Shown here: positions 1-64,000 of the stretch, piece by piece
Numbering within the stretch: the first letter of the stretch is position 1
Layout: each line of letters begins with the position of its first letter
DNA from: Rhodothermales bacterium
GTDB lineage: Bacteria; Bacteroidota; Rhodothermia; Rhodothermales; UBA10348
Direction of reading: 5' to 3'
DNA length: 64,000 nucleotides
Assembly: GCA_028284865.1 (NCBI GenBank)
Contig: JANQQV010000027.1
Location: 1-64,000, forward strand
Notes under the pieces: model-generated
Databases searched by the model: none
Seen by the model: only the letters and a program-made list of their open reading frames with translations
Told to the model about the DNA's origin: nothing
Program-made: the position numbers and the translations under genes

Positions 1-59
1 TTCTTCGACAGAAGAACGATGCCCGCCGCCCGCGAAGACGTCACGAAAGTTCCGGAGGA

Positions 60-2708
60 CTATTCCGCGTCGCGCGTGCTTTGCAAGTCGAACTGCGCAG
101 CCACGCGCGCCTGAAGCTCCATCAGGTGCGCACGGTCCATGCGCGAGGAGGCGCTACCCATGGCACCTTCGACCGCCTCAGCCAGCTCGGTCAGCTCCAG
201 GCGAGCGAGCGCGCGAGCTTCATCAGGTGCGTTCGGTACGAAAGGTGACGGACGCAGGTTGTTCATGATGCCACCCAGATGGTCGGCATACGACAACTGC
301 AGGTTGCGCTCGAAACGATCCAGTCCGGTCAGCGAGCCATACACCGCATCATCGATGTCTGAGAACAGCTCTTCAACCGTGTACGGGTCGTCCTGACGCA
401 GATCCGTGTTGATCACAACGGCCAGGCGGCGACGATCCGTCAGCGCGCCGAGCGCCATCATCTGCATCGAGTTAACCGTTTCGTAGACCGGCGTGTCGTA
501 GCGGCTGACACCAAAGCCTGAGTTCCAGTCATCGGTGCGGCCAGGGACGGCTTTGTTTAACAGATCCTGGCTGATGGGTAGCTCGGACGTATCGAGCGCA
601 CGATCCAGGATGAACGCCACGGCTTCGCGCTGCTCTGCACCAGAAACCGGCGTGAGCGGCATGGCCGCATTCGGGTCGCCTTTGCGATCTCGCTCGAAGT
701 GCGATCCACCGACCATCTTTGCGACCGTCGACAACTGACGGTACTTGGTGAACATCAGGCCATTCATGGCACTGCGCAGGCGTGCATAGGAGTCGTTATC
801 GCCAATCAGTCGTTCTTCGATCACCGGCGCAATAACATCCACCAACTCGCTCTGCTCATCGGCATAGGCCATCGGATCGGATGTCAGATCCCATACGCTG
901 GTCAGCGGATCGATACCGTTGCCATCGCCGTCGGTGTTGAACGCATGCAACGGATCGGCGGCCTGACGAGCGATGTCGGCAGCGACGTCGTCATCCGGGG
1001 TGTAGCCGTAGGAAATCGCCCAGACATCGTAGGCGCCGACTTCCATATTTACGTAGTCGCCCTGGTTGGCACGATCCGGGTTGATGTTTGAGCCGGCATA
1101 GTCCATCACGGACAGTGTGAGGCCGTTCTCAGTCGTGTAATTGGAATCGTGAATACGATTGAAGTCGATCGAACCCGAGCCTCGGAAGTTGTGACGCAGT
1201 CCGAGTGTATGGCCAACTTCGTGCAGCACGAGGTCGCGGAGCGCTGGGCCATAAAACTCTTCGGGAACGGCACCAACTGTGTCCATGAGGCCGTCAGCCA
1301 GAAGCGTCGTGGCCAGCAATCCCATTTCGAACTGCTTGCCATGCTCAGCCATGCAAAGCTGATCCTTCGCATCCGGTGACATCAAATCAATTTTGTGCTG
1401 CATGTCCTGCATTTTCTTCAGCATGCCATTCGGACCGGCCAGATCTGCCCATTCGGTGCCCCATCCGCGCATGAATACGGAAGAGAGTAGAATGTCGGCA
1501 TTCAGGATTTCGCCCGTACGAGGGTCGGTCTGGGATGGACCAATCGCGTAGCCCATCTGATGGGCCGCACTCCAACGAACGGTCGAGTAGCGCATGTCCT
1601 CGGCACTCCAGGTCGAATCGTCAGGGGCTTCCTTGGCGATGATGGCATTCGTGAAGCCAGCCGCCTCGTAGGCCTTCTGCCAGCCCTCAATGCCCTCTTT
1701 CACCCACTTGCGGAGCTCGTGAGGTACGGTGTGATCGATGTAGAACACAATCGGTTTGACCGGGTCCGACAGCTCGGCATCAGGATCCTTCTTCTCCAGA
1801 CGCCAGCGATTGATATACTGGTTCATCTGATTGAAGTCCGTCAGCTTGGAGAAGTCGCGCTGTGCATCGGTGAAGTAGCCGACGCGTTCGTCCGCCATGC
1901 GTCGAGGCATCGGGTCATCCGGAAGCGCAAAGAATGAGTAGCGAAGACCTACCGGGATGGATGAAGCATCTGATACGCCCGCTGAACTGGTGACCGGATT
2001 GCCATTGGGCTTGAAGGTCAGCAGGGCGTCGATCTCCACATTTTTAGGGAATGCCATCACGTTGGAGACGTACGAACGACTCTTGTCGAACATGACGGGT
2101 CGGCCACCGAAGTAGGGCTTGATGCGCTCGGAGAGCTTCATGTAGTCCGAAACGATGAAACTTCCGAAGTTGATGAGCAATGCCTTCGACGTCTCGTGCT
2201 CGCTTTCAATGGAGAAGGCACCAATGATCGAATGGCCCACGTTGTCATCAAGCGAGACGCGCAATGGCGAGCCTTCTTCCGCCGTAAAGCGCGTGTTCAC
2301 ATGGTGCAAATAGACTTTGTCGCCAACACGCTCAAAACGCATCATGCGCGTATCTCCGAGGGCGAGGCCGTCATGTATGTCGAATACACCCGTACCTCTG
2401 GAGTAGTGACTGATGAAGCCGAAATCCATTCCAAGCTGCTCAGGCTGGATCTCCAGATACATCGTCAGGTCGCGCTTCATGTGCACGTTGAAGACACCGT
2501 TCTTCGCTTCGGTGTCTTTCAGAACTTCTTTCCACTCCTTGAACGGAGACTTGGGCTTTGGAGGAGTCGCAGGTTTTGCAGCGGTCTGAGCCGAGGCAGA
2601 CGAGCCACCGCGATCGACGGTAGCGGCAGCAGGGTCCGTCACATTGACCGTCGTACAAGACGTCAGCAACAGGGCCATGGCTGCACACAGCAGTAGGGAA
2701 TTACGCAT
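60..2708 (-). CDS. Secreted zinc-dependent metalloprotease lipoprotein (DUF5117/DUF4953 type)
   Basis: The 882-residue product begins with a lipoprotein signal (MRNSLLLCAAMALLLTSC, lipobox LTSC), so the mature protein should be membrane-anchored outside the cytoplasm. A short Ala/Pro/Lys linker follows. The middle carries the extended zinc motif HEVGHTLGLRHNF (HExxHxxGxxH, metzincin class) near residue 500, preceded by an astacin/matrixin-like stretch and a Met-turn candidate (LSVMDYAG). The arrangement matches the Bacteroidota DUF5117-DUF5118-DUF4953 family. Substrates of this family are not known to me and the sequence does not tell. The ATG at 2708 is directly followed by the signal peptide. 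It stands alone, with the dapA-like gene upstream on the same strand after about 200 bp. Confidence 0.9.
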   Translation of the reverse strand: MRNSLLLCAAMALLLTSCTTVNVTDPAAATVDRGGSSASAQTAAKPATPPKPKSPFKEWKEVLKDTEAKNGVFNVHMKRDLTMYLEIQPEQLGMDFGFISHYSRGTGVFDIHDGLALGDTRMMRFERVGDKVYLHHVNTRFTAEEGSPLRVSLDDNVGHSIIGAFSIESEHETSKALLINFGSFIVSDYMKLSERIKPYFGGRPVMFDKSRSYVSNVMAFPKNVEIDALLTFKPNGNPVTSSAGVSDASSIPVGLRYSFFALPDDPMPRRMADERVGYFTDAQRDFSKLTDFNQMNQYINRWRLEKKDPDAELSDPVKPIVFYIDHTVPHELRKWVKEGIEGWQKAYEAAGFTNAIIAKEAPDDSTWSAEDMRYSTVRWSAAHQMGYAIGPSQTDPRTGEILNADILLSSVFMRGWGTEWADLAGPNGMLKKMQDMQHKIDLMSPDAKDQLCMAEHGKQFEMGLLATTLLADGLMDTVGAVPEEFYGPALRDLVLHEVGHTLGLRHNFRGSGSIDFNRIHDSNYTTENGLTLSVMDYAGSNINPDRANQGDYVNMEVGAYDVWAISYGYTPDDDVAADIARQAADPLHAFNTDGDGNGIDPLTSVWDLTSDPMAYADEQSELVDVIAPVIEERLIGDNDSYARLRSAMNGLMFTKYRQLSTVAKMVGGSHFERDRKGDPNAAMPLTPVSGAEQREAVAFILDRALDTSELPISQDLLNKAVPGRTDDWNSGFGVSRYDTPVYETVNSMQMMALGALTDRRRLAVVINTDLRQDDPYTVEELFSDIDDAVYGSLTGLDRFERNLQLSYADHLGGIMNNLRPSPFVPNAPDEARALARLELTELAEAVEGAMGSASSRMDRAHLMELQARVAAQFDLQSTRDAE

Positions 2709-2917
2709 GGAATCTGGGTATGAATGAAAAGAAGCCCGGAGTGAGAAGTGGCGGGAGTGCCAACGGTGGGGTGACCGCCTGGCAGCGTCGGGCGTGCTTC
2801 GCAGATGATTGCTGAAGAATACGGCCCAGAACGAGAGTCCTCAAGGTCGTTCCAGTTGCCGCCGTTGATCGCAAATCCGGCTACCTCGAAAGACTGAGGA
2901 CCAGGTGCGAATGCCCG

Positions 2918-3877
2918 TCAGGTCGTCAGGCTGCCTGACGCGTCTTCGCCGTCTTCAGCCCGGAAATTCGGCAGAACGCCCACGGTGTCCAGAATCTCTT
3001 CCATGCGCGATTCCATGGCAGGGGTGAGCGGCATGAGCGGCGGACGTAATGCTCTCCAGGCCGGCTCTTCGAGGGCATCGGCCAGGATGCGCTTCAGTGC
3101 GGGAATGAAAGGCAGGGCTTCAAGCGCCTTTCGCGTACGGATCATTCGATCTGCGGCTGACTTGTCGCCGTCGAAGACCTCGCGTACCAACCGAGACGTC
3201 ACGTTTGCCGTCGCTGATATGCAGCCCACTCCGCCTTCTTCAAGTGCATAGCTCAACAAGGCCTCAGAGCCGCTGAATACACCCACTCCTTCCAGTTCCT
3301 TGCAGAACAAGGTCAGGTTGTCCGTGTCGCCACTCGAGTCCTTGATGCCGACAATGGTCTCGGGCCAGGCTTCCATCAATCGGTGGATGATAGGAATCGA
3401 ATAGCCCGTGCCCGCCATTTTCGGATAGTGATAGAGCACGAGTCGGGACTGATCCGCAATTGTGTTCTCCAGCATGCGGGAAATGAAGGCGAACAGGCCA
3501 TCATCGCTCACAGGGCTGTAGTAGAAGGGCGGAAGCAGCAGGACGGCTCTTGCGCCCAATTCCTGCGCATGACGTGTCAGCTCGGCAGCATCGGTGTACG
3601 AGGTCTGTCCCGTTCCGACGATGATGCGAGAGAAATCTGCCCCCGCTTTTGCCAATTCGTCCAGAAGCATCCGCCGCTCCGAGATGGAAAACGAGGTCGC
3701 TTCTCCGGTCGTACCGAACAAAACCGTGCCGTGGGATCCTTTCTCCGTCAGCCAATCCATGTGCCGAAGCAGTCTGCCGGCATCAGCCGAAAGGTCCGCT
3801 GCAAGCGGCGTAACCGCTGCGGTCCAAACGCCTTTCAGAAAGGAAGATGATTCAGCGGCTGCGGGCGGGTTCGTCAT
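2918..3877 (-). CDS. Dihydrodipicolinate synthase / N-acetylneuraminate lyase family aldolase
   Basis: Class I aldolase of the DapA/NanA superfamily, forming a Schiff base with a pyruvate-type substrate. Visible landmarks are the GTTGEATSFS loop, the catalytic tyrosine in LYHYPKMAG, and the Schiff-base lysine in VGIKDSSGD. I chose the ATG at 3877 (319 aa) because it precedes MTNPPAAAESSSFLKGVWTA, the usual N terminus. The frame stays open to an ATG at 3970, which would add 31 unconserved residues. DapA itself cannot be separated from 2-keto-3-deoxygluconate or hydroxyproline-pathway aldolases by sequence alone, and no lysine-pathway gene lies nearby. Transcribed divergently from the hydrolase at 4049. 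Confidence 0.85.
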   Translation of the reverse strand: MTNPPAAAESSSFLKGVWTAAVTPLAADLSADAGRLLRHMDWLTEKGSHGTVLFGTTGEATSFSISERRMLLDELAKAGADFSRIIVGTGQTSYTDAAELTRHAQELGARAVLLLPPFYYSPVSDDGLFAFISRMLENTIADQSRLVLYHYPKMAGTGYSIPIIHRLMEAWPETIVGIKDSSGDTDNLTLFCKELEGVGVFSGSEALLSYALEEGGVGCISATANVTSRLVREVFDGDKSAADRMIRTRKALEALPFIPALKRILADALEEPAWRALRPPLMPLTPAMESRMEEILDTVGVLPNFRAEDGEDASGSLTT

Positions 3878-4048
3878 CAGGAAGGAGGAAGACGCGGGAG
3901 GATCGGCGAGGATACAAATACAAACGGGCGAAGACAGAGTTGATACATCTGTCGCGTTCGAGATGCCCAACTCACGTCACCAGGAATCTGTCCTGGGGAA
4001 TGCGGGTAAGAGCGGCCTCTCAACCTCGTTCCCTGACTTCCGTTCCTC

Positions 4049-5011
4049 ATGTCCCGACGATGGACTGCACTTCTTGTTTTTCTTGCCTTGGTCCTGCTCG
4101 TTTTTGCGGGGCCGAGGGCATCGACTGATCTCACCTGGACCGAGCCATCCTTGGGCGAGCCGCTCGACGAATGGCTGGCCGCGAGTGAAGCCCAGTTGGG
4201 AAACGTGACGCCGGGAAAAGAAAAGGGCATCGTCTGGTCCGACAGTTCGAAGGCGCGTACCGATCTGGCCGTCGTATACCTGCACGGCTTTTCGGCCAGT
4301 CGTCTTGAGGCGGCTCCCTACCCGGATTCAATCGCCGCCGAGCTTGGAGCCAACCTGTACTACTCCCGCTTGGCAGGTCACGGCCGGGATGGGGACGATC
4401 TGGGTGCGTCCACAGCGGAAGAATGGTATCAAAGTGCTGCAGAGGCGATCCGAATTGGTGAAGCTATCGGCGACAGCCTGATCGTGATCGGTCTCTCAAC
4501 AGGCGCCACGCTGGCTGCAGCCGCGGCGCTTGACCCCGATTTGCGCCGAAAATGGAAGGCCCAGATCTGGATCAGTCCCAACTTCACGGTCGCCAACCCG
4601 GAATCCGAGATGCTGCTGTGGCCCTGGGGGAGTGTGCTGCTGCGTATGGTGCAGGGCGATACGTATTCCTGGGAGCCGCAGAACGAACGTCACGCCATGA
4701 TTGGATCGCAAACGTATCCCTCCAGGGTATTGTTGGAGGTCGTATCGCTCACAGATGTTGTGCGCAACCTGCCTTTCGAGGACATGGTCACGCCAACGCT
4801 GATGTTTTATTCACCGGATGATCGAGTGATCTCGGCCCCTGTCGCCCAGGATCTGTTCGCGCAAATGACGGCTCCGAAAGACAGCATTCGTGTGCTGCGC
4901 GCACTCGACGAGAACATGCATGTCATCGTGGGTGATGCCCTCGGGCCGGAAAATTCGACCCCGTTTGCTCGTCGAACGGTGGAATGGATCAGGTCGCTGG
5001 GCGACTCCTAG
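4049..5011 (+). CDS. Alpha/beta hydrolase (carboxylesterase/lipase-like), membrane-anchored or exported
   Basis: The 320-residue protein starts with an uncleaved-looking hydrophobic segment (residues 5-21), which suggests membrane anchoring or export. It then shows the alpha/beta-hydrolase plan: oxyanion region YLHGFSASR, nucleophile elbow GLSTG with Ser150, acid in YSPDDRVIS and a C-terminal His in NMHVIVGD. The HGFSASR/GLSTG pattern resembles monoacylglycerol lipase/carboxylesterase Est30-like enzymes, but the substrate is not predictable. Its stop lies 5 bp from the stop of the convergent TonB receptor gene. Confidence 0.85.
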   Translation: MSRRWTALLVFLALVLLVFAGPRASTDLTWTEPSLGEPLDEWLAASEAQLGNVTPGKEKGIVWSDSSKARTDLAVVYLHGFSASRLEAAPYPDSIAAELGANLYYSRLAGHGRDGDDLGASTAEEWYQSAAEAIRIGEAIGDSLIVIGLSTGATLAAAAALDPDLRRKWKAQIWISPNFTVANPESEMLLWPWGSVLLRMVQGDTYSWEPQNERHAMIGSQTYPSRVLLEVVSLTDVVRNLPFEDMVTPTLMFYSPDDRVISAPVAQDLFAQMTAPKDSIRVLRALDENMHVIVGDALGPENSTPFARRTVEWIRSLGDS

Positions 5012-5016
5012 ATAGC

Positions 5017-7962
5017 TTAGAATTCGTGGGTCAGGCGAAGCATCGCCACGCGTCCGATTTCGGGCACGAACACGAATTCGCGGTGCCGGTTGTCTGTCAG
5101 ATTCTGGACGGTGAGATTGACCATGGTGTCCTTGGAGAACGGCACGCTGTAATAGAGCGAAGCGTCCACGACGAAGTAGGACTCCACGGCGCCCACATAC
5201 ACGTCGCTTCGCACGTCATATCCGTCCACGTACCGGGCGCGCAGTGAACCTCCGAAGTCCCCTTCATCCCCATCATAAAAGACCTGGAATCCGGTCTTGT
5301 AGCGCGGGGCATTGAGGGAGATGTCTGCCACCCCGTCGACATTCTCGAAGTAATTGTCGCTGAGCCATGAGCCCATGACGCCAAGCCGCAGCTGGCGGGA
5401 GAGGAAGAGCATCAGGTTGGCATCGACACCGTTGATCGTGACCTCCCCGAAGTTGCGGCGAACGAGCATGACAGCGGTTGGATCGAAGGCCTCCACGGGC
5501 GATACGGTACCAAACGGGATGGCTCCCGCCAGTCCGGCCGCCAGCAGGAAGGCGACTTCCCGCGTCGGATCGCCGTCTCCGTTGGCATAGATCTGGCCTG
5601 ATTGATCCAGCAATTGAAGCGTCTCCAAGGCACTCGCATTCTCAGCCTGGGCCAGCGCGTCGCCCACCGATTGGATCAGGGCGGCGTTCAGGGTGCTGCC
5701 CTCGAGGAAGACATTGGGCGTTCCAACGAGATAGGGGCCCTTGAAGTCGGATACCTGGCTGCGGTAGGCATCGATACCAATCACCAGTCCGCGGCCGATA
5801 AGGCCCTTGTAGCCCAACTCGATCGTTCGCGTCCGGGTGATGTCGAGCGATGGAACGTCCCGCGCATTACTGACATCCTCAAAAGACTGGCTATCGAGAT
5901 TCAGTTGGCGCATCACGTTCTGGACGTCTGTCACGGCCTCGGGGAGCACGGCGTCGAGCGCGGCAGAAAACGCATCGACCTGACCAGATGGGATGACGCC
6001 GTCGTCAGCCAGCGTTTGCGCGAGTCCGGCCACCGCTGACTGCCGTGCCACGGACCACATTACATTGGTGAATACCGGGTCATCGAGGTCGATGAAGTCG
6101 GATTCGCTCCGGCCACGCGGGTCCAGCGGAGCAAACGGGGATCGGAACTGAGGGCGACCGTCGGCCGAACGCATGAACGAGAACCCGCGCTGCATGCCCT
6201 GGACGCGGAGATCCGTTTCGGGCGCGAAGCCGAGGAGCGGCTCCATCTGGCCGAGCGTAAAGAGGTCGCGGGCGCCGACGATGTCCGAAAACAGGTCGTT
6301 GGGAAGGGGAGTGTTGAACGCGCGGTTGTATGTGGCGCGGAAAGTGTGATTTGTCTTTGGTTTTAGCACGAGCGCGGCGCGCGGAGAGAGCGTGGTGCGC
6401 TCGAGGCGATCGTGGTAGTCGACGCGCGCCGCGCCCACCAACGACAGCCAGGTGCGCACATCCCAGTCGGCCTGCACATAGCTGCCGATCTCGGCAACGT
6501 TATCGCTGTTTTCATTGCGCCCATTTACCGTTCCCTCGCCCTCAGGCATGGTGTAGAAGGCATCCAATCCATAAGTGAACTGAAGGCGCGAGCTGGGCGT
6601 GCTGTAATGCTGCACCTGCGCCACGACCATCTTTGACACATCCCGGAATTGTTCTCCCGTGCGCAGGAAGTAGGAGTCACCCGAGTTCAGGAGGTTGGCG
6701 TACGTCTGAGCAAAAAGTCGCCCTCGCTGGTATCGAATCTGCCCATATCCCATTCGGGCATTATTGACCTGCGCGGCACCTGTGGGTGTGATTTCAATGT
6801 TGTCGCCACGCGTCAGGCCGGTGTTGAACGACAAGGTGCCGCCGCGAATGTCCCGGATCTCGACGGCTCCGTTAAAGGCCAGATTTCGGACATTGAAATC
6901 CCGCTGGCCAATCTTCAAGGTGTCGGTCAGGGCGCCTTCCTGGATGGCCAGTGTACGAGCAGCGATCTCTTCGGGATCGCGATACTCGAATTCGTCTCCC
7001 GTGTAGTACTGCCCCGAGAATTTGTATCCGATCCGCTGTCCACGTGTGCCCGCGTGTCGGAACGAGCCGAGCTTGATATCCTGCTGTCCGCCTGCGAGGG
7101 TCACCGAGGTGCCGCGGGCGTCAAACGGACTGCGAGTCATCATGTGCACGACACCGTTGGCGGCGTTCGGGCCATACAGCGCCGATGCGGGGCCGGACAC
7201 GACTTCAATTTGCTCGATGTCCCCCTCTGTCATCGGGATCAACTGAAGCGCCGTCAGCCGGACAGAAGGAGCTCGGGCAATCCGGTTGTCAACCAGGGTC
7301 AGGAGAGAGCTGGCCAAGTTGTCATTGAATCCGCGAACGACGATGCGGGAGGAGACGATTCCGGTATTCACGATGTCCACGGCCGGTACAGACATCAAAT
7401 GGGTGGCGGCCGTCAGTGCCGTCCGCGATCGCAGTTCTTTCGGTTCCAGGACCGTTATGGCCGCCGGTGCGTCAAGCAATTTCTCGGGTGAACGCGAGGC
7501 CGTAACCGTGATTGGATTGATGAGCTGTCCACTCGGGATCAACCGAATCGAAAACTCCCTGACCGCATCCACAGCCACCGCTACATCTTCGCGGGTCCAC
7601 GTTTCGAACCCGACGTAGGACACCGTGAGGCGATATTCGCCGGCAGGCACTTCGACATCGAAACGACCATTTTCGTCCGTCGCCATCCCCGTATCGATCG
7701 ACCGGCCATCCGTGGCGCGCCCCGTGATGTGCACGTTGGCCCCCGGAAGAGCGATGCCGGTCTCGTCATCAATAACCACACCGGACAAGGATGCTCGATC
7801 GGGGGTGAAATGCGGAGCTGTTGGGTTGAAAGACGCGAATGCCGGAAGCGTGATGGCCAAAGAGGCTGTAACCATTAGTGAGGCAACGAGCAGAGCACGG
7901 AGACGCTCGACATTGAAAAGAGCGCCTGCGGGACTTGAAATGCGATAGGGCGGATAACGCAT
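5017..7962 (-). CDS. TonB-dependent outer-membrane receptor with N-terminal carboxypeptidase-regulatory-like domain
   Basis: Outer-membrane beta-barrel importer of about 981 aa. After a signal peptide ending near FASF there is a CarboxypepD_reg-like domain (LSGVVIDDETGIALPGANV to YVGFETWTRED), then a plug domain (ITVTASRSPEKLLDAPAAIT, IEVVSGPASALYGPNAANG), then a barrel ending in a C-terminal aromatic (LRLTHEF) as outer-membrane proteins do. I prefer the ATG at 7962 (MRYPPYRIS) over one at 8019, which would put 19 extra residues before the signal. No SusD partner lies next to it, so it is more likely a classical siderophore/cobalamin-type receptor than a SusC. The ligand is not deducible. Divergent from the MATE gene. 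Confidence 0.92.
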   Translation of the reverse strand: MRYPPYRISSPAGALFNVERLRALLVASLMVTASLAITLPAFASFNPTAPHFTPDRASLSGVVIDDETGIALPGANVHITGRATDGRSIDTGMATDENGRFDVEVPAGEYRLTVSYVGFETWTREDVAVAVDAVREFSIRLIPSGQLINPITVTASRSPEKLLDAPAAITVLEPKELRSRTALTAATHLMSVPAVDIVNTGIVSSRIVVRGFNDNLASSLLTLVDNRIARAPSVRLTALQLIPMTEGDIEQIEVVSGPASALYGPNAANGVVHMMTRSPFDARGTSVTLAGGQQDIKLGSFRHAGTRGQRIGYKFSGQYYTGDEFEYRDPEEIAARTLAIQEGALTDTLKIGQRDFNVRNLAFNGAVEIRDIRGGTLSFNTGLTRGDNIEITPTGAAQVNNARMGYGQIRYQRGRLFAQTYANLLNSGDSYFLRTGEQFRDVSKMVVAQVQHYSTPSSRLQFTYGLDAFYTMPEGEGTVNGRNENSDNVAEIGSYVQADWDVRTWLSLVGAARVDYHDRLERTTLSPRAALVLKPKTNHTFRATYNRAFNTPLPNDLFSDIVGARDLFTLGQMEPLLGFAPETDLRVQGMQRGFSFMRSADGRPQFRSPFAPLDPRGRSESDFIDLDDPVFTNVMWSVARQSAVAGLAQTLADDGVIPSGQVDAFSAALDAVLPEAVTDVQNVMRQLNLDSQSFEDVSNARDVPSLDITRTRTIELGYKGLIGRGLVIGIDAYRSQVSDFKGPYLVGTPNVFLEGSTLNAALIQSVGDALAQAENASALETLQLLDQSGQIYANGDGDPTREVAFLLAAGLAGAIPFGTVSPVEAFDPTAVMLVRRNFGEVTINGVDANLMLFLSRQLRLGVMGSWLSDNYFENVDGVADISLNAPRYKTGFQVFYDGDEGDFGGSLRARYVDGYDVRSDVYVGAVESYFVVDASLYYSVPFSKDTMVNLTVQNLTDNRHREFVFVPEIGRVAMLRLTHEF

Positions 7963-8033
7963 GACGGTCAGGGTGGCGAGGTGCGGGCGGCACCTGTCTT
8001 GATGGCGGGAAAAGACCATCGGCCGGCCAGCCG

Positions 8034-9464
8034 ATGGACAAACATCGAAAACCGCCCGACCCTTTTCAACCCGTACTCAAATGGGCGAACTTGCGGCGCT
8101 CACCATCACCCCTTTCGTTTCGATCTCCCTTGTCACAACACGCGTTCGAGAAAGCGCCCCGGCGCACGCTGTTCAAGCTGTCCATCCCCGTCCTGTTTTC
8201 GCTGGTCGCGGAGCCGATCACGGGCCTGGTTGATACGGCGTTTGTAGCGCGTCTCGGTGCCGTGGAATTGGCCGCACTGGGAGTGGGTACGATGGCGTTG
8301 TCGTCTGTCTTCTGGATCTTCAACTTCCTGGGAGTAGCCACACAAACAGATGTAGCCCAAGCAGATGGGCGGGGCGAGTCGGCTGAGCGAGGGGCGATTT
8401 GCGGGTTGTCGATGATGCTGTCCCTCCTGATAGGCGTCGGGTCGGCCTTGCTCCTGTGGCCGTTCATATCAACCGTATCCGGGCTATTGGGAGCCACGGG
8501 CGACATTGGGTTGGCCTCTGACAGTTACATCGGGATTCGCCTCTGGGGATCTCCGGCCATCCTGGTCACCATTGCCGGTTTCGGGGCGTTGAGGGGCGTA
8601 CAGCGGATGCAGATCCCCCTGTGGATCGCCGTCGGGGTCAACGTGCTGAACATCAAACTGGATGCCCTGCTGATTTTCGGCTTTGGCCCCATCCCTGCTT
8701 TCGGGATTGAAGGGGCAGCTGCAGCGACAGCCATAGCGCAGTGGGTAGGTGCTGTCGCCACGTGGATGGTGGTTCGTCGCGAACTCGGCGCGCGTGTGGT
8801 CTGGAATGCCGACAAGGCCAAACACCTCTTCCGGGTGGGGTGGGACCTGTTCCTTCGCACAGGCGCTCTTACGCTCTTCCTGCTTGTCGGCACGCGCGAG
8901 GCCACCAAACTGGGCGCAGAAGCCGGCGCCGCCCATCAGGCCATTCGCCAATTTTGGCTGTTCACCGCTCTCTTTCTGGACTCCTTCGCAATCGCGGGGC
9001 AGAGCTTAGTCGCCTACTTCGCGGGGAATGACCGGACCGCCACTGCCCGTCGCGTCGCCCGGACGATCTTAGAATTCTGTTTTGGATTCGGCTTCGTGCT
9101 CATGGTCGTCATGTGGGTGGGAGAAGGTTGGATTGCCCGTCTGCTCGTCCCAGAAACCGCCGTACTCGCCTTCGGATCGGCGTGGTGGCTGGCTCTGCTT
9201 TTTCAGCCTCTCAACGCGCTTGCTTTCGGGACCGACGGGATTCATTGGGGAACGGGCGATTTCGCCTTCCTTCGAAACGCAACCGTCGTTGCTACTGGGG
9301 TCAGTGTCGGCGCGCTCTATGTGCTGGCCGCATGGATGGGCCTGTCGCTCCCTTTGATTTGGGCTGTGACCGGGCTTTGGATCGGGATACGGGTGTTGTT
9401 TGGAGTGGGACGGGTGTGGCCGGGTTCACGCATGGCGCCACTCGGGACCTGGCGCCAGGAATAA
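8034..9464 (+). CDS. MATE family efflux transporter (DinF-like)
   Basis: Polytopic inner-membrane antiporter of 476 aa. About 12 hydrophobic segments are visible, beginning with LFKLSIPVLFSLVAEPITGLV, which matches the first helix of the MATE/DinF branch, and GLVDTAFVARLGAVELAALGVG, a family hallmark. The second half repeats the pattern (AIRQFWLFTALFLDSFAIAG). The first ~40 residues before the helix are basic and poorly MATE-like, so a later start is possible, but the ATG at 8034 is the only strong one. Only 71 bp separate it from the divergent TonB receptor. Substrate unknown. Confidence 0.9.
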   Translation: MDKHRKPPDPFQPVLKWANLRRSPSPLSFRSPLSQHAFEKAPRRTLFKLSIPVLFSLVAEPITGLVDTAFVARLGAVELAALGVGTMALSSVFWIFNFLGVATQTDVAQADGRGESAERGAICGLSMMLSLLIGVGSALLLWPFISTVSGLLGATGDIGLASDSYIGIRLWGSPAILVTIAGFGALRGVQRMQIPLWIAVGVNVLNIKLDALLIFGFGPIPAFGIEGAAAATAIAQWVGAVATWMVVRRELGARVVWNADKAKHLFRVGWDLFLRTGALTLFLLVGTREATKLGAEAGAAHQAIRQFWLFTALFLDSFAIAGQSLVAYFAGNDRTATARRVARTILEFCFGFGFVLMVVMWVGEGWIARLLVPETAVLAFGSAWWLALLFQPLNALAFGTDGIHWGTGDFAFLRNATVVATGVSVGALYVLAAWMGLSLPLIWAVTGLWIGIRVLFGVGRVWPGSRMAPLGTWRQE

Positions 9465-9574
9465 TGGCGAATGAACCGGCCGCGGTTTGAGAAGCGCTTC
9501 GTGGATAACTGCTCCTCGCTTTCTGGTCATGCGACCGGTAGTTTTCGGCTCTTCTGAAACCCAATCCCCAGATC

Positions 9575-10024
9575 ATGCCGACACCTCACTACGACCGCGT
9601 CAAGGAATTCATGCAGAAAGTTGGGCAGGACACGCCCGAAGGAGCCATCGTCCCGGACGAAAAGATCCGCATTCTGCGCGCCAAACTGATTCTTGAGGAA
9701 GCGCTTGAAACTGTGGCCGCGATGGGTGTGACCGTCCATACGAACGGCCATGAAATCACCGAGGAAGGCCTGGGCTATGCGGCTCCGAATGCCGTAGACC
9801 TGAAAGAAGTTGTCGACGGCTGTGCAGATATTTCGGTGGTGACCATCGGAACACTGATCGCATTCGGCGTGGACGATGAACCCGTTCTCGAGGAAGTGGA
9901 TGCCTCTAACCTGCGCAAGTTCGGCGAAGGCAGTTACCGTCGAGAGGACGGGAAATGGATGAAGCCGCCAGGATGGACGCCTCCCGACATCATGGGAGCG
10001 ATTGACAAGGGGTGGGGTCGGTGA
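9575..10024 (+). CDS. MazG / phosphoribosyl-ATP pyrophosphohydrolase-like protein
   Basis: All-alpha NTP pyrophosphohydrolase-like protein of 149 aa. The metal-binding pattern is visible as ILEEALETVAA (EExxE) followed by EVVDGCADISVVTIG (ExxDxxxD type), as in the PRA-PH/MazG-like family. Family members hydrolyse NTPs or phosphoribosyl-ATP to the monophosphate and pyrophosphate. No his genes are near, so a house-cleaning nucleotide role is more likely than histidine synthesis. Its TGA overlaps the GTG start of the next gene (GTGA), which points to translational coupling. Confidence 0.75.
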   Translation: MPTPHYDRVKEFMQKVGQDTPEGAIVPDEKIRILRAKLILEEALETVAAMGVTVHTNGHEITEEGLGYAAPNAVDLKEVVDGCADISVVTIGTLIAFGVDDEPVLEEVDASNLRKFGEGSYRREDGKWMKPPGWTPPDIMGAIDKGWGR

Positions 10025-10482
10025 GTTCTGCCCTCGTCGAGAACGCTCGGGAATCGGATCGGGATCGCATCAAATCGATGCTGACCGAGGCGGGTCTCCC
10101 AACAGAAGGCGTGGACCCGATCCTGGAATACTTCAAGGTGATCAGGGATGATGGAGGCCGCGTCATCGCTGCCGGCGTGATCGAATGGCATCAGGGTGGT
10201 GACTCGGCAGGTCGCGATGGATTGCTGCGAAGTGTCGTTGTAGATGATGCATGGCGGGGAAAAGGTCTGGGCGGCCAGCTGATCCGGTCTTTCATGGATA
10301 CCACCATGGAGGATCTCTATCTGTTGACCGAATCGGCGACTGACTTCTTTCGGCACCTCGGATTCGAATCCATCGACCGGTCGCTCGCTCCGGATGCCGT
10401 GCGGCAGTCCGAAGAATTTCGATGTCTGTGCGGGGAATCCGCAGCCTTCATGCGGCGTTCGGTAGACCCGAAGACCAATTAG
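10021..10482 (+). CDS. GNAT family N-acetyltransferase (ArsN2-like)
   Basis: Single GNAT domain of about 153 aa. The acetyl-CoA pyrophosphate-binding motif is VVVDDAWRGKGLGGQLI (Q/RxxGxG/A), and the C-terminal FRHLGFESIDRS matches the beta5 region of small amino-acid/arsenic-type acetyltransferases. I take the GTG at 10021, whose GTGA overlaps the upstream stop; a GTG at 10012 is also in frame. No ars genes are present, so the ArsN2 resemblance should not be read as arsenic resistance. Acceptor unknown. Confidence 0.8.
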   Translation: MSSALVENARESDRDRIKSMLTEAGLPTEGVDPILEYFKVIRDDGGRVIAAGVIEWHQGGDSAGRDGLLRSVVVDDAWRGKGLGGQLIRSFMDTTMEDLYLLTESATDFFRHLGFESIDRSLAPDAVRQSEEFRCLCGESAAFMRRSVDPKTN

Positions 10483-10570
10483 AGGCTTTTGCACTCGTTG
10501 CTGAGCCGTTTGAAGGGCGCGGCGTTCGCGCTCCCAATCAACCACATTCAACCAACCGTCTTTCCGAACC

Positions 10571-11803
10571 ATGGCGAAGACCAACCGTCGCAAGGAGCGC
10601 GCACGCCGCGCCGTCCAGCCCGAACTGAATAAAACCGCACTCTGGATTGCTACTGCTTTCGCGGGTGTCGGTGCAGCACTGGCGTTCTATGCAACGCAGC
10701 TGACCTTCACGATCGAGGCTCAGGGCATTGTCGAGGCCAGCGGATGCTCGCTCAACGACTGGATCAACTGTGATGTGGCCAACTCGTCTTCCTACGCCAA
10801 GCAGTTTGGTGTGCCGGTGGCCTGGTTTGGATTCCTGTTTTACGCCTTCGCTGGGTTGTCCGCTGTATTTGGCGCGACTTCGGCCAAGACGCGTCAGCCA
10901 GCTTCTTTCATTGCGATGTCGGCCGTATTGGCCGTTGGTGCAGTGCTCTTCTCGTTCCTGAAGATGTACCACATGGTCCAGCTGAGCGTGCTATGCCTCG
11001 TCTGCATCGGTATGTATGTCGCGAACTTCGGCTTGCTGGCCACCTTGCCCATGGGGCTTGGCTACAGCCCGGTCGGCTTCGTGGCCCTCATCAAGGACTA
11101 CATCGCCCGGGTTCAGGGTGCCGAGAGCGACACGGGTTTTGATCCCCAGATTGTAAAGGTTGGTGTCTTCGTGCTGGTCGTATTCGGAATCGGCTATGCC
11201 GGGGCGCTGAATCACGCGCGTGGGATCACCGGCAATGTGAATGTCGGTGAATCAGTGACCGCCCATTTCCGTGGCCCGGTGTATGACGTCCAGGTGGACC
11301 CGGAAGCCTCGGTCTGGGGCAATCCGGATGCAGACATCGTCATCGTTGAGTATGCCGATTTCCAGTGCCCCGCCTGTGAGCAGAGTGCTTTCCACCTTCG
11401 CCCGACCCTGTTCGAGTTCGCGGATGACGTCAAACTCGTCTTCATGAACTACCCGCTCACGCAGATCCACAGCCAGGCCATGAATGCAGCAAAAGCCAGC
11501 GTTTGCGCGGAGCGCTTTGGCGACTTCTGGACCTACCACGACGAAGTGTTCAAGAACCAGGCGGTACTACAGCCTACGCTGTTCACGCGAATCGCAACCG
11601 ACCTTGGATGGGACGAGCGGGAATTCGCAGAATGCATGATCAGCGAAGAAGTGGAAGCCCGCGTCGAAGCGGATCGGGAAAAAGGCCGCGTGGCTCAGGT
11701 TTCCGGCACGCCGACCCTCTACATCAATGGCCGCAAGGTTGCAGCCTGGCGTAATACTGACATCATCCGCGCTATAGTTCGTGAGGAGCTCTCGCGCCTC
11801 TAG
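10571..11803 (+). CDS. Vitamin K epoxide reductase (VKOR) - DsbA-like thioredoxin fusion
   Basis: A 410-residue inner-membrane protein that should make disulfide bonds in the periplasm. The N-terminal half is a VKOR domain with several membrane helices, a periplasmic-loop cysteine pair (Cys59 and Cys67 in ASGCSLNDWINCD) and the quinone-proximal CxxC (Cys142, Cys145 in LCLVCIG). After a further transmembrane segment (about 196-214) comes a DsbA/thioredoxin-like domain with active site CPAC (Cys266, Cys269) and the cis-proline loop SGTPTLYING. The fusion combines the functions of DsbB and DsbA: the thioredoxin domain oxidises substrates and VKOR re-oxidises it using quinone. The ATG at 10571 has a basic cytoplasmic leader. 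Confidence 0.9.
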   Translation: MAKTNRRKERARRAVQPELNKTALWIATAFAGVGAALAFYATQLTFTIEAQGIVEASGCSLNDWINCDVANSSSYAKQFGVPVAWFGFLFYAFAGLSAVFGATSAKTRQPASFIAMSAVLAVGAVLFSFLKMYHMVQLSVLCLVCIGMYVANFGLLATLPMGLGYSPVGFVALIKDYIARVQGAESDTGFDPQIVKVGVFVLVVFGIGYAGALNHARGITGNVNVGESVTAHFRGPVYDVQVDPEASVWGNPDADIVIVEYADFQCPACEQSAFHLRPTLFEFADDVKLVFMNYPLTQIHSQAMNAAKASVCAERFGDFWTYHDEVFKNQAVLQPTLFTRIATDLGWDEREFAECMISEEVEARVEADREKGRVAQVSGTPTLYINGRKVAAWRNTDIIRAIVREELSRL

Positions 11804-11838
11804 CGCGCTTTCCCCGCCACTCCAGATCACGAATTGTG

Positions 11839-12405
11839 ATGAGTACTGCCGATACGGATCTGCAAAACAGCGGATTCCGGCTCAATGTTGAGATCAAGGC
11901 GCGCTGTGCCGACCATCAGGCTGTGCGCGATGTCTTGAAGAGTCTCGAATCGCGTTTGGTTGGTTTGGACCGCCAGATTGACACGTATTTTCATGTCCCC
12001 GTGGGACGATTGAAGCTGCGGGAAGGAACGATCGAGAACAGCCTGATTCACTATCAGCGGGCTGACCAATCCGGTCCCAAGACTTCAGATGTCCTGCTCT
12101 ATCGGGTGGCTCCTGATCCGGCTCTGAAGGATGTGCTGTCTCGCGCATTGGGCGTGTTGGTCGTAGTCGACAAGCTTCGCGAGATCCACTTCGTCGACAA
12201 CGTCAAGATTCACCTCGACACGGTTGAGGGCCTTGGTACATTTCTGGAGATCGAAGCGATTGATGCAGACGGATCCCATTCCGAGTCTGCATTACAAGCT
12301 CAGTGCGAAGCCTTCATGGAGCACTTTTTCGTTTCAGGTGATGATCTGATGCAGGATTCCTACTCGGACATGCTGTTGAGGCTGCAAGCCGGCCCAGGAT
12401 CTTGA
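11839..12405 (+). CDS. CYTH-domain protein (class IV adenylate cyclase-like)
   Basis: About 188 aa with the CYTH tunnel-fold signature. The opening strand LNVEIKARC carries the charged ExK motif; QIDTYFHVPVGRLKLREG and the later REIHFVDNVKIHLDTVEG and GTFLEIEAID supply the alternating basic and acidic residues that line the triphosphate tunnel. The VEIKAR start resembles the class IV cyclase (CyaB) branch more than thiamine triphosphatase. CYTH proteins act on triphosphates in the cytoplasm; whether this one makes cAMP or cleaves polyphosphate is undetermined. ATG 11839 is preferred to the GTG codon just before it. Confidence 0.8.
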   Translation: MSTADTDLQNSGFRLNVEIKARCADHQAVRDVLKSLESRLVGLDRQIDTYFHVPVGRLKLREGTIENSLIHYQRADQSGPKTSDVLLYRVAPDPALKDVLSRALGVLVVVDKLREIHFVDNVKIHLDTVEGLGTFLEIEAIDADGSHSESALQAQCEAFMEHFFVSGDDLMQDSYSDMLLRLQAGPGS

Positions 12406-12424
12406 CTGTGACTGTGACTGTGAG
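12403..12424 (+). repeat. Hexamer tandem repeat TGACTG overlapping a stop codon
   Basis: Three and a half copies of TGACTG begin exactly on the TGA stop of the CYTH gene, so each copy also presents a TGA stop in that frame. The stretch is 90 bp before the PH-domain gene. Confidence 0.8.
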
Positions 12425-12514
12425 CAGCGGCAACAGGTGGTATCAGATTGCGTATTCTGGTAACGTTCGGTACGTCCCGGCGATCTCAAGAGCCACCATC
12501 CAGCTCCATTCGTT

Positions 12515-13072
12515 TTGGAATCAACCTTTCCCACTCAGCATCAGGAAGACACGTCCTCGTCGCCTTCCGATCATCGACCTTTTGCGGGCGTGTCATTCGA
12601 TGATCTGACGTCATTGGACGGCTCCATCGTTAAAGTATGGAGGTTGAAGACCGGCATCTTCCTCGGCATTCTGGCCCTGGCGGTGCTCATCTGGGATATT
12701 CTGGGTGCGTTCCAGTCCGACCGTCTGTTGCCATTCGGCGCTTGGGCAGGAATGGCCATTGTTCTCGCTTTTTCGATTTCCTGGTGGCTGCCGCCGTTGC
12801 GATACCGGTACTGGGGGTATGAGCTGCGTGAGGAAGAGCTGCTGCTCGTCCGGGGCATTTTCAATCGCGTGCACACGATCATTCCACTTCGCCGCATCCA
12901 GCATCTGGACGTGTCCCAGGACATCTTCGAGCGGGAATTCGACGTGGCCAAGCTGATCGTGCACACAGCTGGGACTCGGTCCAGCGACGTGATCCTGCCG
13001 GGCCTGCATCAGGACCTGGCCGAGTCGTTGCGTGATGACATGAAGCAGTTCATCACGGATCAGGCCCTTTGA
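12515..13072 (+). CDS. PH-domain membrane protein, YdbS-like (bPH2)
   Basis: About 185 aa. An N-terminal soluble stretch is followed by two membrane helices (LKTGIFLGILALAVLIWDI and WAGMAIVLAFSISWWL) and one bacterial PH-like domain (YELREEELLLVRGIFNR, IPLRRIQHLDVSQDIFERE, AKLIVHTAG). No ATG is available upstream of the helices: the start must be the TTG at 12515 or the GTG at 12590 (VSFDDLTSLDG). The stop overlaps the start of the larger PH-domain gene by one base (TGATG), the same order as the ydbS-ydbT pair of Bacillus. Function of the family is poorly known. Confidence 0.82.
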   Translation: MESTFPTQHQEDTSSSPSDHRPFAGVSFDDLTSLDGSIVKVWRLKTGIFLGILALAVLIWDILGAFQSDRLLPFGAWAGMAIVLAFSISWWLPPLRYRYWGYELREEELLLVRGIFNRVHTIIPLRRIQHLDVSQDIFEREFDVAKLIVHTAGTRSSDVILPGLHQDLAESLRDDMKQFITDQAL

Positions 13073-14631
13073 TGGAAGCTCCGTCTGATCAGCACATGAC
13101 GCCGGTCCCTGCTCCAACGAACCAGGCTGCTGCTCCTGCGATGGAGCCCAAACGATTGCACCCGCTCACCATGGTGCAACGCGTGATCGTGAGCCTTCCG
13201 GCCCTGGTGTTCATCATGCTTCCGGTGATGCGCGGGGGAGATTCCACGGCCTGGTTCAACCTGATCTTCGGGGCCATGTACCTCGTGTTCATCGTGCCGT
13301 GGATTGCGCTCCACTATCTACGCTTCCGCTATTGGATCACGCCGGAGGAATTGGTGATCCACTCAGGTGTGTTGACACGGCGGCGTCGCAATATTCCGGT
13401 TGAACGGATCCAGAACATCGAGATTGAGCAGGCCCCGCTGCAAAGGATTCTTGGGACGGCAAAAGTCATCGTGTATACGGCCGGTAGCGCAACGGCCGAA
13501 GGAGTGCTGGAGTACGTCTCCATCGACGAAGCGCGCGCGATCCGAACAGTGGTTCGCGATCTACAGCAGGCATTGCAAGCTGAAGAGTCCTCGAGCGACG
13601 ACACGTTTGCCAGCATGGATCCGGCCGGTGATTCCGTGTCGGAAGACAATGTCACGGAAGAAGCCGCAAGCAGCGGTTTATCCCTTATTGAGTTGGACAC
13701 ACGTCGGGTGATCATGGCCGGAGCATTCCGGTTTTCAATGGTCTATCTGGCCGTCATCTTTTCATTTCTCCAGTACATCGAACCCGATCCAACCCTGCTG
13801 TTTTCGTGGTTGATGCGCGGTCCACTGGAGCCATTGGAAGCCCGTATTGAAGCCTCACCAATCATCGCAGCGGTGCTGGGGGCTTTCGGAGCCATCATGT
13901 TGGGGTGGCTGACAGGCATCCTGGTCACCATCAATCGCTACCACAAGTTCAAATTGGAATTGATCGGGGACAAGCTTCACCGTTCCCATGGCTTGCTGAC
14001 CCTGAAGGAGGGGACGATTCCGCTTTCTCGCATTCAGTCGTGGATCCTGCGCACGAATCCCTTGATGGAAGCCTTCGGATGGTATCGGCTTGAGGTGCAG
14101 ACGATGGGCATCAACCTGAACCAGAGTGGATATCAAGTCGCCTTACCGTTTGGCAGGGAAGAGGAAGTCAGCGCGATTCTGGAAGCCGTCGGTTCGCCAG
14201 CGGTCCCGGATACCTGGACTCCGGTCTCCACGTTGACCATCCGCCGATTCATGGCGCGTTCGCTCTTCGTGTTATTGGTCATCATCGGAGTCATCCAGAT
14301 CTGGTGGACACCCATCTGGTGGCTGGCAGCGGTGGTGCCTCTACTCATGGGATGGGCACTACTCCGCTATCGGGGAATGCGTTTCGCAGACGATGAATCG
14401 TGGGTCGCCATGCGAAAAGGCGTTATCCGGCGACTGACCTGGATGGTACCCGTCGACAAGCTGCAAACAGCGGGCTTCTATGCGAACTGGTTCCAGCGTA
14501 GGCTGGGCCTGGCATCCATATACGTTGACACGGCTGGCGCTTCTGCGGGTCGTTCCGCTGAATTACCCGATATCGAAGCTTCCGAGGCCGCGTCCGTAAT
14601 CTCGCGGGTCTACAGTCGATTCCGGGGCTGA
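13072..14631 (+). CDS. Multi-PH-domain membrane protein, YdbT-like
   Basis: A 519-residue membrane protein with three bPH2 modules separated by pairs of hydrophobic helices: module 1 YWITPEELVIHSGVLTRRRR to AKVIVYTAGSA, module 2 LIGDKLHRSHGLLTLKEGT to YRLEVQTMG, module 3 WVAMRKGVIRRLTWMVPVDK to ASIYVDTAGAS. The ATG at 13072 overlaps the TGA of the YdbS-like gene, so the two are translationally coupled and probably form one complex at the inner membrane. In Bacillus the homologous pair has been linked to resistance to an antimicrobial; here no role can be assigned. The stop abuts the stop of the convergent gene without a spacer. Confidence 0.87.
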   Translation: MEAPSDQHMTPVPAPTNQAAAPAMEPKRLHPLTMVQRVIVSLPALVFIMLPVMRGGDSTAWFNLIFGAMYLVFIVPWIALHYLRFRYWITPEELVIHSGVLTRRRRNIPVERIQNIEIEQAPLQRILGTAKVIVYTAGSATAEGVLEYVSIDEARAIRTVVRDLQQALQAEESSSDDTFASMDPAGDSVSEDNVTEEAASSGLSLIELDTRRVIMAGAFRFSMVYLAVIFSFLQYIEPDPTLLFSWLMRGPLEPLEARIEASPIIAAVLGAFGAIMLGWLTGILVTINRYHKFKLELIGDKLHRSHGLLTLKEGTIPLSRIQSWILRTNPLMEAFGWYRLEVQTMGINLNQSGYQVALPFGREEEVSAILEAVGSPAVPDTWTPVSTLTIRRFMARSLFVLLVIIGVIQIWWTPIWWLAAVVPLLMGWALLRYRGMRFADDESWVAMRKGVIRRLTWMVPVDKLQTAGFYANWFQRRLGLASIYVDTAGASAGRSAELPDIEASEAASVISRVYSRFRG

Positions 14632-15384
14632 TCAGTCCTGGTCCGCGTGGCGCTCGCGAAGCGAACACAGACCCAGGTACAGGACGATCGGAATGGTCTT
14701 TCTCTTTGCAGGACCCTGAAGGTCGATAGCAGTCCAGCCCAGCGAAAGCGTCCATGCGGCTGGTCCGATCCATGAGACCCACCAAGGCATCCGCGCCACG
14801 AGAAACGCGAACAGCCGACCGGCCAACTGCGAGCCAATGATCTTGGCGATGGTTCCGAAGATGATGGTCTTGATCAGTCCCTGGACCACGACAATGTTGA
14901 AGGCCTCGATCAACATCGGCAGGGCGAATACGCCCGCAGACCGCGCGATGAATGCCTTCGCTTTGTCCGCTTCAACGCCCAGGTCTTCAAGCATTTTCTG
15001 CTGCTCTTCCGGAGGCAGGTCTGCAAATTGCTGGGTGGCGTAAGACTCGGCCAGACGCTCAACGACTTCGCGATCAGATCCTAGCAGGTTCGCGTCCACT
15101 TTAAGCGAACGTGCCACGTCCCGAACGATGCTTTGGAAAGGGGCACCGCGTTCTTCGCCCGTCATGGAGCGGAAGACGTACATGATTTCAGACGAACCTA
15201 GATAGCGGAATTCGGCCTCGAACTGCTCTTCGATTGCTGTCCGATTCGCTTCGGAATCCTCGGCCTCCAGCGCAGCCACCCGTTCCTGGAAGCCGACATC
15301 ATCTGTCTGGTTGAGTGGACTCTCCATGATGCCGGCCAGGAATTGATAGTCGGTCGGCGTCAGAATGGACAGAAGCTCCTTCAT
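14632..15384 (-). CDS. YaaW family (DUF3944-related) protein
   Basis: A 250-residue protein starting MKELLSILTPTDYQFLAGIM. It shares the layout I recall for E. coli YaaW: an N-terminal helical region, a central EFRYLGSSEI segment in place of the family GGDSIAN motif, IVRDVARSLKVDANLL, a hydrophobic stretch (about 165-220) and a C-terminal RKTIPIVLYLGLCSLR that matches YaaW's TIPAVLQIACLR. The frame is open 30 codons further upstream (to 15474), but conservation starts at 15384. Function unknown. It converges on the PH-domain gene with directly abutting stop codons and is divergent from malQ. Confidence 0.7.
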   Translation of the reverse strand: MKELLSILTPTDYQFLAGIMESPLNQTDDVGFQERVAALEAEDSEANRTAIEEQFEAEFRYLGSSEIMYVFRSMTGEERGAPFQSIVRDVARSLKVDANLLGSDREVVERLAESYATQQFADLPPEEQQKMLEDLGVEADKAKAFIARSAGVFALPMLIEAFNIVVVQGLIKTIIFGTIAKIIGSQLAGRLFAFLVARMPWWVSWIGPAAWTLSLGWTAIDLQGPAKRKTIPIVLYLGLCSLRERHADQD

Positions 15385-15583
15385 GGGGCAGGGTATTTCG
15401 ATGGTCGCTGGTGCGTTCGGAGAGACGTGGTACGCTGTCGAAGGAAGGCAGGTTACATGCATGGTTGCCGGCATCTGAATTCGTCGACGCTAGACGGCTC
15501 GCGGACTCCAAGGTCAGTTGATTTCACCAAGACCCCCATTCTAGTGGGAATTTTGAGGGCTGATATGCTAAATTCGCAGGGTA

Positions 15584-15597
15584 TGTAATCGCTTCCA
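15584..15597. promoter_or_regulatory. Candidate LacI/GalR-family operator upstream of malQ
   Basis: TGTAATCGCTTCCA matches the LacI/GalR (cre-like) pattern TGNAANCGNTTNCA at all ten defined positions. It ends 29 bp before the malQ ATG at 15627, a position suited to repression. No LacI-family regulator lies in the window. Confidence 0.5.
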
Positions 15598-15626
15598 TTC
15601 TGTTGTCGACCGTTGCGGTCCCGTCC

Positions 15627-17165
15627 ATGTCGGACTCCACATCTTCATCCCGTGCCAGCGGATTGCTGTTGCACATCACCTCACTGCCTTCGCGATTTGG
15701 AATCGGCGATCTAGGCCCTGAGGCGTACCGTTTCGCCGATTTCATGGCGGAATCCAAGCAAACGCTGTGGCAAATGCTGCCACTGGTTCCTACCGGTTAT
15801 GGGTATTCTCCGTACGCTGCTCCGTCGACGTATGCGGGAAACGCGATGCTTATTTCACCGGACCGTCTCCTGGAAGATGGGTGGCTGACACGCGAAGATC
15901 TTGGCGATATCCCCGACTTTCCGGCGGATTTTGTTCAGTTTGAAGGTGTAAGCGCTTACAAGATGGGCTTGCTTCGCACGGCGTGGGATCGATTCTCCCG
16001 CAGCGCTTCGCCGACAGAAAAAGACGCTTTTGACGCCTTTTGCCAGCAGCATGCGTCGTGGTTGGAAGACTGGGCGCTCTTCGAGACGATCAAGTCCGAC
16101 CACGAGGAAAAGGAGTGGATGACGTGGACGCCGGAGCTGCGTGATCGAGAGCCGTCAGCCATGCTGGCCTATCAAGACAAGCATGCCGATCGGATTGCTA
16201 TGCGCAAGTTCTCGCAATACCTGTTCGAGCAGCAGTGGGCGGACCTGAAGACGTATTGCAACGAGCGGGGTGTTCGCATTTTTGGCGACCTGCCGATCTA
16301 CGTGGCACAGGACAGCGCCGACGTGTGGGCCAATCGCCACCTGTTTACCCTGCAAGAGGACGGTTATCCTACCACGATCGCGGGAGTACCACCGGATTAC
16401 TTCTCTGAGACGGGCCAGCGCTGGGGCAACCCGCTGTATCGCTGGGACTCGATGAAAGCGTCTGGATACGCCTGGTGGACGTCCCGCATGGCGCGCATCA
16501 TGGAGCTAGTCGATCTGGTGCGGCTTGATCACTTCCGCGGCTTCGAGGCTTACTGGGAAGTGCCGGCCAGCGAGGAGACGGCCATCAATGGTTCATGGCG
16601 CCAAGGCCCCGGTCCGGACTTGTTCGAGAAACTGGAAGAGAATCTGGGCGAAGTCCCACTGATTGCTGAAAACCTGGGCGTCATCACTGACGGTGTCACG
16701 AACCTGATGCAACGATTCGATTTCCCGGGCATGGCCATTCTCCAGTTCGCGTTCGATTCGGACGACACGAATGAATTCCTGCCCCACAACTACGACGAGC
16801 CGCTGGTTGCCTACACGGGAACGCATGACAACGACACGTTGATGGGGTGGTGGACCGAGACGGCCAGCACACAGAATGCTGATCAGATTGCGCGGGCCAA
16901 AGCCTACTGTACCGAGTACCTCGGCCTGGAAGAAGGAAAAGAAGCTGAGCAGCTGCCGTGGAAGGCACTGGAAGCCCTGATGAAGTCGGTCGCGCGATTC
17001 GTGGTTACACCAGTGCAGGATCTGTTGGGCTTGGGCGCCGACGCACGCATGAATACGCCCGGTACAACCGACAACAACTGGAAATGGCGCCTCGCGCCCG
17101 GAGCCCTCGACGCGGGCGTCGGCGCCCGCCTGGCGTCCCTGACCGAGGAGACAGGACGCGCGTAG
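15627..17165 (+). CDS. malQ: 4-alpha-glucanotransferase (amylomaltase)
   Basis: GH77 enzyme of 512 aa that disproportionates malto-oligosaccharides in the cytoplasm by transferring glucan chains. The N terminus reads ASGLLLHITSLPSRFGIGDL, the GH77 hallmark, followed by WQMLPLVPTGYGYSPYAAPS. The catalytic region shows RLDHFRGFEAYWEVP with the nucleophile Asp (VRLDHFRG), the acid/base Glu in PLIAENLGVIT and the stabilising Asp in GTHDNDTLMGWW. ATG 15627 (MSDSTSSSRASG) is preferred to an in-frame TTG at 15603. It converges with glgX. A candidate operator lies just upstream and a second inside the gene at 15947. Confidence 0.95.
   Translation: MSDSTSSSRASGLLLHITSLPSRFGIGDLGPEAYRFADFMAESKQTLWQMLPLVPTGYGYSPYAAPSTYAGNAMLISPDRLLEDGWLTREDLGDIPDFPADFVQFEGVSAYKMGLLRTAWDRFSRSASPTEKDAFDAFCQQHASWLEDWALFETIKSDHEEKEWMTWTPELRDREPSAMLAYQDKHADRIAMRKFSQYLFEQQWADLKTYCNERGVRIFGDLPIYVAQDSADVWANRHLFTLQEDGYPTTIAGVPPDYFSETGQRWGNPLYRWDSMKASGYAWWTSRMARIMELVDLVRLDHFRGFEAYWEVPASEETAINGSWRQGPGPDLFEKLEENLGEVPLIAENLGVITDGVTNLMQRFDFPGMAILQFAFDSDDTNEFLPHNYDEPLVAYTGTHDNDTLMGWWTETASTQNADQIARAKAYCTEYLGLEEGKEAEQLPWKALEALMKSVARFVVTPVQDLLGLGADARMNTPGTTDNNWKWRLAPGALDAGVGARLASLTEETGRA
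15947..15960. promoter_or_regulatory. Perfect 14-bp palindrome inside malQ matching a LacI/cre-type operator
   Basis: TGTAAGCGCTTACA is fully palindromic and fits TGNAANCGNTTNCA at every defined position. It lies about 320 bp inside the malQ coding region and is 363 bp centre to centre from the upstream site at 15584, so repressor looping is conceivable. Confidence 0.5.
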
Positions 17166-17174
17166 GCAGGTGGC

Positions 17175-19214
17175 CTAGGCGGGGATCAACGCGCTGACGC
17201 TGAGGCCATCCAGCGAAAGCAACCCATTCTCGAAGCGACTCACGTCCTGGAACGGCTCTCCAATTACCCAGGAAGATCCTTTTATGGCTTCCGGAAGAGG
17301 GGGCAAGACCGAAGTGACCGGGTGGTCGATCGGGTTGATCACCATGAACAGGGAGTCCGTTTTGTCAGCGGAAATCAACTGGAGTCCAAGGACTCGATCG
17401 TGTGGATTTTTCCAGTCAGATTCTTGCATGGGTCGACCGGACGGGTGCCACCAGTGTGCGGTGGCCGATCCCTTAGCTCCCAGGAAACGTCGCTGCGAGA
17501 GAATCGGGTGGGCTTTTCGAAAGGCGATCAACTGCTTCACTTGAGCAAGAAGCGTTTCATCGACCGATTCCCAGTCGTACCAGGAAATCTCGTTGTCCTG
17601 GCAATAGGCATTGTTATTGCCCTGTTGAGTGCGGCCCAACTCGTCACCACCCAGCATCATTGGTACGCCCTGGGACAGGAACAGGGTACCCATCAGACTG
17701 CGACGTACTGCCCGGCGACGGGCGGCAATCACCGGATCATCGGTCGGCCCCTCCACACCCCAGTTCCTGGAATGATTCGGCTCGTGACCGTCACGGTTTT
17801 CCTCTCCGTTGGCCCAATTGTGCTTCTGTTCGTACGTGACCAGATCATTCAGCGTGAATCCGTCGTGGGCCGTGATGAAATTGATCGAAGCGGAGGGACG
17901 ACGCAGTCCGAAGATGTCGCTGCTGCCGCTCAGACGCGTTGCAAAGGTTGATTTCGACAGCGATTCGCCTGTCCAGAACATGCGCACATCGTCCCGATAC
18001 CGCCCATTCCACTCCCGCCAGGGAGACTGGAAGGTGCCCAGTTGATAGCCCTCGGGTCCCAGGTCCCAGGGTTCGGCAATCAGTTTTCGGGATCGCAGGA
18101 TCGGATCCTGCTGGAGCAGGATGAAGAACGGACCATCCATGTCGACACGCTGACCCGCGCGAGCCAGCACTGTGGCGAGGTCGAAACGGAATCCATCGAC
18201 ACCAAGTGTGCCGGCCCAGTACCGCAGCGAGTCGGCAATGAGCCGCATAACGACGGGCTGTCTTACATCGAGGGTATTCCCTGTTCCGGTGTAGTTGTGC
18301 AGATAGCGGGGGTTGTCTTCGCGCGAGAGGTAGTAGCTCAGGTTGTCCAGCCCGCGGAAGGACAACGTCGGCCCCATCGGGCCACCCTCTGCCGTATGGT
18401 TGAAGACCACATCGATGATGACCTCAAGCCCCGCGGCGTGAAGTCGGTCGACCATGGTTCGAAACTCGACTGCTGCGGCCTCGGGATGGGCTGCATACGA
18501 GGGTTCCGGAGCGAAATAGCCCAGGGTGTTGTAGCCCCAGTAGTTGACCTTGCCCTGCTGGTCAAGGTGATGTTCGTGCAGGTTCGTCTGAACCGGTAGA
18601 AGCTGCACGGACGTCACGCCGAGGCCTTTGAGATAGTCGATGACCGGCTCCGTGGCCAGGCCCGCATACGTTCCACGCAGGTGCTCAGGTACGTCAGGGT
18701 GGGTCATCGTCAGCCCACGCACATGCGTCTCGTAGATGACGGTTTGCTCCCAGGGAATCTCGGGACCGTGCTCCAGTTCGCATGCGATGTGTTGGGGAGC
18801 GACACGTGCAAGACCGGCCGTTCGTGCTGAGTCAGCTGTGAAGAAGGTCGTGTCATCGTGTCCCGGGTTATACCCAAGAATGGTGGGGTCCCAGACCGGT
18901 TTTCGGGCGATGTCGCGCGCGTAAGGGTCGAGCAACAGCTTGTTTCGATTGAATCGATGCCCGCGCTCGGGTTCGTACGGGCCATCGACACGGAATCCGT
19001 ACAACTGACCGATGTCCAGACCGGGCACGAAGCCGTGCCAGATGTTGCCCGTTCGCTCACTCAGGTCGATTTCGTGGCGCTCATGGGCGTCTTCGATGCT
19101 GTCAAACAAACACAGGCTGACGCGCGTGGCGTGCGCGCTGAAGACGGCAAAGTTGACCCCGCCTTTGACGGGAGTCGCACCAAGCGGCCAGGGTTTTCCG
19201 GGGAGAGTCGACAT
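17175..19214 (-). CDS. glgX: Glycogen debranching enzyme GlgX (isoamylase type, GH13)
   Basis: About 679 aa. It hydrolyses alpha-1,6 branches of glycogen or limit dextrin. The N-terminal CBM48 begins PGKPWPLGATPVKGGVNFAV. GH13 landmarks follow: EVIIDVVFNHTAEGG (region I), GVDGFRFDLATVLAR (nucleophile Asp, region II), RKLIAEPWDLG (acid Glu, region III) and FITAHDGFTLNDLV (region IV). The order matches GlgX/TreX rather than pullulanase. ATG 19214 (MSTLPGKPWPLG) is chosen; the frame extends 18 codons upstream without conservation. Transcribed divergently from glgB and convergent with malQ, forming one alpha-glucan block. Confidence 0.95.
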   Translation of the reverse strand: MSTLPGKPWPLGATPVKGGVNFAVFSAHATRVSLCLFDSIEDAHERHEIDLSERTGNIWHGFVPGLDIGQLYGFRVDGPYEPERGHRFNRNKLLLDPYARDIARKPVWDPTILGYNPGHDDTTFFTADSARTAGLARVAPQHIACELEHGPEIPWEQTVIYETHVRGLTMTHPDVPEHLRGTYAGLATEPVIDYLKGLGVTSVQLLPVQTNLHEHHLDQQGKVNYWGYNTLGYFAPEPSYAAHPEAAAVEFRTMVDRLHAAGLEVIIDVVFNHTAEGGPMGPTLSFRGLDNLSYYLSREDNPRYLHNYTGTGNTLDVRQPVVMRLIADSLRYWAGTLGVDGFRFDLATVLARAGQRVDMDGPFFILLQQDPILRSRKLIAEPWDLGPEGYQLGTFQSPWREWNGRYRDDVRMFWTGESLSKSTFATRLSGSSDIFGLRRPSASINFITAHDGFTLNDLVTYEQKHNWANGEENRDGHEPNHSRNWGVEGPTDDPVIAARRRAVRRSLMGTLFLSQGVPMMLGGDELGRTQQGNNNAYCQDNEISWYDWESVDETLLAQVKQLIAFRKAHPILSQRRFLGAKGSATAHWWHPSGRPMQESDWKNPHDRVLGLQLISADKTDSLFMVINPIDHPVTSVLPPLPEAIKGSSWVIGEPFQDVSRFENGLLSLDGLSVSALIPA

Positions 19215-19439
19215 AGCAGGGAGTGAAGCGGCCCCCGTATACCCGAAGGCACTGAGCACGATCCCCAAGCACGCGAATTGATCGCACGATATCGAACATG
19301 CTCGACGAGGGCAGTGCCCGGCCCTTCAATCCCCATACTGAATTCAAGAATCCGGAAGCGCTCCCGGCCGGGACGGGTGAAGCAGGGATTGGTAAATTGC
19401 GACTTCTCCGCTCACACTTACGACACCGACTACCTGTAC

Positions 19440-21328
<1,889 letters not shown>

Positions 21329-21329
<1 letters not shown>

Positions 21330-23242
21330 TGAAGCGAATCCTGGCACTGCTTCCGATCCTGCTGATCACCTCCTGTTCTTTCAACACGGACATTCGGGGG
21401 ATATCGATCGCGGAATACGAAGACAAAGTAGCCGGATTCTGGATGGGCCAGCTGATTGGCAACATCTATGGGTTGTCGCACGAATTCCAGTACCTCGAAG
21501 AGCCGGGCTCAGATGCGTTCCCGCTGGGGTACGGTTCGGCGCTGGACCGTGCGATCGAAGTCGATGGTGCTTTCTCGGACGACGACACGGACCTGGAATA
21601 CATGTACCTCCTTCTGATGGAGGAGCATGGTGTAGAGCCCTCCTATGGTCAGCTGCGCGAGGCCTGGATGGACCACATCAGGGATCGGATCTGGGCGGCA
21701 AACCGGGTGGCCCTGACGCTGATGCATCACGGCTATCATCCGCCGGCGACGGGCAGCAAGGCCAATAATCCTCGATGGTTCGAGATCGATCCGCAACTGA
21801 TCAACGAGATCTGGGCGGTAACTGCACCCGGAATGCCCGACTATGCCGTGCGGAAGACGGCCTGGGCCGCGCGTATCACGAATGACGACTTCGGGATCGA
21901 GCCGGCCATGTTCTATGCAGCGATGTTGTCCGAGGCCTTTTTCGAATCCGACGTATTCAGGTTGATCGAGATCGGTAAAGAGGCCCTACCGGAGGACAGC
22001 CATTTCCGGGGGGTGATTGAGGAGATGGAAGCCCTGTATCAAGAGCACCCGGATGACTGGAAGGCAGCCCGGCAGGTCCTCAGCGATCGCTACTATGTTC
22101 GCCACCCGTACAACGAGTACGGATGGGAGCCCATCGACGCGACGCTCAATGGCGCAGCGGCTGTTCTGGCTCTTCTCTACGGCGAAGGCGACGTTCAGCG
22201 TACGCTTGATCTGGCGTGCTCCATGGGTTGGGATGCAGATAACCAGGCGGCCACGCTGACTGGCTTGCTGGGCTTGGCGTATGGTCTCGATGCTTTGCCT
22301 GATGAGCTGCTCTATCCGGTCTCAAGCTGGGAGAAGCCCTTCAATGACCGCTACATCAATGTCTCTCGGTACGATTTGCCGGATGCGTCCATTGAGGATC
22401 AGATTCAACGGCTGGTCGAACAGGGTGAACGCGTTGTTCAGCAGATCGGCGGGCGATCGACGCGCCTGGATGGCGTTCCAACCCTCCTGGTAAACAATAC
22501 AGAGCCTTTCGTCGCTCCCGAAGAGGTACTTCCTCCACCTGCGCAGATTGTCACGGTAGGGGACTCGGTGGACGTGTCATTCTATTCGACTTATGATGAT
22601 CTCGCGCTCGGGTCTACGCTACCATCATGGCTCGACCGGGAAGGCGCGCGAATCGTCGGCGTCGCTGCTGAAGCTGGTACGGTCGAAGTTGCACTGGCGG
22701 CTGGCCTCGACACCGCTTTGGTTTTGATACACGTCCTTCCTGAAAACCTGGCCCGATCTGCCAGTCAGATTCTCCATCACACCCATGCAGTCGGACTGGA
22801 TGCAAATGGACTGGATACTATTGGACTGGATGCATCGGGACTGGAACTGCTGCGGGATGGCGAGCTTGACGGCCCGTTCTACTCGGAAACGACCACCCAG
22901 CCCATCGAGCACTTTTACGGGTATACCTGGGACGATGTCGTTTCAGCGACCAACGTGACATTCACGGTCGGCTTTCCGAGAGAGGAGTGGGGATGGTTCA
23001 AGGATCCACGAATCGAGTATCGGGATGTCGATGGAAATTGGCAGCCGGTGCCTTCGCTGATCATTTCACCCGAGCCGCCTTCGGGTACTTCCAAGTACCT
23101 TCAGCCTGGACTCGTCACGTATCTGGTCACATTCGACCAGGTGGAGACAACAGCGATCCGGTTGATCGGCCTTTCGGGTGGTCATCCAGTTGATGCACCT
23201 CCGACGTATGGCACGACCTTGACCGAACTCTCGGTCCACTGA
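21329..23242 (+). CDS. Secreted ADP-ribosylglycohydrolase-like lipoprotein with C-terminal discoidin-like domain
   Basis: A 637-residue lipoprotein (MKRILALLPILLITSC, lipobox ITSC). Residues about 28-350 resemble the ADP-ribosylglycohydrolase (DraG/ARH) fold: VAGFWMGQLIGNIYG at the start, SDDDTDLEYMYLLLM (metal-binding DDT/D motif) and CSMGWDADNQAATLTGLLG (the second D-x-D cluster). A putative Ig-like segment follows (about 400-470), then four GLDxx repeats (residues about 489-508), then a beta-rich domain with VTFTVGFPREEWGWF that resembles F5/8-type carbohydrate-binding modules. It overlaps glgB by one base. Because it is exported, a role in extracellular glycan or glycoside processing is more likely than reversing cytoplasmic protein ADP-ribosylation. 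That is inference. Confidence 0.85.
22793..22852 (+). repeat. Four in-frame 15-bp repeats encoding GLDxx
   Basis: GGACTGGA recurs at 22793, 22808, 22823 and 22838, giving GLDAN GLDTI GLDAS GLELL. The repeat sits between the Ig-like and discoidin-like parts of the ADP-ribosylglycohydrolase-like lipoprotein and looks like a replication-slippage minisatellite or a short pentapeptide-repeat linker. Confidence 0.85.
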
Positions 23243-23246
23243 CCCG

Positions 23247-23885
23247 CTACGGAATGCCCAGCAACTTGTGCGTCTGGATTGAGAGACGCCACTGCGGATT
23301 CTCGAGGCAATATTGCGTGGCTTCCTGCGTGAATCGCTCCACGTCCGGGCCGTCCATGGGCTGGAGAAAGAAGTGCTCGAACGCCCAGTCCGCGAATCGC
23401 TCCGGGGGAGCTTCAGGTTGAAACCAGACCAGTTTCAGTTCATGGCCCGACGTCTGAACAACTTCAGCGTCTTTCTTTGGCGATACACAGATCCAGTCGA
23501 TGCCCTCAGGCGCCTGAATGGTCCCGTTGGTCTCGATGGCAATTTCGGCGCCCCTGTCGTGTAGGGCCTCGATAAGCGGCGTGTCCAGCTGAAGGAGAGG
23601 CTCTCCACCGGTGCAGACCACGAATGGGTGATCCGTTCCCGTCGCATCCTTCCAGATTGCCTGAATACGCGTGGCCGCTTCTTCGGCCGTCTTGAATTTT
23701 CCACCCCCGGGGCCGTCCGTACCCACGAAATCCGTATCGCAAAACGTGCAGACGGCGTCCGCGCGATCTTCTTCCCGTCCGGTCCACAGATTGCACCCGG
23801 CAAAGCGAACGAATACCGCCGGGCGACCTGTGTGGTAGCCTTCGCCTTGCAGGGTCGTATAGATTTCTTTGATGGCGTATGCCAT
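23247..23885 (-). CDS. queE: 7-carboxy-7-deazaguanine synthase
   Basis: Radical SAM enzyme of 212 aa that converts 6-carboxytetrahydropterin to 7-carboxy-7-deazaguanine in queuosine precursor synthesis. The N terminus IKEIYTTLQGEGYHTGRP is diagnostic for QueE. The cluster motif is not the canonical CxxxCxxC but CX14CX2C (Cys31, Cys46, Cys49), a variant known from Burkholderia-type QueE. CTGGEPLLQ supplies the SAM-binding GGE motif. No queC, queD or queF is adjacent. It converges with the preceding lipoprotein gene with only 4 bp between stops and is divergent from the SDR gene. Confidence 0.93.
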   Translation of the reverse strand: MAYAIKEIYTTLQGEGYHTGRPAVFVRFAGCNLWTGREEDRADAVCTFCDTDFVGTDGPGGGKFKTAEEAATRIQAIWKDATGTDHPFVVCTGGEPLLQLDTPLIEALHDRGAEIAIETNGTIQAPEGIDWICVSPKKDAEVVQTSGHELKLVWFQPEAPPERFADWAFEHFFLQPMDGPDVERFTQEATQYCLENPQWRLSIQTHKLLGIP

Positions 23886-24045
23886 GTGGGGCCGGGTGAT
23901 CTGCTGCGTTCGGATTCGAGGAAGCGCTGCAACGAGACACTACGTGCAATGATGCCTCTCGCGACGTATTTCGACAGCCCTTCAAACCGCACGGACGTAC
24001 TTTGAGGGTCTAATCGAAGTCTCCAATATATCCCAGCAGGCTATC

Positions 24046-24816
24046 ATGCAGGTTCAGGGCAACACATTCATGGTGACCGGCGGTTCGTCCGGTCTTGGTG
24101 CGGGCACCGCGAAACGACTGATCGATCACGGCGCCAATGTCGTCATTGCTGACATCAATGCGGAAGCTGGTCAGGCGAAGGCGGATGAACTAGGCGCAAA
24201 CGCTGTTTTCGTTCAGACCGATGTCACCAACGAGGAAAGTGTCTCCGCAGCCGTTCAGACAGCGTATGACACGTTTGGCGGATTGAGCGGTGTTGTCAAT
24301 TGTGCCGGGATTCTGGTCGCCAAGAAGACGGTCGGCCGCGGGGGTGCGCATGACCTCGAAAGCTTTGCCCGGGTCATCAACGTGAACCTGGTGGGCAGCT
24401 TCAACGTGATCCGTCTCGCTGCTGCAGCCATGTCGAACAACGAGCCGACCGAAGAAGAAGGAGAGCGCGGAGTAATCATCAACACGGCTTCGGTAGCCGC
24501 ATTTGATGGTCAGATTGGGCAGGCCGCCTACTCAGCGTCGAAAGGAGGCGTGGTCGGGATGACCCTGCCGATCGCTCGCGACCTTTCACGCAACGGCATC
24601 CGTTGTGTCACGATTGCGCCGGGTATTTTCGAAACGCCGATGGTGGCCGGCATGCCGCCGGAAGTTCAGGAGTCCCTCGGCAGCCAGATTCCCTTCCCGA
24701 AGCGACTCGGCAAGCCTTCCGACTACGCGTTCCTTGCCCACCACATCATCGAGAACGTCAAACTGAACGGCGAGACGATCCGACTGGATGGTGGCGTGCG
24801 AATGGGTCCGCGTTAA
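24046..24816 (+). CDS. SDR family oxidoreductase (3-hydroxyacyl-CoA dehydrogenase type 2-like)
   Basis: Classical short-chain dehydrogenase of 256 aa. It shows the cofactor motif [20 protein letters not shown] (Asp after beta2 favours NAD), NCAGI, the catalytic serine in [12 protein letters not shown] and YSASKGG (YxxxK). The [20 protein letters not shown] stretch and the APGIFETPM loop match the HSD17B10/type II 3-hydroxyacyl-CoA dehydrogenase branch, so short-chain acyl-CoA or branched-chain amino-acid oxidation is the likeliest role. Convergent with the aldehyde dehydrogenase, 15 bp between stops. Confidence 0.9.
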
Positions 24817-24831
24817 GCGGCCGCATCCCCA

Positions 24832-26223
24832 TCAAGTGAACTTCCGGAACGCCCGGGCTATCCAGCTCGAGCGTGGACTGTAAGGCGGCTGCACGAGTCG
24901 AAGGATCCACGATCCCCATCGACGTCGAAGGACGACCTGCTCGTTCGAAAAGGCGCGGAATCCCGCTTCGCCGTGTGAACGACCGATGCCTGAATTGCCT
25001 TCGCCCCCGAAAGGACCGAACGGCTGGACGAACTGGAGCATCGTTGTGTTCTTGCAGACAGCGCCTGTGCGAACGGACTGAGAGAACCGATCGACCACAG
25101 CATCATCCTTCGTGTAGACGTAAGTCGACAAGGGTTTCGGGCGCAAACTGATCCGTTCCAGCGCGTCCTCCACGTTGTCCACGACGACCAGCGGCAGAAT
25201 CGGACCAAAGATCTCCTCCTGCATGACACGAGTCTCTTCCGAAGGATTGAGAATCACCGTGGCCTCGAGTCGCCGCGAGTCTGCGTCTGCACCTCCGCCC
25301 GTCAGGATGTCGGCACCATGCTGCCGAGCGTCATCAATCAATTCGGTCTGACGCCGAAAATGCGTGGGGGTCACAATGGAGGCCAAATCGGCATCGCCGG
25401 CGCCCGGGACATAGGCACGAGCGATTTCATCCGTCAGATGTCTGGTGAAGTCGGCCGCGATGTCTTTGTGGACCAGCAGATAATCCGGAGCGATGCAGGT
25501 CTGACCCGCATTCGAGAATTTGCCAAAGCAAATTCCAGAGGCGGCGGCTTCCAGATCCGCCGAGACATCCACATACGTCGGCGATTTGCCGCCGAGCTCC
25601 AACGTTACCGAAGCCAGATGCCTGGACGCGGCCTCCATGACGATCCGCCCGATTCGCGGACTGCCTGTGAAGTGGATATGCGAGAATGGGAGTGCAAGGA
25701 GTTCAGTTGCTGTCTCAGGGCCACCCATCACGACCGCTCCCTCATCGGGGGGATAGATGGACTCGATCATGGACGTTAGCAAAGCCGCTGCATGTGGCGT
25801 GTGCTCTGATGGCTTGACGACGAACGGGCACCCTGCTGCCGTAGCGTGAATGACCGGGCCCAACGTCAGCAATACCGCATAATTCCACGGCGCGATCAAC
25901 AGACTCGGGCCTTTCGGGTAGCAATGCACATCCGTGCGGGTCCCGATCAACACGAGAGGAGTCGGCTTGCGTTGAGGCTTGATCCACGAAGCCAGGTGAC
26001 GCAACGTGTGATCCAGTTCGATCAAGGTCGTCAGGAATTCCGTGACCTCAACCTCATACGGCGGTTTATAGAAGTCCTTCCAGAGCGCCTCGGTCAACGC
26101 CTGTTCATGCTCCAACAGGGCTTCCCGCAATGCCTTCAGGCGCTGAATTCGATGGGCCAGCGGGGGATTCGGGTTCGCTTTGAAGTGCGCCGTTTGGCGC
26201 TCGAACAACTGGAGTGGGGTCAT
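24832..26223 (-). CDS. Aldehyde dehydrogenase family protein (ALDH3-like)
   Basis: A 463-residue NAD(P)-dependent aldehyde dehydrogenase. Visible motifs are LLIAPWNYAVLLTLGP, the cofactor loop FTGSPRIGRIV, the general base Glu in VTLELGGKSPTYVD and the nucleophilic Cys in GQTCIAPDYLLV. Short length and the C terminus (FSNEQVVLRRRWG, VQPPYSPRS) match the ALDH3/fatty-aldehyde dehydrogenase branch. It oxidises aldehydes to acids; medium- or long-chain fatty aldehydes are the typical substrates of this branch. Start ATG 26223 gives MTPLQLFERQ, and the gene is divergent from the dehydratase at 26334. Confidence 0.93.
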   Translation of the reverse strand: MTPLQLFERQTAHFKANPNPPLAHRIQRLKALREALLEHEQALTEALWKDFYKPPYEVEVTEFLTTLIELDHTLRHLASWIKPQRKPTPLVLIGTRTDVHCYPKGPSLLIAPWNYAVLLTLGPVIHATAAGCPFVVKPSEHTPHAAALLTSMIESIYPPDEGAVVMGGPETATELLALPFSHIHFTGSPRIGRIVMEAASRHLASVTLELGGKSPTYVDVSADLEAAASGICFGKFSNAGQTCIAPDYLLVHKDIAADFTRHLTDEIARAYVPGAGDADLASIVTPTHFRRQTELIDDARQHGADILTGGGADADSRRLEATVILNPSEETRVMQEEIFGPILPLVVVDNVEDALERISLRPKPLSTYVYTKDDAVVDRFSQSVRTGAVCKNTTMLQFVQPFGPFGGEGNSGIGRSHGEAGFRAFSNEQVVLRRRWGSWILRLVQPPYSPRSSWIARAFRKFT

Positions 26224-26333
26224 GGGGCTCTCAATGCGTCCAGCGGAAGATAGGGGTGCCGTCTCTACTCGTCCTGTTTGCTAGATTGGCGTCGCGACAA
26301 CATGCGTCGTTACATCCACAAGTCATCTCGCCC

Positions 26334-27314
26334 ATGCACCCGTCACCTCTGCTCTCCCTTGCGTTGATCAAAGAGGCATCCTCATTCCTTGAGGGACGTA
26401 TTCGCCGTACGCCGGTGGAATTCTCTGCGGATCTGAGCGAGCGCCTCGGGATGGAGGTCTGGCTGAAGCTGGAGAATCTTCAGGTCACGGGCTCATTCAA
26501 GGCGCGCGGCGCGCTGTTCGCCTTGCATCGAATGCATCAGGAAGGTCGCGACCGCGTTGCCACGTGTTCTGCAGGGAATCACGGGCGTGGGTTGGCTCAT
26601 GCCGCCCGGGAGCTCGGAATGAAGGCGACCATCTTTGTCCCGGCCTCCGTCGACCCGGTGAAAGTGGCCGGAATGGAGCGCGATGGGGCCGACGTTCGCA
26701 AAAGCGCATTCCCGGGATTCGATGAAACCGAGCGCTGGGCGCTGGAGGAAACCGAGCGCCTGGGGATTCCCTTCATCAGTGCCTACAACGACCCGCTCGT
26801 AATGGCGGCCAACGGAGGCTCGATCGCGATCGAAGTCGCGGAGCAGGTCCCGGGTGCCACTACCTTCGTCATGCCTGTCGGAGGCGGTGGACACGCTGCC
26901 GGTTTCGCGTACTGGATGAAAGAAACTCTTCCGGTTTCGACCATCGTGGCATGCCAGCATTCTGGATCATCGGCACTGCTCAAGAGCCTTGAACTGGGCG
27001 ATGCCGTCACAGAGATGCCGCCGATCCACACATTGGCTTCCGGATTGGAGGGAGGGATTGGCCCCAATGCATTTGACGTACTCAAATCACGTGTGGATGC
27101 CGTATGTACCATCTCCGAGGCGGAGCTCAGGCACGCCATGCGATGGATGGTGGATCACCACCAGGTGATCATGGAAGGTTCGTGTGCGGTGGCGGTTGCT
27201 GCGTGCCTGCAGGAGCGCATCCCCAAGTCCTCGGGTCCTGTGGTCATTTTCATTTCAGGGCGAAATATCTCCAGGGCATCGCTCGTCGACGTGCTTTCGG
27301 AATCGGACGAGTAG
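26334..27314 (+). CDS. Threonine/serine dehydratase (PLP fold type II, no ACT domain)
   Basis: A 326-residue PLP enzyme. The PLP lysine lies in GSFKARGA, the substrate loop in CSAGNHGRGLAHAA, the phosphate-binding glycine loop in PVGGGGHAAG and the C-terminal serine motif in FISGRNIS. There is no C-terminal ACT domain, so it belongs with catabolic threonine dehydratases and serine racemases rather than biosynthetic IlvA. It deaminates threonine or serine to the 2-oxo acid. The start is the ATG at 26334 (MHPSPLLSLALIKEA); the open frame extends 40 codons upstream without family similarity. Confidence 0.9.
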   Translation: MHPSPLLSLALIKEASSFLEGRIRRTPVEFSADLSERLGMEVWLKLENLQVTGSFKARGALFALHRMHQEGRDRVATCSAGNHGRGLAHAARELGMKATIFVPASVDPVKVAGMERDGADVRKSAFPGFDETERWALEETERLGIPFISAYNDPLVMAANGGSIAIEVAEQVPGATTFVMPVGGGGHAAGFAYWMKETLPVSTIVACQHSGSSALLKSLELGDAVTEMPPIHTLASGLEGGIGPNAFDVLKSRVDAVCTISEAELRHAMRWMVDHHQVIMEGSCAVAVAACLQERIPKSSGPVVIFISGRNISRASLVDVLSESDE

Positions 27315-27421
27315 ACCGTTCGCGTCTCTGTGGTTTGGGGGTCTCCCCGGCGGCAGCAAAGCATTCTGGGAAGTATGTTAGTCGTTCTGTTTCGCAAACG
27401 ACATCAGCCCATCCTCCCACC

Positions 27422-30364
27422 ATGCTCGTTCGTGCTTTTCTTTTTCTTCTGCTCGTCCTCGTCACGCTCCCGGCCTCGGCCCAACGTGAGAACTTGACGC
27501 CGGTTATGGACAACGTTGTGGCCGCGTCGGCCGCCGAGGTCCGTGAGGCGGCCTTTGCCGACCGTGTCCAGCTGTTTGGAGGCTCTCCATTGGCCAGTGT
27601 CCCGGCCCGCAACATCGGCCCTGTGGTGATGTCGGGTCGTGTGACCGACATCGATGCACACGCTGCAGATCCGAGCCATTTCCTGGTCGCCTATGCATCC
27701 GGAGGCCTTTGGATCACCTGGAACAACGGCCAGTCCTTCGAGCCCATCTTCGACGAGCTTGGGACCATGACGATTGGTGATATCCATGCCGATTGGGACA
27801 CAGGTACGATCTGGGTCGGTACGGGCGAAAACAACTCCAGCCGGTCCTCCTATGCCGGCGACGGTTTGTATCGGAGCACTGATTGGGGTGCTTCCTGGCA
27901 GCATATGGGCCTGACCAACACGCAGCGCACGGGTCGCATCCTGGTCCACCCGGACGATACCAATACGGTATGGGTTGCTGCTCTCGGTGCACTGTACTCA
28001 CCGAACGAAGAACGCGGCGTCTTCATGTCCACGGATGGCGGTCAGTCTTGGGAAAAGACGCTCTACGTCAACGATCGCTCCGGGGCAGTTGATCTGGTCA
28101 TGGACCCAACCAATCCCGATATCCTGTACGCGGCCATGTGGGAGCGCGATCGTCGCGCGTGGAATTTCGTCGAGTCTGGCTCGGGGTCAGGGATTTACAA
28201 GAGCACCGATGGCGGCCGCACCTGGAGCCGTATCGATGGCAATGGATTTCCTACGGGTGATGGCGTTGGTCGCATCGGTCTGGACGTGCATCCGGGCAAC
28301 CCGAACATCATCTATGCCGCGCTGGACAACCAGTATCGCCGGGAAGGTGAAGATGCCCGCGACGCAGATGTCGAAGGACTGACGCGTGCTGACCTGCGAG
28401 CCATGAGTGCCCGCGATTTCCTTCGTCTCGACGAAGCGGACATCGGTGACTATCTGGAACGGGAGCGATTCCCAAGCCGCTATGACGTCGAAACGGTTAC
28501 GGGCATGGTGGAGCGTGGTGAGATTGAACCGGCTGCGCTGGTCGACTTCGTGGATGACGCCAATACACAGCTCTTTGATACACCAGTTATCGGCCTGGAA
28601 TTGTACCGCAGCGATGACGCCGGCGCGACCTGGCGCAAGACGCATGACGGCTATCTCGAAGGTGTATACAACACGTATGGGTACTACTTCGGCGAAGTCC
28701 GGGTCGCGCCGGATAATCCCGATCAGGTCTACACAATGGGCGTTCCGATCCTGCGCTCGGACGACGGTGGCGAAACGTGGAAAAGCATCAGTGCACCGCA
28801 CGTCCACGCGGATCATCAGGCTCTCTGGATGAACCCGAATCGTCCGGGACACATCATCAACGGCAACGATGGTGGACTGAACATGTCCTACGATGCCGGT
28901 GAGAGCTGGTCCAAGCTGAATATTCCGTCCGTAGGTCAGTTCTACTACATCCAGGTCGATATGGCCGAGCCGTATAACGTCTACGGCGGGCTTCAGGACA
29001 ACGGCACGTGGATGGGGCCGAGCACCTACAGGGCCAGCATGCGCTGGACTTCGGAAGGCGAGTATCCGTACGATCGCCTGGGCGGTGGAGACGGCATGCA
29101 GGTGCAGGTCGACACCCGGACCAACAAGATTGTCTACACAGGCTCGCAGTTCGGCTTCTATTCCCGCACCAACCTGGAAACAGGTGAGCGAATGTCGATT
29201 CGCCCGCGCCACGAGCTGGGCGACAAACCCCTTCGTTTCAACTGGCAAACGCCGATCCTGCTTTCACCCCACAATCAGGACATTTTCTACTACGGCGCCA
29301 ATCGTCTCTTCCGGTCCATGAACCGCGGAGAAGACCTTCAGCCGATTTCGCCTGATTTGACTGGCGGTGGACGCCCTGGAGATGTGCCCTATGGCACGCT
29401 GACCTCGATCTCCGAGTCGCCGTTGCGTTTTGGGTTGATCTACACCGGTTCGGATGACGGGTTCATATACGTCACGAAGGATGGTGGCGTCAACTGGACT
29501 CGTATCGACGAGGGGCTGCCTGAGGACATGTGGGTGAGCCGCGTTGTGGCTTCATCACATGTTGAAGGTCGGGTCTATGCGACGTTGAACGGATATCGTT
29601 GGGATCACTTCGATGCCTACGTCTACGTCAGCGAAGACTACGGCGCGACGTGGTCGCAGCTCGGTATGGATCTTCCCGCCGAGCCGGTCAACGTGATAGT
29701 AGAGCATCATGACAATCCCGATCTCCTGTTCGTCGGTACGGATCACGCGACGTATGTCTCACTCGACCGGGGACAGTCTTTCCATGGTTTGTCAGAGGGC
29801 ATCCCTTTCGCGCCCGTTCACGATCTGAAGATCCAGACACGGGATAATCATTTGCTGGTTGGCACCCATGGTCGTTCCATCTGGCAAGTCGATCTGGCCA
29901 CGGTTTCACCGCTGGACAGCGATCTGATGGCCAGCACGCTGCATGCGTTCGATGGTGGCTCCTCAGGTTGGAGCAGCAGCTGGGGAAGCAGGTCGCGCGC
30001 CTATTCGCCAGTCAATGAGCCCTCTACTGAATTCGAAGTATGGGCTGCACAAGCTGGTTCGGCGACGGTGCAGATTGAAAACGACGAAGGCGATGTGCTT
30101 CAATCGTTCGAAATCGACTTGGCCTATGGTCTGAATCGGGTGGCTTACGGTTATTCCATCACGGAAGATGGTGCCGAGACGTTTGGCGAGGGGATGGAAA
30201 TGGCCGACAATGGTGCCTTCTACCTGCAGCCGGGAACGTACACCGTTCGCTACCAGATGGCTGGAGCGGAAGCAGAAACCACGTTCACACTCCGCGAACC
30301 ACGCGGGTGGAATGGGGGCGAACCAGCACCTGCTCCGGATCCGGTGTACGGCGTCAAGAAATAG
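27422..30364 (+). CDS. Secreted BNR/sortilin (VPS10)-like beta-propeller protein
   Basis: A 980-residue exported protein with a cleavable signal peptide (LLVLVTLPASAQ). Repeated Asp-box (BNR) blades are obvious: STDWGASWQHMG, STDGGQSWEKTL, STDGGRTWSRID, SDDAGATWRKTH, SDDGGETWKSIS, SYDAGESWSKLN, TKDGGVNWTRID, SEDYGATWSQLG. The family is annotated in Bacteroidota as WD40/YVTN/BNR-like or sortilin-type glycosyl hydrolase; enzymatic activity is not demonstrated by the sequence. The last ~100 residues form a separate beta domain and lack a recognisable T9SS sorting domain. The true start is ATG 27422; an open frame upstream overlaps the dehydratase and is spurious. Confidence 0.9.
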   Translation: MLVRAFLFLLLVLVTLPASAQRENLTPVMDNVVAASAAEVREAAFADRVQLFGGSPLASVPARNIGPVVMSGRVTDIDAHAADPSHFLVAYASGGLWITWNNGQSFEPIFDELGTMTIGDIHADWDTGTIWVGTGENNSSRSSYAGDGLYRSTDWGASWQHMGLTNTQRTGRILVHPDDTNTVWVAALGALYSPNEERGVFMSTDGGQSWEKTLYVNDRSGAVDLVMDPTNPDILYAAMWERDRRAWNFVESGSGSGIYKSTDGGRTWSRIDGNGFPTGDGVGRIGLDVHPGNPNIIYAALDNQYRREGEDARDADVEGLTRADLRAMSARDFLRLDEADIGDYLERERFPSRYDVETVTGMVERGEIEPAALVDFVDDANTQLFDTPVIGLELYRSDDAGATWRKTHDGYLEGVYNTYGYYFGEVRVAPDNPDQVYTMGVPILRSDDGGETWKSISAPHVHADHQALWMNPNRPGHIINGNDGGLNMSYDAGESWSKLNIPSVGQFYYIQVDMAEPYNVYGGLQDNGTWMGPSTYRASMRWTSEGEYPYDRLGGGDGMQVQVDTRTNKIVYTGSQFGFYSRTNLETGERMSIRPRHELGDKPLRFNWQTPILLSPHNQDIFYYGANRLFRSMNRGEDLQPISPDLTGGGRPGDVPYGTLTSISESPLRFGLIYTGSDDGFIYVTKDGGVNWTRIDEGLPEDMWVSRVVASSHVEGRVYATLNGYRWDHFDAYVYVSEDYGATWSQLGMDLPAEPVNVIVEHHDNPDLLFVGTDHATYVSLDRGQSFHGLSEGIPFAPVHDLKIQTRDNHLLVGTHGRSIWQVDLATVSPLDSDLMASTLHAFDGGSSGWSSSWGSRSRAYSPVNEPSTEFEVWAAQAGSATVQIENDEGDVLQSFEIDLAYGLNRVAYGYSITEDGAETFGEGMEMADNGAFYLQPGTYTVRYQMAGAEAETTFTLREPRGWNGGEPAPAPDPVYGVKK

Positions 30365-30405
30365 CCTAACGCTGCACGGTAAAGCAACGCCTGAAATCAA
30401 GCCAG

Positions 30406-30440
30406 GAGGCGCTGATCACGGAGAGGTCAGCGCCTCTGGT
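30406..30440 (+). terminator. Convergent terminator hairpin between the BNR gene and the M23 peptidase gene
   Basis: A perfect 10-bp inverted repeat, GAGGCGCTGA (30406-30415) and TCAGCGCCTC (30427-30436), is followed by TGGTGTTTT. On the plus strand it would end the BNR-protein transcript. Its loop contains the TGA stop of the minus-strand M23 peptidase gene, so the hairpin overlaps that coding end. Confidence 0.7.
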
Positions 30441-31708
30441 GTTTTGAGCAGCTCTGCATAGCTCCGGTCGATACCCGGGTTGAGCGGCGAGGTCAACGCC
30501 ATCATCATGTCGTCGCGCTGAACACTGAAGTCAGCGAAATACTGGGTGGGGATGGGACCAACCGAGGGAATCTTCTCTCTTCGGTGGTCAACCTGCTCGC
30601 CGCCCTTCCAGAATCGATAGCAGACATGGGGGCCGGTGGCCAGGCCTGTGGACCCCACAAATCCGATGATATCACCCTGCTTCACGCGGACGCCCGGGCG
30701 AATCCCCGTCTTGATCTTCTGCATGTGCAGGTACTGGGTCGTATACGTTCCGTTGTGGCGGATTTTGACGTAATTGCCATTGTACTGACCGTAGCGGGCT
30801 TCGGTCACGACACCATCGCCCGTAGCCATGATGGGCGTTCCGGGATCGGCAGCGTAGTCCGTCCCAAGATGGGCTTTGTAGCGCTTCTGTACCGGGTGGA
30901 ATCGGCGATACGTGAAGCCGGAGGATATCCGCTTGTACTCAACAGGCGCGATCAGGAATGCTTTGCGCAGGCTCTTGCCTGTTTCGTCGTAGTGCTCGTC
31001 GACATCGCCGTTTTGGTAGTGGAAGGCGTAGTAGTCTTCATTCATGTGGACGAATCGAGCCGCCGTGACTTCTCCGATATCGAACAGGTGATCTCCGACG
31101 TACTGCTCCTCGAATACGATGCGGAATGAGTCGCCCTTCTGTAGTCTTGAAAAGTCGATCTGCCAGGCGAACACATCGGCCATGCGATTGGCGACAGTAG
31201 GATGGATGTCCTGGTTGATCAGCGTCATGTAGAGTGACTCCTCGATCGTGCCTTCGATCGTACGCTCGCGAACGACCACATTGCGTTCTTCAACACGAAC
31301 GGAAGGCTCCTCGCCCAGGTCAAAGACCACATACGACGCCAAATTGGGCTGATAGACCATGTAGCGCCCAACGCCCGATGAATCCGTATAGACGCGATAC
31401 GGGCGGCCTGATTTCAGGCGACGAACATCAAACGTGTCGCGTCCATCACGGGCCAGATTCACGATCCGCTGGAATTCGACACCGTACGGGGTGAGGAGAT
31501 CGGAGAACGTTTCGTTCCGACGAACGGTCGACTCTATGACAGACAACTCCGAGACCGGCATACCGAACTCATCGGTAGTCAGGGAGACCGTCTGGATGGG
31601 CGTTTCTTGCTCTATGGCAGGCGCATCCGAAGTCTGCCAGGAGCGCAGGAGCAGCACGGTAGCCGCAGCAACCAGCAGAGCGATAACAAGTAGAGGGCGA
31701 TCTCGCAT
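30416..31708 (-). CDS. M23 family metallopeptidase (LytM-type murein hydrolase)
   Basis: A 430-residue envelope protein with one N-terminal membrane helix/signal (LLVIALLVAAATVLLLRSW). A long linker region contains an OapA/LysM-like segment (ETFSDLLTPYGVEFQRIVNL). The C-terminal peptidase_M23 domain carries the zinc ligands in HLGTDYAADPGTPI (HxxxD) and TQYLHMQKI, with the flanking GFVGSTGLATGPHVCYRFW (HxH equivalent modified to HVCYRF). It should cleave peptidoglycan cross-link peptides or activate amidases during cell-wall remodelling. The C-terminal codons overlap the hairpin at 30406-30436. Confidence 0.9.
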   Translation of the reverse strand: MRDRPLLVIALLVAAATVLLLRSWQTSDAPAIEQETPIQTVSLTTDEFGMPVSELSVIESTVRRNETFSDLLTPYGVEFQRIVNLARDGRDTFDVRRLKSGRPYRVYTDSSGVGRYMVYQPNLASYVVFDLGEEPSVRVEERNVVVRERTIEGTIEESLYMTLINQDIHPTVANRMADVFAWQIDFSRLQKGDSFRIVFEEQYVGDHLFDIGEVTAARFVHMNEDYYAFHYQNGDVDEHYDETGKSLRKAFLIAPVEYKRISSGFTYRRFHPVQKRYKAHLGTDYAADPGTPIMATGDGVVTEARYGQYNGNYVKIRHNGTYTTQYLHMQKIKTGIRPGVRVKQGDIIGFVGSTGLATGPHVCYRFWKGGEQVDHRREKIPSVGPIPTQYFADFSVQRDDMMMALTSPLNPGIDRSYAELLKTPEALTSP

Positions 31709-31935
31709 GGTGAAGTCGAAAAGAGTTCAGACGGTTCGAGGGCCGTCAGGATTCATCGCACGCGTGACCAGGGCGCATGAATATACCGAAAACCGTGGCT
31801 TTCTTCGCCTTCGGGTCTTCAAGCGTTCCCGGGCGCGGGATTAATGCCCTATCAACCAGTATCGACCGCTACTGTGCCCAGCTTGAATGGTTCGGCTCCT
31901 TGGTCGGTGCCAGACCCTTCTGCTTCAGGCCGGAT

Positions 31936-32562
31936 TCAGCGCTTGGTGCTGGACGTCCAGGCGTGGTCTTCCACACCCAGCAGGTGATTGACCAAGCGTG
32001 CGGCGACGAAAAGTGCATCGGAAAGCCGATTCAGATACACTGCGCATTGCATGTTGATATCGTCCCGTCGGGCCAGCGCGATGACTCGGCGCTCGGCACG
32101 ACGGCAGATCGTCCGGGCAACGTGCAGATGGGACGCGATGTCGCTGCCGCCAGGGAGAATGAAAGCGGTCAGCGGGGCCAGTGGTTCTTCGAACTTGTCT
32201 ATGGTCTGCTCCATGTCATCGATCCATGCCTGTTCAATCCGATGGACCGTCGCCTTGGATCCGAGAGGCGTAGCCAGATCGGCGCCGAGATCGAAAAGCT
32301 CGTTCTGGATCCGCTCCAGCCATGCATCCATATCCAAGGTCCAGTGCGACGATGGAGACTGAGCCTGCGCTTCTCCCGTGCGCTCCGGCTCGTCAAAAGG
32401 TCCCGGGCGGTGCGCGGCAAGTGCGGCCCGCGCGGTGCCCAGCACTGAATTCAACTCATCGGCGGTGCCGTAGGCTTCGATACGAAGGTCGTCTTTCGAA
32501 ACGCGCGGGCCGCCAAAGAGGCCAGTCAATCCGTCGTCACCGGTGCGGGTGTAGATCTTCAT
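31936..32562 (-). CDS. Cob(I)yrinic acid a,c-diamide adenosyltransferase, PduO type
   Basis: An approximately 208-residue ATP:corrinoid adenosyltransferase that makes adenosylcobalamin from cob(I)alamin and ATP. The ATP-binding N terminus MKIYTRTGDDGLTGLFGG is diagnostic, followed by RIEAYGTADELNSVLG, and the C-terminal CRRAERRVIALAR and LNRLSDALFVAARLVN match PduO. The insertion around FDEPERTGEAQAQSPSS is unusual. ATG 32562 fits the family; the frame is open 42 codons further. An ABC ATPase of the iron/B12 type lies upstream on the same strand, which suggests a cobalamin theme. Confidence 0.95.
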   Translation of the reverse strand: MKIYTRTGDDGLTGLFGGPRVSKDDLRIEAYGTADELNSVLGTARAALAAHRPGPFDEPERTGEAQAQSPSSHWTLDMDAWLERIQNELFDLGADLATPLGSKATVHRIEQAWIDDMEQTIDKFEEPLAPLTAFILPGGSDIASHLHVARTICRRAERRVIALARRDDINMQCAVYLNRLSDALFVAARLVNHLLGVEDHAWTSSTKR

Positions 32563-32734
32563 CGGGGGACCTGATGCAAGTAAAAGATGCGGAGCTGGGG
32601 ATTCCGTGGAGCCCATCCAACAGACTTCCCGAAACGCGAGGAGAGAGGGGCGGTTCGGTGCTCTCGGCACTCCATACCGAAACTCCACACGAAACGCTCA
32701 GTCGCCATGTCAGACGCGAGACGAGGCCAGTCTA

Positions 32735-33508
32735 TTACAGCGGCCGCGCGTAGTCGATACGAACGAATCGGTCCGCGTGTGACTCCACACGAGCCTCCAT
32801 GCGGAAAACACTCGCCAATAGTTCGGCTGTCAGGACTTCGGCTGGGGCTCCGCTATCCTTCAAGTGCCCCCGATCCAACACCATGACACGGTCCGCAAAT
32901 CGCGCCGCCAACTCCAGGTCATGAATGGCTCCGATCACGGTTGTCCCAGCCTCGACCATCGTCCGGACATGCTCCAGGAATTCGAACTGGTGATGGACGT
33001 CCAGGAACGTCGTCGGCTCATCCAGAATCAGCAAATCGGCTTCCTGGACCAGGGCCTGCGCCAGGAACACTCGCTGTTGCTCGCCGCCGCTGAGGGAATG
33101 AAAAGACCGCTGTTCAAATCCGGTCAGATCGAGACGTTGCAGGGCTTCAGACGCGAGCTGTTCATCTGAATGATTGTACACCGATAGCATCGATTTGTGA
33201 GGCGAACGCCCCAACAAGACCAGATCCATCACCCGGAAATCGAATGAAATGGTGTGGGTCTGGCGCACGAAGGCTACCCGTCGGGCCAACGCCCGGTGCG
33301 ACCATGCCGAGATATCCTTGCCATCCAGTTTCAGCGTCCCTGAGAACGGAATCAGGCCCGAAATCGCCCTCAACAACGTGGTTTTCCCACTGCCATTGGG
33401 CCCGAGAAGTGCCGTCCATTGCCCGTTCTCAATCTCGAAATCCAGCCCATGAAGGATGGCTTTATCGCCGAAAGCGACATCCAGTCCGGAAGCGTGGATG
33501 AGAGCCAT
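32735..33508 (-). CDS. ABC transporter ATP-binding protein, FecE/BtuD-like (iron chelate, heme or cobalamin uptake)
   Basis: A 257-residue ATPase with Walker A GPNGSGKTT, Q-loop FVRQTHTISFDF, signature LSGGEQQRVF, Walker B LLILDEPTTFLD and switch His in IGAIHDLELAARFAD. Family features such as LLGRSPH and LDVHHQFEFLEH place it with FepC/HmuV/BtuD-type importers. The partner permease and substrate-binding protein are not in the window. ATG 33508 (MALIHASGLDVAFGD) is chosen; a spurious frame continues 62 codons upstream. It runs with the adenosyltransferase gene about 170 bp downstream, so cobalamin is a reasonable guess for the substrate. Confidence 0.9.
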   Translation of the reverse strand: MALIHASGLDVAFGDKAILHGLDFEIENGQWTALLGPNGSGKTTLLRAISGLIPFSGTLKLDGKDISAWSHRALARRVAFVRQTHTISFDFRVMDLVLLGRSPHKSMLSVYNHSDEQLASEALQRLDLTGFEQRSFHSLSGGEQQRVFLAQALVQEADLLILDEPTTFLDVHHQFEFLEHVRTMVEAGTTVIGAIHDLELAARFADRVMVLDRGHLKDSGAPAEVLTAELLASVFRMEARVESHADRFVRIDYARPL

Positions 33509-33638
33509 GCTGAAAGCCGGCGAGCGTTGGTGGGCAAAGGGAACGGGAAGGAAGGGCGATGGTACGCCAAGGGTTTGGTATCGTTCTGATGCCAGACACT
33601 GCACCGGCCATCGGTCCGTCAATCGATCTCTCAACAGC

Positions 33639-34145
33639 ATGCATCGCTCTTCTTTTTCCGGCCGATTCTGGCTTCCTCTCGCGTTCGCGTTCATCGTCGT
33701 GTCCGCAATGGTGATGGCCGGATGCGATTCGCAAGAGCAGCAGGACGAGTTCGTTCAGGAAGCTGGAGCCACTCCAAGTGGATTCGCCCAGACCGATGCA
33801 GCCGGCCGCATAATTGAGGATGATGAGAACGATTGGCGAGTAGCGCCGATTTACGGCGGCAAGGTGCGGTTCGACCCGGCCTATCCCAATCCGGTCGGCG
33901 GAGATTTCGTGACCATCCCGGTCACCATTCTGGAATTCAATTCGATCCAGGGTGGTCTGGCATTGCGCGCTCGCGACGCCTCCAATAATCTCAGGACACT
34001 TGACGACATTCTCGACGCCAGTGACCCGGGCGCCTACATATTCCGCTTCAGTCCAGCCTTGCTCAACCGGACAGGCCTGGTGCGGATTTTCATTTTCGAT
34101 CGCCTGGGAGAGCTTGTTTCCTACGGCGATCTGATGATCGAGTAA
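33639..34145 (+). CDS. Small lipoprotein with T9SS/FlgD-like C-terminal 'PNP' domain
   Basis: A 168-residue protein of unknown role. It has a lipoprotein signal with lipobox VMAGC, an acidic linker (about 24-60) and a compact beta domain that opens FDPAYPNPVGGDFVTIPV and ends IFDRLGELVSYGDLMIE. The YPNP start followed by about 75 residues with alternating strands and a terminal short strand resembles type IX secretion sorting domains and FlgD-Ig-like modules. Having both a lipobox and such a domain is odd. ATG 33639 was chosen because it precedes the signal. Divergent from the ABC ATPase and convergent with the amidohydrolase. Confidence 0.75.
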   Translation: MHRSSFSGRFWLPLAFAFIVVSAMVMAGCDSQEQQDEFVQEAGATPSGFAQTDAAGRIIEDDENDWRVAPIYGGKVRFDPAYPNPVGGDFVTIPVTILEFNSIQGGLALRARDASNNLRTLDDILDASDPGAYIFRFSPALLNRTGLVRIFIFDRLGELVSYGDLMIE

Positions 34146-34162
34146 TCGCCTCCCCGCGGTTC

Positions 34163-35887
34163 TCAGCGTGCGTCGTACACGATTCTGCCGTCTACGATCG
34201 TCATGTCGACATTTACGTCCTTGATGGCCTCGTGAGGGATTTCGAACAGGTCCGCGTCCAGCACCGCGATATCGGCCAGCTTGCCCGGCTCCAGAGACCC
34301 TTTGATGTCTTCCTCGAAGGTTGAGTAAGCCCCATTGATCGTGTACGCTTTCAGCGCTTCCTCCAGCGAGATGCGTTCTTCCGGAAACCAGCCTTCCTCT
34401 GGTTGACCGGACAGCGTCTGTCGCGTCGTAGCCGCGTACAGACCAAGCATGGGGTTGATTGGATACTCAGCGGCCGACGTGCCCGGCCAGTCGGATCCGA
34501 ATGCCAGAACCGCGCCGCCGTCGAGCAGGCGTTTGAAGGCGTAAGCACCCCGGCTGCGTTCCGTGCCAATGCGCTCTTCCATCCACCGCATGTCGTCGGA
34601 GAGGTGGAATGGCTGGACCTCGGCGACGATGCCGAGATCACCGAGGCGCTCGAAATCTGCATCGGCAATCACCTGCGCGTGGACCAGTCGGAAGCGACGT
34701 TCCTGTTCGCCATTGACCCGATTCAGGTCTTCGAGGTAGTTCATCAGGAGGTGATTCGCCTCGTCACCGATGGCATGGATCGAGAGCTGCAGGTCCGAGC
34801 TGTCCGCGCGGAGCATGTAGCCCAGAAATTGTCCTTCGACAAACTCGCCGTTCTCGCCGACCATGAGCTGGCGCCAGCGACCATAATTGGTAGGATCGTG
34901 ATCGTACGGTTCAAAGAATCGAGCTGAAGACGTCCCCATGATGCCATCGATGTGCCCTTTGAGGGCACCCAGACGAATCCACTCATCGCCCGAGCCCACC
35001 CCGATGCCGTCGGCTTGCAATTCAGACCAGCGATCCAGGAAATACCGGAAGTGCACGCGCAGCGACAGCTCGTCCGTTTCGACCAGTGCCCGGTAAATCT
35101 CGAGCTGGGTGTCATCCGACATGTCGCTCAAAGACGTGACCCCGAAACGTGCTGCTACCTCCAGGGCATTGCGGGTCTGGTTCATCCGACGCTGCATGCT
35201 GAAGTCATCTGGTGTCAGGTCAGCGAACAGTGCACGAACGCCCAATCCGCGCATGATACCCGTGGCGTGTCCGTCCTCGTCCAGCTCGAACGCTACTCCA
35301 GGGGCCGAAGGATTTTCAATATCCACGCCGGCCAATTCCATTGCCGTTCGATTCGCCGCGAACTCCGAGTTGTTGAACTTGCGGATGAACATCGGATACT
35401 CGGCCGTCCGTTCATTGATCAACGACATATCCGGTTTGAAGGGCTCCCTGGCCTCGCCTCCTGAACTTCCTTCCGTCCATTGGTCGTAGGCGCCCCACAT
35501 GCCGCCAAGAATCCATTCGCCCGGCTCCAGGCGGGATAGCACGTCGTCAACACGTTGCGCGAATTCCTCCTGCGTGCCTGTTCGCATGATGTTGAATTCC
35601 AGGAAGCGTGCGGCCGAGCCGAAATGCACGTGGGTGTCATTGAATCCGGGCGTGGCGAAGGCACCCTCCAGGTCAATCACCTGCGTTGACCTCCCGGCCA
35701 AGTCGAGCATCTCGTCGGACGACCCCACGGCGAGGATCAGGCCGTCCTTGATGGCGACGGCTTCTGCTTGAGGTTGATCAGGGTTCGCGGTCCAAAGATC
35801 GCCGTTGTGCAAGACGAGGTCGGCAGAACCGGACTGGCAGCCGGCAAGAAGTGCGATAACCAGCAGAACAGGGAGGGTGCGGCTCAT
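34163..35887 (-). CDS. Amidohydrolase family lipoprotein (YtcJ-like)
   Basis: A 574-residue metal-dependent hydrolase of the YtcJ/amidohydrolase_3 group. It has a lipobox (VIALLAGC), the N-terminal beta-sandwich segment ADLVLHNGDLWTANPDQPQAE, the metal motif TPGFNDTHVHFGSAA (HxH), a mid-barrel SIHAIGDEANHLLMNYL with a metal-binding His, VHAQVIADADF, and the terminal catalytic Asp region in FGSDWPGTSAAEYPINPML. The lipobox implies that it acts in the periplasm or on the outer membrane. Substrate unknown. It converges with the small lipoprotein gene, 17 bp between stops. Confidence 0.9.
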   Translation of the reverse strand: MSRTLPVLLVIALLAGCQSGSADLVLHNGDLWTANPDQPQAEAVAIKDGLILAVGSSDEMLDLAGRSTQVIDLEGAFATPGFNDTHVHFGSAARFLEFNIMRTGTQEEFAQRVDDVLSRLEPGEWILGGMWGAYDQWTEGSSGGEAREPFKPDMSLINERTAEYPMFIRKFNNSEFAANRTAMELAGVDIENPSAPGVAFELDEDGHATGIMRGLGVRALFADLTPDDFSMQRRMNQTRNALEVAARFGVTSLSDMSDDTQLEIYRALVETDELSLRVHFRYFLDRWSELQADGIGVGSGDEWIRLGALKGHIDGIMGTSSARFFEPYDHDPTNYGRWRQLMVGENGEFVEGQFLGYMLRADSSDLQLSIHAIGDEANHLLMNYLEDLNRVNGEQERRFRLVHAQVIADADFERLGDLGIVAEVQPFHLSDDMRWMEERIGTERSRGAYAFKRLLDGGAVLAFGSDWPGTSAAEYPINPMLGLYAATTRQTLSGQPEEGWFPEERISLEEALKAYTINGAYSTFEEDIKGSLEPGKLADIAVLDADLFEIPHEAIKDVNVDMTIVDGRIVYDAR

Positions 35888-35974
35888 CGGAGTCGGTGGG
35901 TTGGGTGCGCGCGAATGAACAATGTCTCAGGTCATAAGGCACCTGATCCAGCACCAATCTCGCGGATCAGTCAT

Positions 35975-36829
35975 TCAGAATCCACGCTCGGCCAAATCCC
36001 GGGCCAGCATGGTCACGAAATCTTTCGACGAGAAGGACGACCCGGCGAGTACGTCGACCCCGACTTGCTGCAAGTGATCGGCCTCGATTTCGCCACGGAA
36101 ATCTCCCCAGGTGGCCGACGTGACCGATACGATGCCGTCATTTACGCCTTCGCGTCCATACAGCCACGAATTGAGCGGGCGAAACACCGGATTGATCGAG
36201 TTCAGAGACCCTTTGCCGGCGCTTCCTGCCCATGACGCGTAGTACACGCCCTCAGCATCAGGGACATCCCGATTGAATTGGTTGGTCACCGCGCGGGGCG
36301 TCAAGCTTTCAACGGCCGCGTGAAAGTCGGCCTCCATCTCCATCACGTTCTCGCCGACCCAATTGGCCGCATTCCGGACCAGCTCCCTGAGCTTTTCAGG
36401 TTGCTTGAGGGCCATTTGAGCCAGCGACGAGCCTCGATGGGGCGTAGAGATGGTATGCAGGCTGGCCACTCGTTCTGCCATGTCCAGCTTGGAAATCAGA
36501 TAGCGTGCGTCCAGACCGCCCATCGAATGAGCAATCAGGTTCACTTTCTCGGCACCCGTCTGCGCCAGGATCACGTCAATACGATTCTTCCACGTAGCCG
36601 CGCGCTGCGGAATGATGTGATACGGGCTCACATTTGGCGCGAAGGCTGCAATGCCGTGCAATCGGAGGTGCATCGCCTCCTCGTGCAAATGGCCCCCACG
36701 TGCCAGGAAGGCCAGTAACCCGAACCCATGCATGAGCACAACCGGGTATCGGGTCTTCAGATACTCCGGCTGCGGAAATGCCTCGAGTCCGGCAATCCGC
36801 TTGAGGGCTGTTTGAGTCAGCTTGGCCAT
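35975..36829 (-). CDS. Triacylglycerol lipase-like alpha/beta hydrolase
   Basis: A 284-residue hydrolase with the oxyanion loop VVLMHGFGL and nucleophile elbow AHSMGG (Ser102), followed by LDARYLISKLDMAERVASLHTISTPHRGS, a stretch typical of Pseudomonas-type lipase family I. VNDGIVSVTSATWGDF holds the catalytic Asp (NDGIVS) and EADHLQQVGVD the catalytic His. No cleavable signal peptide is seen, so the protein may be cytoplasmic, unlike the classical secreted lipases. Its start overlaps the end of the dolichol-kinase-like gene by 13 bases, so the two are one transcript and may share a lipid-related function. Confidence 0.9.
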   Translation of the reverse strand: MAKLTQTALKRIAGLEAFPQPEYLKTRYPVVLMHGFGLLAFLARGGHLHEEAMHLRLHGIAAFAPNVSPYHIIPQRAATWKNRIDVILAQTGAEKVNLIAHSMGGLDARYLISKLDMAERVASLHTISTPHRGSSLAQMALKQPEKLRELVRNAANWVGENVMEMEADFHAAVESLTPRAVTNQFNRDVPDAEGVYYASWAGSAGKGSLNSINPVFRPLNSWLYGREGVNDGIVSVTSATWGDFRGEIEADHLQQVGVDVLAGSSFSSKDFVTMLARDLAERGF

Positions 36830-37473
36830 AAGGTGATGATACCCATGATGGTCACGGCGGCTCCCAGCGGTGTGATCAGATTGTCATTCAGGGGCAAGGG
36901 AGCGGCCTCCAGCAACATGGCGACCAGTGCGGCCCCCAACACGGCCATCACCGGAATCTCAACCACCGGCCAGGGGAGCAGGCCGCTGACCAGCAGCCAG
37001 CCCATGGCCCCTCCACATACCAGAAAGGCGACGGATCCCTCCATGGTGGCATCATCCCGCGCCCAAGTGGTGCGCCCGAATGTTCGCCCCACGATGGCGG
37101 CCGCGGCATCACCAATCATGAAGACGGCGAAGGCCGCGATGGCGACGTCAACCGGAAACAGCAGGATGAGCACTGTGAAGGAGACGGTCACCCAAGTCGC
37201 ACCGTTGAATACAGCTTGCTGGTTCAGGACATCGCGCTCCCGTTCGCGCATCATGAATCCGAAGAAGCGATCGATGAAGGCGTGAGAGGCGGCATGCCTC
37301 GAACGGAGCCAGTCTGCGGTCAATGCTGTGACGCTCATGGCAACCATGACCCACAGTCCCCATGGATCCGGGATCAGGAGGTAGCCGACCGGATATCCCA
37401 ACGCCAGCAGATGGAGCAACTTGCGGTATATTTCTCCACCGAATCCCAGTTGCGCGGCTTCCTGATGTTTCAC
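36817..37473 (-). CDS. Dolichol-kinase / phosphatidate cytidylyltransferase-like membrane protein (SEC59/VTE5 family)
   Basis: A 218-residue polytopic protein with about six hydrophobic segments. Diagnostic stretches are EIYRKLLHLLALGYP at the N terminus, VFMIGDAAAAIVGRTFGRT (the CTP-binding GDxxAxxxGRxFG motif) and the C-terminal LPLNDNLITPLGAA, corresponding to the DDN motif of the family. Family members phosphorylate polyprenols, phytol or diacylglycerol with CTP. The 3-prime end overlaps the lipase gene by 13 bases. A role in isoprenoid or lipid salvage is inferred only from family. Confidence 0.85.
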   Translation of the reverse strand: MKHQEAAQLGFGGEIYRKLLHLLALGYPVGYLLIPDPWGLWVMVAMSVTALTADWLRSRHAASHAFIDRFFGFMMRERERDVLNQQAVFNGATWVTVSFTVLILLFPVDVAIAAFAVFMIGDAAAAIVGRTFGRTTWARDDATMEGSVAFLVCGGAMGWLLVSGLLPWPVVEIPVMAVLGAALVAMLLEAAPLPLNDNLITPLGAAVTIMGIITLWPS

Positions 37474-37535
37474 GAGCTGGTGTGGGATTGGTGGTGGCTA
37501 GTCGCTGGCCGGAAGCGACACATGACAGATACCGG

Positions 37536-37892
37536 ATGCTGGAGCGAATCTACACATACTGCGGGTCAAAACAGGCCGTCACGGAGGGTTTTCCTTTCGG
37601 TGAGGGCGTGCTCGTCTTCAAGGTGGCAGGGAAGATGTTCGCCTTGATTGCGATCGATGAGATTCCGATTCGGATCAATCTCAAGTGCGACCCGGAGAAA
37701 GCCATCGAACTGCGAGAGCAATATGCCTCCGTAATTCCTGGCTACCACATGAACAAGAAGCTCTGGAATACCGTCATCTGCGACGGTGAAGTGCCTGATC
37801 GAGAGCTTTTCCAGTGGGTCGATGACTCGTATGATTTGATCGTGGCCTCGCTTACGAAGAAGAAGCGGGCCGAATTCGGTCTGGGCGAATGA
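37536..37892 (+). CDS. MmcQ/YjbR family protein
   Basis: A 118-residue MmcQ/YjbR-fold protein. The sequence from MLERIYTYCGSKQAVTEGFP through VLVFKVAGKMFALIAI, IRINLKCDP and GYHMNKKLWNTVICDG to DDSYDLIVASLTKK covers the whole family pattern, including HMNKKxWNTV, which is nearly invariant. The family adopts a CyaY-like fold, is often called DNA-binding, and has no firmly established function. ATG 37536 is used; the frame continues upstream but reads across the divergent promoter region. Its stop overlaps the RluA gene start by four bases (ATGA). Confidence 0.9.
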   Translation: MLERIYTYCGSKQAVTEGFPFGEGVLVFKVAGKMFALIAIDEIPIRINLKCDPEKAIELREQYASVIPGYHMNKKLWNTVICDGEVPDRELFQWVDDSYDLIVASLTKKKRAEFGLGE

Positions 37893-38626
37893 TACCCGTT
37901 CGATACGTCGACAATCATCTGCTCGTCATCGAGAAACCCGCCGGATGGCTATCCCAGGCGGACCGGACTGGTGATATGGATGTGTTGTCCGAAATGAAGT
38001 CCTGGGTTGGCGCCTGCTTCAACAAGCCAGGAAACGTTTATCTCGGCTTGGTGCATCGGTTGGATCGTCCTGCATCAGGGTTGATGGTGTTGGCACGGAC
38101 ATCCAAAGCTGCCGCCCGACTGACCGACCAACTCAAGCACCGTACGGTTGAGAAGCAGTATCTGGCATGGGTGGAAGGAGAGGCGCCTGAGCGTGCACAG
38201 TGGGAGGATCATCTGATCAAGGAAAACGGCCACGTTCGCGTGGTGAATGCGAGCAAGCCTGGCGCCAAGAGCGCCTCGCTGGAAATGACCCGGGTCAGTT
38301 TTCACAACGGGACTTCATTGCTCTCGATCCGTCTGCATACTGGCCGTCCGCACCAAGTGCGGGTGCAGTGTGCGTCACGTGGACTACCACTCGTTGGGGA
38401 CATGCGCTACGGGGCCACTTCGGAGCTCGACGGTCGTAATCTCGCCCTTCATGCCGCGGCGTTGGCCGTGGATCACCCCACTCGGAAGACGCGAATGGGG
38501 TGGACTTCTCAGCTTCCTGACTCGTGGCCGGAAGTCATTCGAGTGGCGGCTTCGTCTTGGCTGGACGACTGGAAAACAGGGCGTGGATACCCTGACGATT
38601 TGCCGCAGTTGCCAGCTGGATCCTGA
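37889..38626 (+). CDS. RluA family pseudouridine synthase
   Basis: A 245-residue RNA pseudouridine synthase. The catalytic Asp lies in LVHRLDRPASGLMVLAR (HRLDxxxSG), preceded by LLVIEKPAGWLSQ, and SIRLHTGRPHQVRVQ and LALHAAALAVDHP complete the RluA signature. There is no S4 domain. RluA-type enzymes modify 23S rRNA or tRNA; the exact target cannot be read from the sequence. The ATG is embedded in the ATGA overlap with the MmcQ/YjbR gene, so synthesis is likely coupled. Confidence 0.93.
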   Translation: MIPVRYVDNHLLVIEKPAGWLSQADRTGDMDVLSEMKSWVGACFNKPGNVYLGLVHRLDRPASGLMVLARTSKAAARLTDQLKHRTVEKQYLAWVEGEAPERAQWEDHLIKENGHVRVVNASKPGAKSASLEMTRVSFHNGTSLLSIRLHTGRPHQVRVQCASRGLPLVGDMRYGATSELDGRNLALHAAALAVDHPTRKTRMGWTSQLPDSWPEVIRVAASSWLDDWKTGRGYPDDLPQLPAGS

Positions 38627-38781
38627 CGAAATATCGCCTCCTGATTGCCCGTTTAAGGCGCGTTCCGGGCGAAAAGCCGCAGGGCTGTGAATTGCTGTAG
38701 TGATTCCGGTGAAGGTTCTCCGAATAGCCTCCAGCTTCACATTTCCTGAAAACAGGTCGGCAATATGAGTCTGTAGATTTT

Positions 38782-38837
38782 GGTTGGAGGGTCAGTGCCC
38801 GGGACCAACTCGTGCCCGGAATCAGGTCGCTCCAACC
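38782..38837 (+). other. Long-range inverted repeat in the hemH leader
   Basis: GGTTGGAG (38782-38789) pairs with CTCCAACC (38830-38837) around a 40-nt loop that holds two copies of GTGCCCGG. The structure ends 31 nt before the hemH ATG. No known riboswitch family is recognised; it could be a structured leader, an attenuator or chance. Confidence 0.35.
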
Positions 38838-38868
38838 GAGCAATAATTCGTCAATCCCTTCTCCGACC

Positions 38869-40143
38869 ATGTCGCCACGCGATCTGGCCCGAGCATACGC
38901 CAGCGATGAACGCCTCTTCAGTGGGCGATTCTTCTCTCAGGAGCCGGTTCGTCCGGGTCCCGGAGACCGCGTGGGTGTCGTTTTGCTCGTCCCAGGTGCT
39001 CCGGAGAAGCGGGAAGATGTGTTCGGCTATCTGTACCACCGTCTCATGCTGCCACCCGGAGCCCGCTCCGGATTGCGTCTGTGGTTCCGACACCTGCAGT
39101 CACGCGTATCTGCAAGATTGCTCTCTCGCCAGGTCATCTCCGAGTACACCTCGATCGGGGGCGGATCGTCCATCATTCGCCTGAACCGAGAGCAGTGCAC
39201 CGAGCTGGGTAGTCGGCTCAAGTCCATGGGCGGATTGCCCGAGGGTGTTCGCTTCTTCACGTATCTGGCCTCTCCGTTTGGGACTCCGGACATGAAAGCC
39301 GCGGCAGAAGCGATGGAAGCTGACGGCGTCACGCATGTTGTCCTGCTGCCCATGTTTCCGCAGTACGCCACCGAAACCTCGGGTCGTGCCTTGGCTACGT
39401 GGGAAGCACTCATCAAGACGGGCCACATCGATACGCGTCCGACCGTCGCCGTTGGTTCGTTTGCCAGCCGCGAGAAGTACCTCCGTTCGCTGAATGAACG
39501 GATAGAACAGGCGCTGCAGCGATTCCCCAAGCATATCCGCAAGGACGTCGAGCTGTTGTTCGCCGCGCATGGTATTCCAGCCGGACACGACGCCAAGAAT
39601 CGTGATCCTTACTGCTGCCTCGTCCACAATACCGTGGATGCCATCATGAACATGCGGGGTCGCGACCGAGCCTTCTCAATGTCGTTCGTGCGATCGGGCA
39701 GTTGGGGAGACAAAGTGAGCACCGACCTTCAGGATCGCATCCGTCGCATGGCCCGGACGGGCACGCGAGCCGTACTCGTGGTCCCGGTGGATCACGTTAC
39801 CGAGCAGTTCGATACGGCATTCTTGCTGGATGTTCGCATGCGCGGTGTCGCTGAGCAGGCCGGTATTCCACACTATCACGTGGCTTCGGGTTTGAATTGC
39901 CACCCGCTGTTCATCGAGTGCCTGTCCGATCTGGTCCAGGAAAGCCTGCAGGGTGACAGCGCGGGTCTTGCAACCCTGAAGCCGGGTAGCCCTTCGGGTG
40001 ATGGGTCCGTGCAGGCGCAAGAGTCGATCGTTTCGCCGACGCCGACGTGCCCTCGATCCACGTGGGATATTGCTGACCAACATCAGGACGCGCGTACCGA
40101 GTCCCGGTGTCATGCGTGCCCCATGGCAGGACCCAAGCACTGA
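38869..40143 (+). CDS. hemH: Ferrochelatase (protoporphyrin/coproporphyrin type) with Cys-containing C-terminal extension
   Basis: A 424-residue enzyme that inserts Fe2+ into the porphyrin in the last steps of heme synthesis. The catalytic His (His234) lies in FAAHGIPAGHD and the conserved acidic residue (Glu312) in VDHVTEQFDTAFLLDV. THVVLLPMFPQYATETSGRAL matches the ferrochelatase PLYPQYS region. The N-terminal VGVVLLVPGAPEKREDV replaces the usual LLNLGTP and the W-[LI]-[GE]-P motif is altered (SGSWGDKVST). The C-terminal tail beyond residue ~365 contains Cys394, Cys414 and Cys417 in addition to Cys344 and Cys351. Some bacterial ferrochelatases bind a [2Fe-2S] cluster through such residues. 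ATG 38869 is preferred over one at 38812. Confidence 0.85.
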   Translation: MSPRDLARAYASDERLFSGRFFSQEPVRPGPGDRVGVVLLVPGAPEKREDVFGYLYHRLMLPPGARSGLRLWFRHLQSRVSARLLSRQVISEYTSIGGGSSIIRLNREQCTELGSRLKSMGGLPEGVRFFTYLASPFGTPDMKAAAEAMEADGVTHVVLLPMFPQYATETSGRALATWEALIKTGHIDTRPTVAVGSFASREKYLRSLNERIEQALQRFPKHIRKDVELLFAAHGIPAGHDAKNRDPYCCLVHNTVDAIMNMRGRDRAFSMSFVRSGSWGDKVSTDLQDRIRRMARTGTRAVLVVPVDHVTEQFDTAFLLDVRMRGVAEQAGIPHYHVASGLNCHPLFIECLSDLVQESLQGDSAGLATLKPGSPSGDGSVQAQESIVSPTPTCPRSTWDIADQHQDARTESRCHACPMAGPKH

Positions 40144-40181
40144 TCGGCCTTTTCAAGGGCTATCCGAACCCGACGCGCGGG

Positions 40182-40889
40182 TCAGGTAGCTGACGAAATT
40201 CCCTCGTCCGAGAACCACGCGTTCAGCTCTTCCAGCGTCTTCGCATCCGTTTCCTCGTCACGCTTGATCTCTCCGTGTTGCAGGAGGGTAATGCGCCCGC
40301 AGACCTCCGTTACGTGACCCAGGTCATGACTGGAGATGATCATGCTACGGCCCGGATCAGCTGCCATCTCGACCAAGAGCTGCTTGAGCCGGATTTGCGA
40401 TGGGGGATCGAGGTTGGCGAAGGGCTCATCAAGCACGACGAACTCGGGCTGCACGAATAGCGCCGCCAGAATGCCCACTTTTTTTGCATTTCCGGTCGAT
40501 AGATCGCGAATCAGGCGCTTGCGGTCGATGCGAGACAAGGGCAGGAATGACTCGAAAGGCTCCAGCCCTGCAGCGATTTCCCGCTTTGACATGCCGAATG
40601 TCGTTCCGACGAATTCCAGGTATTCGGGAATCGTGAGGTATTCGATCAGGAAGGAGCGGTCCAGGAAAGAGCCGGTGCGCGCCCGCCAGCCAGCGTCCTG
40701 CTGCACGTTGCGGCCATCCATGCGCACGTTTCCGTGATCCGCCTTTAGCAGATCAAGCAGGATGCGCAAGAACGTCGTCTTGCCTGCCCCATTGCTGCCC
40801 ACGAGACCGACGACTTCGCCGTCCTCCAGCAGCCATGCCGGTACGTCCAGCGCCTTCTTGGCGCCGAATTTCTTGACAACCTTGTTCAT
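40182..40889 (-). CDS. ABC exporter ATP-binding protein (partner of a DUF5687 permease)
   Basis: An approximately 235-residue ATPase with Walker A GSNGAGKTT, a signature read as LSTGNAKKVG instead of LSGGQ, Walker B FVVLDEPFANLD and the switch His in IISSHDLGHVTEVC. The LSxGN signature is common in ATPases of the CcmA/drug and lantibiotic-export class. The ATG at 40889 lies one base after the stop of the permease gene; the frame is also open to 40928 (overlapping the permease by 38 bases) and the longer form would restore a more typical first strand (VRVEMNKVVKKFG). Together the two genes make a complete exporter of unknown cargo. Confidence 0.88.
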   Translation of the reverse strand: MNKVVKKFGAKKALDVPAWLLEDGEVVGLVGSNGAGKTTFLRILLDLLKADHGNVRMDGRNVQQDAGWRARTGSFLDRSFLIEYLTIPEYLEFVGTTFGMSKREIAAGLEPFESFLPLSRIDRKRLIRDLSTGNAKKVGILAALFVQPEFVVLDEPFANLDPPSQIRLKQLLVEMAADPGRSMIISSHDLGHVTEVCGRITLLQHGEIKRDEETDAKTLEELNAWFSDEGISSAT

Positions 40890-40890
40890 T

Positions 40891-42393
40891 TCAACCCGCA
40901 CGTCCTGCAAACCCCTCCAGCATGGCATGTTTTCTGGACTTCAGTCCATTGGCAAAATAGCGCGTCCAGAGCCCGGTAAACAGCACGCCGAGCAATCCGA
41001 CGGTAGCGAGTATGGTCAATCCCAGTCTCGGCGAGCTACTCATTACCTGCAAGAACAGAACGGGGGGCAGGGCGGTCGGAATGAACCACAGCCAGTGCCG
41101 GGCCGAAAAACCCTCGTAGTTGAAGAATCCACCGCTGCGCCCGATGTCCACCCGTTGTCGATTACGGGTCGCCAGCTCCATCACCAGCACCGTCGTGATG
41201 CCCGCGTTGTAGAACAGGAAGGCAAAGTGGAGGGCTACTAGATCCGGTCGCAGCCAGATGAACAGGGGGAGCGACATCACAAACAGCCCAAGACACGAGA
41301 GCTGCAGGACGATCACTTTGGCGCGCACCAGCGACGGGAAGGCCACATTTCGAGAGACATAGGCCTGGTAGTGCGTTGAGTCCCAGCCAAACATCAGCTG
41401 GCCGTAATTGAGCGCAAAACCTCCTGACGCGAACAGGCCCAGCAAGGCCGAAAAGGCGACGCCACCCAGCGCTTGGCCCGAACTGAGCATAAAGACCAGA
41501 TACAGGGTCGAGAAGAGGAGCGACACAAAGAGGTAGTGCCTCGGCCTCCGGTTTCGCCACATCAACAGTAATTCGATGCGAACCAGTTGTCCCAGCAAGC
41601 CCCATTCTTCCGGCACTTCGAAAGACCGGACGCGGGCCTGGGCCGACTGGCCGCCATCTGACCCACGCAGTGAACGAGCCAGGCTGATGGTCGAGGCCGT
41701 GATGGCGAACGCAGTGAAAGCGATCAGCAGCAGCAGTCCTGTGGCTTCTCCCGAAAGAATGCGGGAGAACAGGAACGAGGAGAGGCGCTGTTGCAATCCG
41801 ATGCCCGCTGCCTCGTCCACAAAGGCAGTGGCAATGAACAGCGACATCCAGATGTAGAACAGTCCAGCGCGCTGGCGCAGGACTCCTCGCAGCAGAAGAT
41901 TGGCAAAGTGGGAGGCCAGGATCAGCAGCATGATGGCTCCGATCCACATGAGATGCCCCATCATCGATCCCTCTGCCACCACATACCGCCACCAGAACGG
42001 GACGAAGAATAGCAGGGGATAGAAGTTGTGGATCGAAAGCAGGGAAGCGGCCTGAAAGAACGCCACCAGACTACCCCGCCGGATGGGCAGATGCAGATAC
42101 GGGACGATTTTCATCCGTGGGGTCTTCTGAAAGAGGAAACGGATGAAAAACAGGCTGATGAAGGCCGCCAGCAGGGATTGGTTGACGATTTCCACCGGCG
42201 TTTGCTCAGGCCAGAGCTCGGCTGAGAACCGGTCGAAGAAGAGTCCAAGCGTCAGCAGGATGAAAGCCGAATAGACCATCATCACTCCGATGACGATGCG
42301 CATGAACCATCCCTGCTGGGATTTCATCTGGCGCAGCGACACGCGGACCTGGTTTCGGGCCAGGAGAGGGTATGTCCGTTGGGGGGACAGCAT
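40891..42393 (-). CDS. ABC transporter permease, DUF5687 family
   Basis: A 500-residue polytopic membrane protein with about 12 hydrophobic segments. The N terminus ARNQVRVSLRQMKSQQGWF followed by FFDRFSAELWPEQTPVEIVNQ and RIVPYLHLPIRRGSLV-type sequence matches the DUF5687 family, which is largely confined to Bacteroidota and its relatives and always pairs with an ABC ATPase. The ATPase gene follows directly after the stop, one base on. Transport direction is inferred to be export from the ATPase class. Confidence 0.85.
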   Translation of the reverse strand: MLSPQRTYPLLARNQVRVSLRQMKSQQGWFMRIVIGVMMVYSAFILLTLGLFFDRFSAELWPEQTPVEIVNQSLLAAFISLFFIRFLFQKTPRMKIVPYLHLPIRRGSLVAFFQAASLLSIHNFYPLLFFVPFWWRYVVAEGSMMGHLMWIGAIMLLILASHFANLLLRGVLRQRAGLFYIWMSLFIATAFVDEAAGIGLQQRLSSFLFSRILSGEATGLLLLIAFTAFAITASTISLARSLRGSDGGQSAQARVRSFEVPEEWGLLGQLVRIELLLMWRNRRPRHYLFVSLLFSTLYLVFMLSSGQALGGVAFSALLGLFASGGFALNYGQLMFGWDSTHYQAYVSRNVAFPSLVRAKVIVLQLSCLGLFVMSLPLFIWLRPDLVALHFAFLFYNAGITTVLVMELATRNRQRVDIGRSGGFFNYEGFSARHWLWFIPTALPPVLFLQVMSSSPRLGLTILATVGLLGVLFTGLWTRYFANGLKSRKHAMLEGFAGRAG

Positions 42394-42473
42394 GGCTGCT
42401 GATCAATGAGGGGAACGTCCTCATTGTTTCGTCCAAACCGGGTATCAGGTTAAGGTAGACCCCTCAGGTAGAC

Positions 42474-44603
42474 TCAGACGAATTCGAAGTCGATTTCCCG
42501 ATTCTCGACACTTGCCGACACGATGAGCACGCGTACTTCGTCTCCAGGCCGATATCGGCGACCGGAGCGGCGACCAACCAGGCTGAATGTGCCTTCGTCG
42601 TACTCGTAGTAATCGCCATCCATGTCTCGGACGTGGACCATGCCTTCCACCAGCAATTCGGTGAGTTCCACGTAGACCCCGAATCGGGAAACGCCGGAAA
42701 TTACGCCTTTGTGCTCCTCGCCCAGGTGATCGAGAATGTACTCCACTTTCTTGAGTTGGATCGATTCACGTTCGGCCTCGGTAGCGACCTGTTCGCGTTC
42801 GGAACAGTGCTTCGCCAGCGCGCCCAGCTCATCCGTGGGCATGCGACGCTCTCCGTCCAGTTGCTGTTTGATCAGGCGATGGACAATCAGGTCGGGATAG
42901 CGTCGAATGGGGCTGGTGAAGTGGGCGTAGTGTTCGGAAGCCAACCCGTAGTGTCCCGCATTGCTGGTGTCGTATCGGGCGCGCGACATACTCCGTAGGG
43001 CAGCCTCCTCGATTACGGCTGCCTCCGGCCGGCCCGCAACGGATCGCAGCAGCTGGTTGAGCGCTCGTGGAGTCACGTGTCCGTTCTCGTGGGGCAGCTC
43101 GTGGCCAAATGCGCGCACGTATTCGGACAGGTTGGTGATTCGATCGGCATCCGGCGGATCATGGACGCGGAAGACGAAAGGCTGCCCTTCTCCATAGCGC
43201 TCGGCAATCAGCCGATTGGCCAGCAGCATGTATTCCTCGATGAGCCGATGGGCGTCCCGTCGCTCACGTGGGACAATGCGAACAGGCCGGCCCGAGTCGT
43301 CCAGCTCGACGCGGACCTCCTGGATATCGAAGTCGATGGAGCCGTGTTTGAAACGGGCCTCGCGCATCGTTTTGGCCATGTCATTCAGCGTGGCCAGCGT
43401 AGCGGACAGCTCGTGATCGGGCTTCAGTCCTAGGATGAGATCCTGGGCCTGTTCATAGGTCAGTCGGTGAGCGGAGCGAATCACGCTTTCGACAACCCGA
43501 AAACCGACTACCTGCACTTCCTGATCGAGCTCTACGACGCAAGAGAACGTCAGGCGCTCCACATTCGGATTCAGCGAGCAAATCGTGTTTGAAAGATGCT
43601 CGGGGAGCATCGGAATGACCCGATCGACCAAATAGACGCTGGTCGCGCGCTCCACGGCGCTCCGGTCCAGTTCCGTGTCAGTAGCCACATAGTGACTGAC
43701 ATCGGCAATGTGGATGCCTACTTCTAGATTGCCATTGGGCAACTCCTTCAGGTGCAGGGCGTCATCGAAGTCCTTGGCATCCACCGGGTCAATGGTGAAC
43801 ACGGTTTCCCCGCGAAAGTCCTCCCGGCGCTTGAACTCGCTTTCGGGAATCTGCTCTTGGATCTGCTCGGCTTCGGCCAGGACCTCAGGTCGGAAATCGA
43901 CATCGACGCCGATGCTCATGGCCAACGCGATCGTCTGGATTTCCGGGTCATCTGATGAACCAATGACGCTGAGGATGCGACCCCGGGGCGCACCACCGCG
44001 ATGCTCGAAGGCATCGATCGAGACCTGCACCTTGTCGCCCGAGCGGGCTTCGCCTACCGTATCCAGGTCTACGAAGATGTCGTGGGTCAAACGCCGATCG
44101 TCAGGTGTCACGACGGCAAAAGAGCCCGAGTGCTCGAAGGTCCCCACCGCCGTCTTGCGTCCCCGTTCGATAACCTGGAGGATTTCAGCTTCCCTTCGTT
44201 CATCTCCGGGTTTGCGTGCAGCCAGACCGATCCGCACCAGGTCGCCATCCAGGGCCGTGTCCATTCTTCGGGCCCGCACGAAAAAGTCCTCGGCGATACC
44301 CTCGACGCGCACGAACCCGTACCCCTTCGGGTGGACCATGAGGCGTCCTTCGAGTCGCTGTCCTTTCGGGCGAAGTCCGAACTGGTTGCCCTTGATGCGG
44401 CGAATGTGCCCCTCCGACTCCAATTCCTCCAGCAAGGCCCTGCAGAGACGGTAGTCCTCGTTGTCCCGATAGCCGAGCTTGTTGGCGACTTCTTTCGGGC
44501 GAAAGGTGCGCTTGCCGTTGTTGCGGAACAGCCCCAGGATTTCTTCCCGGATTTCGAGTGCCCGTTTGGCGTTGGGTGAGCCGGATGATTGGTCGTCTGA
44601 CAT
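42474..44603 (-). CDS. rnr: Ribonuclease R (RNB-domain exoribonuclease)
   Basis: A 709-residue 3-to-5 processive exoribonuclease. The order is an N-terminal winged-helix region (REEILGLFRNNGKRTFRPKEVANKLG), two cold-shock/OB segments (RLMVHPKGYGFVRVEG and following), the RNB catalytic domain and a C-terminal S1 domain (GVISGVSRFGVYVEL). Catalytic metal-binding residues are in TIDPVDAKDFDDALHL (DxxxxxDxDD). Length and the presence of the HTH favour RNase R over RNase II. The start at 44603 (MSDDQSSGSPNAKR) is preferred over 44678. It degrades structured RNAs in the cytoplasm. The racemase gene lies upstream on the same strand. Confidence 0.95.
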   Translation of the reverse strand: MSDDQSSGSPNAKRALEIREEILGLFRNNGKRTFRPKEVANKLGYRDNEDYRLCRALLEELESEGHIRRIKGNQFGLRPKGQRLEGRLMVHPKGYGFVRVEGIAEDFFVRARRMDTALDGDLVRIGLAARKPGDERREAEILQVIERGRKTAVGTFEHSGSFAVVTPDDRRLTHDIFVDLDTVGEARSGDKVQVSIDAFEHRGGAPRGRILSVIGSSDDPEIQTIALAMSIGVDVDFRPEVLAEAEQIQEQIPESEFKRREDFRGETVFTIDPVDAKDFDDALHLKELPNGNLEVGIHIADVSHYVATDTELDRSAVERATSVYLVDRVIPMLPEHLSNTICSLNPNVERLTFSCVVELDQEVQVVGFRVVESVIRSAHRLTYEQAQDLILGLKPDHELSATLATLNDMAKTMREARFKHGSIDFDIQEVRVELDDSGRPVRIVPRERRDAHRLIEEYMLLANRLIAERYGEGQPFVFRVHDPPDADRITNLSEYVRAFGHELPHENGHVTPRALNQLLRSVAGRPEAAVIEEAALRSMSRARYDTSNAGHYGLASEHYAHFTSPIRRYPDLIVHRLIKQQLDGERRMPTDELGALAKHCSEREQVATEAERESIQLKKVEYILDHLGEEHKGVISGVSRFGVYVELTELLVEGMVHVRDMDGDYYEYDEGTFSLVGRRSGRRYRPGDEVRVLIVSASVENREIDFEFV

Positions 44604-44729
44604 GCGTTTAGCAGCGGAGTGGAGCAAGTGGAATGCGTTCGATTCGAACGGCGCCGGCTCGGGCATGATTCCGCACAACGCTGTTGAAGCGCAGTAGCCG
44701 GGCGCCTGCTCGACGCGACACGCGAGGCT

Positions 44730-45494
44730 TCAACCCAGTCGGTCGGGGGCGACGGCACGAATCAATGATCGCGTCAGCATACTGGCCGGATCGATCAAGG
44801 GGATACCGTTCCATTCAGGCTCCGGGACAGCCAGCGGTAATTCCGTGCATCCGAGAATGACAGCTTCTGCGCCGCGATCGATCAACTCGCGAGTTGCCGA
44901 GAGGACTTCTTGGCGAGCGGTCTCGGTAACCGGATTGGAAAACGCCTTGATGCCTGTATTGGGACTGTAAATGGCGTTCGAGAGGCGGTTCGTATCAGAT
45001 GGGGAGAAGGTCTCGAATCCGTGTTCGTCAAGGACGTGGTGATAGAGCCCACTGGAAAGCGTGCCGTGGGTGCCTAGAATGCCCACTTTCCTGATCTCTG
45101 GCAACTGTCGAGCGATTCCGAGGACGGTTTCTTCGATCAGGTGGAATATTCGGAGGCCGGCGCCGGCGGACTCGAGCTGCGACCTTACCCGATCGAATAT
45201 GGCCGGTGTGTGCGCGGTGTTGCAGGCCATCGCAGCTACGCCGGCGCCGGCCCGTTCCAGCGTCAGTAATCCCTCTGCGATGACGGGCGCCGGGTCTGGC
45301 AAGGACGGATCGGCCAACCAGCCGGTGCGATCCGGCACTTGGGGCCAGCTGAGCAGGATGACAGGCAAGTGATCCTGATCCTTCACGGCCCTGGTCTGGG
45401 CGGTGATCTTGTCCACCAAGTCGATTCCTGCTTGCGGGCCCATGCCTCCCAGGATTCCGATCGTGACCGGTGCGTTGGCTGTTGGGTCAGACAT
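44730..45494 (-). CDS. Aspartate/glutamate racemase family protein (YgeA-like)
   Basis: A 254-residue cofactor-independent amino-acid racemase. The N-terminal motif TIGILGGMGPQAGIDLVDKI and the two catalytic cysteines, in MACNTAHTPA and ILGCTELPLAV, follow the aspartate racemase pattern. GILGTHGTLSSGLYHHVL is also typical. Such enzymes produce D-amino acids for the cell wall or signalling; broad-specificity YgeA-like activity is possible. Start ATG 45494 (MSDPTANAPVTIGIL). It precedes RNase R by about 126 bp on the same strand. Confidence 0.92.
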   Translation of the reverse strand: MSDPTANAPVTIGILGGMGPQAGIDLVDKITAQTRAVKDQDHLPVILLSWPQVPDRTGWLADPSLPDPAPVIAEGLLTLERAGAGVAAMACNTAHTPAIFDRVRSQLESAGAGLRIFHLIEETVLGIARQLPEIRKVGILGTHGTLSSGLYHHVLDEHGFETFSPSDTNRLSNAIYSPNTGIKAFSNPVTETARQEVLSATRELIDRGAEAVILGCTELPLAVPEPEWNGIPLIDPASMLTRSLIRAVAPDRLG

Positions 45495-45696
45495 GGGTTG
45501 ATGCGGCGATGACTTGAGGGATGAAGGCTCGCGAACAGCTTCTTGAAGCTGCGTTGGGGACTGCGTGAGCTTCTTGAGAGGCTGCTTGAGCTGCTGCCTG
45601 AGAAGCCGGGCGTGATACTATATTCGCCCTCGTTGTTTGAATAGACAACTTGAACAGACAAACCCGCTATCCGCAAAGACCAACGTCTTTCCTGCC

Positions 45697-46890
45697 ATGC
45701 CTCTTTTTCGTTCGTCAGCTTCGATTCTCGCCGTTTTTCTGGTTGTTGCGTGGACAGCGGCGCCAGCCAGTGCCCAAAGCAGCTCTTCGGTCAGCATCAC
45801 GGTCGAGTCTCGGGCTGAAAGCAATGACCGGCCGCGGACCCGTGACTTAGGGATTGCCCCTGGCATTCTGACGCCCGGTCCGTTAAATGCTATTACCGAC
45901 GTTTCAGGGGTTCGCGTAGGACACGTGACCATGGTCCGAGGGGATTCGGTCAACACCGGTGCGACAGCCATCCTCCCACACGGTGGCAACCTGTATCAGG
46001 ACAAAGTGCCCGCCGGCTTCTATCAGGGGAATGGCTACGGGAAGTTTGCAGGGACCACCCAGATCATCGAACTCGGCGAAATCGAGACGCCGATCATTCT
46101 GACCAATACGCTTTCCGTGCCCCAGGGGATGGAAGCGGCCATTTCGTGGACGCTCGATCAGCCCGGCAATGAGCGGGTGCGCAGTGTAAACGCGGTCGTG
46201 GGAGAGACCAATGATGGATTCCTGAACGACATCCGCGGCCGGCACCTGCGGGCGCATACGATCCGGCAGGCCATCGAGACGGCGCGCACCGGACCGGTTG
46301 ATGAAGGCAGTGTCGGTGCCGGCCGCGGCACGGTCTCATTCGGATGGAAGGGAGGGATCGGTACCAGCTCTCGTCAGCTGCCCGAGCAGCTTGGTGGATA
46401 CACGCTGGGCGCACTCGTGCAGACCAATTACGGCGGTATCCTGCGCGTCGACGGCGTCCCGGTGGGGGAGGAATTGGGACAGTACTTCATGAAGAACGTG
46501 GTCGATAAGGGAGATGCCGACGGGTCCGTCATTGTTGTTTTGGCAACGGATGCGCCCCTTTCCGATCGGAATTTGGAGCGATTGGCGGCTCGCGCCATGC
46601 TGGCCATCGGCCGTTCGGGATCACCCGCCACCAATGGCAGCGGGGATTACATGATCGCGTTTTCGACCGCCGAAGACGTGCGCCGGGGGCGCGATCGCAA
46701 TCCCACGAACGGACTCGACAACGGTCAGATGTCTCCGCTTTTCCAGGCTGCCGTGGAGGCCACTGAAGAGGCTATCCTGAACGCTCTATTCCGCGCGACG
46801 ACCGTTGAAGGTCACCGCGGAACCATCGAAGCCATCGACATCGAAGCCGTACGGGAAATCATGGATCGTCACGGGATGAGCGATCGCTAG
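45697..46890 (+). CDS. Exported P1 family peptidase (DmpA/BapA type, N-terminal nucleophile)
   Basis: A 397-residue exported protein with a signal peptide ending PASAQ. Family markers are LGIAPGILTPGPLNAITDVSGVRVGH, WKGGIGTSSRQL and DGSVIVVLATDAPLSDRN. The G-S bond in DGSVIVVLATDAPL (Ser277) corresponds to the self-cleavage site that frees the nucleophilic serine in DmpA-type enzymes, which process D-amino- or beta-amino-peptides and peptide amides. Start ATG 45697; an open frame extends 20 codons upstream. The export signal suggests a periplasmic peptide-degrading role. No operon partner is visible. Confidence 0.92.
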   Translation: MPLFRSSASILAVFLVVAWTAAPASAQSSSSVSITVESRAESNDRPRTRDLGIAPGILTPGPLNAITDVSGVRVGHVTMVRGDSVNTGATAILPHGGNLYQDKVPAGFYQGNGYGKFAGTTQIIELGEIETPIILTNTLSVPQGMEAAISWTLDQPGNERVRSVNAVVGETNDGFLNDIRGRHLRAHTIRQAIETARTGPVDEGSVGAGRGTVSFGWKGGIGTSSRQLPEQLGGYTLGALVQTNYGGILRVDGVPVGEELGQYFMKNVVDKGDADGSVIVVLATDAPLSDRNLERLAARAMLAIGRSGSPATNGSGDYMIAFSTAEDVRRGRDRNPTNGLDNGQMSPLFQAAVEATEEAILNALFRATTVEGHRGTIEAIDIEAVREIMDRHGMSDR

Positions 46891-47105
46891 GATCCGAGAA
46901 GTCCTCATCGTCCGCTCACCGACGGAAACGAGTGGCGGACGGGCCGTGTATCGGACGTGAATTTTGTGCATTGATTCCCTCAGAAGGGCGATGTCGTTGC
47001 CTTAGGTCTGTTCGATCCCTATTTTTTCAGGTCTGTACCCTTCGCTCGATTATCGGGTGATTCAAGGAGTTACAGGGTGTTGGATGCCTTCGGGTTTTCT
47101 GACAT

Positions 47106-47176
47106 TGCCCGGTCGTCTAATGGCAGGACAGCGGCCTTTGGAGCCGTCGGTGGAGGTTCGAGTCCTCCCCGGGCAA
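47106..47176 (+). tRNA. tRNA-Gln (anticodon TTG)
   Basis: A complete cloverleaf is readable: acceptor TGCCCGG (47106-47112) with CCGGGCA (47169-47175), D stem GTCT/GGAC, anticodon stem GCGGC/GCCGT with loop CTTTGGA (anticodon TTG at 47138-47140), T stem GGAGG/CCTCC with loop TTCGAGT and discriminator A. The 3-prime CCA is not encoded. It lies 69 bp upstream of the prs ATG and may be part of the same primary transcript. Confidence 0.95.
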
Positions 47177-47245
47177 CTCAGGCTTGCAGTGGGTGCGATT
47201 GCATTCTACCAGCCGACACACAACACAGGACACCTGAATCGGTCC

Positions 47246-48184
47246 ATGTCGACCCAGTCACAAATCAAGCTTTTCGCCGGACGATCCAATCCAGCGCTCG
47301 CGAATTCCATCGCGCAGGCGTTCGGTCAGGATCTGGGCAAAGTGGAGATCAAGGATTTCTCTGACGGAGAGATCTATGTCCACTTCGAGGAGTCGATCCG
47401 TGGCTGCGATGTGTTCCTGATCCAGAGTACGCATCCGACGGCAGACAACTGGATGGAGTTGCTCCTGATGGTGGACGCTGCAGTGCGCGCATCATCCGGT
47501 CGCATCACCGCTGTGATCCCCTACTTCGGGTATGCGCGTCAGGAGCGGAAGGACCAGCCACGCGTCTCCATTGCCGCCAAGCTCATGGCCAACCTGCTGA
47601 CCACAGCAGGGGTGGATCGCGTCTTGACCATGGACCTGCACGCTTCGCAGATCCAGGGCTTTTTCGATGTCCCTGTGGACCACCTTTACGGTTCAGCCAT
47701 TTTCGCGGACTACTTCCGTAAGCTGGAGCTGGACAACCTGGTTGTCGTCGCTCCAGACGTGGGCAGCGTGAAGATGGCCCGTTCCTACGCCAAACGGCTT
47801 GGGGCTGGTCTGGCCATCATCGACAAACGTCGCCCGACCCAGAACGTGGCTCAGGTCATGCACATCATCGGTGAAGTGGAGGGACGCAATGTTCTTCTCA
47901 TCGATGACATGATCGACACAGCCGGTACGCTGACGAACGCTGCGAATGCGCTGCGTGAAGCAGGAGCACTGGAAATCCTGGCTGCAGGTACGCACCCCTT
48001 GCTGTCTGGCCCAGCGTACGACCGTATCGAAGCATCAGCCATTTCCCGGCTGGTTGTAACGGACACCATTCCGCTGAGACGGACCCTCGACAAGATTGAA
48101 GTGGTCAGCGTCTCGGAGATTTTTGCGGACGCCATTCGCCGCATCTACACGGATGAATCGATCTCGACCCTGTTCGATTCCTGA
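47246..48184 (+). CDS. prs: Ribose-phosphate pyrophosphokinase (PRPP synthetase)
   Basis: A 312-residue enzyme making PRPP from ribose 5-phosphate and ATP for nucleotide, His, Trp and NAD synthesis. Visible are IKLFAGRSNPALANSIAQAFG, FSDGEIYVHFEESIRG, the flexible loop RQERKDQPRVSIAAKLMAN, the divalent-metal region TMDLHASQIQGFFDVPVDHL and the PRPP-binding loop VLLIDDMIDTAGTL. ATG 47246 gives the standard N terminus (MSTQSQIKLFAG); the longer open frame from 47057 reads through the tRNA and is not used. Followed by rplY and pth, a widely conserved order. Confidence 0.97.
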   Translation: MSTQSQIKLFAGRSNPALANSIAQAFGQDLGKVEIKDFSDGEIYVHFEESIRGCDVFLIQSTHPTADNWMELLLMVDAAVRASSGRITAVIPYFGYARQERKDQPRVSIAAKLMANLLTTAGVDRVLTMDLHASQIQGFFDVPVDHLYGSAIFADYFRKLELDNLVVVAPDVGSVKMARSYAKRLGAGLAIIDKRRPTQNVAQVMHIIGEVEGRNVLLIDDMIDTAGTLTNAANALREAGALEILAAGTHPLLSGPAYDRIEASAISRLVVTDTIPLRRTLDKIEVVSVSEIFADAIRRIYTDESISTLFDS

Positions 48185-48215
48185 TATTCAACGAAACACA
48201 CAACGGTAACAAGTC

Positions 48216-48854
48216 ATGGAAGTCATCACGCTCGAAGCCAAAGCGCGCGAAGCAGGCAAGACGGCCGCTCGTGCTGCCCGCAAGGCTGAAGAAGTCCCAT
48301 GCGTGCTGTACGGACACGGCGAAGAGCCTCGCTCCTTCCAGGTCCCCGAACTGGCGCTGCGCGACCTGATCTACACGAACAAGTTCCATCGCGTCAACGT
48401 CGTCATGGACGGCAAGACGTACGATTGCGTTCTCAAGGACTACCAGATGCATCCGGTTACGGATCGTGTCATCCACGCTGACTTTGTCGTTCTCCACGAG
48501 GGCGAAAAGGTCAAGATCAAGGTTCCGGTCCACTACGAGGGAACAGCTCGTGGCGTCCGCAACGGTGGAATCCAGCAGGAGTTTGTGCACAAGATTGCCA
48601 TTCGCTGCTTGCCCAAAAACCTGATCGAGTCGTTCACCGTCGACGTCACCAACTTGAAGATTGGTGAGCGTATCCTCGTGCGCGACATGGAGAACGAAGG
48701 ACTCGAGATCCTCGCTCCCCAGGATTCACCTCTGGTTTCCATACGTCGTCCTCGTCAGGTCATCGCTATCGATGAGGATGAGGATGAAGAAGGTGAAGGC
48801 GCAGAAGGTGAAGGTGGAGAAGGCGAAGACGCCGCAGAGGAAGCCGCCGAGTAA
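48216..48854 (+). CDS. rplY: 50S ribosomal protein L25 / general stress protein Ctc
   Basis: A 212-residue CTC-type L25 that binds 5S rRNA. The N-terminal L25 domain (ITLEAKAREAGKTAARAARK, VPCVLYGHGEEPRSFQV, YDCVLKDYQMHPVTDRVIHADF) is followed by the TL5/CTC beta-barrel (VKIKVPVHYEGTARGVRNGG). The protein ends in a 27-residue Glu/Gly/Asp tail encoded by GAAGGTG-type repeats, longer and more acidic than usual. It belongs to the prs-rplY-pth string, 31 bp after prs, and is closed by the hairpin at 48892. Confidence 0.95.
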   Translation: MEVITLEAKAREAGKTAARAARKAEEVPCVLYGHGEEPRSFQVPELALRDLIYTNKFHRVNVVMDGKTYDCVLKDYQMHPVTDRVIHADFVVLHEGEKVKIKVPVHYEGTARGVRNGGIQQEFVHKIAIRCLPKNLIESFTVDVTNLKIGERILVRDMENEGLEILAPQDSPLVSIRRPRQVIAIDEDEDEEGEGAEGEGGEGEDAAEEAAE

Positions 48855-48891
48855 CCCTCTCATTTTTTCCTGCCCTTCGGGGTCGGAGTGG

Positions 48892-48930
48892 GACCGGAGC
48901 TTCCATGAGGAGGCTCCGGTCTTTTGCTTT
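48892..48930 (+). terminator. Rho-independent terminator after rplY
   Basis: A stem of about 13 bp, GACCGGAGCTTCC (48892-48904) with GGAGGCTCCGGTC (48909-48921), encloses an ATGA loop and is followed by TTTTGCTTTG. One G-T pair is included. It separates prs-rplY from pth. Confidence 0.85.
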
Positions 48931-48943
48931 GTTAGATACACGA

Positions 48944-48991
48944 CCAGATCTGCGGCCAGGTCTGTGGCCAGATTTGCGAACAGATCGTGAC
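48944..48991 (+). repeat. Four imperfect 12-bp tandem repeats upstream of pth
   Basis: Units CCAGATCTGCGG, CCAGGTCTGTGG, CCAGATTTGCGA and ACAGATCGTGAC run head to tail between the rplY terminator and the pth start (ATG 49017). They occupy the place where a pth promoter or leader would be expected. Confidence 0.8.
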
Positions 48992-49016
48992 TTGAGTCAA
49001 CAACCCCCCAGGACCC

Positions 49017-49616
49017 ATGGGATTTTTCTCGCGCAAAAAGGACAAAGGAGCCGGTTCCAATCGCATCATCATCGGATTGGGCAATCCGGGGATGAAGTAC
49101 GAAGGCACGCGCCACAACATTGGATTCGAAGTGGTTGAGGCCATTGCCGACCGGATCAACGCCGACTGGAAAGACAAAGGCCGGTCCACGATTGCCGATG
49201 GTCGCTGGCGGGGTCGCAAGCTGCTTCTGGCAGCTCCCCAGACCTATATGAACCGGAGCGGACTGGCTGTTGACGAGCTCCTTCGCCGAAATCGCGTGGA
49301 TCCACAAAACATCCTTGTCGTCGTCGATGACATTCATCTCGACACTGGTGTCATCCGGATTCGACAGAAAGGGGGGACGGGTGGCCACAATGGGTTGGAT
49401 GACATCATTGACTGGCTCGACTCGGATGATTTCCCCCGCATGCGCATAGGTGTCGGTAATGACTTCGGTCAGGGGCGTCAAGCCGAGTATGTCCTTGAGC
49501 AATTCTCTTCAGAGGAACGGACGCTGATCGACCCGGCCATTGAAAGTGCACGGGATGCGGCGCTCACCTTCGTGACAGATGGCATCGTCACCGCCATGAA
49601 CCGCTTCAACGGGTAG
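49017..49616 (+). CDS. pth: Peptidyl-tRNA hydrolase
   Basis: A 199-residue enzyme that recycles peptidyl-tRNA released from stalled ribosomes. The family motif IIIGLGNPGMKYEGTRHNIGFEVV contains the catalytic His (RHNIGF). QTYMNRSGLAV, VVVDDIHLDTGVIRIRQKGGTGGHNGLDDII and RMRIGVGND complete it. The first 16 residues (MGFFSRKKDKGAGSNR) are a basic extension compared with E. coli Pth. It completes the prs-rplY-pth gene order. Confidence 0.97.
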   Translation: MGFFSRKKDKGAGSNRIIIGLGNPGMKYEGTRHNIGFEVVEAIADRINADWKDKGRSTIADGRWRGRKLLLAAPQTYMNRSGLAVDELLRRNRVDPQNILVVVDDIHLDTGVIRIRQKGGTGGHNGLDDIIDWLDSDDFPRMRIGVGNDFGQGRQAEYVLEQFSSEERTLIDPAIESARDAALTFVTDGIVTAMNRFNG

Positions 49617-49678
49617 CTCCGAGGCCTTTCCAGCGTCCGACATTAGATCGATTTTTTAGCCCCGTTCTAAGGCCTCAT

Positions 49679-49692
49679 TGGAAGCGCTTCCG
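49679..49692. promoter_or_regulatory. Candidate LacI/GalR-type operator upstream of hppA
   Basis: TGGAAGCGCTTCCG contains a perfect 12-bp palindrome (GGAAGCGCTTCC, 49680-49691) and fits TGNAANCGNTTNCA at nine of ten defined positions. It lies about 150 bp before the hppA ATG. Weaker case than the malQ sites. Confidence 0.3.
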
Positions 49693-49842
49693 AATTCTCT
49701 GGATTCAATCGAATTGATCCAGCGAATTCTTGATTAACCAATACAAAAAGAGGCCTTCAAGGGGTAGTTTTCGCGGATTCATGTTTTCTGGACTGACCCC
49801 GCCGCGGGAACGTCCCCAAACTCATCCGGAATACCCTTCCAA

Positions 49843-51924
49843 ATGGACATTACTACGCTCACCTATCTGGTACCGGTCACGGGTTTGTTGGCCCTTCTGT
49901 ATGCGTTCACCCGTACACAGTGGATCAACAAGCAGGATGTCGGTACAGACGTCATGGCCGAACTGGCCACTGCCATTGCTGAAGGCGCCCGCGCATTCCT
50001 TCGTCAGGAATACCGCGTTCTCGTCGTCTTCGTTGTTGTCGTCGCTGTGCTTCTGGCTTTCGCCAACGCCAGTCAGGAAGGCTCTTCCTGGATGATTGCC
50101 ATCTCGTTCATTGTGGGCGCGCTGTGTAGTGCGCTTGCCGGATTCATCGGGATGACGGTTGCCACAAAGGCCAACGTTCGCACGACGAACGCGGCCCGCA
50201 CCGGACTGGGCGAAGCCCTCAACGTTGCGTTCTCGGGTGGTCTCGTCATGGGACTGTCCGTGGTTGGTCTGGGTGTGATCGGGCTTGGAGGCCTGTTCAT
50301 CGCCTACGACTCCGTAACAACATGGGAAATCACGAAGGTGATCGGCGTGATCTCAGGCTTCTCCCTGGGCGCGTCGTCCATCGCTCTCTTTGCTCGCGTG
50401 GGTGGTGGTATCTACACCAAAGCCGCCGACGTTGGAGCTGACCTCGCCGGAAAAGTCTACGAAGGCATTCCTGAGGACGACCCGCGCAACCCTGCCACGA
50501 TCGCCGACAACGTGGGTGACAACGTGGGTGACGTTGCCGGAATGGGCGCTGACCTCTTTGAGTCCTACGTAGGTTCGATCATCGGTACGATGGTCCTCGG
50601 TACCGCCTTCCTGGGCGTGATGGCCGACTCAAGCTTCGGTGAGCTCAGCGCTGTCATCCTGCCGCTCGTTCTCGCAGGAGTAGGAATTCTGGTTTCCATC
50701 GCTGGCTCCTTCTTTGTCAAGGTGAAAGAAGGTGGCAACCCACAGCACGCCCTGAACATTGGCGAGTTTGGTGCTGCCGGTCTGATGGCCGTCCTGTCCT
50801 TCTTCATCATTACGACGATGCTGCCTGAGTCCTGGAGCGTCGGCGGAACGGACTACACCGCCATGGGCGTCTTTTGGGCGGTTCTCATTGGTCTGGCTGC
50901 AGGAACGATGATCGGCCTTGTGACCGAGTACTACACCGCTACGGACAAGAAGCCGGTTACGGGTATTGCCGGTCAGTCTGTTACGGGTTCAGCTACGAAC
51001 ATCATCGCCGGTCTGGGTGTGGGCATGTACTCCACGGGTATCCCTGCGGTCATCCTGGCCCTCGGCATCATCGGTGCCTTCACGTTCGCCGGCCTCTACG
51101 GAATCGCGATTGCCGCTGTAGGTATGCTCTCGGTGACGGGAATCCAGCTGGCCGTTGACGCTTACGGTCCGATCTCGGACAACGCCGGCGGTATCGCCGA
51201 AATGGCTGAGCTTCCGCCAGAAGTGCGTGAGCGCACCGACAAGCTCGATGCAGTCGGTAACACTACAGCTGCTATCGGTAAAGGCTTCGCCATTGGTTCG
51301 GCCGCTCTTACCGCTCTGGGTCTCTTCGCTGCCTTCATGCAGCAGGCTGGTGTCGAGAATATCGACGTGGCCAATCCAAAAATCCTGGCTGGCCTCCTGC
51401 TTGGCGCCATGCTGCCATACGTCTTCTCGGCCATGGCCATGGGCGCCGTTGGTCGTGCTGCTGGTGACATGATCAAGGAAGTTGGTCGTCAGTTCGCTGA
51501 GATTCCGGGCCTGCGCGAGGGTACGGCCAAGCCGGATCACGAGCGTTGCGTCGAGATTTCGACCAAAGCCGCCATCCGCGAAATGGTCGCCCCTGGTCTC
51601 CTGGCTGTTCTCGTTCCGGTCGTCATCGGCTTCATCGACAAGAACATGCTCGGTGGTCTGCTGGCTGGCGTCACCGTTTCCGGTGTTCTCTTCGCCATCT
51701 TCCAGTCCAACGCTGGTGGCGCCTGGGACAACGCCAAGAAAATGATCGAGGGCAAAGTCACGGTCGACGGCAAGGAGTACGGTAAAGGCTCCGATGCCCA
51801 CAAAGCCGCCGTTGTAGGTGACACGGTTGGTGATCCGCTCAAGGATACCTCCGGTCCTTCCCTCAACATCCTGATCAAGCTGATCGCGGTCGTAGCACTT
51901 GTCATCGCTCCGCTGATTGCCTGA
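49843..51924 (+). CDS. hppA: Membrane-bound pyrophosphatase, K+-dependent type (H+ or Na+ pump)
   Basis: A 693-residue ion pump with about 16 membrane helices that couples PPi hydrolysis to H+ or Na+ export. Signature loops are [60 protein letters not shown]. The motif [18 protein letters not shown] has alanine where K+-independent enzymes have lysine, so this is the K+-dependent subclass, which contains both Na+ and H+ pumps; the ion cannot be decided by eye. Start ATG 49843 precedes the first helix. A long hairpin follows the stop. Confidence 0.95.
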
Positions 51925-51936
51925 TTCGGCCCGCGA

Positions 51937-51997
51937 AGGGGCTGATCGGTTTCCCGGTTGAATTCCGATTCGGGATTCGAGAAACCGATCAGCCCCT
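51937..51997 (+). terminator. Two-tier hairpin after hppA
   Basis: A perfect 17-bp inverted repeat (51937-51953 with 51981-51997; arms start AGGGGCTGATCGG) encloses a second 8-bp stem-loop (GAATTCCG/CGGGATTC, 51960-51978). No T-tract follows, so it may act as an RNA-stability or processing element as well as, or instead of, a terminator. Confidence 0.6.
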
Positions 51998-52083
51998 GAG
52001 CGTATCAAGAGAGTCTTTCAAGACTTTCGGACGCCATTCGTCGTCCAACCTGCTACCACTCTTTCCAGAAAGCGCATATCCCC

Positions 52084-53826
<1,743 letters not shown>

Positions 53827-53891
53827 GGATCTGCGCACGTAAGGCTGCAACGGATGTCTGAACCGTCAGGCGGCCTCCTAGGCCCGCGTTT

Positions 53892-53954
53892 GAATGTCCG
53901 TTATTGACATTCTCGGCTAAACCACCGTTTCTTTGCATAGCCGTTATTGCAAAG
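53892..53954 (+). repeat. Twin inverted repeats with shared CGTTATT loop upstream of a recombinase-like gene
   Basis: The first repeat is GAATGTC-CGTTATT-GACATTC (53892-53912, perfect 7-bp arms). The second is CTTTGCA (53931-53937) and TGCAAAG (53948-53954), whose interval again contains CCGTTATT. The CCGTTATTG copies start 43 bp apart (53898 and 53941), about four helical turns. They end about 100 bp before the recombinase-like ATG at 54053. Confidence 0.6.
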
Positions 53955-54052
53955 AGGTGGCATTGTCAGGCCCATGATCGGTTTGTGTCCGGTCCAAGAC
54001 AGCTTCTCTCGATCGGGAATAGCGGTTTGCCGTCAGCACACCCCGAAGTCCC

Positions 54053-55018
54053 ATGGCCGAATCGACCGCTCCTTCGACCGTTCAGGTCGAAGATCCTGAT
54101 GCAGGTATTGCTCTTCCCTTGAGCGAATTCCAGGCCCTCGTCAAGGAATTCCTCGAAGAGTATCTCAAAGACAAGAGCAAAGAGACCGTGGGAACGTATC
54201 GCCGTTCCCTCAATGAATTTGAGCGATGGTTCGTTCGCGGGAAGGGCGCCTGTCGCTTTCGAACGTCTGATATCGAAGCGTACAAGACGTATTTGATGGA
54301 GGAGAAGGGCCTGCACCAGGTCTCCGTTTCCACCTACCTCACAGCTGTTCGGCGCTTGTGTCAGTTCATGACAGACTCTGGACTGCTGGCAGAGAACCCG
54401 GCCAAGTCCGTGAAAGGGAATCGGCGACCGGCAACCCATTCGCGCCAGTTCCTCACCGATGACGACATCAAGCAGCTACTCAAGGCGGTCGACGACTTGG
54501 GAGACTCTTCTGAGGAAATTGCCAAGCGAGACCGCGCGATCGTCCACGCCATGCTTTTTGCTGGCCTAAGCGAGATTGAGATCGTTCGCTCAAACGTCCA
54601 GGACTTGGAGCAGACCTTGATGGGGTGGTATCTGCGCATTCAAGGCAAAGGAAGAACCGTCAAGGATCAGCAGGTGCCCATCGATCCGCCCGTGATGGAT
54701 GCCGTTCGTCTCTATCTGGATACGCGGCACCGTATTCGCCCGGAAGATCCGCTGTTCGTTTCCCATGGACATCGAAGTGAGGGCAAGCGACTCAACACCC
54801 GTTCGGTACGCAGCCGGATCAACCATCATCTGGAACGGGCCGGGATCAAGCGCGAGGGGATTACCCCGCACAGCCTGACACACACGGCTGCACTGATCTG
54901 GCTGAACGACGGCTTGAGCGTTGAGACCGTGAAGCAGCGCATGCGCCACGGCACCATCGACACCACCATGATCTATTTTCGTCAACAAGGACGATTGACA
55001 GGAGAGGACGACTCATGA
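54053..55018 (+). CDS. Tyrosine-recombinase-fold protein lacking both catalytic arginines
   Basis: A 321-residue protein with the XerC/D plan: an N-terminal SAM-like core-binding domain (LVKEFLEEYLKDKSKETVG to DSGLLAENPAKSVK) and a C-terminal catalytic-fold domain. Catalytic positions read: Arg I replaced by Ser173 (AGLSEIEI for xGLRxSEL), the beta-hairpin lysine kept (Lys199 in IQGKGRTVK), the HxLRH box changed to HSLTH (His273, Thr276, His277), then His299 in MRHGTIDTT, and the nucleophile position Tyr308. Loss of both arginines should abolish or strongly impair normal strand exchange. It may be a DNA-binding relic, a partner of an active Xer protein, or a non-canonical family. The stop overlaps the next ATG (ATGA). 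Confidence 0.85.
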   Translation: MAESTAPSTVQVEDPDAGIALPLSEFQALVKEFLEEYLKDKSKETVGTYRRSLNEFERWFVRGKGACRFRTSDIEAYKTYLMEEKGLHQVSVSTYLTAVRRLCQFMTDSGLLAENPAKSVKGNRRPATHSRQFLTDDDIKQLLKAVDDLGDSSEEIAKRDRAIVHAMLFAGLSEIEIVRSNVQDLEQTLMGWYLRIQGKGRTVKDQQVPIDPPVMDAVRLYLDTRHRIRPEDPLFVSHGHRSEGKRLNTRSVRSRINHHLERAGIKREGITPHSLTHTAALIWLNDGLSVETVKQRMRHGTIDTTMIYFRQQGRLTGEDDS

Positions 55019-55596
55019 CCGCAATGACTCCCGCCGCAACGACTCCCGTTTCAACCCGGACCACGGAAGTGCTTCGGCAAGCCGAATTCAATCCGGATGT
55101 GCGTAAGTATTGGCTCCTGGGTGGAACGTTTTCTCTGCTTGTCACCATCATCGGAATTCCGCTCTTGCCGTTTTGGTGGCTGCTCGGACTCTGGGTGACC
55201 GGCCGCTATCTCGATCGGATGGAGTGTACACTGACACGCCGCAATCTGATTGTTCGCAAGGGACTCCTCGTTCGTGTTGAAAAAACGATTCCTCTTGACA
55301 AAATCACGGATCTGGGGATGATCCAGGGTCCATTGATGCGTGCTTTTGACGTCCACGCCCTTTCGATTGAGACGGCTGGTTCGACGTCGCAAGGTGCCCT
55401 AGTGAAACTCCACGGCATCAAGGATGTCGAGACCTTTCGGGATACAGTGTTGGAGCAGCGCGACCGGATGCTTGAACATGCCTCGGATGGCTCCTCGACA
55501 TCGACTCCGACTCAGCCAGCGACAGACCAATCCTCATCAGAGGTCGTCACGTTGCTCCGCGAAATCCGGGACGAGTTGCGCAATCGACCTGCGTAG
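55015..55596 (+). CDS. PH-domain membrane protein, YdbS-like, coupled to the recombinase-like gene
   Basis: A 193-residue protein. Residues about 38-62 (YWLLGGTFSLLVTIIGIPLL, FWWLLGLWVTGRYL) form two membrane helices. One bPH2 module follows (MECTLTRRNLIVRKGLLVRVE, IPLDKITDLGMIQGPLMRAFD, ALSIETAGSTSQ), then a Ser/Thr-rich linker and a short amphipathic C-terminal helix (VVTLLREIRDELRN). It resembles the YdbS-like protein at 12515 but lacks a YdbT partner. The ATG sits in the four-base overlap with the recombinase-like gene, so the two are co-translated. Function unknown. Confidence 0.85.
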   Translation: MTAMTPAATTPVSTRTTEVLRQAEFNPDVRKYWLLGGTFSLLVTIIGIPLLPFWWLLGLWVTGRYLDRMECTLTRRNLIVRKGLLVRVEKTIPLDKITDLGMIQGPLMRAFDVHALSIETAGSTSQGALVKLHGIKDVETFRDTVLEQRDRMLEHASDGSSTSTPTQPATDQSSSEVVTLLREIRDELRNRPA

Positions 55597-55609
55597 AGAA
55601 TGCTGAATG

Positions 55610-55627
55610 GGCCCCTTGCGAGGGGCC
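55610..55627. terminator. Short GC-rich hairpin between convergent genes
   Basis: GGCCCC (55610-55615) and GGGGCC (55622-55627) with loop TTGCGA lie between the stops of the PH-domain gene and the porQ-like gene. A bidirectional terminator is likely, though neither side has a strong T-tract. Confidence 0.5.
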
Positions 55628-55629
55628 TG

Positions 55630-56616
55630 TTAGAATGCGGACGCAATCGTGATCCGGTGGAGTCCGCCCAGCGATGACCAGCTGTTCAAAGCGTAATCGA
55701 ACGCAAATCGGGAGATCTTCAGGCCAACGCCGGTACTGAACCCGGCCATGTCCAGACGGGATTTGACCTTCAATTCGTCGTGGCGACGATGGTCATAGCC
55801 GAACCGCACCTGGAAGGCCTCGCTGAACTGGAATTCGCCAGCCAGGCGTGTGTGATAGAGAATGCGAGCAATCGCGCCGGCATCATCCGGACCACCATCC
55901 ATGGCGTGCAGCCGATATCCTGTTACCGAAACCAGTAGGGGTAGATGAGCCAGTCGCCGGGTGTATCCTACTCGAAGGTCCGCTGGCAGATGATCAGAGC
56001 GTTCCCCGATGGAAGACAACACGGGACCGAGGTTGTGGATGGACACCGCAAAGGATTGGCGCCGTGTCGAATCATCGAAGACCAGCCCCGCATCGACTCC
56101 AAAGCCGGTGGCGCTGTATGAGGACGCGAGCGACGTGTGCATCAACGAAATCGCCGCACCGTAGCGCAAGCCGGACTGCCACGCACGCGAACCGCCTACT
56201 GTCAGCGCGACATCCGCCGCGGACGAGCTACCATCCTTTTCGCCCAGATCATTCCGCTCATCAAACTGACCGAATGACAGGTATCGGATACCTGCGGAGA
56301 AGGCCCCCAGCAGTCCCATGTCCCTGCCGTAAGCCACCCAGCCGGCACTGATGTCCGAGAGGTGATTCAGGTAGGAAAACTCGACATGACCATCGGCCTC
56401 GGGCGAAACGAGTGCCGGATTCGAAAAAAGAGCACCCGAGCCGGTGTCAAGCAGGGCTGTCGAAGAACCGGCCAGGGCTGCCGTGCGGGCAGAAGGCTCA
56501 AGCTGCAGGACAGGGAATCCCGAGTTTTCGATCTGCGCCGCTGCCGAATTGCTCATGCCAACAGCCATAACCATCAGTAGCGGGAGCCATCGGAAGATGC
56601 GAACGGAAGGATTCAC
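55630..56616 (-). CDS. PorQ-like type IX secretion / outer-membrane beta-barrel protein
   Basis: About 328 aa with a signal peptide (PLLMVMAVGMSNSAAAQ) and the PorQ/UPF0164 opening GFPVLQLEPSARTAALAGSS, FSNPALVSPEADGHVEFSYL, then a run of amphipathic beta strands to a terminal aromatic (IASAF). PorQ belongs to the accessory set of the type IX secretion system of Bacteroidota. I start at the GTG at 56616, because the signal peptide begins RIFRWLPLL and no ATG lies between it and far-upstream unconserved sequence; an internal ATG would cut the signal short. Other T9SS genes are not in the window. Divergent from secA. Confidence 0.8.
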   Translation of the reverse strand: MNPSVRIFRWLPLLMVMAVGMSNSAAAQIENSGFPVLQLEPSARTAALAGSSTALLDTGSGALFSNPALVSPEADGHVEFSYLNHLSDISAGWVAYGRDMGLLGAFSAGIRYLSFGQFDERNDLGEKDGSSSAADVALTVGGSRAWQSGLRYGAAISLMHTSLASSYSATGFGVDAGLVFDDSTRRQSFAVSIHNLGPVLSSIGERSDHLPADLRVGYTRRLAHLPLLVSVTGYRLHAMDGGPDDAGAIARILYHTRLAGEFQFSEAFQVRFGYDHRRHDELKVKSRLDMAGFSTGVGLKISRFAFDYALNSWSSLGGLHRITIASAF

Positions 56617-56918
56617 GAGATGCGTGCAGCGGGGCTTGAGGTCAAGGATTTCGAGGCCTTCAACAGGTGCCCCGTCAGCGGGTTCTCCGGAACGTGGGGC
56701 AATACGAACGCGCCTTGAATACGTGCGTGAACGGGAACGTTGCCAAGCGAGGATGCGTGTGAGCGAAACTGTATCTTTCAGCTTTCCGGCCCGCTTTTTG
56801 TGACAGGAGGGTTCGGACGAAAGTTTACCGGATCCCTGCCGATATGTCAGGGACGGAGACTGCGCAAAAGCGCCTACAAATCGAGCACAGGACAACCGCC
56901 TGTCCAAAACAACATTCC
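56617..56918. other. Intergenic region between porQ-like gene and secA
   Basis: This 302-bp divergent spacer must hold promoters for both genes. I see no convincing -35/-10 pair on either strand and no RNA gene. The only structure noted is a short weak inverted repeat, CCTG and CAGG, around 56836-56855 upstream of secA. An open frame from 56844 runs into secA in frame but lacks SecA similarity before the ATG at 56919. Confidence 0.5.
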
Positions 56919-60308
<3,390 letters not shown>

Positions 60309-60353
60309 ACTCCGCATTCCTGTCCGTCACATTCTGTTTTTCCAGCCACCAAC

Positions 60354-62078
60354 GTGCTGAGACGTCTTTACATCCGGGATTTCACCCTTATCGAGGAGCT
60401 TGAGGTCGCCTTCGACGCCGGCCTCAACATCGTGACGGGCGAAACCGGAGCAGGGAAGTCCATCGTCGTAGGCGCCCTGAAACTGATCCTGGGTGATCGG
60501 GCATCGACTGATACCCTGAGAGCTGGCGCCCGAAAGGCTGTCATTGAGGGCGAATTCGAGATTGATCTTGATGACGAGCTTCGTCAGCTGCTGGATGAGA
60601 ACGGGATCGACGTACTTCCGCACCTCATCCTGCGTCGCGAAGTCAGCGAATCGCACAGCCGCGCGTTCATCAACGACTCGCCGGCAACGGTGGGATTGCT
60701 TCGGCAGGTAGCTGGCGAACTGGTTGATTTACACGGCCAGCATGACCACCAGTCACTGTTGCGCACAGAGAAGCACGTGACCCTGGTCGATGGTTTTGGT
60801 GGACTTGAATCGTTGGTCCGCAGCTATCAGGTCCAGTATGCGCTGGTCCAGGAAATCGTATCTCGACGGGATGCGATGCTCGCTCGTGAACGCGAACTGA
60901 AGCAGGAGCATGAGCTGCTGGCCTTTCAGATCGACGAGATCGATGCCGTAGCTCCAAGGGATGGGGAAGAAGACGCGCTCGAATCCGAGCGACGCATTCT
61001 GGAGAACGCCGAGCGATTGTTCGAGGCCACTTCCTCACTGTTTGAACTGCTCTATAACTCGGAGTCTGCCATCTCCGATCTGCTGGTCCGGGCCAGGAAT
61101 GAACTGCAGAATCTGGGCCGGATCGATGAGGCATTCGATGATCTGGCTCAGGAGATTTCCACGGCCCACATATCCGTCAGCGAGACGGCCTCATTCCTGC
61201 AGGATTACAACTCCCGCATTGAGTTCAATCCAGGTCGCCTCGATGAAATCCGGGACCGCTTGATCGACTTTGACAAGCTGAAACGCAAATACGGAGGGAC
61301 GATCGAGTCAGTGCTGGCACACCGGGAGGACATCGGTGAGCGATTTGAGCTGGCTGCTGACTTCGAAGGGGCCATTTCCCGATTGGATCGCGAGTTCGAG
61401 GCGGCCACGGCCGATCTCTCGGACGTGGCGGTACGACTGTCGGCCAAACGTAAGGCCGTGGCCGCACAGATTGAATCGGCTATCGTCGCTGAGCTGGCCA
61501 CGCTTGGTATGCCGGACAGCCGATTCGAAGTGCGCCTTACAGCTGTAGAAGACGAGGCGGGATGGATCGTTCAGGAGGGGCAACGCTACGCGGCTTCGGC
61601 AGATGGCATGGACCGGTGCGCTTTCTTCATTTCGACCAACCCGGGCGTTGAGCCGATGCCGCTGGCGCAGGTTGCCTCTGGCGGAGAAATTTCTCGCATC
61701 ATGCTTGCGCTGAAGTCGATTCTGGCCAAGAGCGATCGCTTACCGATCCTCATCTTTGACGAGATCGACACGGGAATTTCCGGTGCCATTGCGCAGCGTG
61801 TCGGCGATTGTATGCTCACGCTGGGAGATTATCATCAGATCATAGCGATTACCCATCTTCCTCAAGTAGCGGCAGCCGGGCAGGCGCATTTCAAAGTTTC
61901 CAAGTCGGTCGATAACGGCCGGACGCGAATCGCCATGCACCGTCTCTCTGAATCAGAGCGGCGCGAGGAGATCGCAGCACTCATCAGCGGCGCCGAGGTA
62001 ACCGAAGGGGCCCTTCGCACCGCACGAGAGCTTATTGAATCCAGACCGGGCTCAGCCCGAAAGCATCCAGCAACCTGA
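60354..62078 (+). CDS. recN: DNA repair protein RecN
   Basis: A 574-residue SMC-like ATPase for double-strand-break repair. MLRRLYIRDFTLIEELEVAF leads into Walker A GETGAGKSIVVGALKLILG. The centre is coiled-coil. The C-terminal half has the ABC signature ASGGEISRIMLALKSIL and Walker B LIFDEIDTGISG, then ITHLPQVAAAG. The start is a GTG at 60354, 45 bp after secA. The stop at 62076-62078 lies inside a 15-bp tandem repeat; the -1 frame stays open past it to the next gene's start. Confidence 0.95.
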   Translation: MLRRLYIRDFTLIEELEVAFDAGLNIVTGETGAGKSIVVGALKLILGDRASTDTLRAGARKAVIEGEFEIDLDDELRQLLDENGIDVLPHLILRREVSESHSRAFINDSPATVGLLRQVAGELVDLHGQHDHQSLLRTEKHVTLVDGFGGLESLVRSYQVQYALVQEIVSRRDAMLARERELKQEHELLAFQIDEIDAVAPRDGEEDALESERRILENAERLFEATSSLFELLYNSESAISDLLVRARNELQNLGRIDEAFDDLAQEISTAHISVSETASFLQDYNSRIEFNPGRLDEIRDRLIDFDKLKRKYGGTIESVLAHREDIGERFELAADFEGAISRLDREFEAATADLSDVAVRLSAKRKAVAAQIESAIVAELATLGMPDSRFEVRLTAVEDEAGWIVQEGQRYAASADGMDRCAFFISTNPGVEPMPLAQVASGGEISRIMLALKSILAKSDRLPILIFDEIDTGISGAIAQRVGDCMLTLGDYHQIIAITHLPQVAAAGQAHFKVSKSVDNGRTRIAMHRLSESERREEIAALISGAEVTEGALRTARELIESRPGSARKHPAT

Positions 62079-62134
62079 CATTCCTGGATCTGACATTCCG
62101 CAACCTGACCATTCTAAACGTGACCTTCGCCCCG
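62075..62134 (+). repeat. 15-bp tandem repeat across the recN stop codon
   Basis: CTGAC/GTGAC units start at 62075, 62090, 62105 and 62120. In the frame one base back from recN they read NLTFL, DLTFR, NLTIL, NVTF, a pentapeptide-repeat-like pattern. That frame ends at a TGA overlapping the ATG of the next gene (62170). Confidence 0.75.
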
Positions 62135-62169
62135 AACCGGGGTAGACCCACCTTCAACGCAGTATTTCC

Positions 62170-63588
62170 ATGACCCACAAGCGCTCCTTGATCACATTCG
62201 GAACAGACGGCTGGCGCGCCATCATCGGCGACGGATTCACTCTCGACAACCTGGAGCGGGTATCCCGTGCCACCGCAGAATGGGTGCTCGACACCTACGG
62301 AGAAGGATCGAGCGTCATTGTCGGGTATGACACGCGATTCCGGGGTCGTGATTTCACGGTCCACTCAGCCCGTGTAATGGCAAGTATGGGCGTCAAGGTG
62401 GTGATTTCCGATACGCATGCCCCGACGCCGGCTGTTTCGTGGGGCGCGAAGCACTTCGGTCACCAGGCTGGTATCGTCATCACGGCATCCCACAATCCGC
62501 CTGAGTACAACGGTTTCAAGATCAAAGCTGACTTCGGTGGCCCCGCACTCCCGGACATGATTGCCGATGTGGAGGGCCGTATTCAGCCATTCGAGGAGCA
62601 TCTGTATGAGAGCCTCGAATCCTATAAGCAGAAAGGGCTCATCCAGGAGCAGGCACTCCGTCAGGACTACATCGATCACGTGCGTTCCCTTGTGGATATC
62701 GACGCCATCCGGGAAGCGGGCATCAAAGTGGTGCACGATGCCATGTTCGGCGCAGGACAGGGAATCCTGTCAGAGCTGATGGGCCAGGATCGGGTCCTGG
62801 AGCATCGCAACGCGATCAACCCAGGATTTGAAGGCACGCCTCCCGAGCCGATCGAACGCAATCTGAACGAGCTTCGTGACGTGATCACGTCGAATGGATG
62901 TGATGCTGCCATTGCGAATGACGGCGACGCCGACCGCATCGGAATGGCTGACGAGAAAGGCGATTTCGTCGACTCGCACCACCTGCTGGCGCTGCTCGTC
63001 GACTACCTGCACAATGACAAAGGGCTGACTGGTCGGATCGTCAAGACGTTCTCGACGACCACGATGCTTGACAAGATGGCCGAGGATCTCGGTCTTTCGC
63101 TTACGACGACGAAGATTGGGTTCAAGTACATCGGAGGCGAATTCCTTTCCGAAGACGTCCTGGTCGGTGGTGAAGAGTCCGGCGGGATGGCCATCATGGG
63201 TCACGTGCCAGAACGCGACGGCATTTTCATCGGCCTCGTCATACTTGAAATGATGGCCAAGCGGGGTAAGCAGTTGTCCCGACTCGTCAGTGATCTGCAC
63301 GCCCGTTATGGGGAGCACGCTTTTTCCCGGACGGACAAACACACGTCTGCGGAGCGAAAGGAAGCTGTGCTGATCCGTCTGGCGGAGCACGGTGGACTTT
63401 CCGAGGTGGCTGGAAAGCCTGTGACCAAGGCCGAGACCATCGATGGATTCAAGTACCACACCGAAGACGGCTGGCTGCTCATTCGTCCTTCAGGAACGGA
63501 GCCCGTGCTGCGTATCTACGCCGAGGCAACATCATCGGACACGTCGAGCCGGATGGTTGCCGACGCCATTACCCAGCTGGGCCTGTAG
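62170..63588 (+). CDS. Phosphohexomutase (phosphoglucomutase/phosphomannomutase/phosphoglucosamine mutase family)
   Basis: A 472-residue alpha-D-phosphohexomutase. It shows the active-site serine loop VITASHNPPEYNGFKIK, the metal-binding loop ANDGDADRIGMAD (DGDxDR), the sugar-binding loop GGEESGGMAIMGHVPERDG (GEESGG) and the phosphate-binding loop IRPSGTEPVLRIYAEA. ITFGTDGWRAIIGDGFT at the N terminus resembles the PGM/PMM group typical of Bacteroidota and Chlorobi rather than GlmM. It interconverts hexose 1- and 6-phosphates, so it may feed the glycogen genes at 15627-21329. ATG 62170. Confidence 0.92.
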   Translation: MTHKRSLITFGTDGWRAIIGDGFTLDNLERVSRATAEWVLDTYGEGSSVIVGYDTRFRGRDFTVHSARVMASMGVKVVISDTHAPTPAVSWGAKHFGHQAGIVITASHNPPEYNGFKIKADFGGPALPDMIADVEGRIQPFEEHLYESLESYKQKGLIQEQALRQDYIDHVRSLVDIDAIREAGIKVVHDAMFGAGQGILSELMGQDRVLEHRNAINPGFEGTPPEPIERNLNELRDVITSNGCDAAIANDGDADRIGMADEKGDFVDSHHLLALLVDYLHNDKGLTGRIVKTFSTTTMLDKMAEDLGLSLTTTKIGFKYIGGEFLSEDVLVGGEESGGMAIMGHVPERDGIFIGLVILEMMAKRGKQLSRLVSDLHARYGEHAFSRTDKHTSAERKEAVLIRLAEHGGLSEVAGKPVTKAETIDGFKYHTEDGWLLIRPSGTEPVLRIYAEATSSDTSSRMVADAITQLGL

Positions 63589-63618
63589 CGGCGTCGCTCT
63601 CGGATCGGGAATCCGGTT

Positions 63619-64000
63619 TCAGACCAGCGACTCCCACTCGAGTACCAATGGATTCAGAACGGCCGCCAGTTCAGCCATCATCATGGCTGTTGCCCCCCAC
63701 ACCACATGCCCTTGAAGCATGAAATGGGGGATGTCTCGGGTAATTCCACCCAGTTCCATGGGCTTTGAAGCCCTCATGGCAGGATCGGTCAAGTGAACAG
63801 GCGGAACGCCGAAAATGTCTGCTACCTCTTCCGTTCGCACGGAAAGGTCAGGTGTGTGGGAAATGGCCCCAACGAATGGGTGTACACAGAAATTGGATGG
63901 GGGGATGTAGAGTGAGGTGAGTTCTCCCAGAACATCGATCTGCGAAGCGGCCACGAGGACCTCTTCCTCGGTTTCTCTCAGAGCCGTTTCCTCGAGTGAT
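63619..64000 (-). CDS. CoA pyrophosphatase-like Nudix hydrolase (5-prime end beyond the window)
   Basis: The partial gene has its C-terminal 126 codons here and continues past 64000. Reading from the edge, SLEETALRETEEEVLVAASQ is the Nudix helix, followed by IDVLGELTSLYIPPSNFCVHPFVG and the ending HFMLQGHVVWGATAMMMAEL, all typical of NudL-type CoA pyrophosphatases. The conserved Gly of the RExxEExG helix is replaced by Leu (RETEEEVL). A GTG at 63954 is internal to the protein and not its start. The family cleaves CoA to phosphopantetheine and 3,5-ADP. Convergent with the phosphohexomutase, 30 bp between stops. Confidence 0.85.
   Translation of the reverse strand, partial: SLEETALRETEEEVLVAASQIDVLGELTSLYIPPSNFCVHPFVGAISHTPDLSVRTEEVADIFGVPPVHLTDPAMRASKPMELGGITRDIPHFMLQGHVVWGATAMMMAELAAVLNPLVLEWESLV

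Follow-up and report, generated by a model that had tools for sequence, protein, structure and literature searches.

The window, by which we mean the whole stretch of 64,000 nucleotides from a Rhodothermales bacterium that was analyzed, carries an intact open reading frame of 321 amino acids with an ATG start and a TGA stop (54053-55018, plus strand). Its product, to which we refer as pseudo-Xer, shows the core-binding SAM-like domain and the Phage_integrase catalytic fold (Pfam, E 1e-20 for Phage_integrase) of active Xer proteins and tyrosine recombinases. The features discussed below are the following:

53892..53912, plus strand: upstream site 1, a putative operator, GAATGTCCGTTATTGACATTC, which contains CCGTTATTG (53898-53906) and a TTGACA -35-like hexamer; the 9-mer CCGTTATTG lies upstream in 65 of 85 distinct orthologues.
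53941..53952, plus strand: upstream site 2, CCGTTATTGCAA, an exact 12-mer match to the terminus-array consensus of relatives.
54053..55018, plus strand: the pseudo-Xer gene, coding for a tyrosine recombinase predicted to be catalytically dead; 321 aa, intact frame, Phage_integrase and SAM-like domains, orthologues in nearly all genomes of the order.
54569..54571, plus strand: codon of Ser173 in the column of the first catalytic arginine (ArgI), by alignment to XerD; Ser, Ala, Gly or Thr in 86 of 86 orthologues of the order.
54647..54649, plus strand: codon of Lys199, the beta-hairpin lysine, kept; Lys in 86 of 86.
54869..54883, plus strand: HSLTH box with His273, Thr276 (column of the second arginine, ArgII) and His277; Thr at 276 in 86 of 86 orthologues of the order.
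54947..54949, plus strand: codon of His299 (HisIII/Trp position), kept; His in 84 of 86.
54974..54976, plus strand: codon of Tyr308 at the nucleophile position, kept here; Ser, His or Pro in 10 of 86 relatives.

The initial annotation of this locus proposed that both catalytic arginines had been replaced, and the alignment to E. coli XerD bore this out: ArgI (of GLR-SEL) corresponds to Ser173 and ArgII (of HxLRH) to Thr276, and the catalytic set R-K-H-R-[H/W]-Y reads S-K-H-T-H-Y in pseudo-Xer. Lys199, His273, His277, His299 and Tyr308 are retained under the same residue numbering. Both arginine columns were free of gaps and no neighboring arginine was shifted into them, which answers the concern that other arginines might occupy the active site. 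The pair is central to the chemistry, since Cre R173K yielded no detectable products and Flp R191K was practically inactive in recombination (PMC4499138). A structure model, which had been recommended as a check, was built with AlphaFold on orthologues (mean pLDDT 84) and matched XerA, XerH, Cre and IntI with a Foldseek probability of 1.0; by sequence comparison, the closest proteins of known structure include XerD, XerA and XerH. The XerC, XerA and XerD family models match the protein far below their equivalog cut-offs (NCBIfam, 127 versus 335 bits for XerC and 116 versus 330 bits for XerD). Residues 17-280 also match chain 14 of PDB entry 9i5v (401 aa, labelled ribosome-associated inhibitor RaiA), so that part of this chain may be tyrosine-recombinase-like.

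Orthologues at E 1e-100 or better (about 55-88% identity) were found in 54 of 60 relatives, along with three divergent copies of family f15. Neither arginine is present in any of the 86 distinct orthologues of the order (50-100% identity, 15 families): the ArgI column holds Ser in 78 and otherwise Ala, Gly or Thr, and the ArgII column is always Thr, so that the replacement, which might have been private to this copy, is fixed across the order. Lys199, Glu176 and His273 are invariant in these sequences, and a set of basic residues outside the two columns is nearly so (R51, K78, R100, R125, R131, R159, R225, R241, R246, R250, R253 and R255), as would be expected of a protein still gripping DNA. 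Most close pairs have a dN/dS ratio of 0.02-0.09; the values are 0.12-0.14 among f15 members and 0.32 in the distant f12 pair. The fixed arginine loss and the purifying selection rule out a decayed allele. They leave scarcely any credence for a decayed or strain-specific pseudogene or for an active recombinase in which other residues do the chemistry, even though most of the order still has Lys, His and Tyr: for the former, the loss is seen in 86 of 86 sequences with dN/dS mostly below 0.1, and for the latter, f10, f12 and other lineages have exchanged the nucleophilic Tyr while otherwise keeping the protein, and no gap brings another Arg into the ArgI or ArgII column. The altered chemistry that had been among the suggestions is thus unlikely, while the arginine loss, the purifying selection and further losses of Tyr and His elsewhere give strong support to the broader proposal that the intact protein has been repurposed and no longer serves to cleave DNA.

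In Rhodothermales sucB lies upstream of the gene, and a PorV-like gene and secA lie downstream in many members. No mobile context was found around pseudo-Xer, which has conserved chromosomal neighbors instead and is a vertically inherited core gene order-wide. In the window, a gene for a PH-domain-like membrane protein (55015-55596) overlaps its stop by 4 nt; this neighbor was seen in the same genus only. At two loci, L006 and L007, the region before the gene contains long near-palindromic insertions (TTACAGTATTACCATA ... TATGGTAATACTGTAA) that look like a miniature mobile element.

Homologues with 35-47% identity occur in Chloroherpetonaceae/Thermochlorobacteriaceae, Ignavibacteriota, Kryptoniota and KatS3mg041-like bacteria. 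In a tree of 70 rows, a quick tree with some long branches, 63 proteins of the pseudo-Xer family fell on one side of a supported branch, apart from the active Xers (SH-aLRT 95). The clade thereby extends to Chlorobiota, Ignavibacteriota and Kryptoniota, and the active-site residues that were lost differ among them. ArgI is Ser in most of the wider family; the Ignavibacteria kept ArgII and lost HisI and HisIII, and several of them have leuS downstream of the homologue; within the order, Tyr became Ser in f10 and f12, and f15 is without most active-site residues. As different residues were lost in different lineages, we argue that catalysis is not under selection. Active sites vary among the Thermochlorobacteria, where one Chloroherpetonaceae protein (L164:6001-6861), nested in the otherwise dead clade, has the full R-K-H-R-H-H-Y set, either a retained ancestor or a reversion. 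Family f15 (L058-L060, L205, L206, L210, L212 and L213) occupies the same chromosomal position in most members and lost the promoter word described below together with most active-site residues; its degenerate protein may have another binding target.

The initial annotation also mentioned upstream repeats, and these are real: upstream of the gene CCGTTATTG occurs twice, at 53898-53906 and 53941-53949, against an expectation of 0.23 copies for the entire window, and in loci of the same genus the second copy follows 43-44 bp after the first. It is the most widespread 9-mer within 250 nt upstream of the gene, found in 65 of 85 distinct orthologues, in sense orientation only with 0 antisense, compared with an average of 0.24 for shuffled 9-mers; about a quarter of the orthologues of the order are without the exact word. 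It often overlaps a TTGACA-like -35 and persists despite a different upstream gene, e.g., a dusB-like gene in L039, and several Ignavibacteriota have TTTCTGTTATTG at the corresponding place. Such an order-wide word in the gene's own promoter suggests autoregulation.

In complete relatives CCGTTATTG also forms an array that flips its orientation at dif, beside the intact Xer gene, with the sites pointing to dif on both arms. Across nine genomes, 97 of the 98 sites lying no more than 300 kb from the intact Xer have this polarity (p 3e-28), and site density is enriched near the terminus with p values of 7e-4 to 2e-9 per genome. Six complete relatives have 12-27 copies per genome, concentrated within 5-50 kb of dif. 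The flip lies between 4457015 and 4468146 in G036 (Xer at 4465963-4466913), between 3470123 and 3482193 in G032 (Xer at 3477964-3478872) and between 3134920 and 3140339 in G056 (Xer at 3135737-3136663), and likewise beside the intact Xer in G034, G042, G028, G048, G037 and G038; in G043, which has a different Xer type, it still surrounds that Xer. GC skew switches at the flip in G036 and G032, and the regions in G126 and G042 agree. Beyond the order, 7 of 7 sites in G126 fit a single flip. In fork traps the sites point to dif on both arms (PMC6549158), and this geometry, with non-palindromic sites around dif, was found in families f3, f7, f9, f11, f12 and f13 and partly in f4 and f16; f12, with Ser in place of Tyr, still has the array. 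The sole non-conforming site, in G028, belongs to a pair spaced exactly like one found on the second replicon of G042. Both are +/- pairs with an identical spacing of 160 bp, at G042:C2:114569/114729 (a replicon that is probably a plasmid) and at G028:C1:1678543/1678703 near the terminus, and the exception may lie within a plasmid integrated at the terminus.

When 11,699 9-mers were ranked by polarity over 520 kb of terminus DNA drawn from four genera, CCGTTATTG came first, with 38 forward copies and 0 reverse where 0.5 are expected, a 76-fold excess over the Markov expectation; this rules out GC-skew composition as the source of the polarity. One-mismatch versions of CCGTTATTGCAA were divided 10:0 and three-mismatch versions 64:61. 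Relative to genes, 17 sites are in the same orientation, 10 are opposite and 11 are intergenic; the sites follow the chromosome instead, and as 10 of the 27 intragenic sites oppose their gene and yet obey the chromosome, a transcription or gene-orientation bias is excluded as well.

A KOPS-like word, GGGNAGGG, is separately polar toward dif (99:32; L261-L277, L289-L298) and is the probable FtsK-orienting sequence of these bacteria, 57 of 60 relatives of which, including 44 of 44 of high quality, have the FtsK gamma domain. This separate word and the presence of FtsK gamma, and the few copies of CCGTTATTG concentrated near dif rather than chromosome-wide, rule out that CCGTTATTG is itself KOPS. 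A related explanation is that pseudo-Xer on its polar word organizes or segregates the terminus in a MatP- or KOPS-like manner, by orienting or loading FtsK or by holding sister termini together. The polar, dif-pointing sites beside an active Xer, the dif that adjoins this Xer, the FtsK gamma domain in all high-quality relatives and the sites at the candidate oriC described below, which fit ori-ter coordination, are consistent with it; against it stand the separate G-rich KOPS-like word, the small number of sites gathered at the terminus instead of being spread over the chromosome, and the form of the sites. matS sites are palindromic and not polar, unlike the asymmetric and strictly polar 12-mer found here. 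We regard such an organizer as unlikely, and place a fork trap ahead of it because the sites are few, lie within tens of kb of dif and coexist with a separate KOPS-like word.

Just upstream of several intact Xer genes there are dif-like 11-6-11 palindromes, e.g., ATGTATGATAA TACTAG TTATCGTACAT. In the L069 family, loci L222, L224, L225, L227, L229 and L070 have the palindrome directly upstream of the single intact Xer. A dif just upstream of a lone Xer is the usual layout where one recombinase acts alone, as with XerS and XerH (PMC5357621), which suggests a single-Xer/dif module in these genomes; XerD above the curated cut-off was found in 0 of 60 genomes, with FtsK gamma near-universal. Comparing whole intervals by 28-mers revealed no shared dif, and dif was found only directly upstream of intact Xer genes. 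These Xers belong to different families in different genomes, and the polarity of the word is kept beside either kind. CCGTTATTG is similar to one half of the dif-like palindromes (TTATC[GA].A; TTATTGCAA versus TTATCGTAC), a resemblance that was noticed after the fact and is no more than suggestive, but would fit a tyrosine recombinase as the binder; a word that looks like one recombinase half-site would explain the polarity of the sites. The same resemblance, together with the retained fold and most non-arginine active-site residues, could be taken to indicate an impaired partner that stabilizes or regulates the active Xer at dif, as the dead half of a heterotetramer. We deem this very unlikely, given that a near-perfect palindromic dif beside one Xer gene suits a single-recombinase system, that the dif-like palindromes contain no full CCGTTATTG site and that pseudo-Xer and the intact Xer differ in neighbors and locations. 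The suggestion of a partner for an active Xer was therefore not supported as far as recombination is concerned, the intact Xers being of varied families and beside their own palindromic dif.

Three copies of CCGTTATTG (+, -, -) flank a DnaA-box-like sequence at a candidate oriC in the genome of the window (C8:302412-302520, L259) and in G036 and G032 (L278, L279), and converge on the DnaA boxes. A near-copy, CCGTTATGCAA, lies to the left of these sites in G036 and G032, and a similar one is present in the genome of the window. In G032 the candidate is opposite the terminus and GC skew flips there; at the triple site of G036 no skew flip was seen in the expected direction (5 kb are masked there). 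At a third locus, a conserved pair of CCGTTATTG copies precedes a small terminator-ended transcript, in the genome of the window at C16:153139-153223 (153139/153215; L260), in G036 at C1:2778250-2778312 (L280) and in G032 at C1:193706-193769. No Rfam family was found over this pair or over the oriC locus, and the transcript is possibly a small RNA controlled by pseudo-Xer.

The transcript bears on the explanation that pseudo-Xer is an ordinary transcription regulator, an autorepressor with a small regulon, and that the terminus array belongs to FtsK or to the intact Xer. The conserved site pair there, the overlap of the promoter word with a TTGACA-like -35 and the retention of the word in family f1, where the array is small, would all suit such a protein. 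What makes this explanation improbable is that an identical 9-12-mer is found at promoter, oriC and terminus. In addition, the intact Xers come from more than one family and adjoin a dif whose half-site is different, while pseudo-Xer is near-universal, and CCGTTATTG was not found upstream of the intact Xer genes that were checked. In f15, moreover, the degenerate protein coincides with the loss of the promoter word, which was not found upstream of the copies checked, and with little or no enrichment of the terminus-type word in the genomes. Of the three roles offered in the initial annotation, a DNA-binding regulator came closest, as the order-wide word lies in the gene's own promoter and the same word recurs at oriC and terminus; the chromosomal role had not been foreseen.

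In f1, the family of the window, the terminal array is small, with 2+2 sites around the Xer of G015 and 2 in G008, and G004, of the same genus as the window, has no genome-wide excess of the 9-mer. The genome of the window consists of 28 contigs, and its Xer falls at the edge of one of them; the 160 kb next to this Xer contain four CCGTTAT[TG] words that share a single polarity. Pseudo-Xer is still about 67-88% identical in f1 and the promoter and oriC copies remain, hinting that another role (oriC, regulation) may dominate in this family.

Putting these data together, we lean toward a fork barrier as the explanation. From sequence comparisons we propose that a domesticated Xer-type recombinase, unable to cut, would clamp DNA as a C-shaped monomer on an asymmetric, half-site-like element, 5'-CCGTTATTG(CAA)-3', and thereby act as a one-way barrier at the terminus. 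That pseudo-Xer is the binder is suggested by co-occurrence: the promoter word is order-wide, and where the protein is degenerate, in f15, this word is missing and terminus words show little or no enrichment. With less certainty, the bound clamp would be one-directional, letting forks into the terminus and not out, as in Tus-Ter or RTP-ter; the number of sites, their clustering and the site in the protein's own promoter match the descriptions of fork traps (PMC6549158, PMC10331603). The level of pseudo-Xer would be set by the sites in its promoter, and the copies flanking the DnaA boxes at the candidate oriC may add a role in initiation. Several observations weigh against this barrier model: the oriC sites converge on the DnaA boxes and, if barriers, would oppose outgoing forks; the Lys, His and usually Tyr that are kept would be superfluous in a pure roadblock; the terminal array has shrunk considerably in f1; and a share of the orthologues, about one in four, does not have the exact upstream 9-mer.

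The chromosomal fork traps described so far are only Tus-Ter and RTP-ter, which are unrelated and confined to four narrow clades (PMC6549158), and a search of the open-access literature returned no description of the pseudo-Xer family or of the CCGTTATTG word. We raise tentatively, as a possibility that we would not yet call probable, that pseudo-Xer represents a third, independently evolved fork-trap family, ancient in Rhodothermota/Chlorobiota/Ignavibacteriota, which arose from an inactivated dimer recombinase and also acts at oriC. If true, fork traps evolved a third time, with a deep, phylum-scale candidate derived from a dead Xer, and a single autoregulated protein labels the chromosome both where replication starts and where it ends. 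The enzyme that resolves dimers at dif would have become a structural mark of that region, and the loss of its active site would have gone to different lengths in different lineages. This would account for a core gene to which annotation pipelines would give an XerC/XerD-like label, and would make the purpose of fork traps testable outside Enterobacterales and Bacillus.

Pseudo-Xer can be compared with several known systems. TnsF of the Tn7-like Tn6022 is likewise a tyrosine recombinase that has lost catalysis and serves to target specific DNA sequences (PMC10293859), but it is transposon-borne and has zinc fingers, whereas pseudo-Xer is a vertically inherited two-domain protein of 321 aa without a zinc-finger extension. 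The KOPS, SRS and AIMS octamers of FtsK or SpoIIIE share the polarity toward dif; they are G- or A-rich and chromosome-wide, and a GGGNAGGG-like set is separate here. XerC, XerD, XerA and XerH resemble pseudo-Xer in fold, domain order, length, half-site-like element and tree relationship, and differ from it in that its ArgI and ArgII columns are fixed as Ser/Thr and its sites are single and polar. With RTP-ter of Bacillus it shares polar terminus sites, which in RTP-ter serve a fork trap, but RTP binds as dimers on paired half-sites (PMC10331603), in contrast to the single half-site-like element and the Xer fold seen here. A Pfam scan of pseudo-Xer returned only integrase families, with no homology to Tus (PF05472) or RTP (PF02334). 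From Tus-Ter of Enterobacterales, Aeromonadales and Pseudoalteromonas it is set apart by this unrelated protein and another word, by the copies that also flank DnaA boxes at oriC and by fork arrest being predicted here; yet the two are alike in their few asymmetric sites clustered around dif, pointing to it on both arms and flipping at the GC-skew switch (PMC6549158, PMC10331603), and in the site within the protein's own promoter, as for tus (PMC10331603), here in 65 of 85 orthologues.
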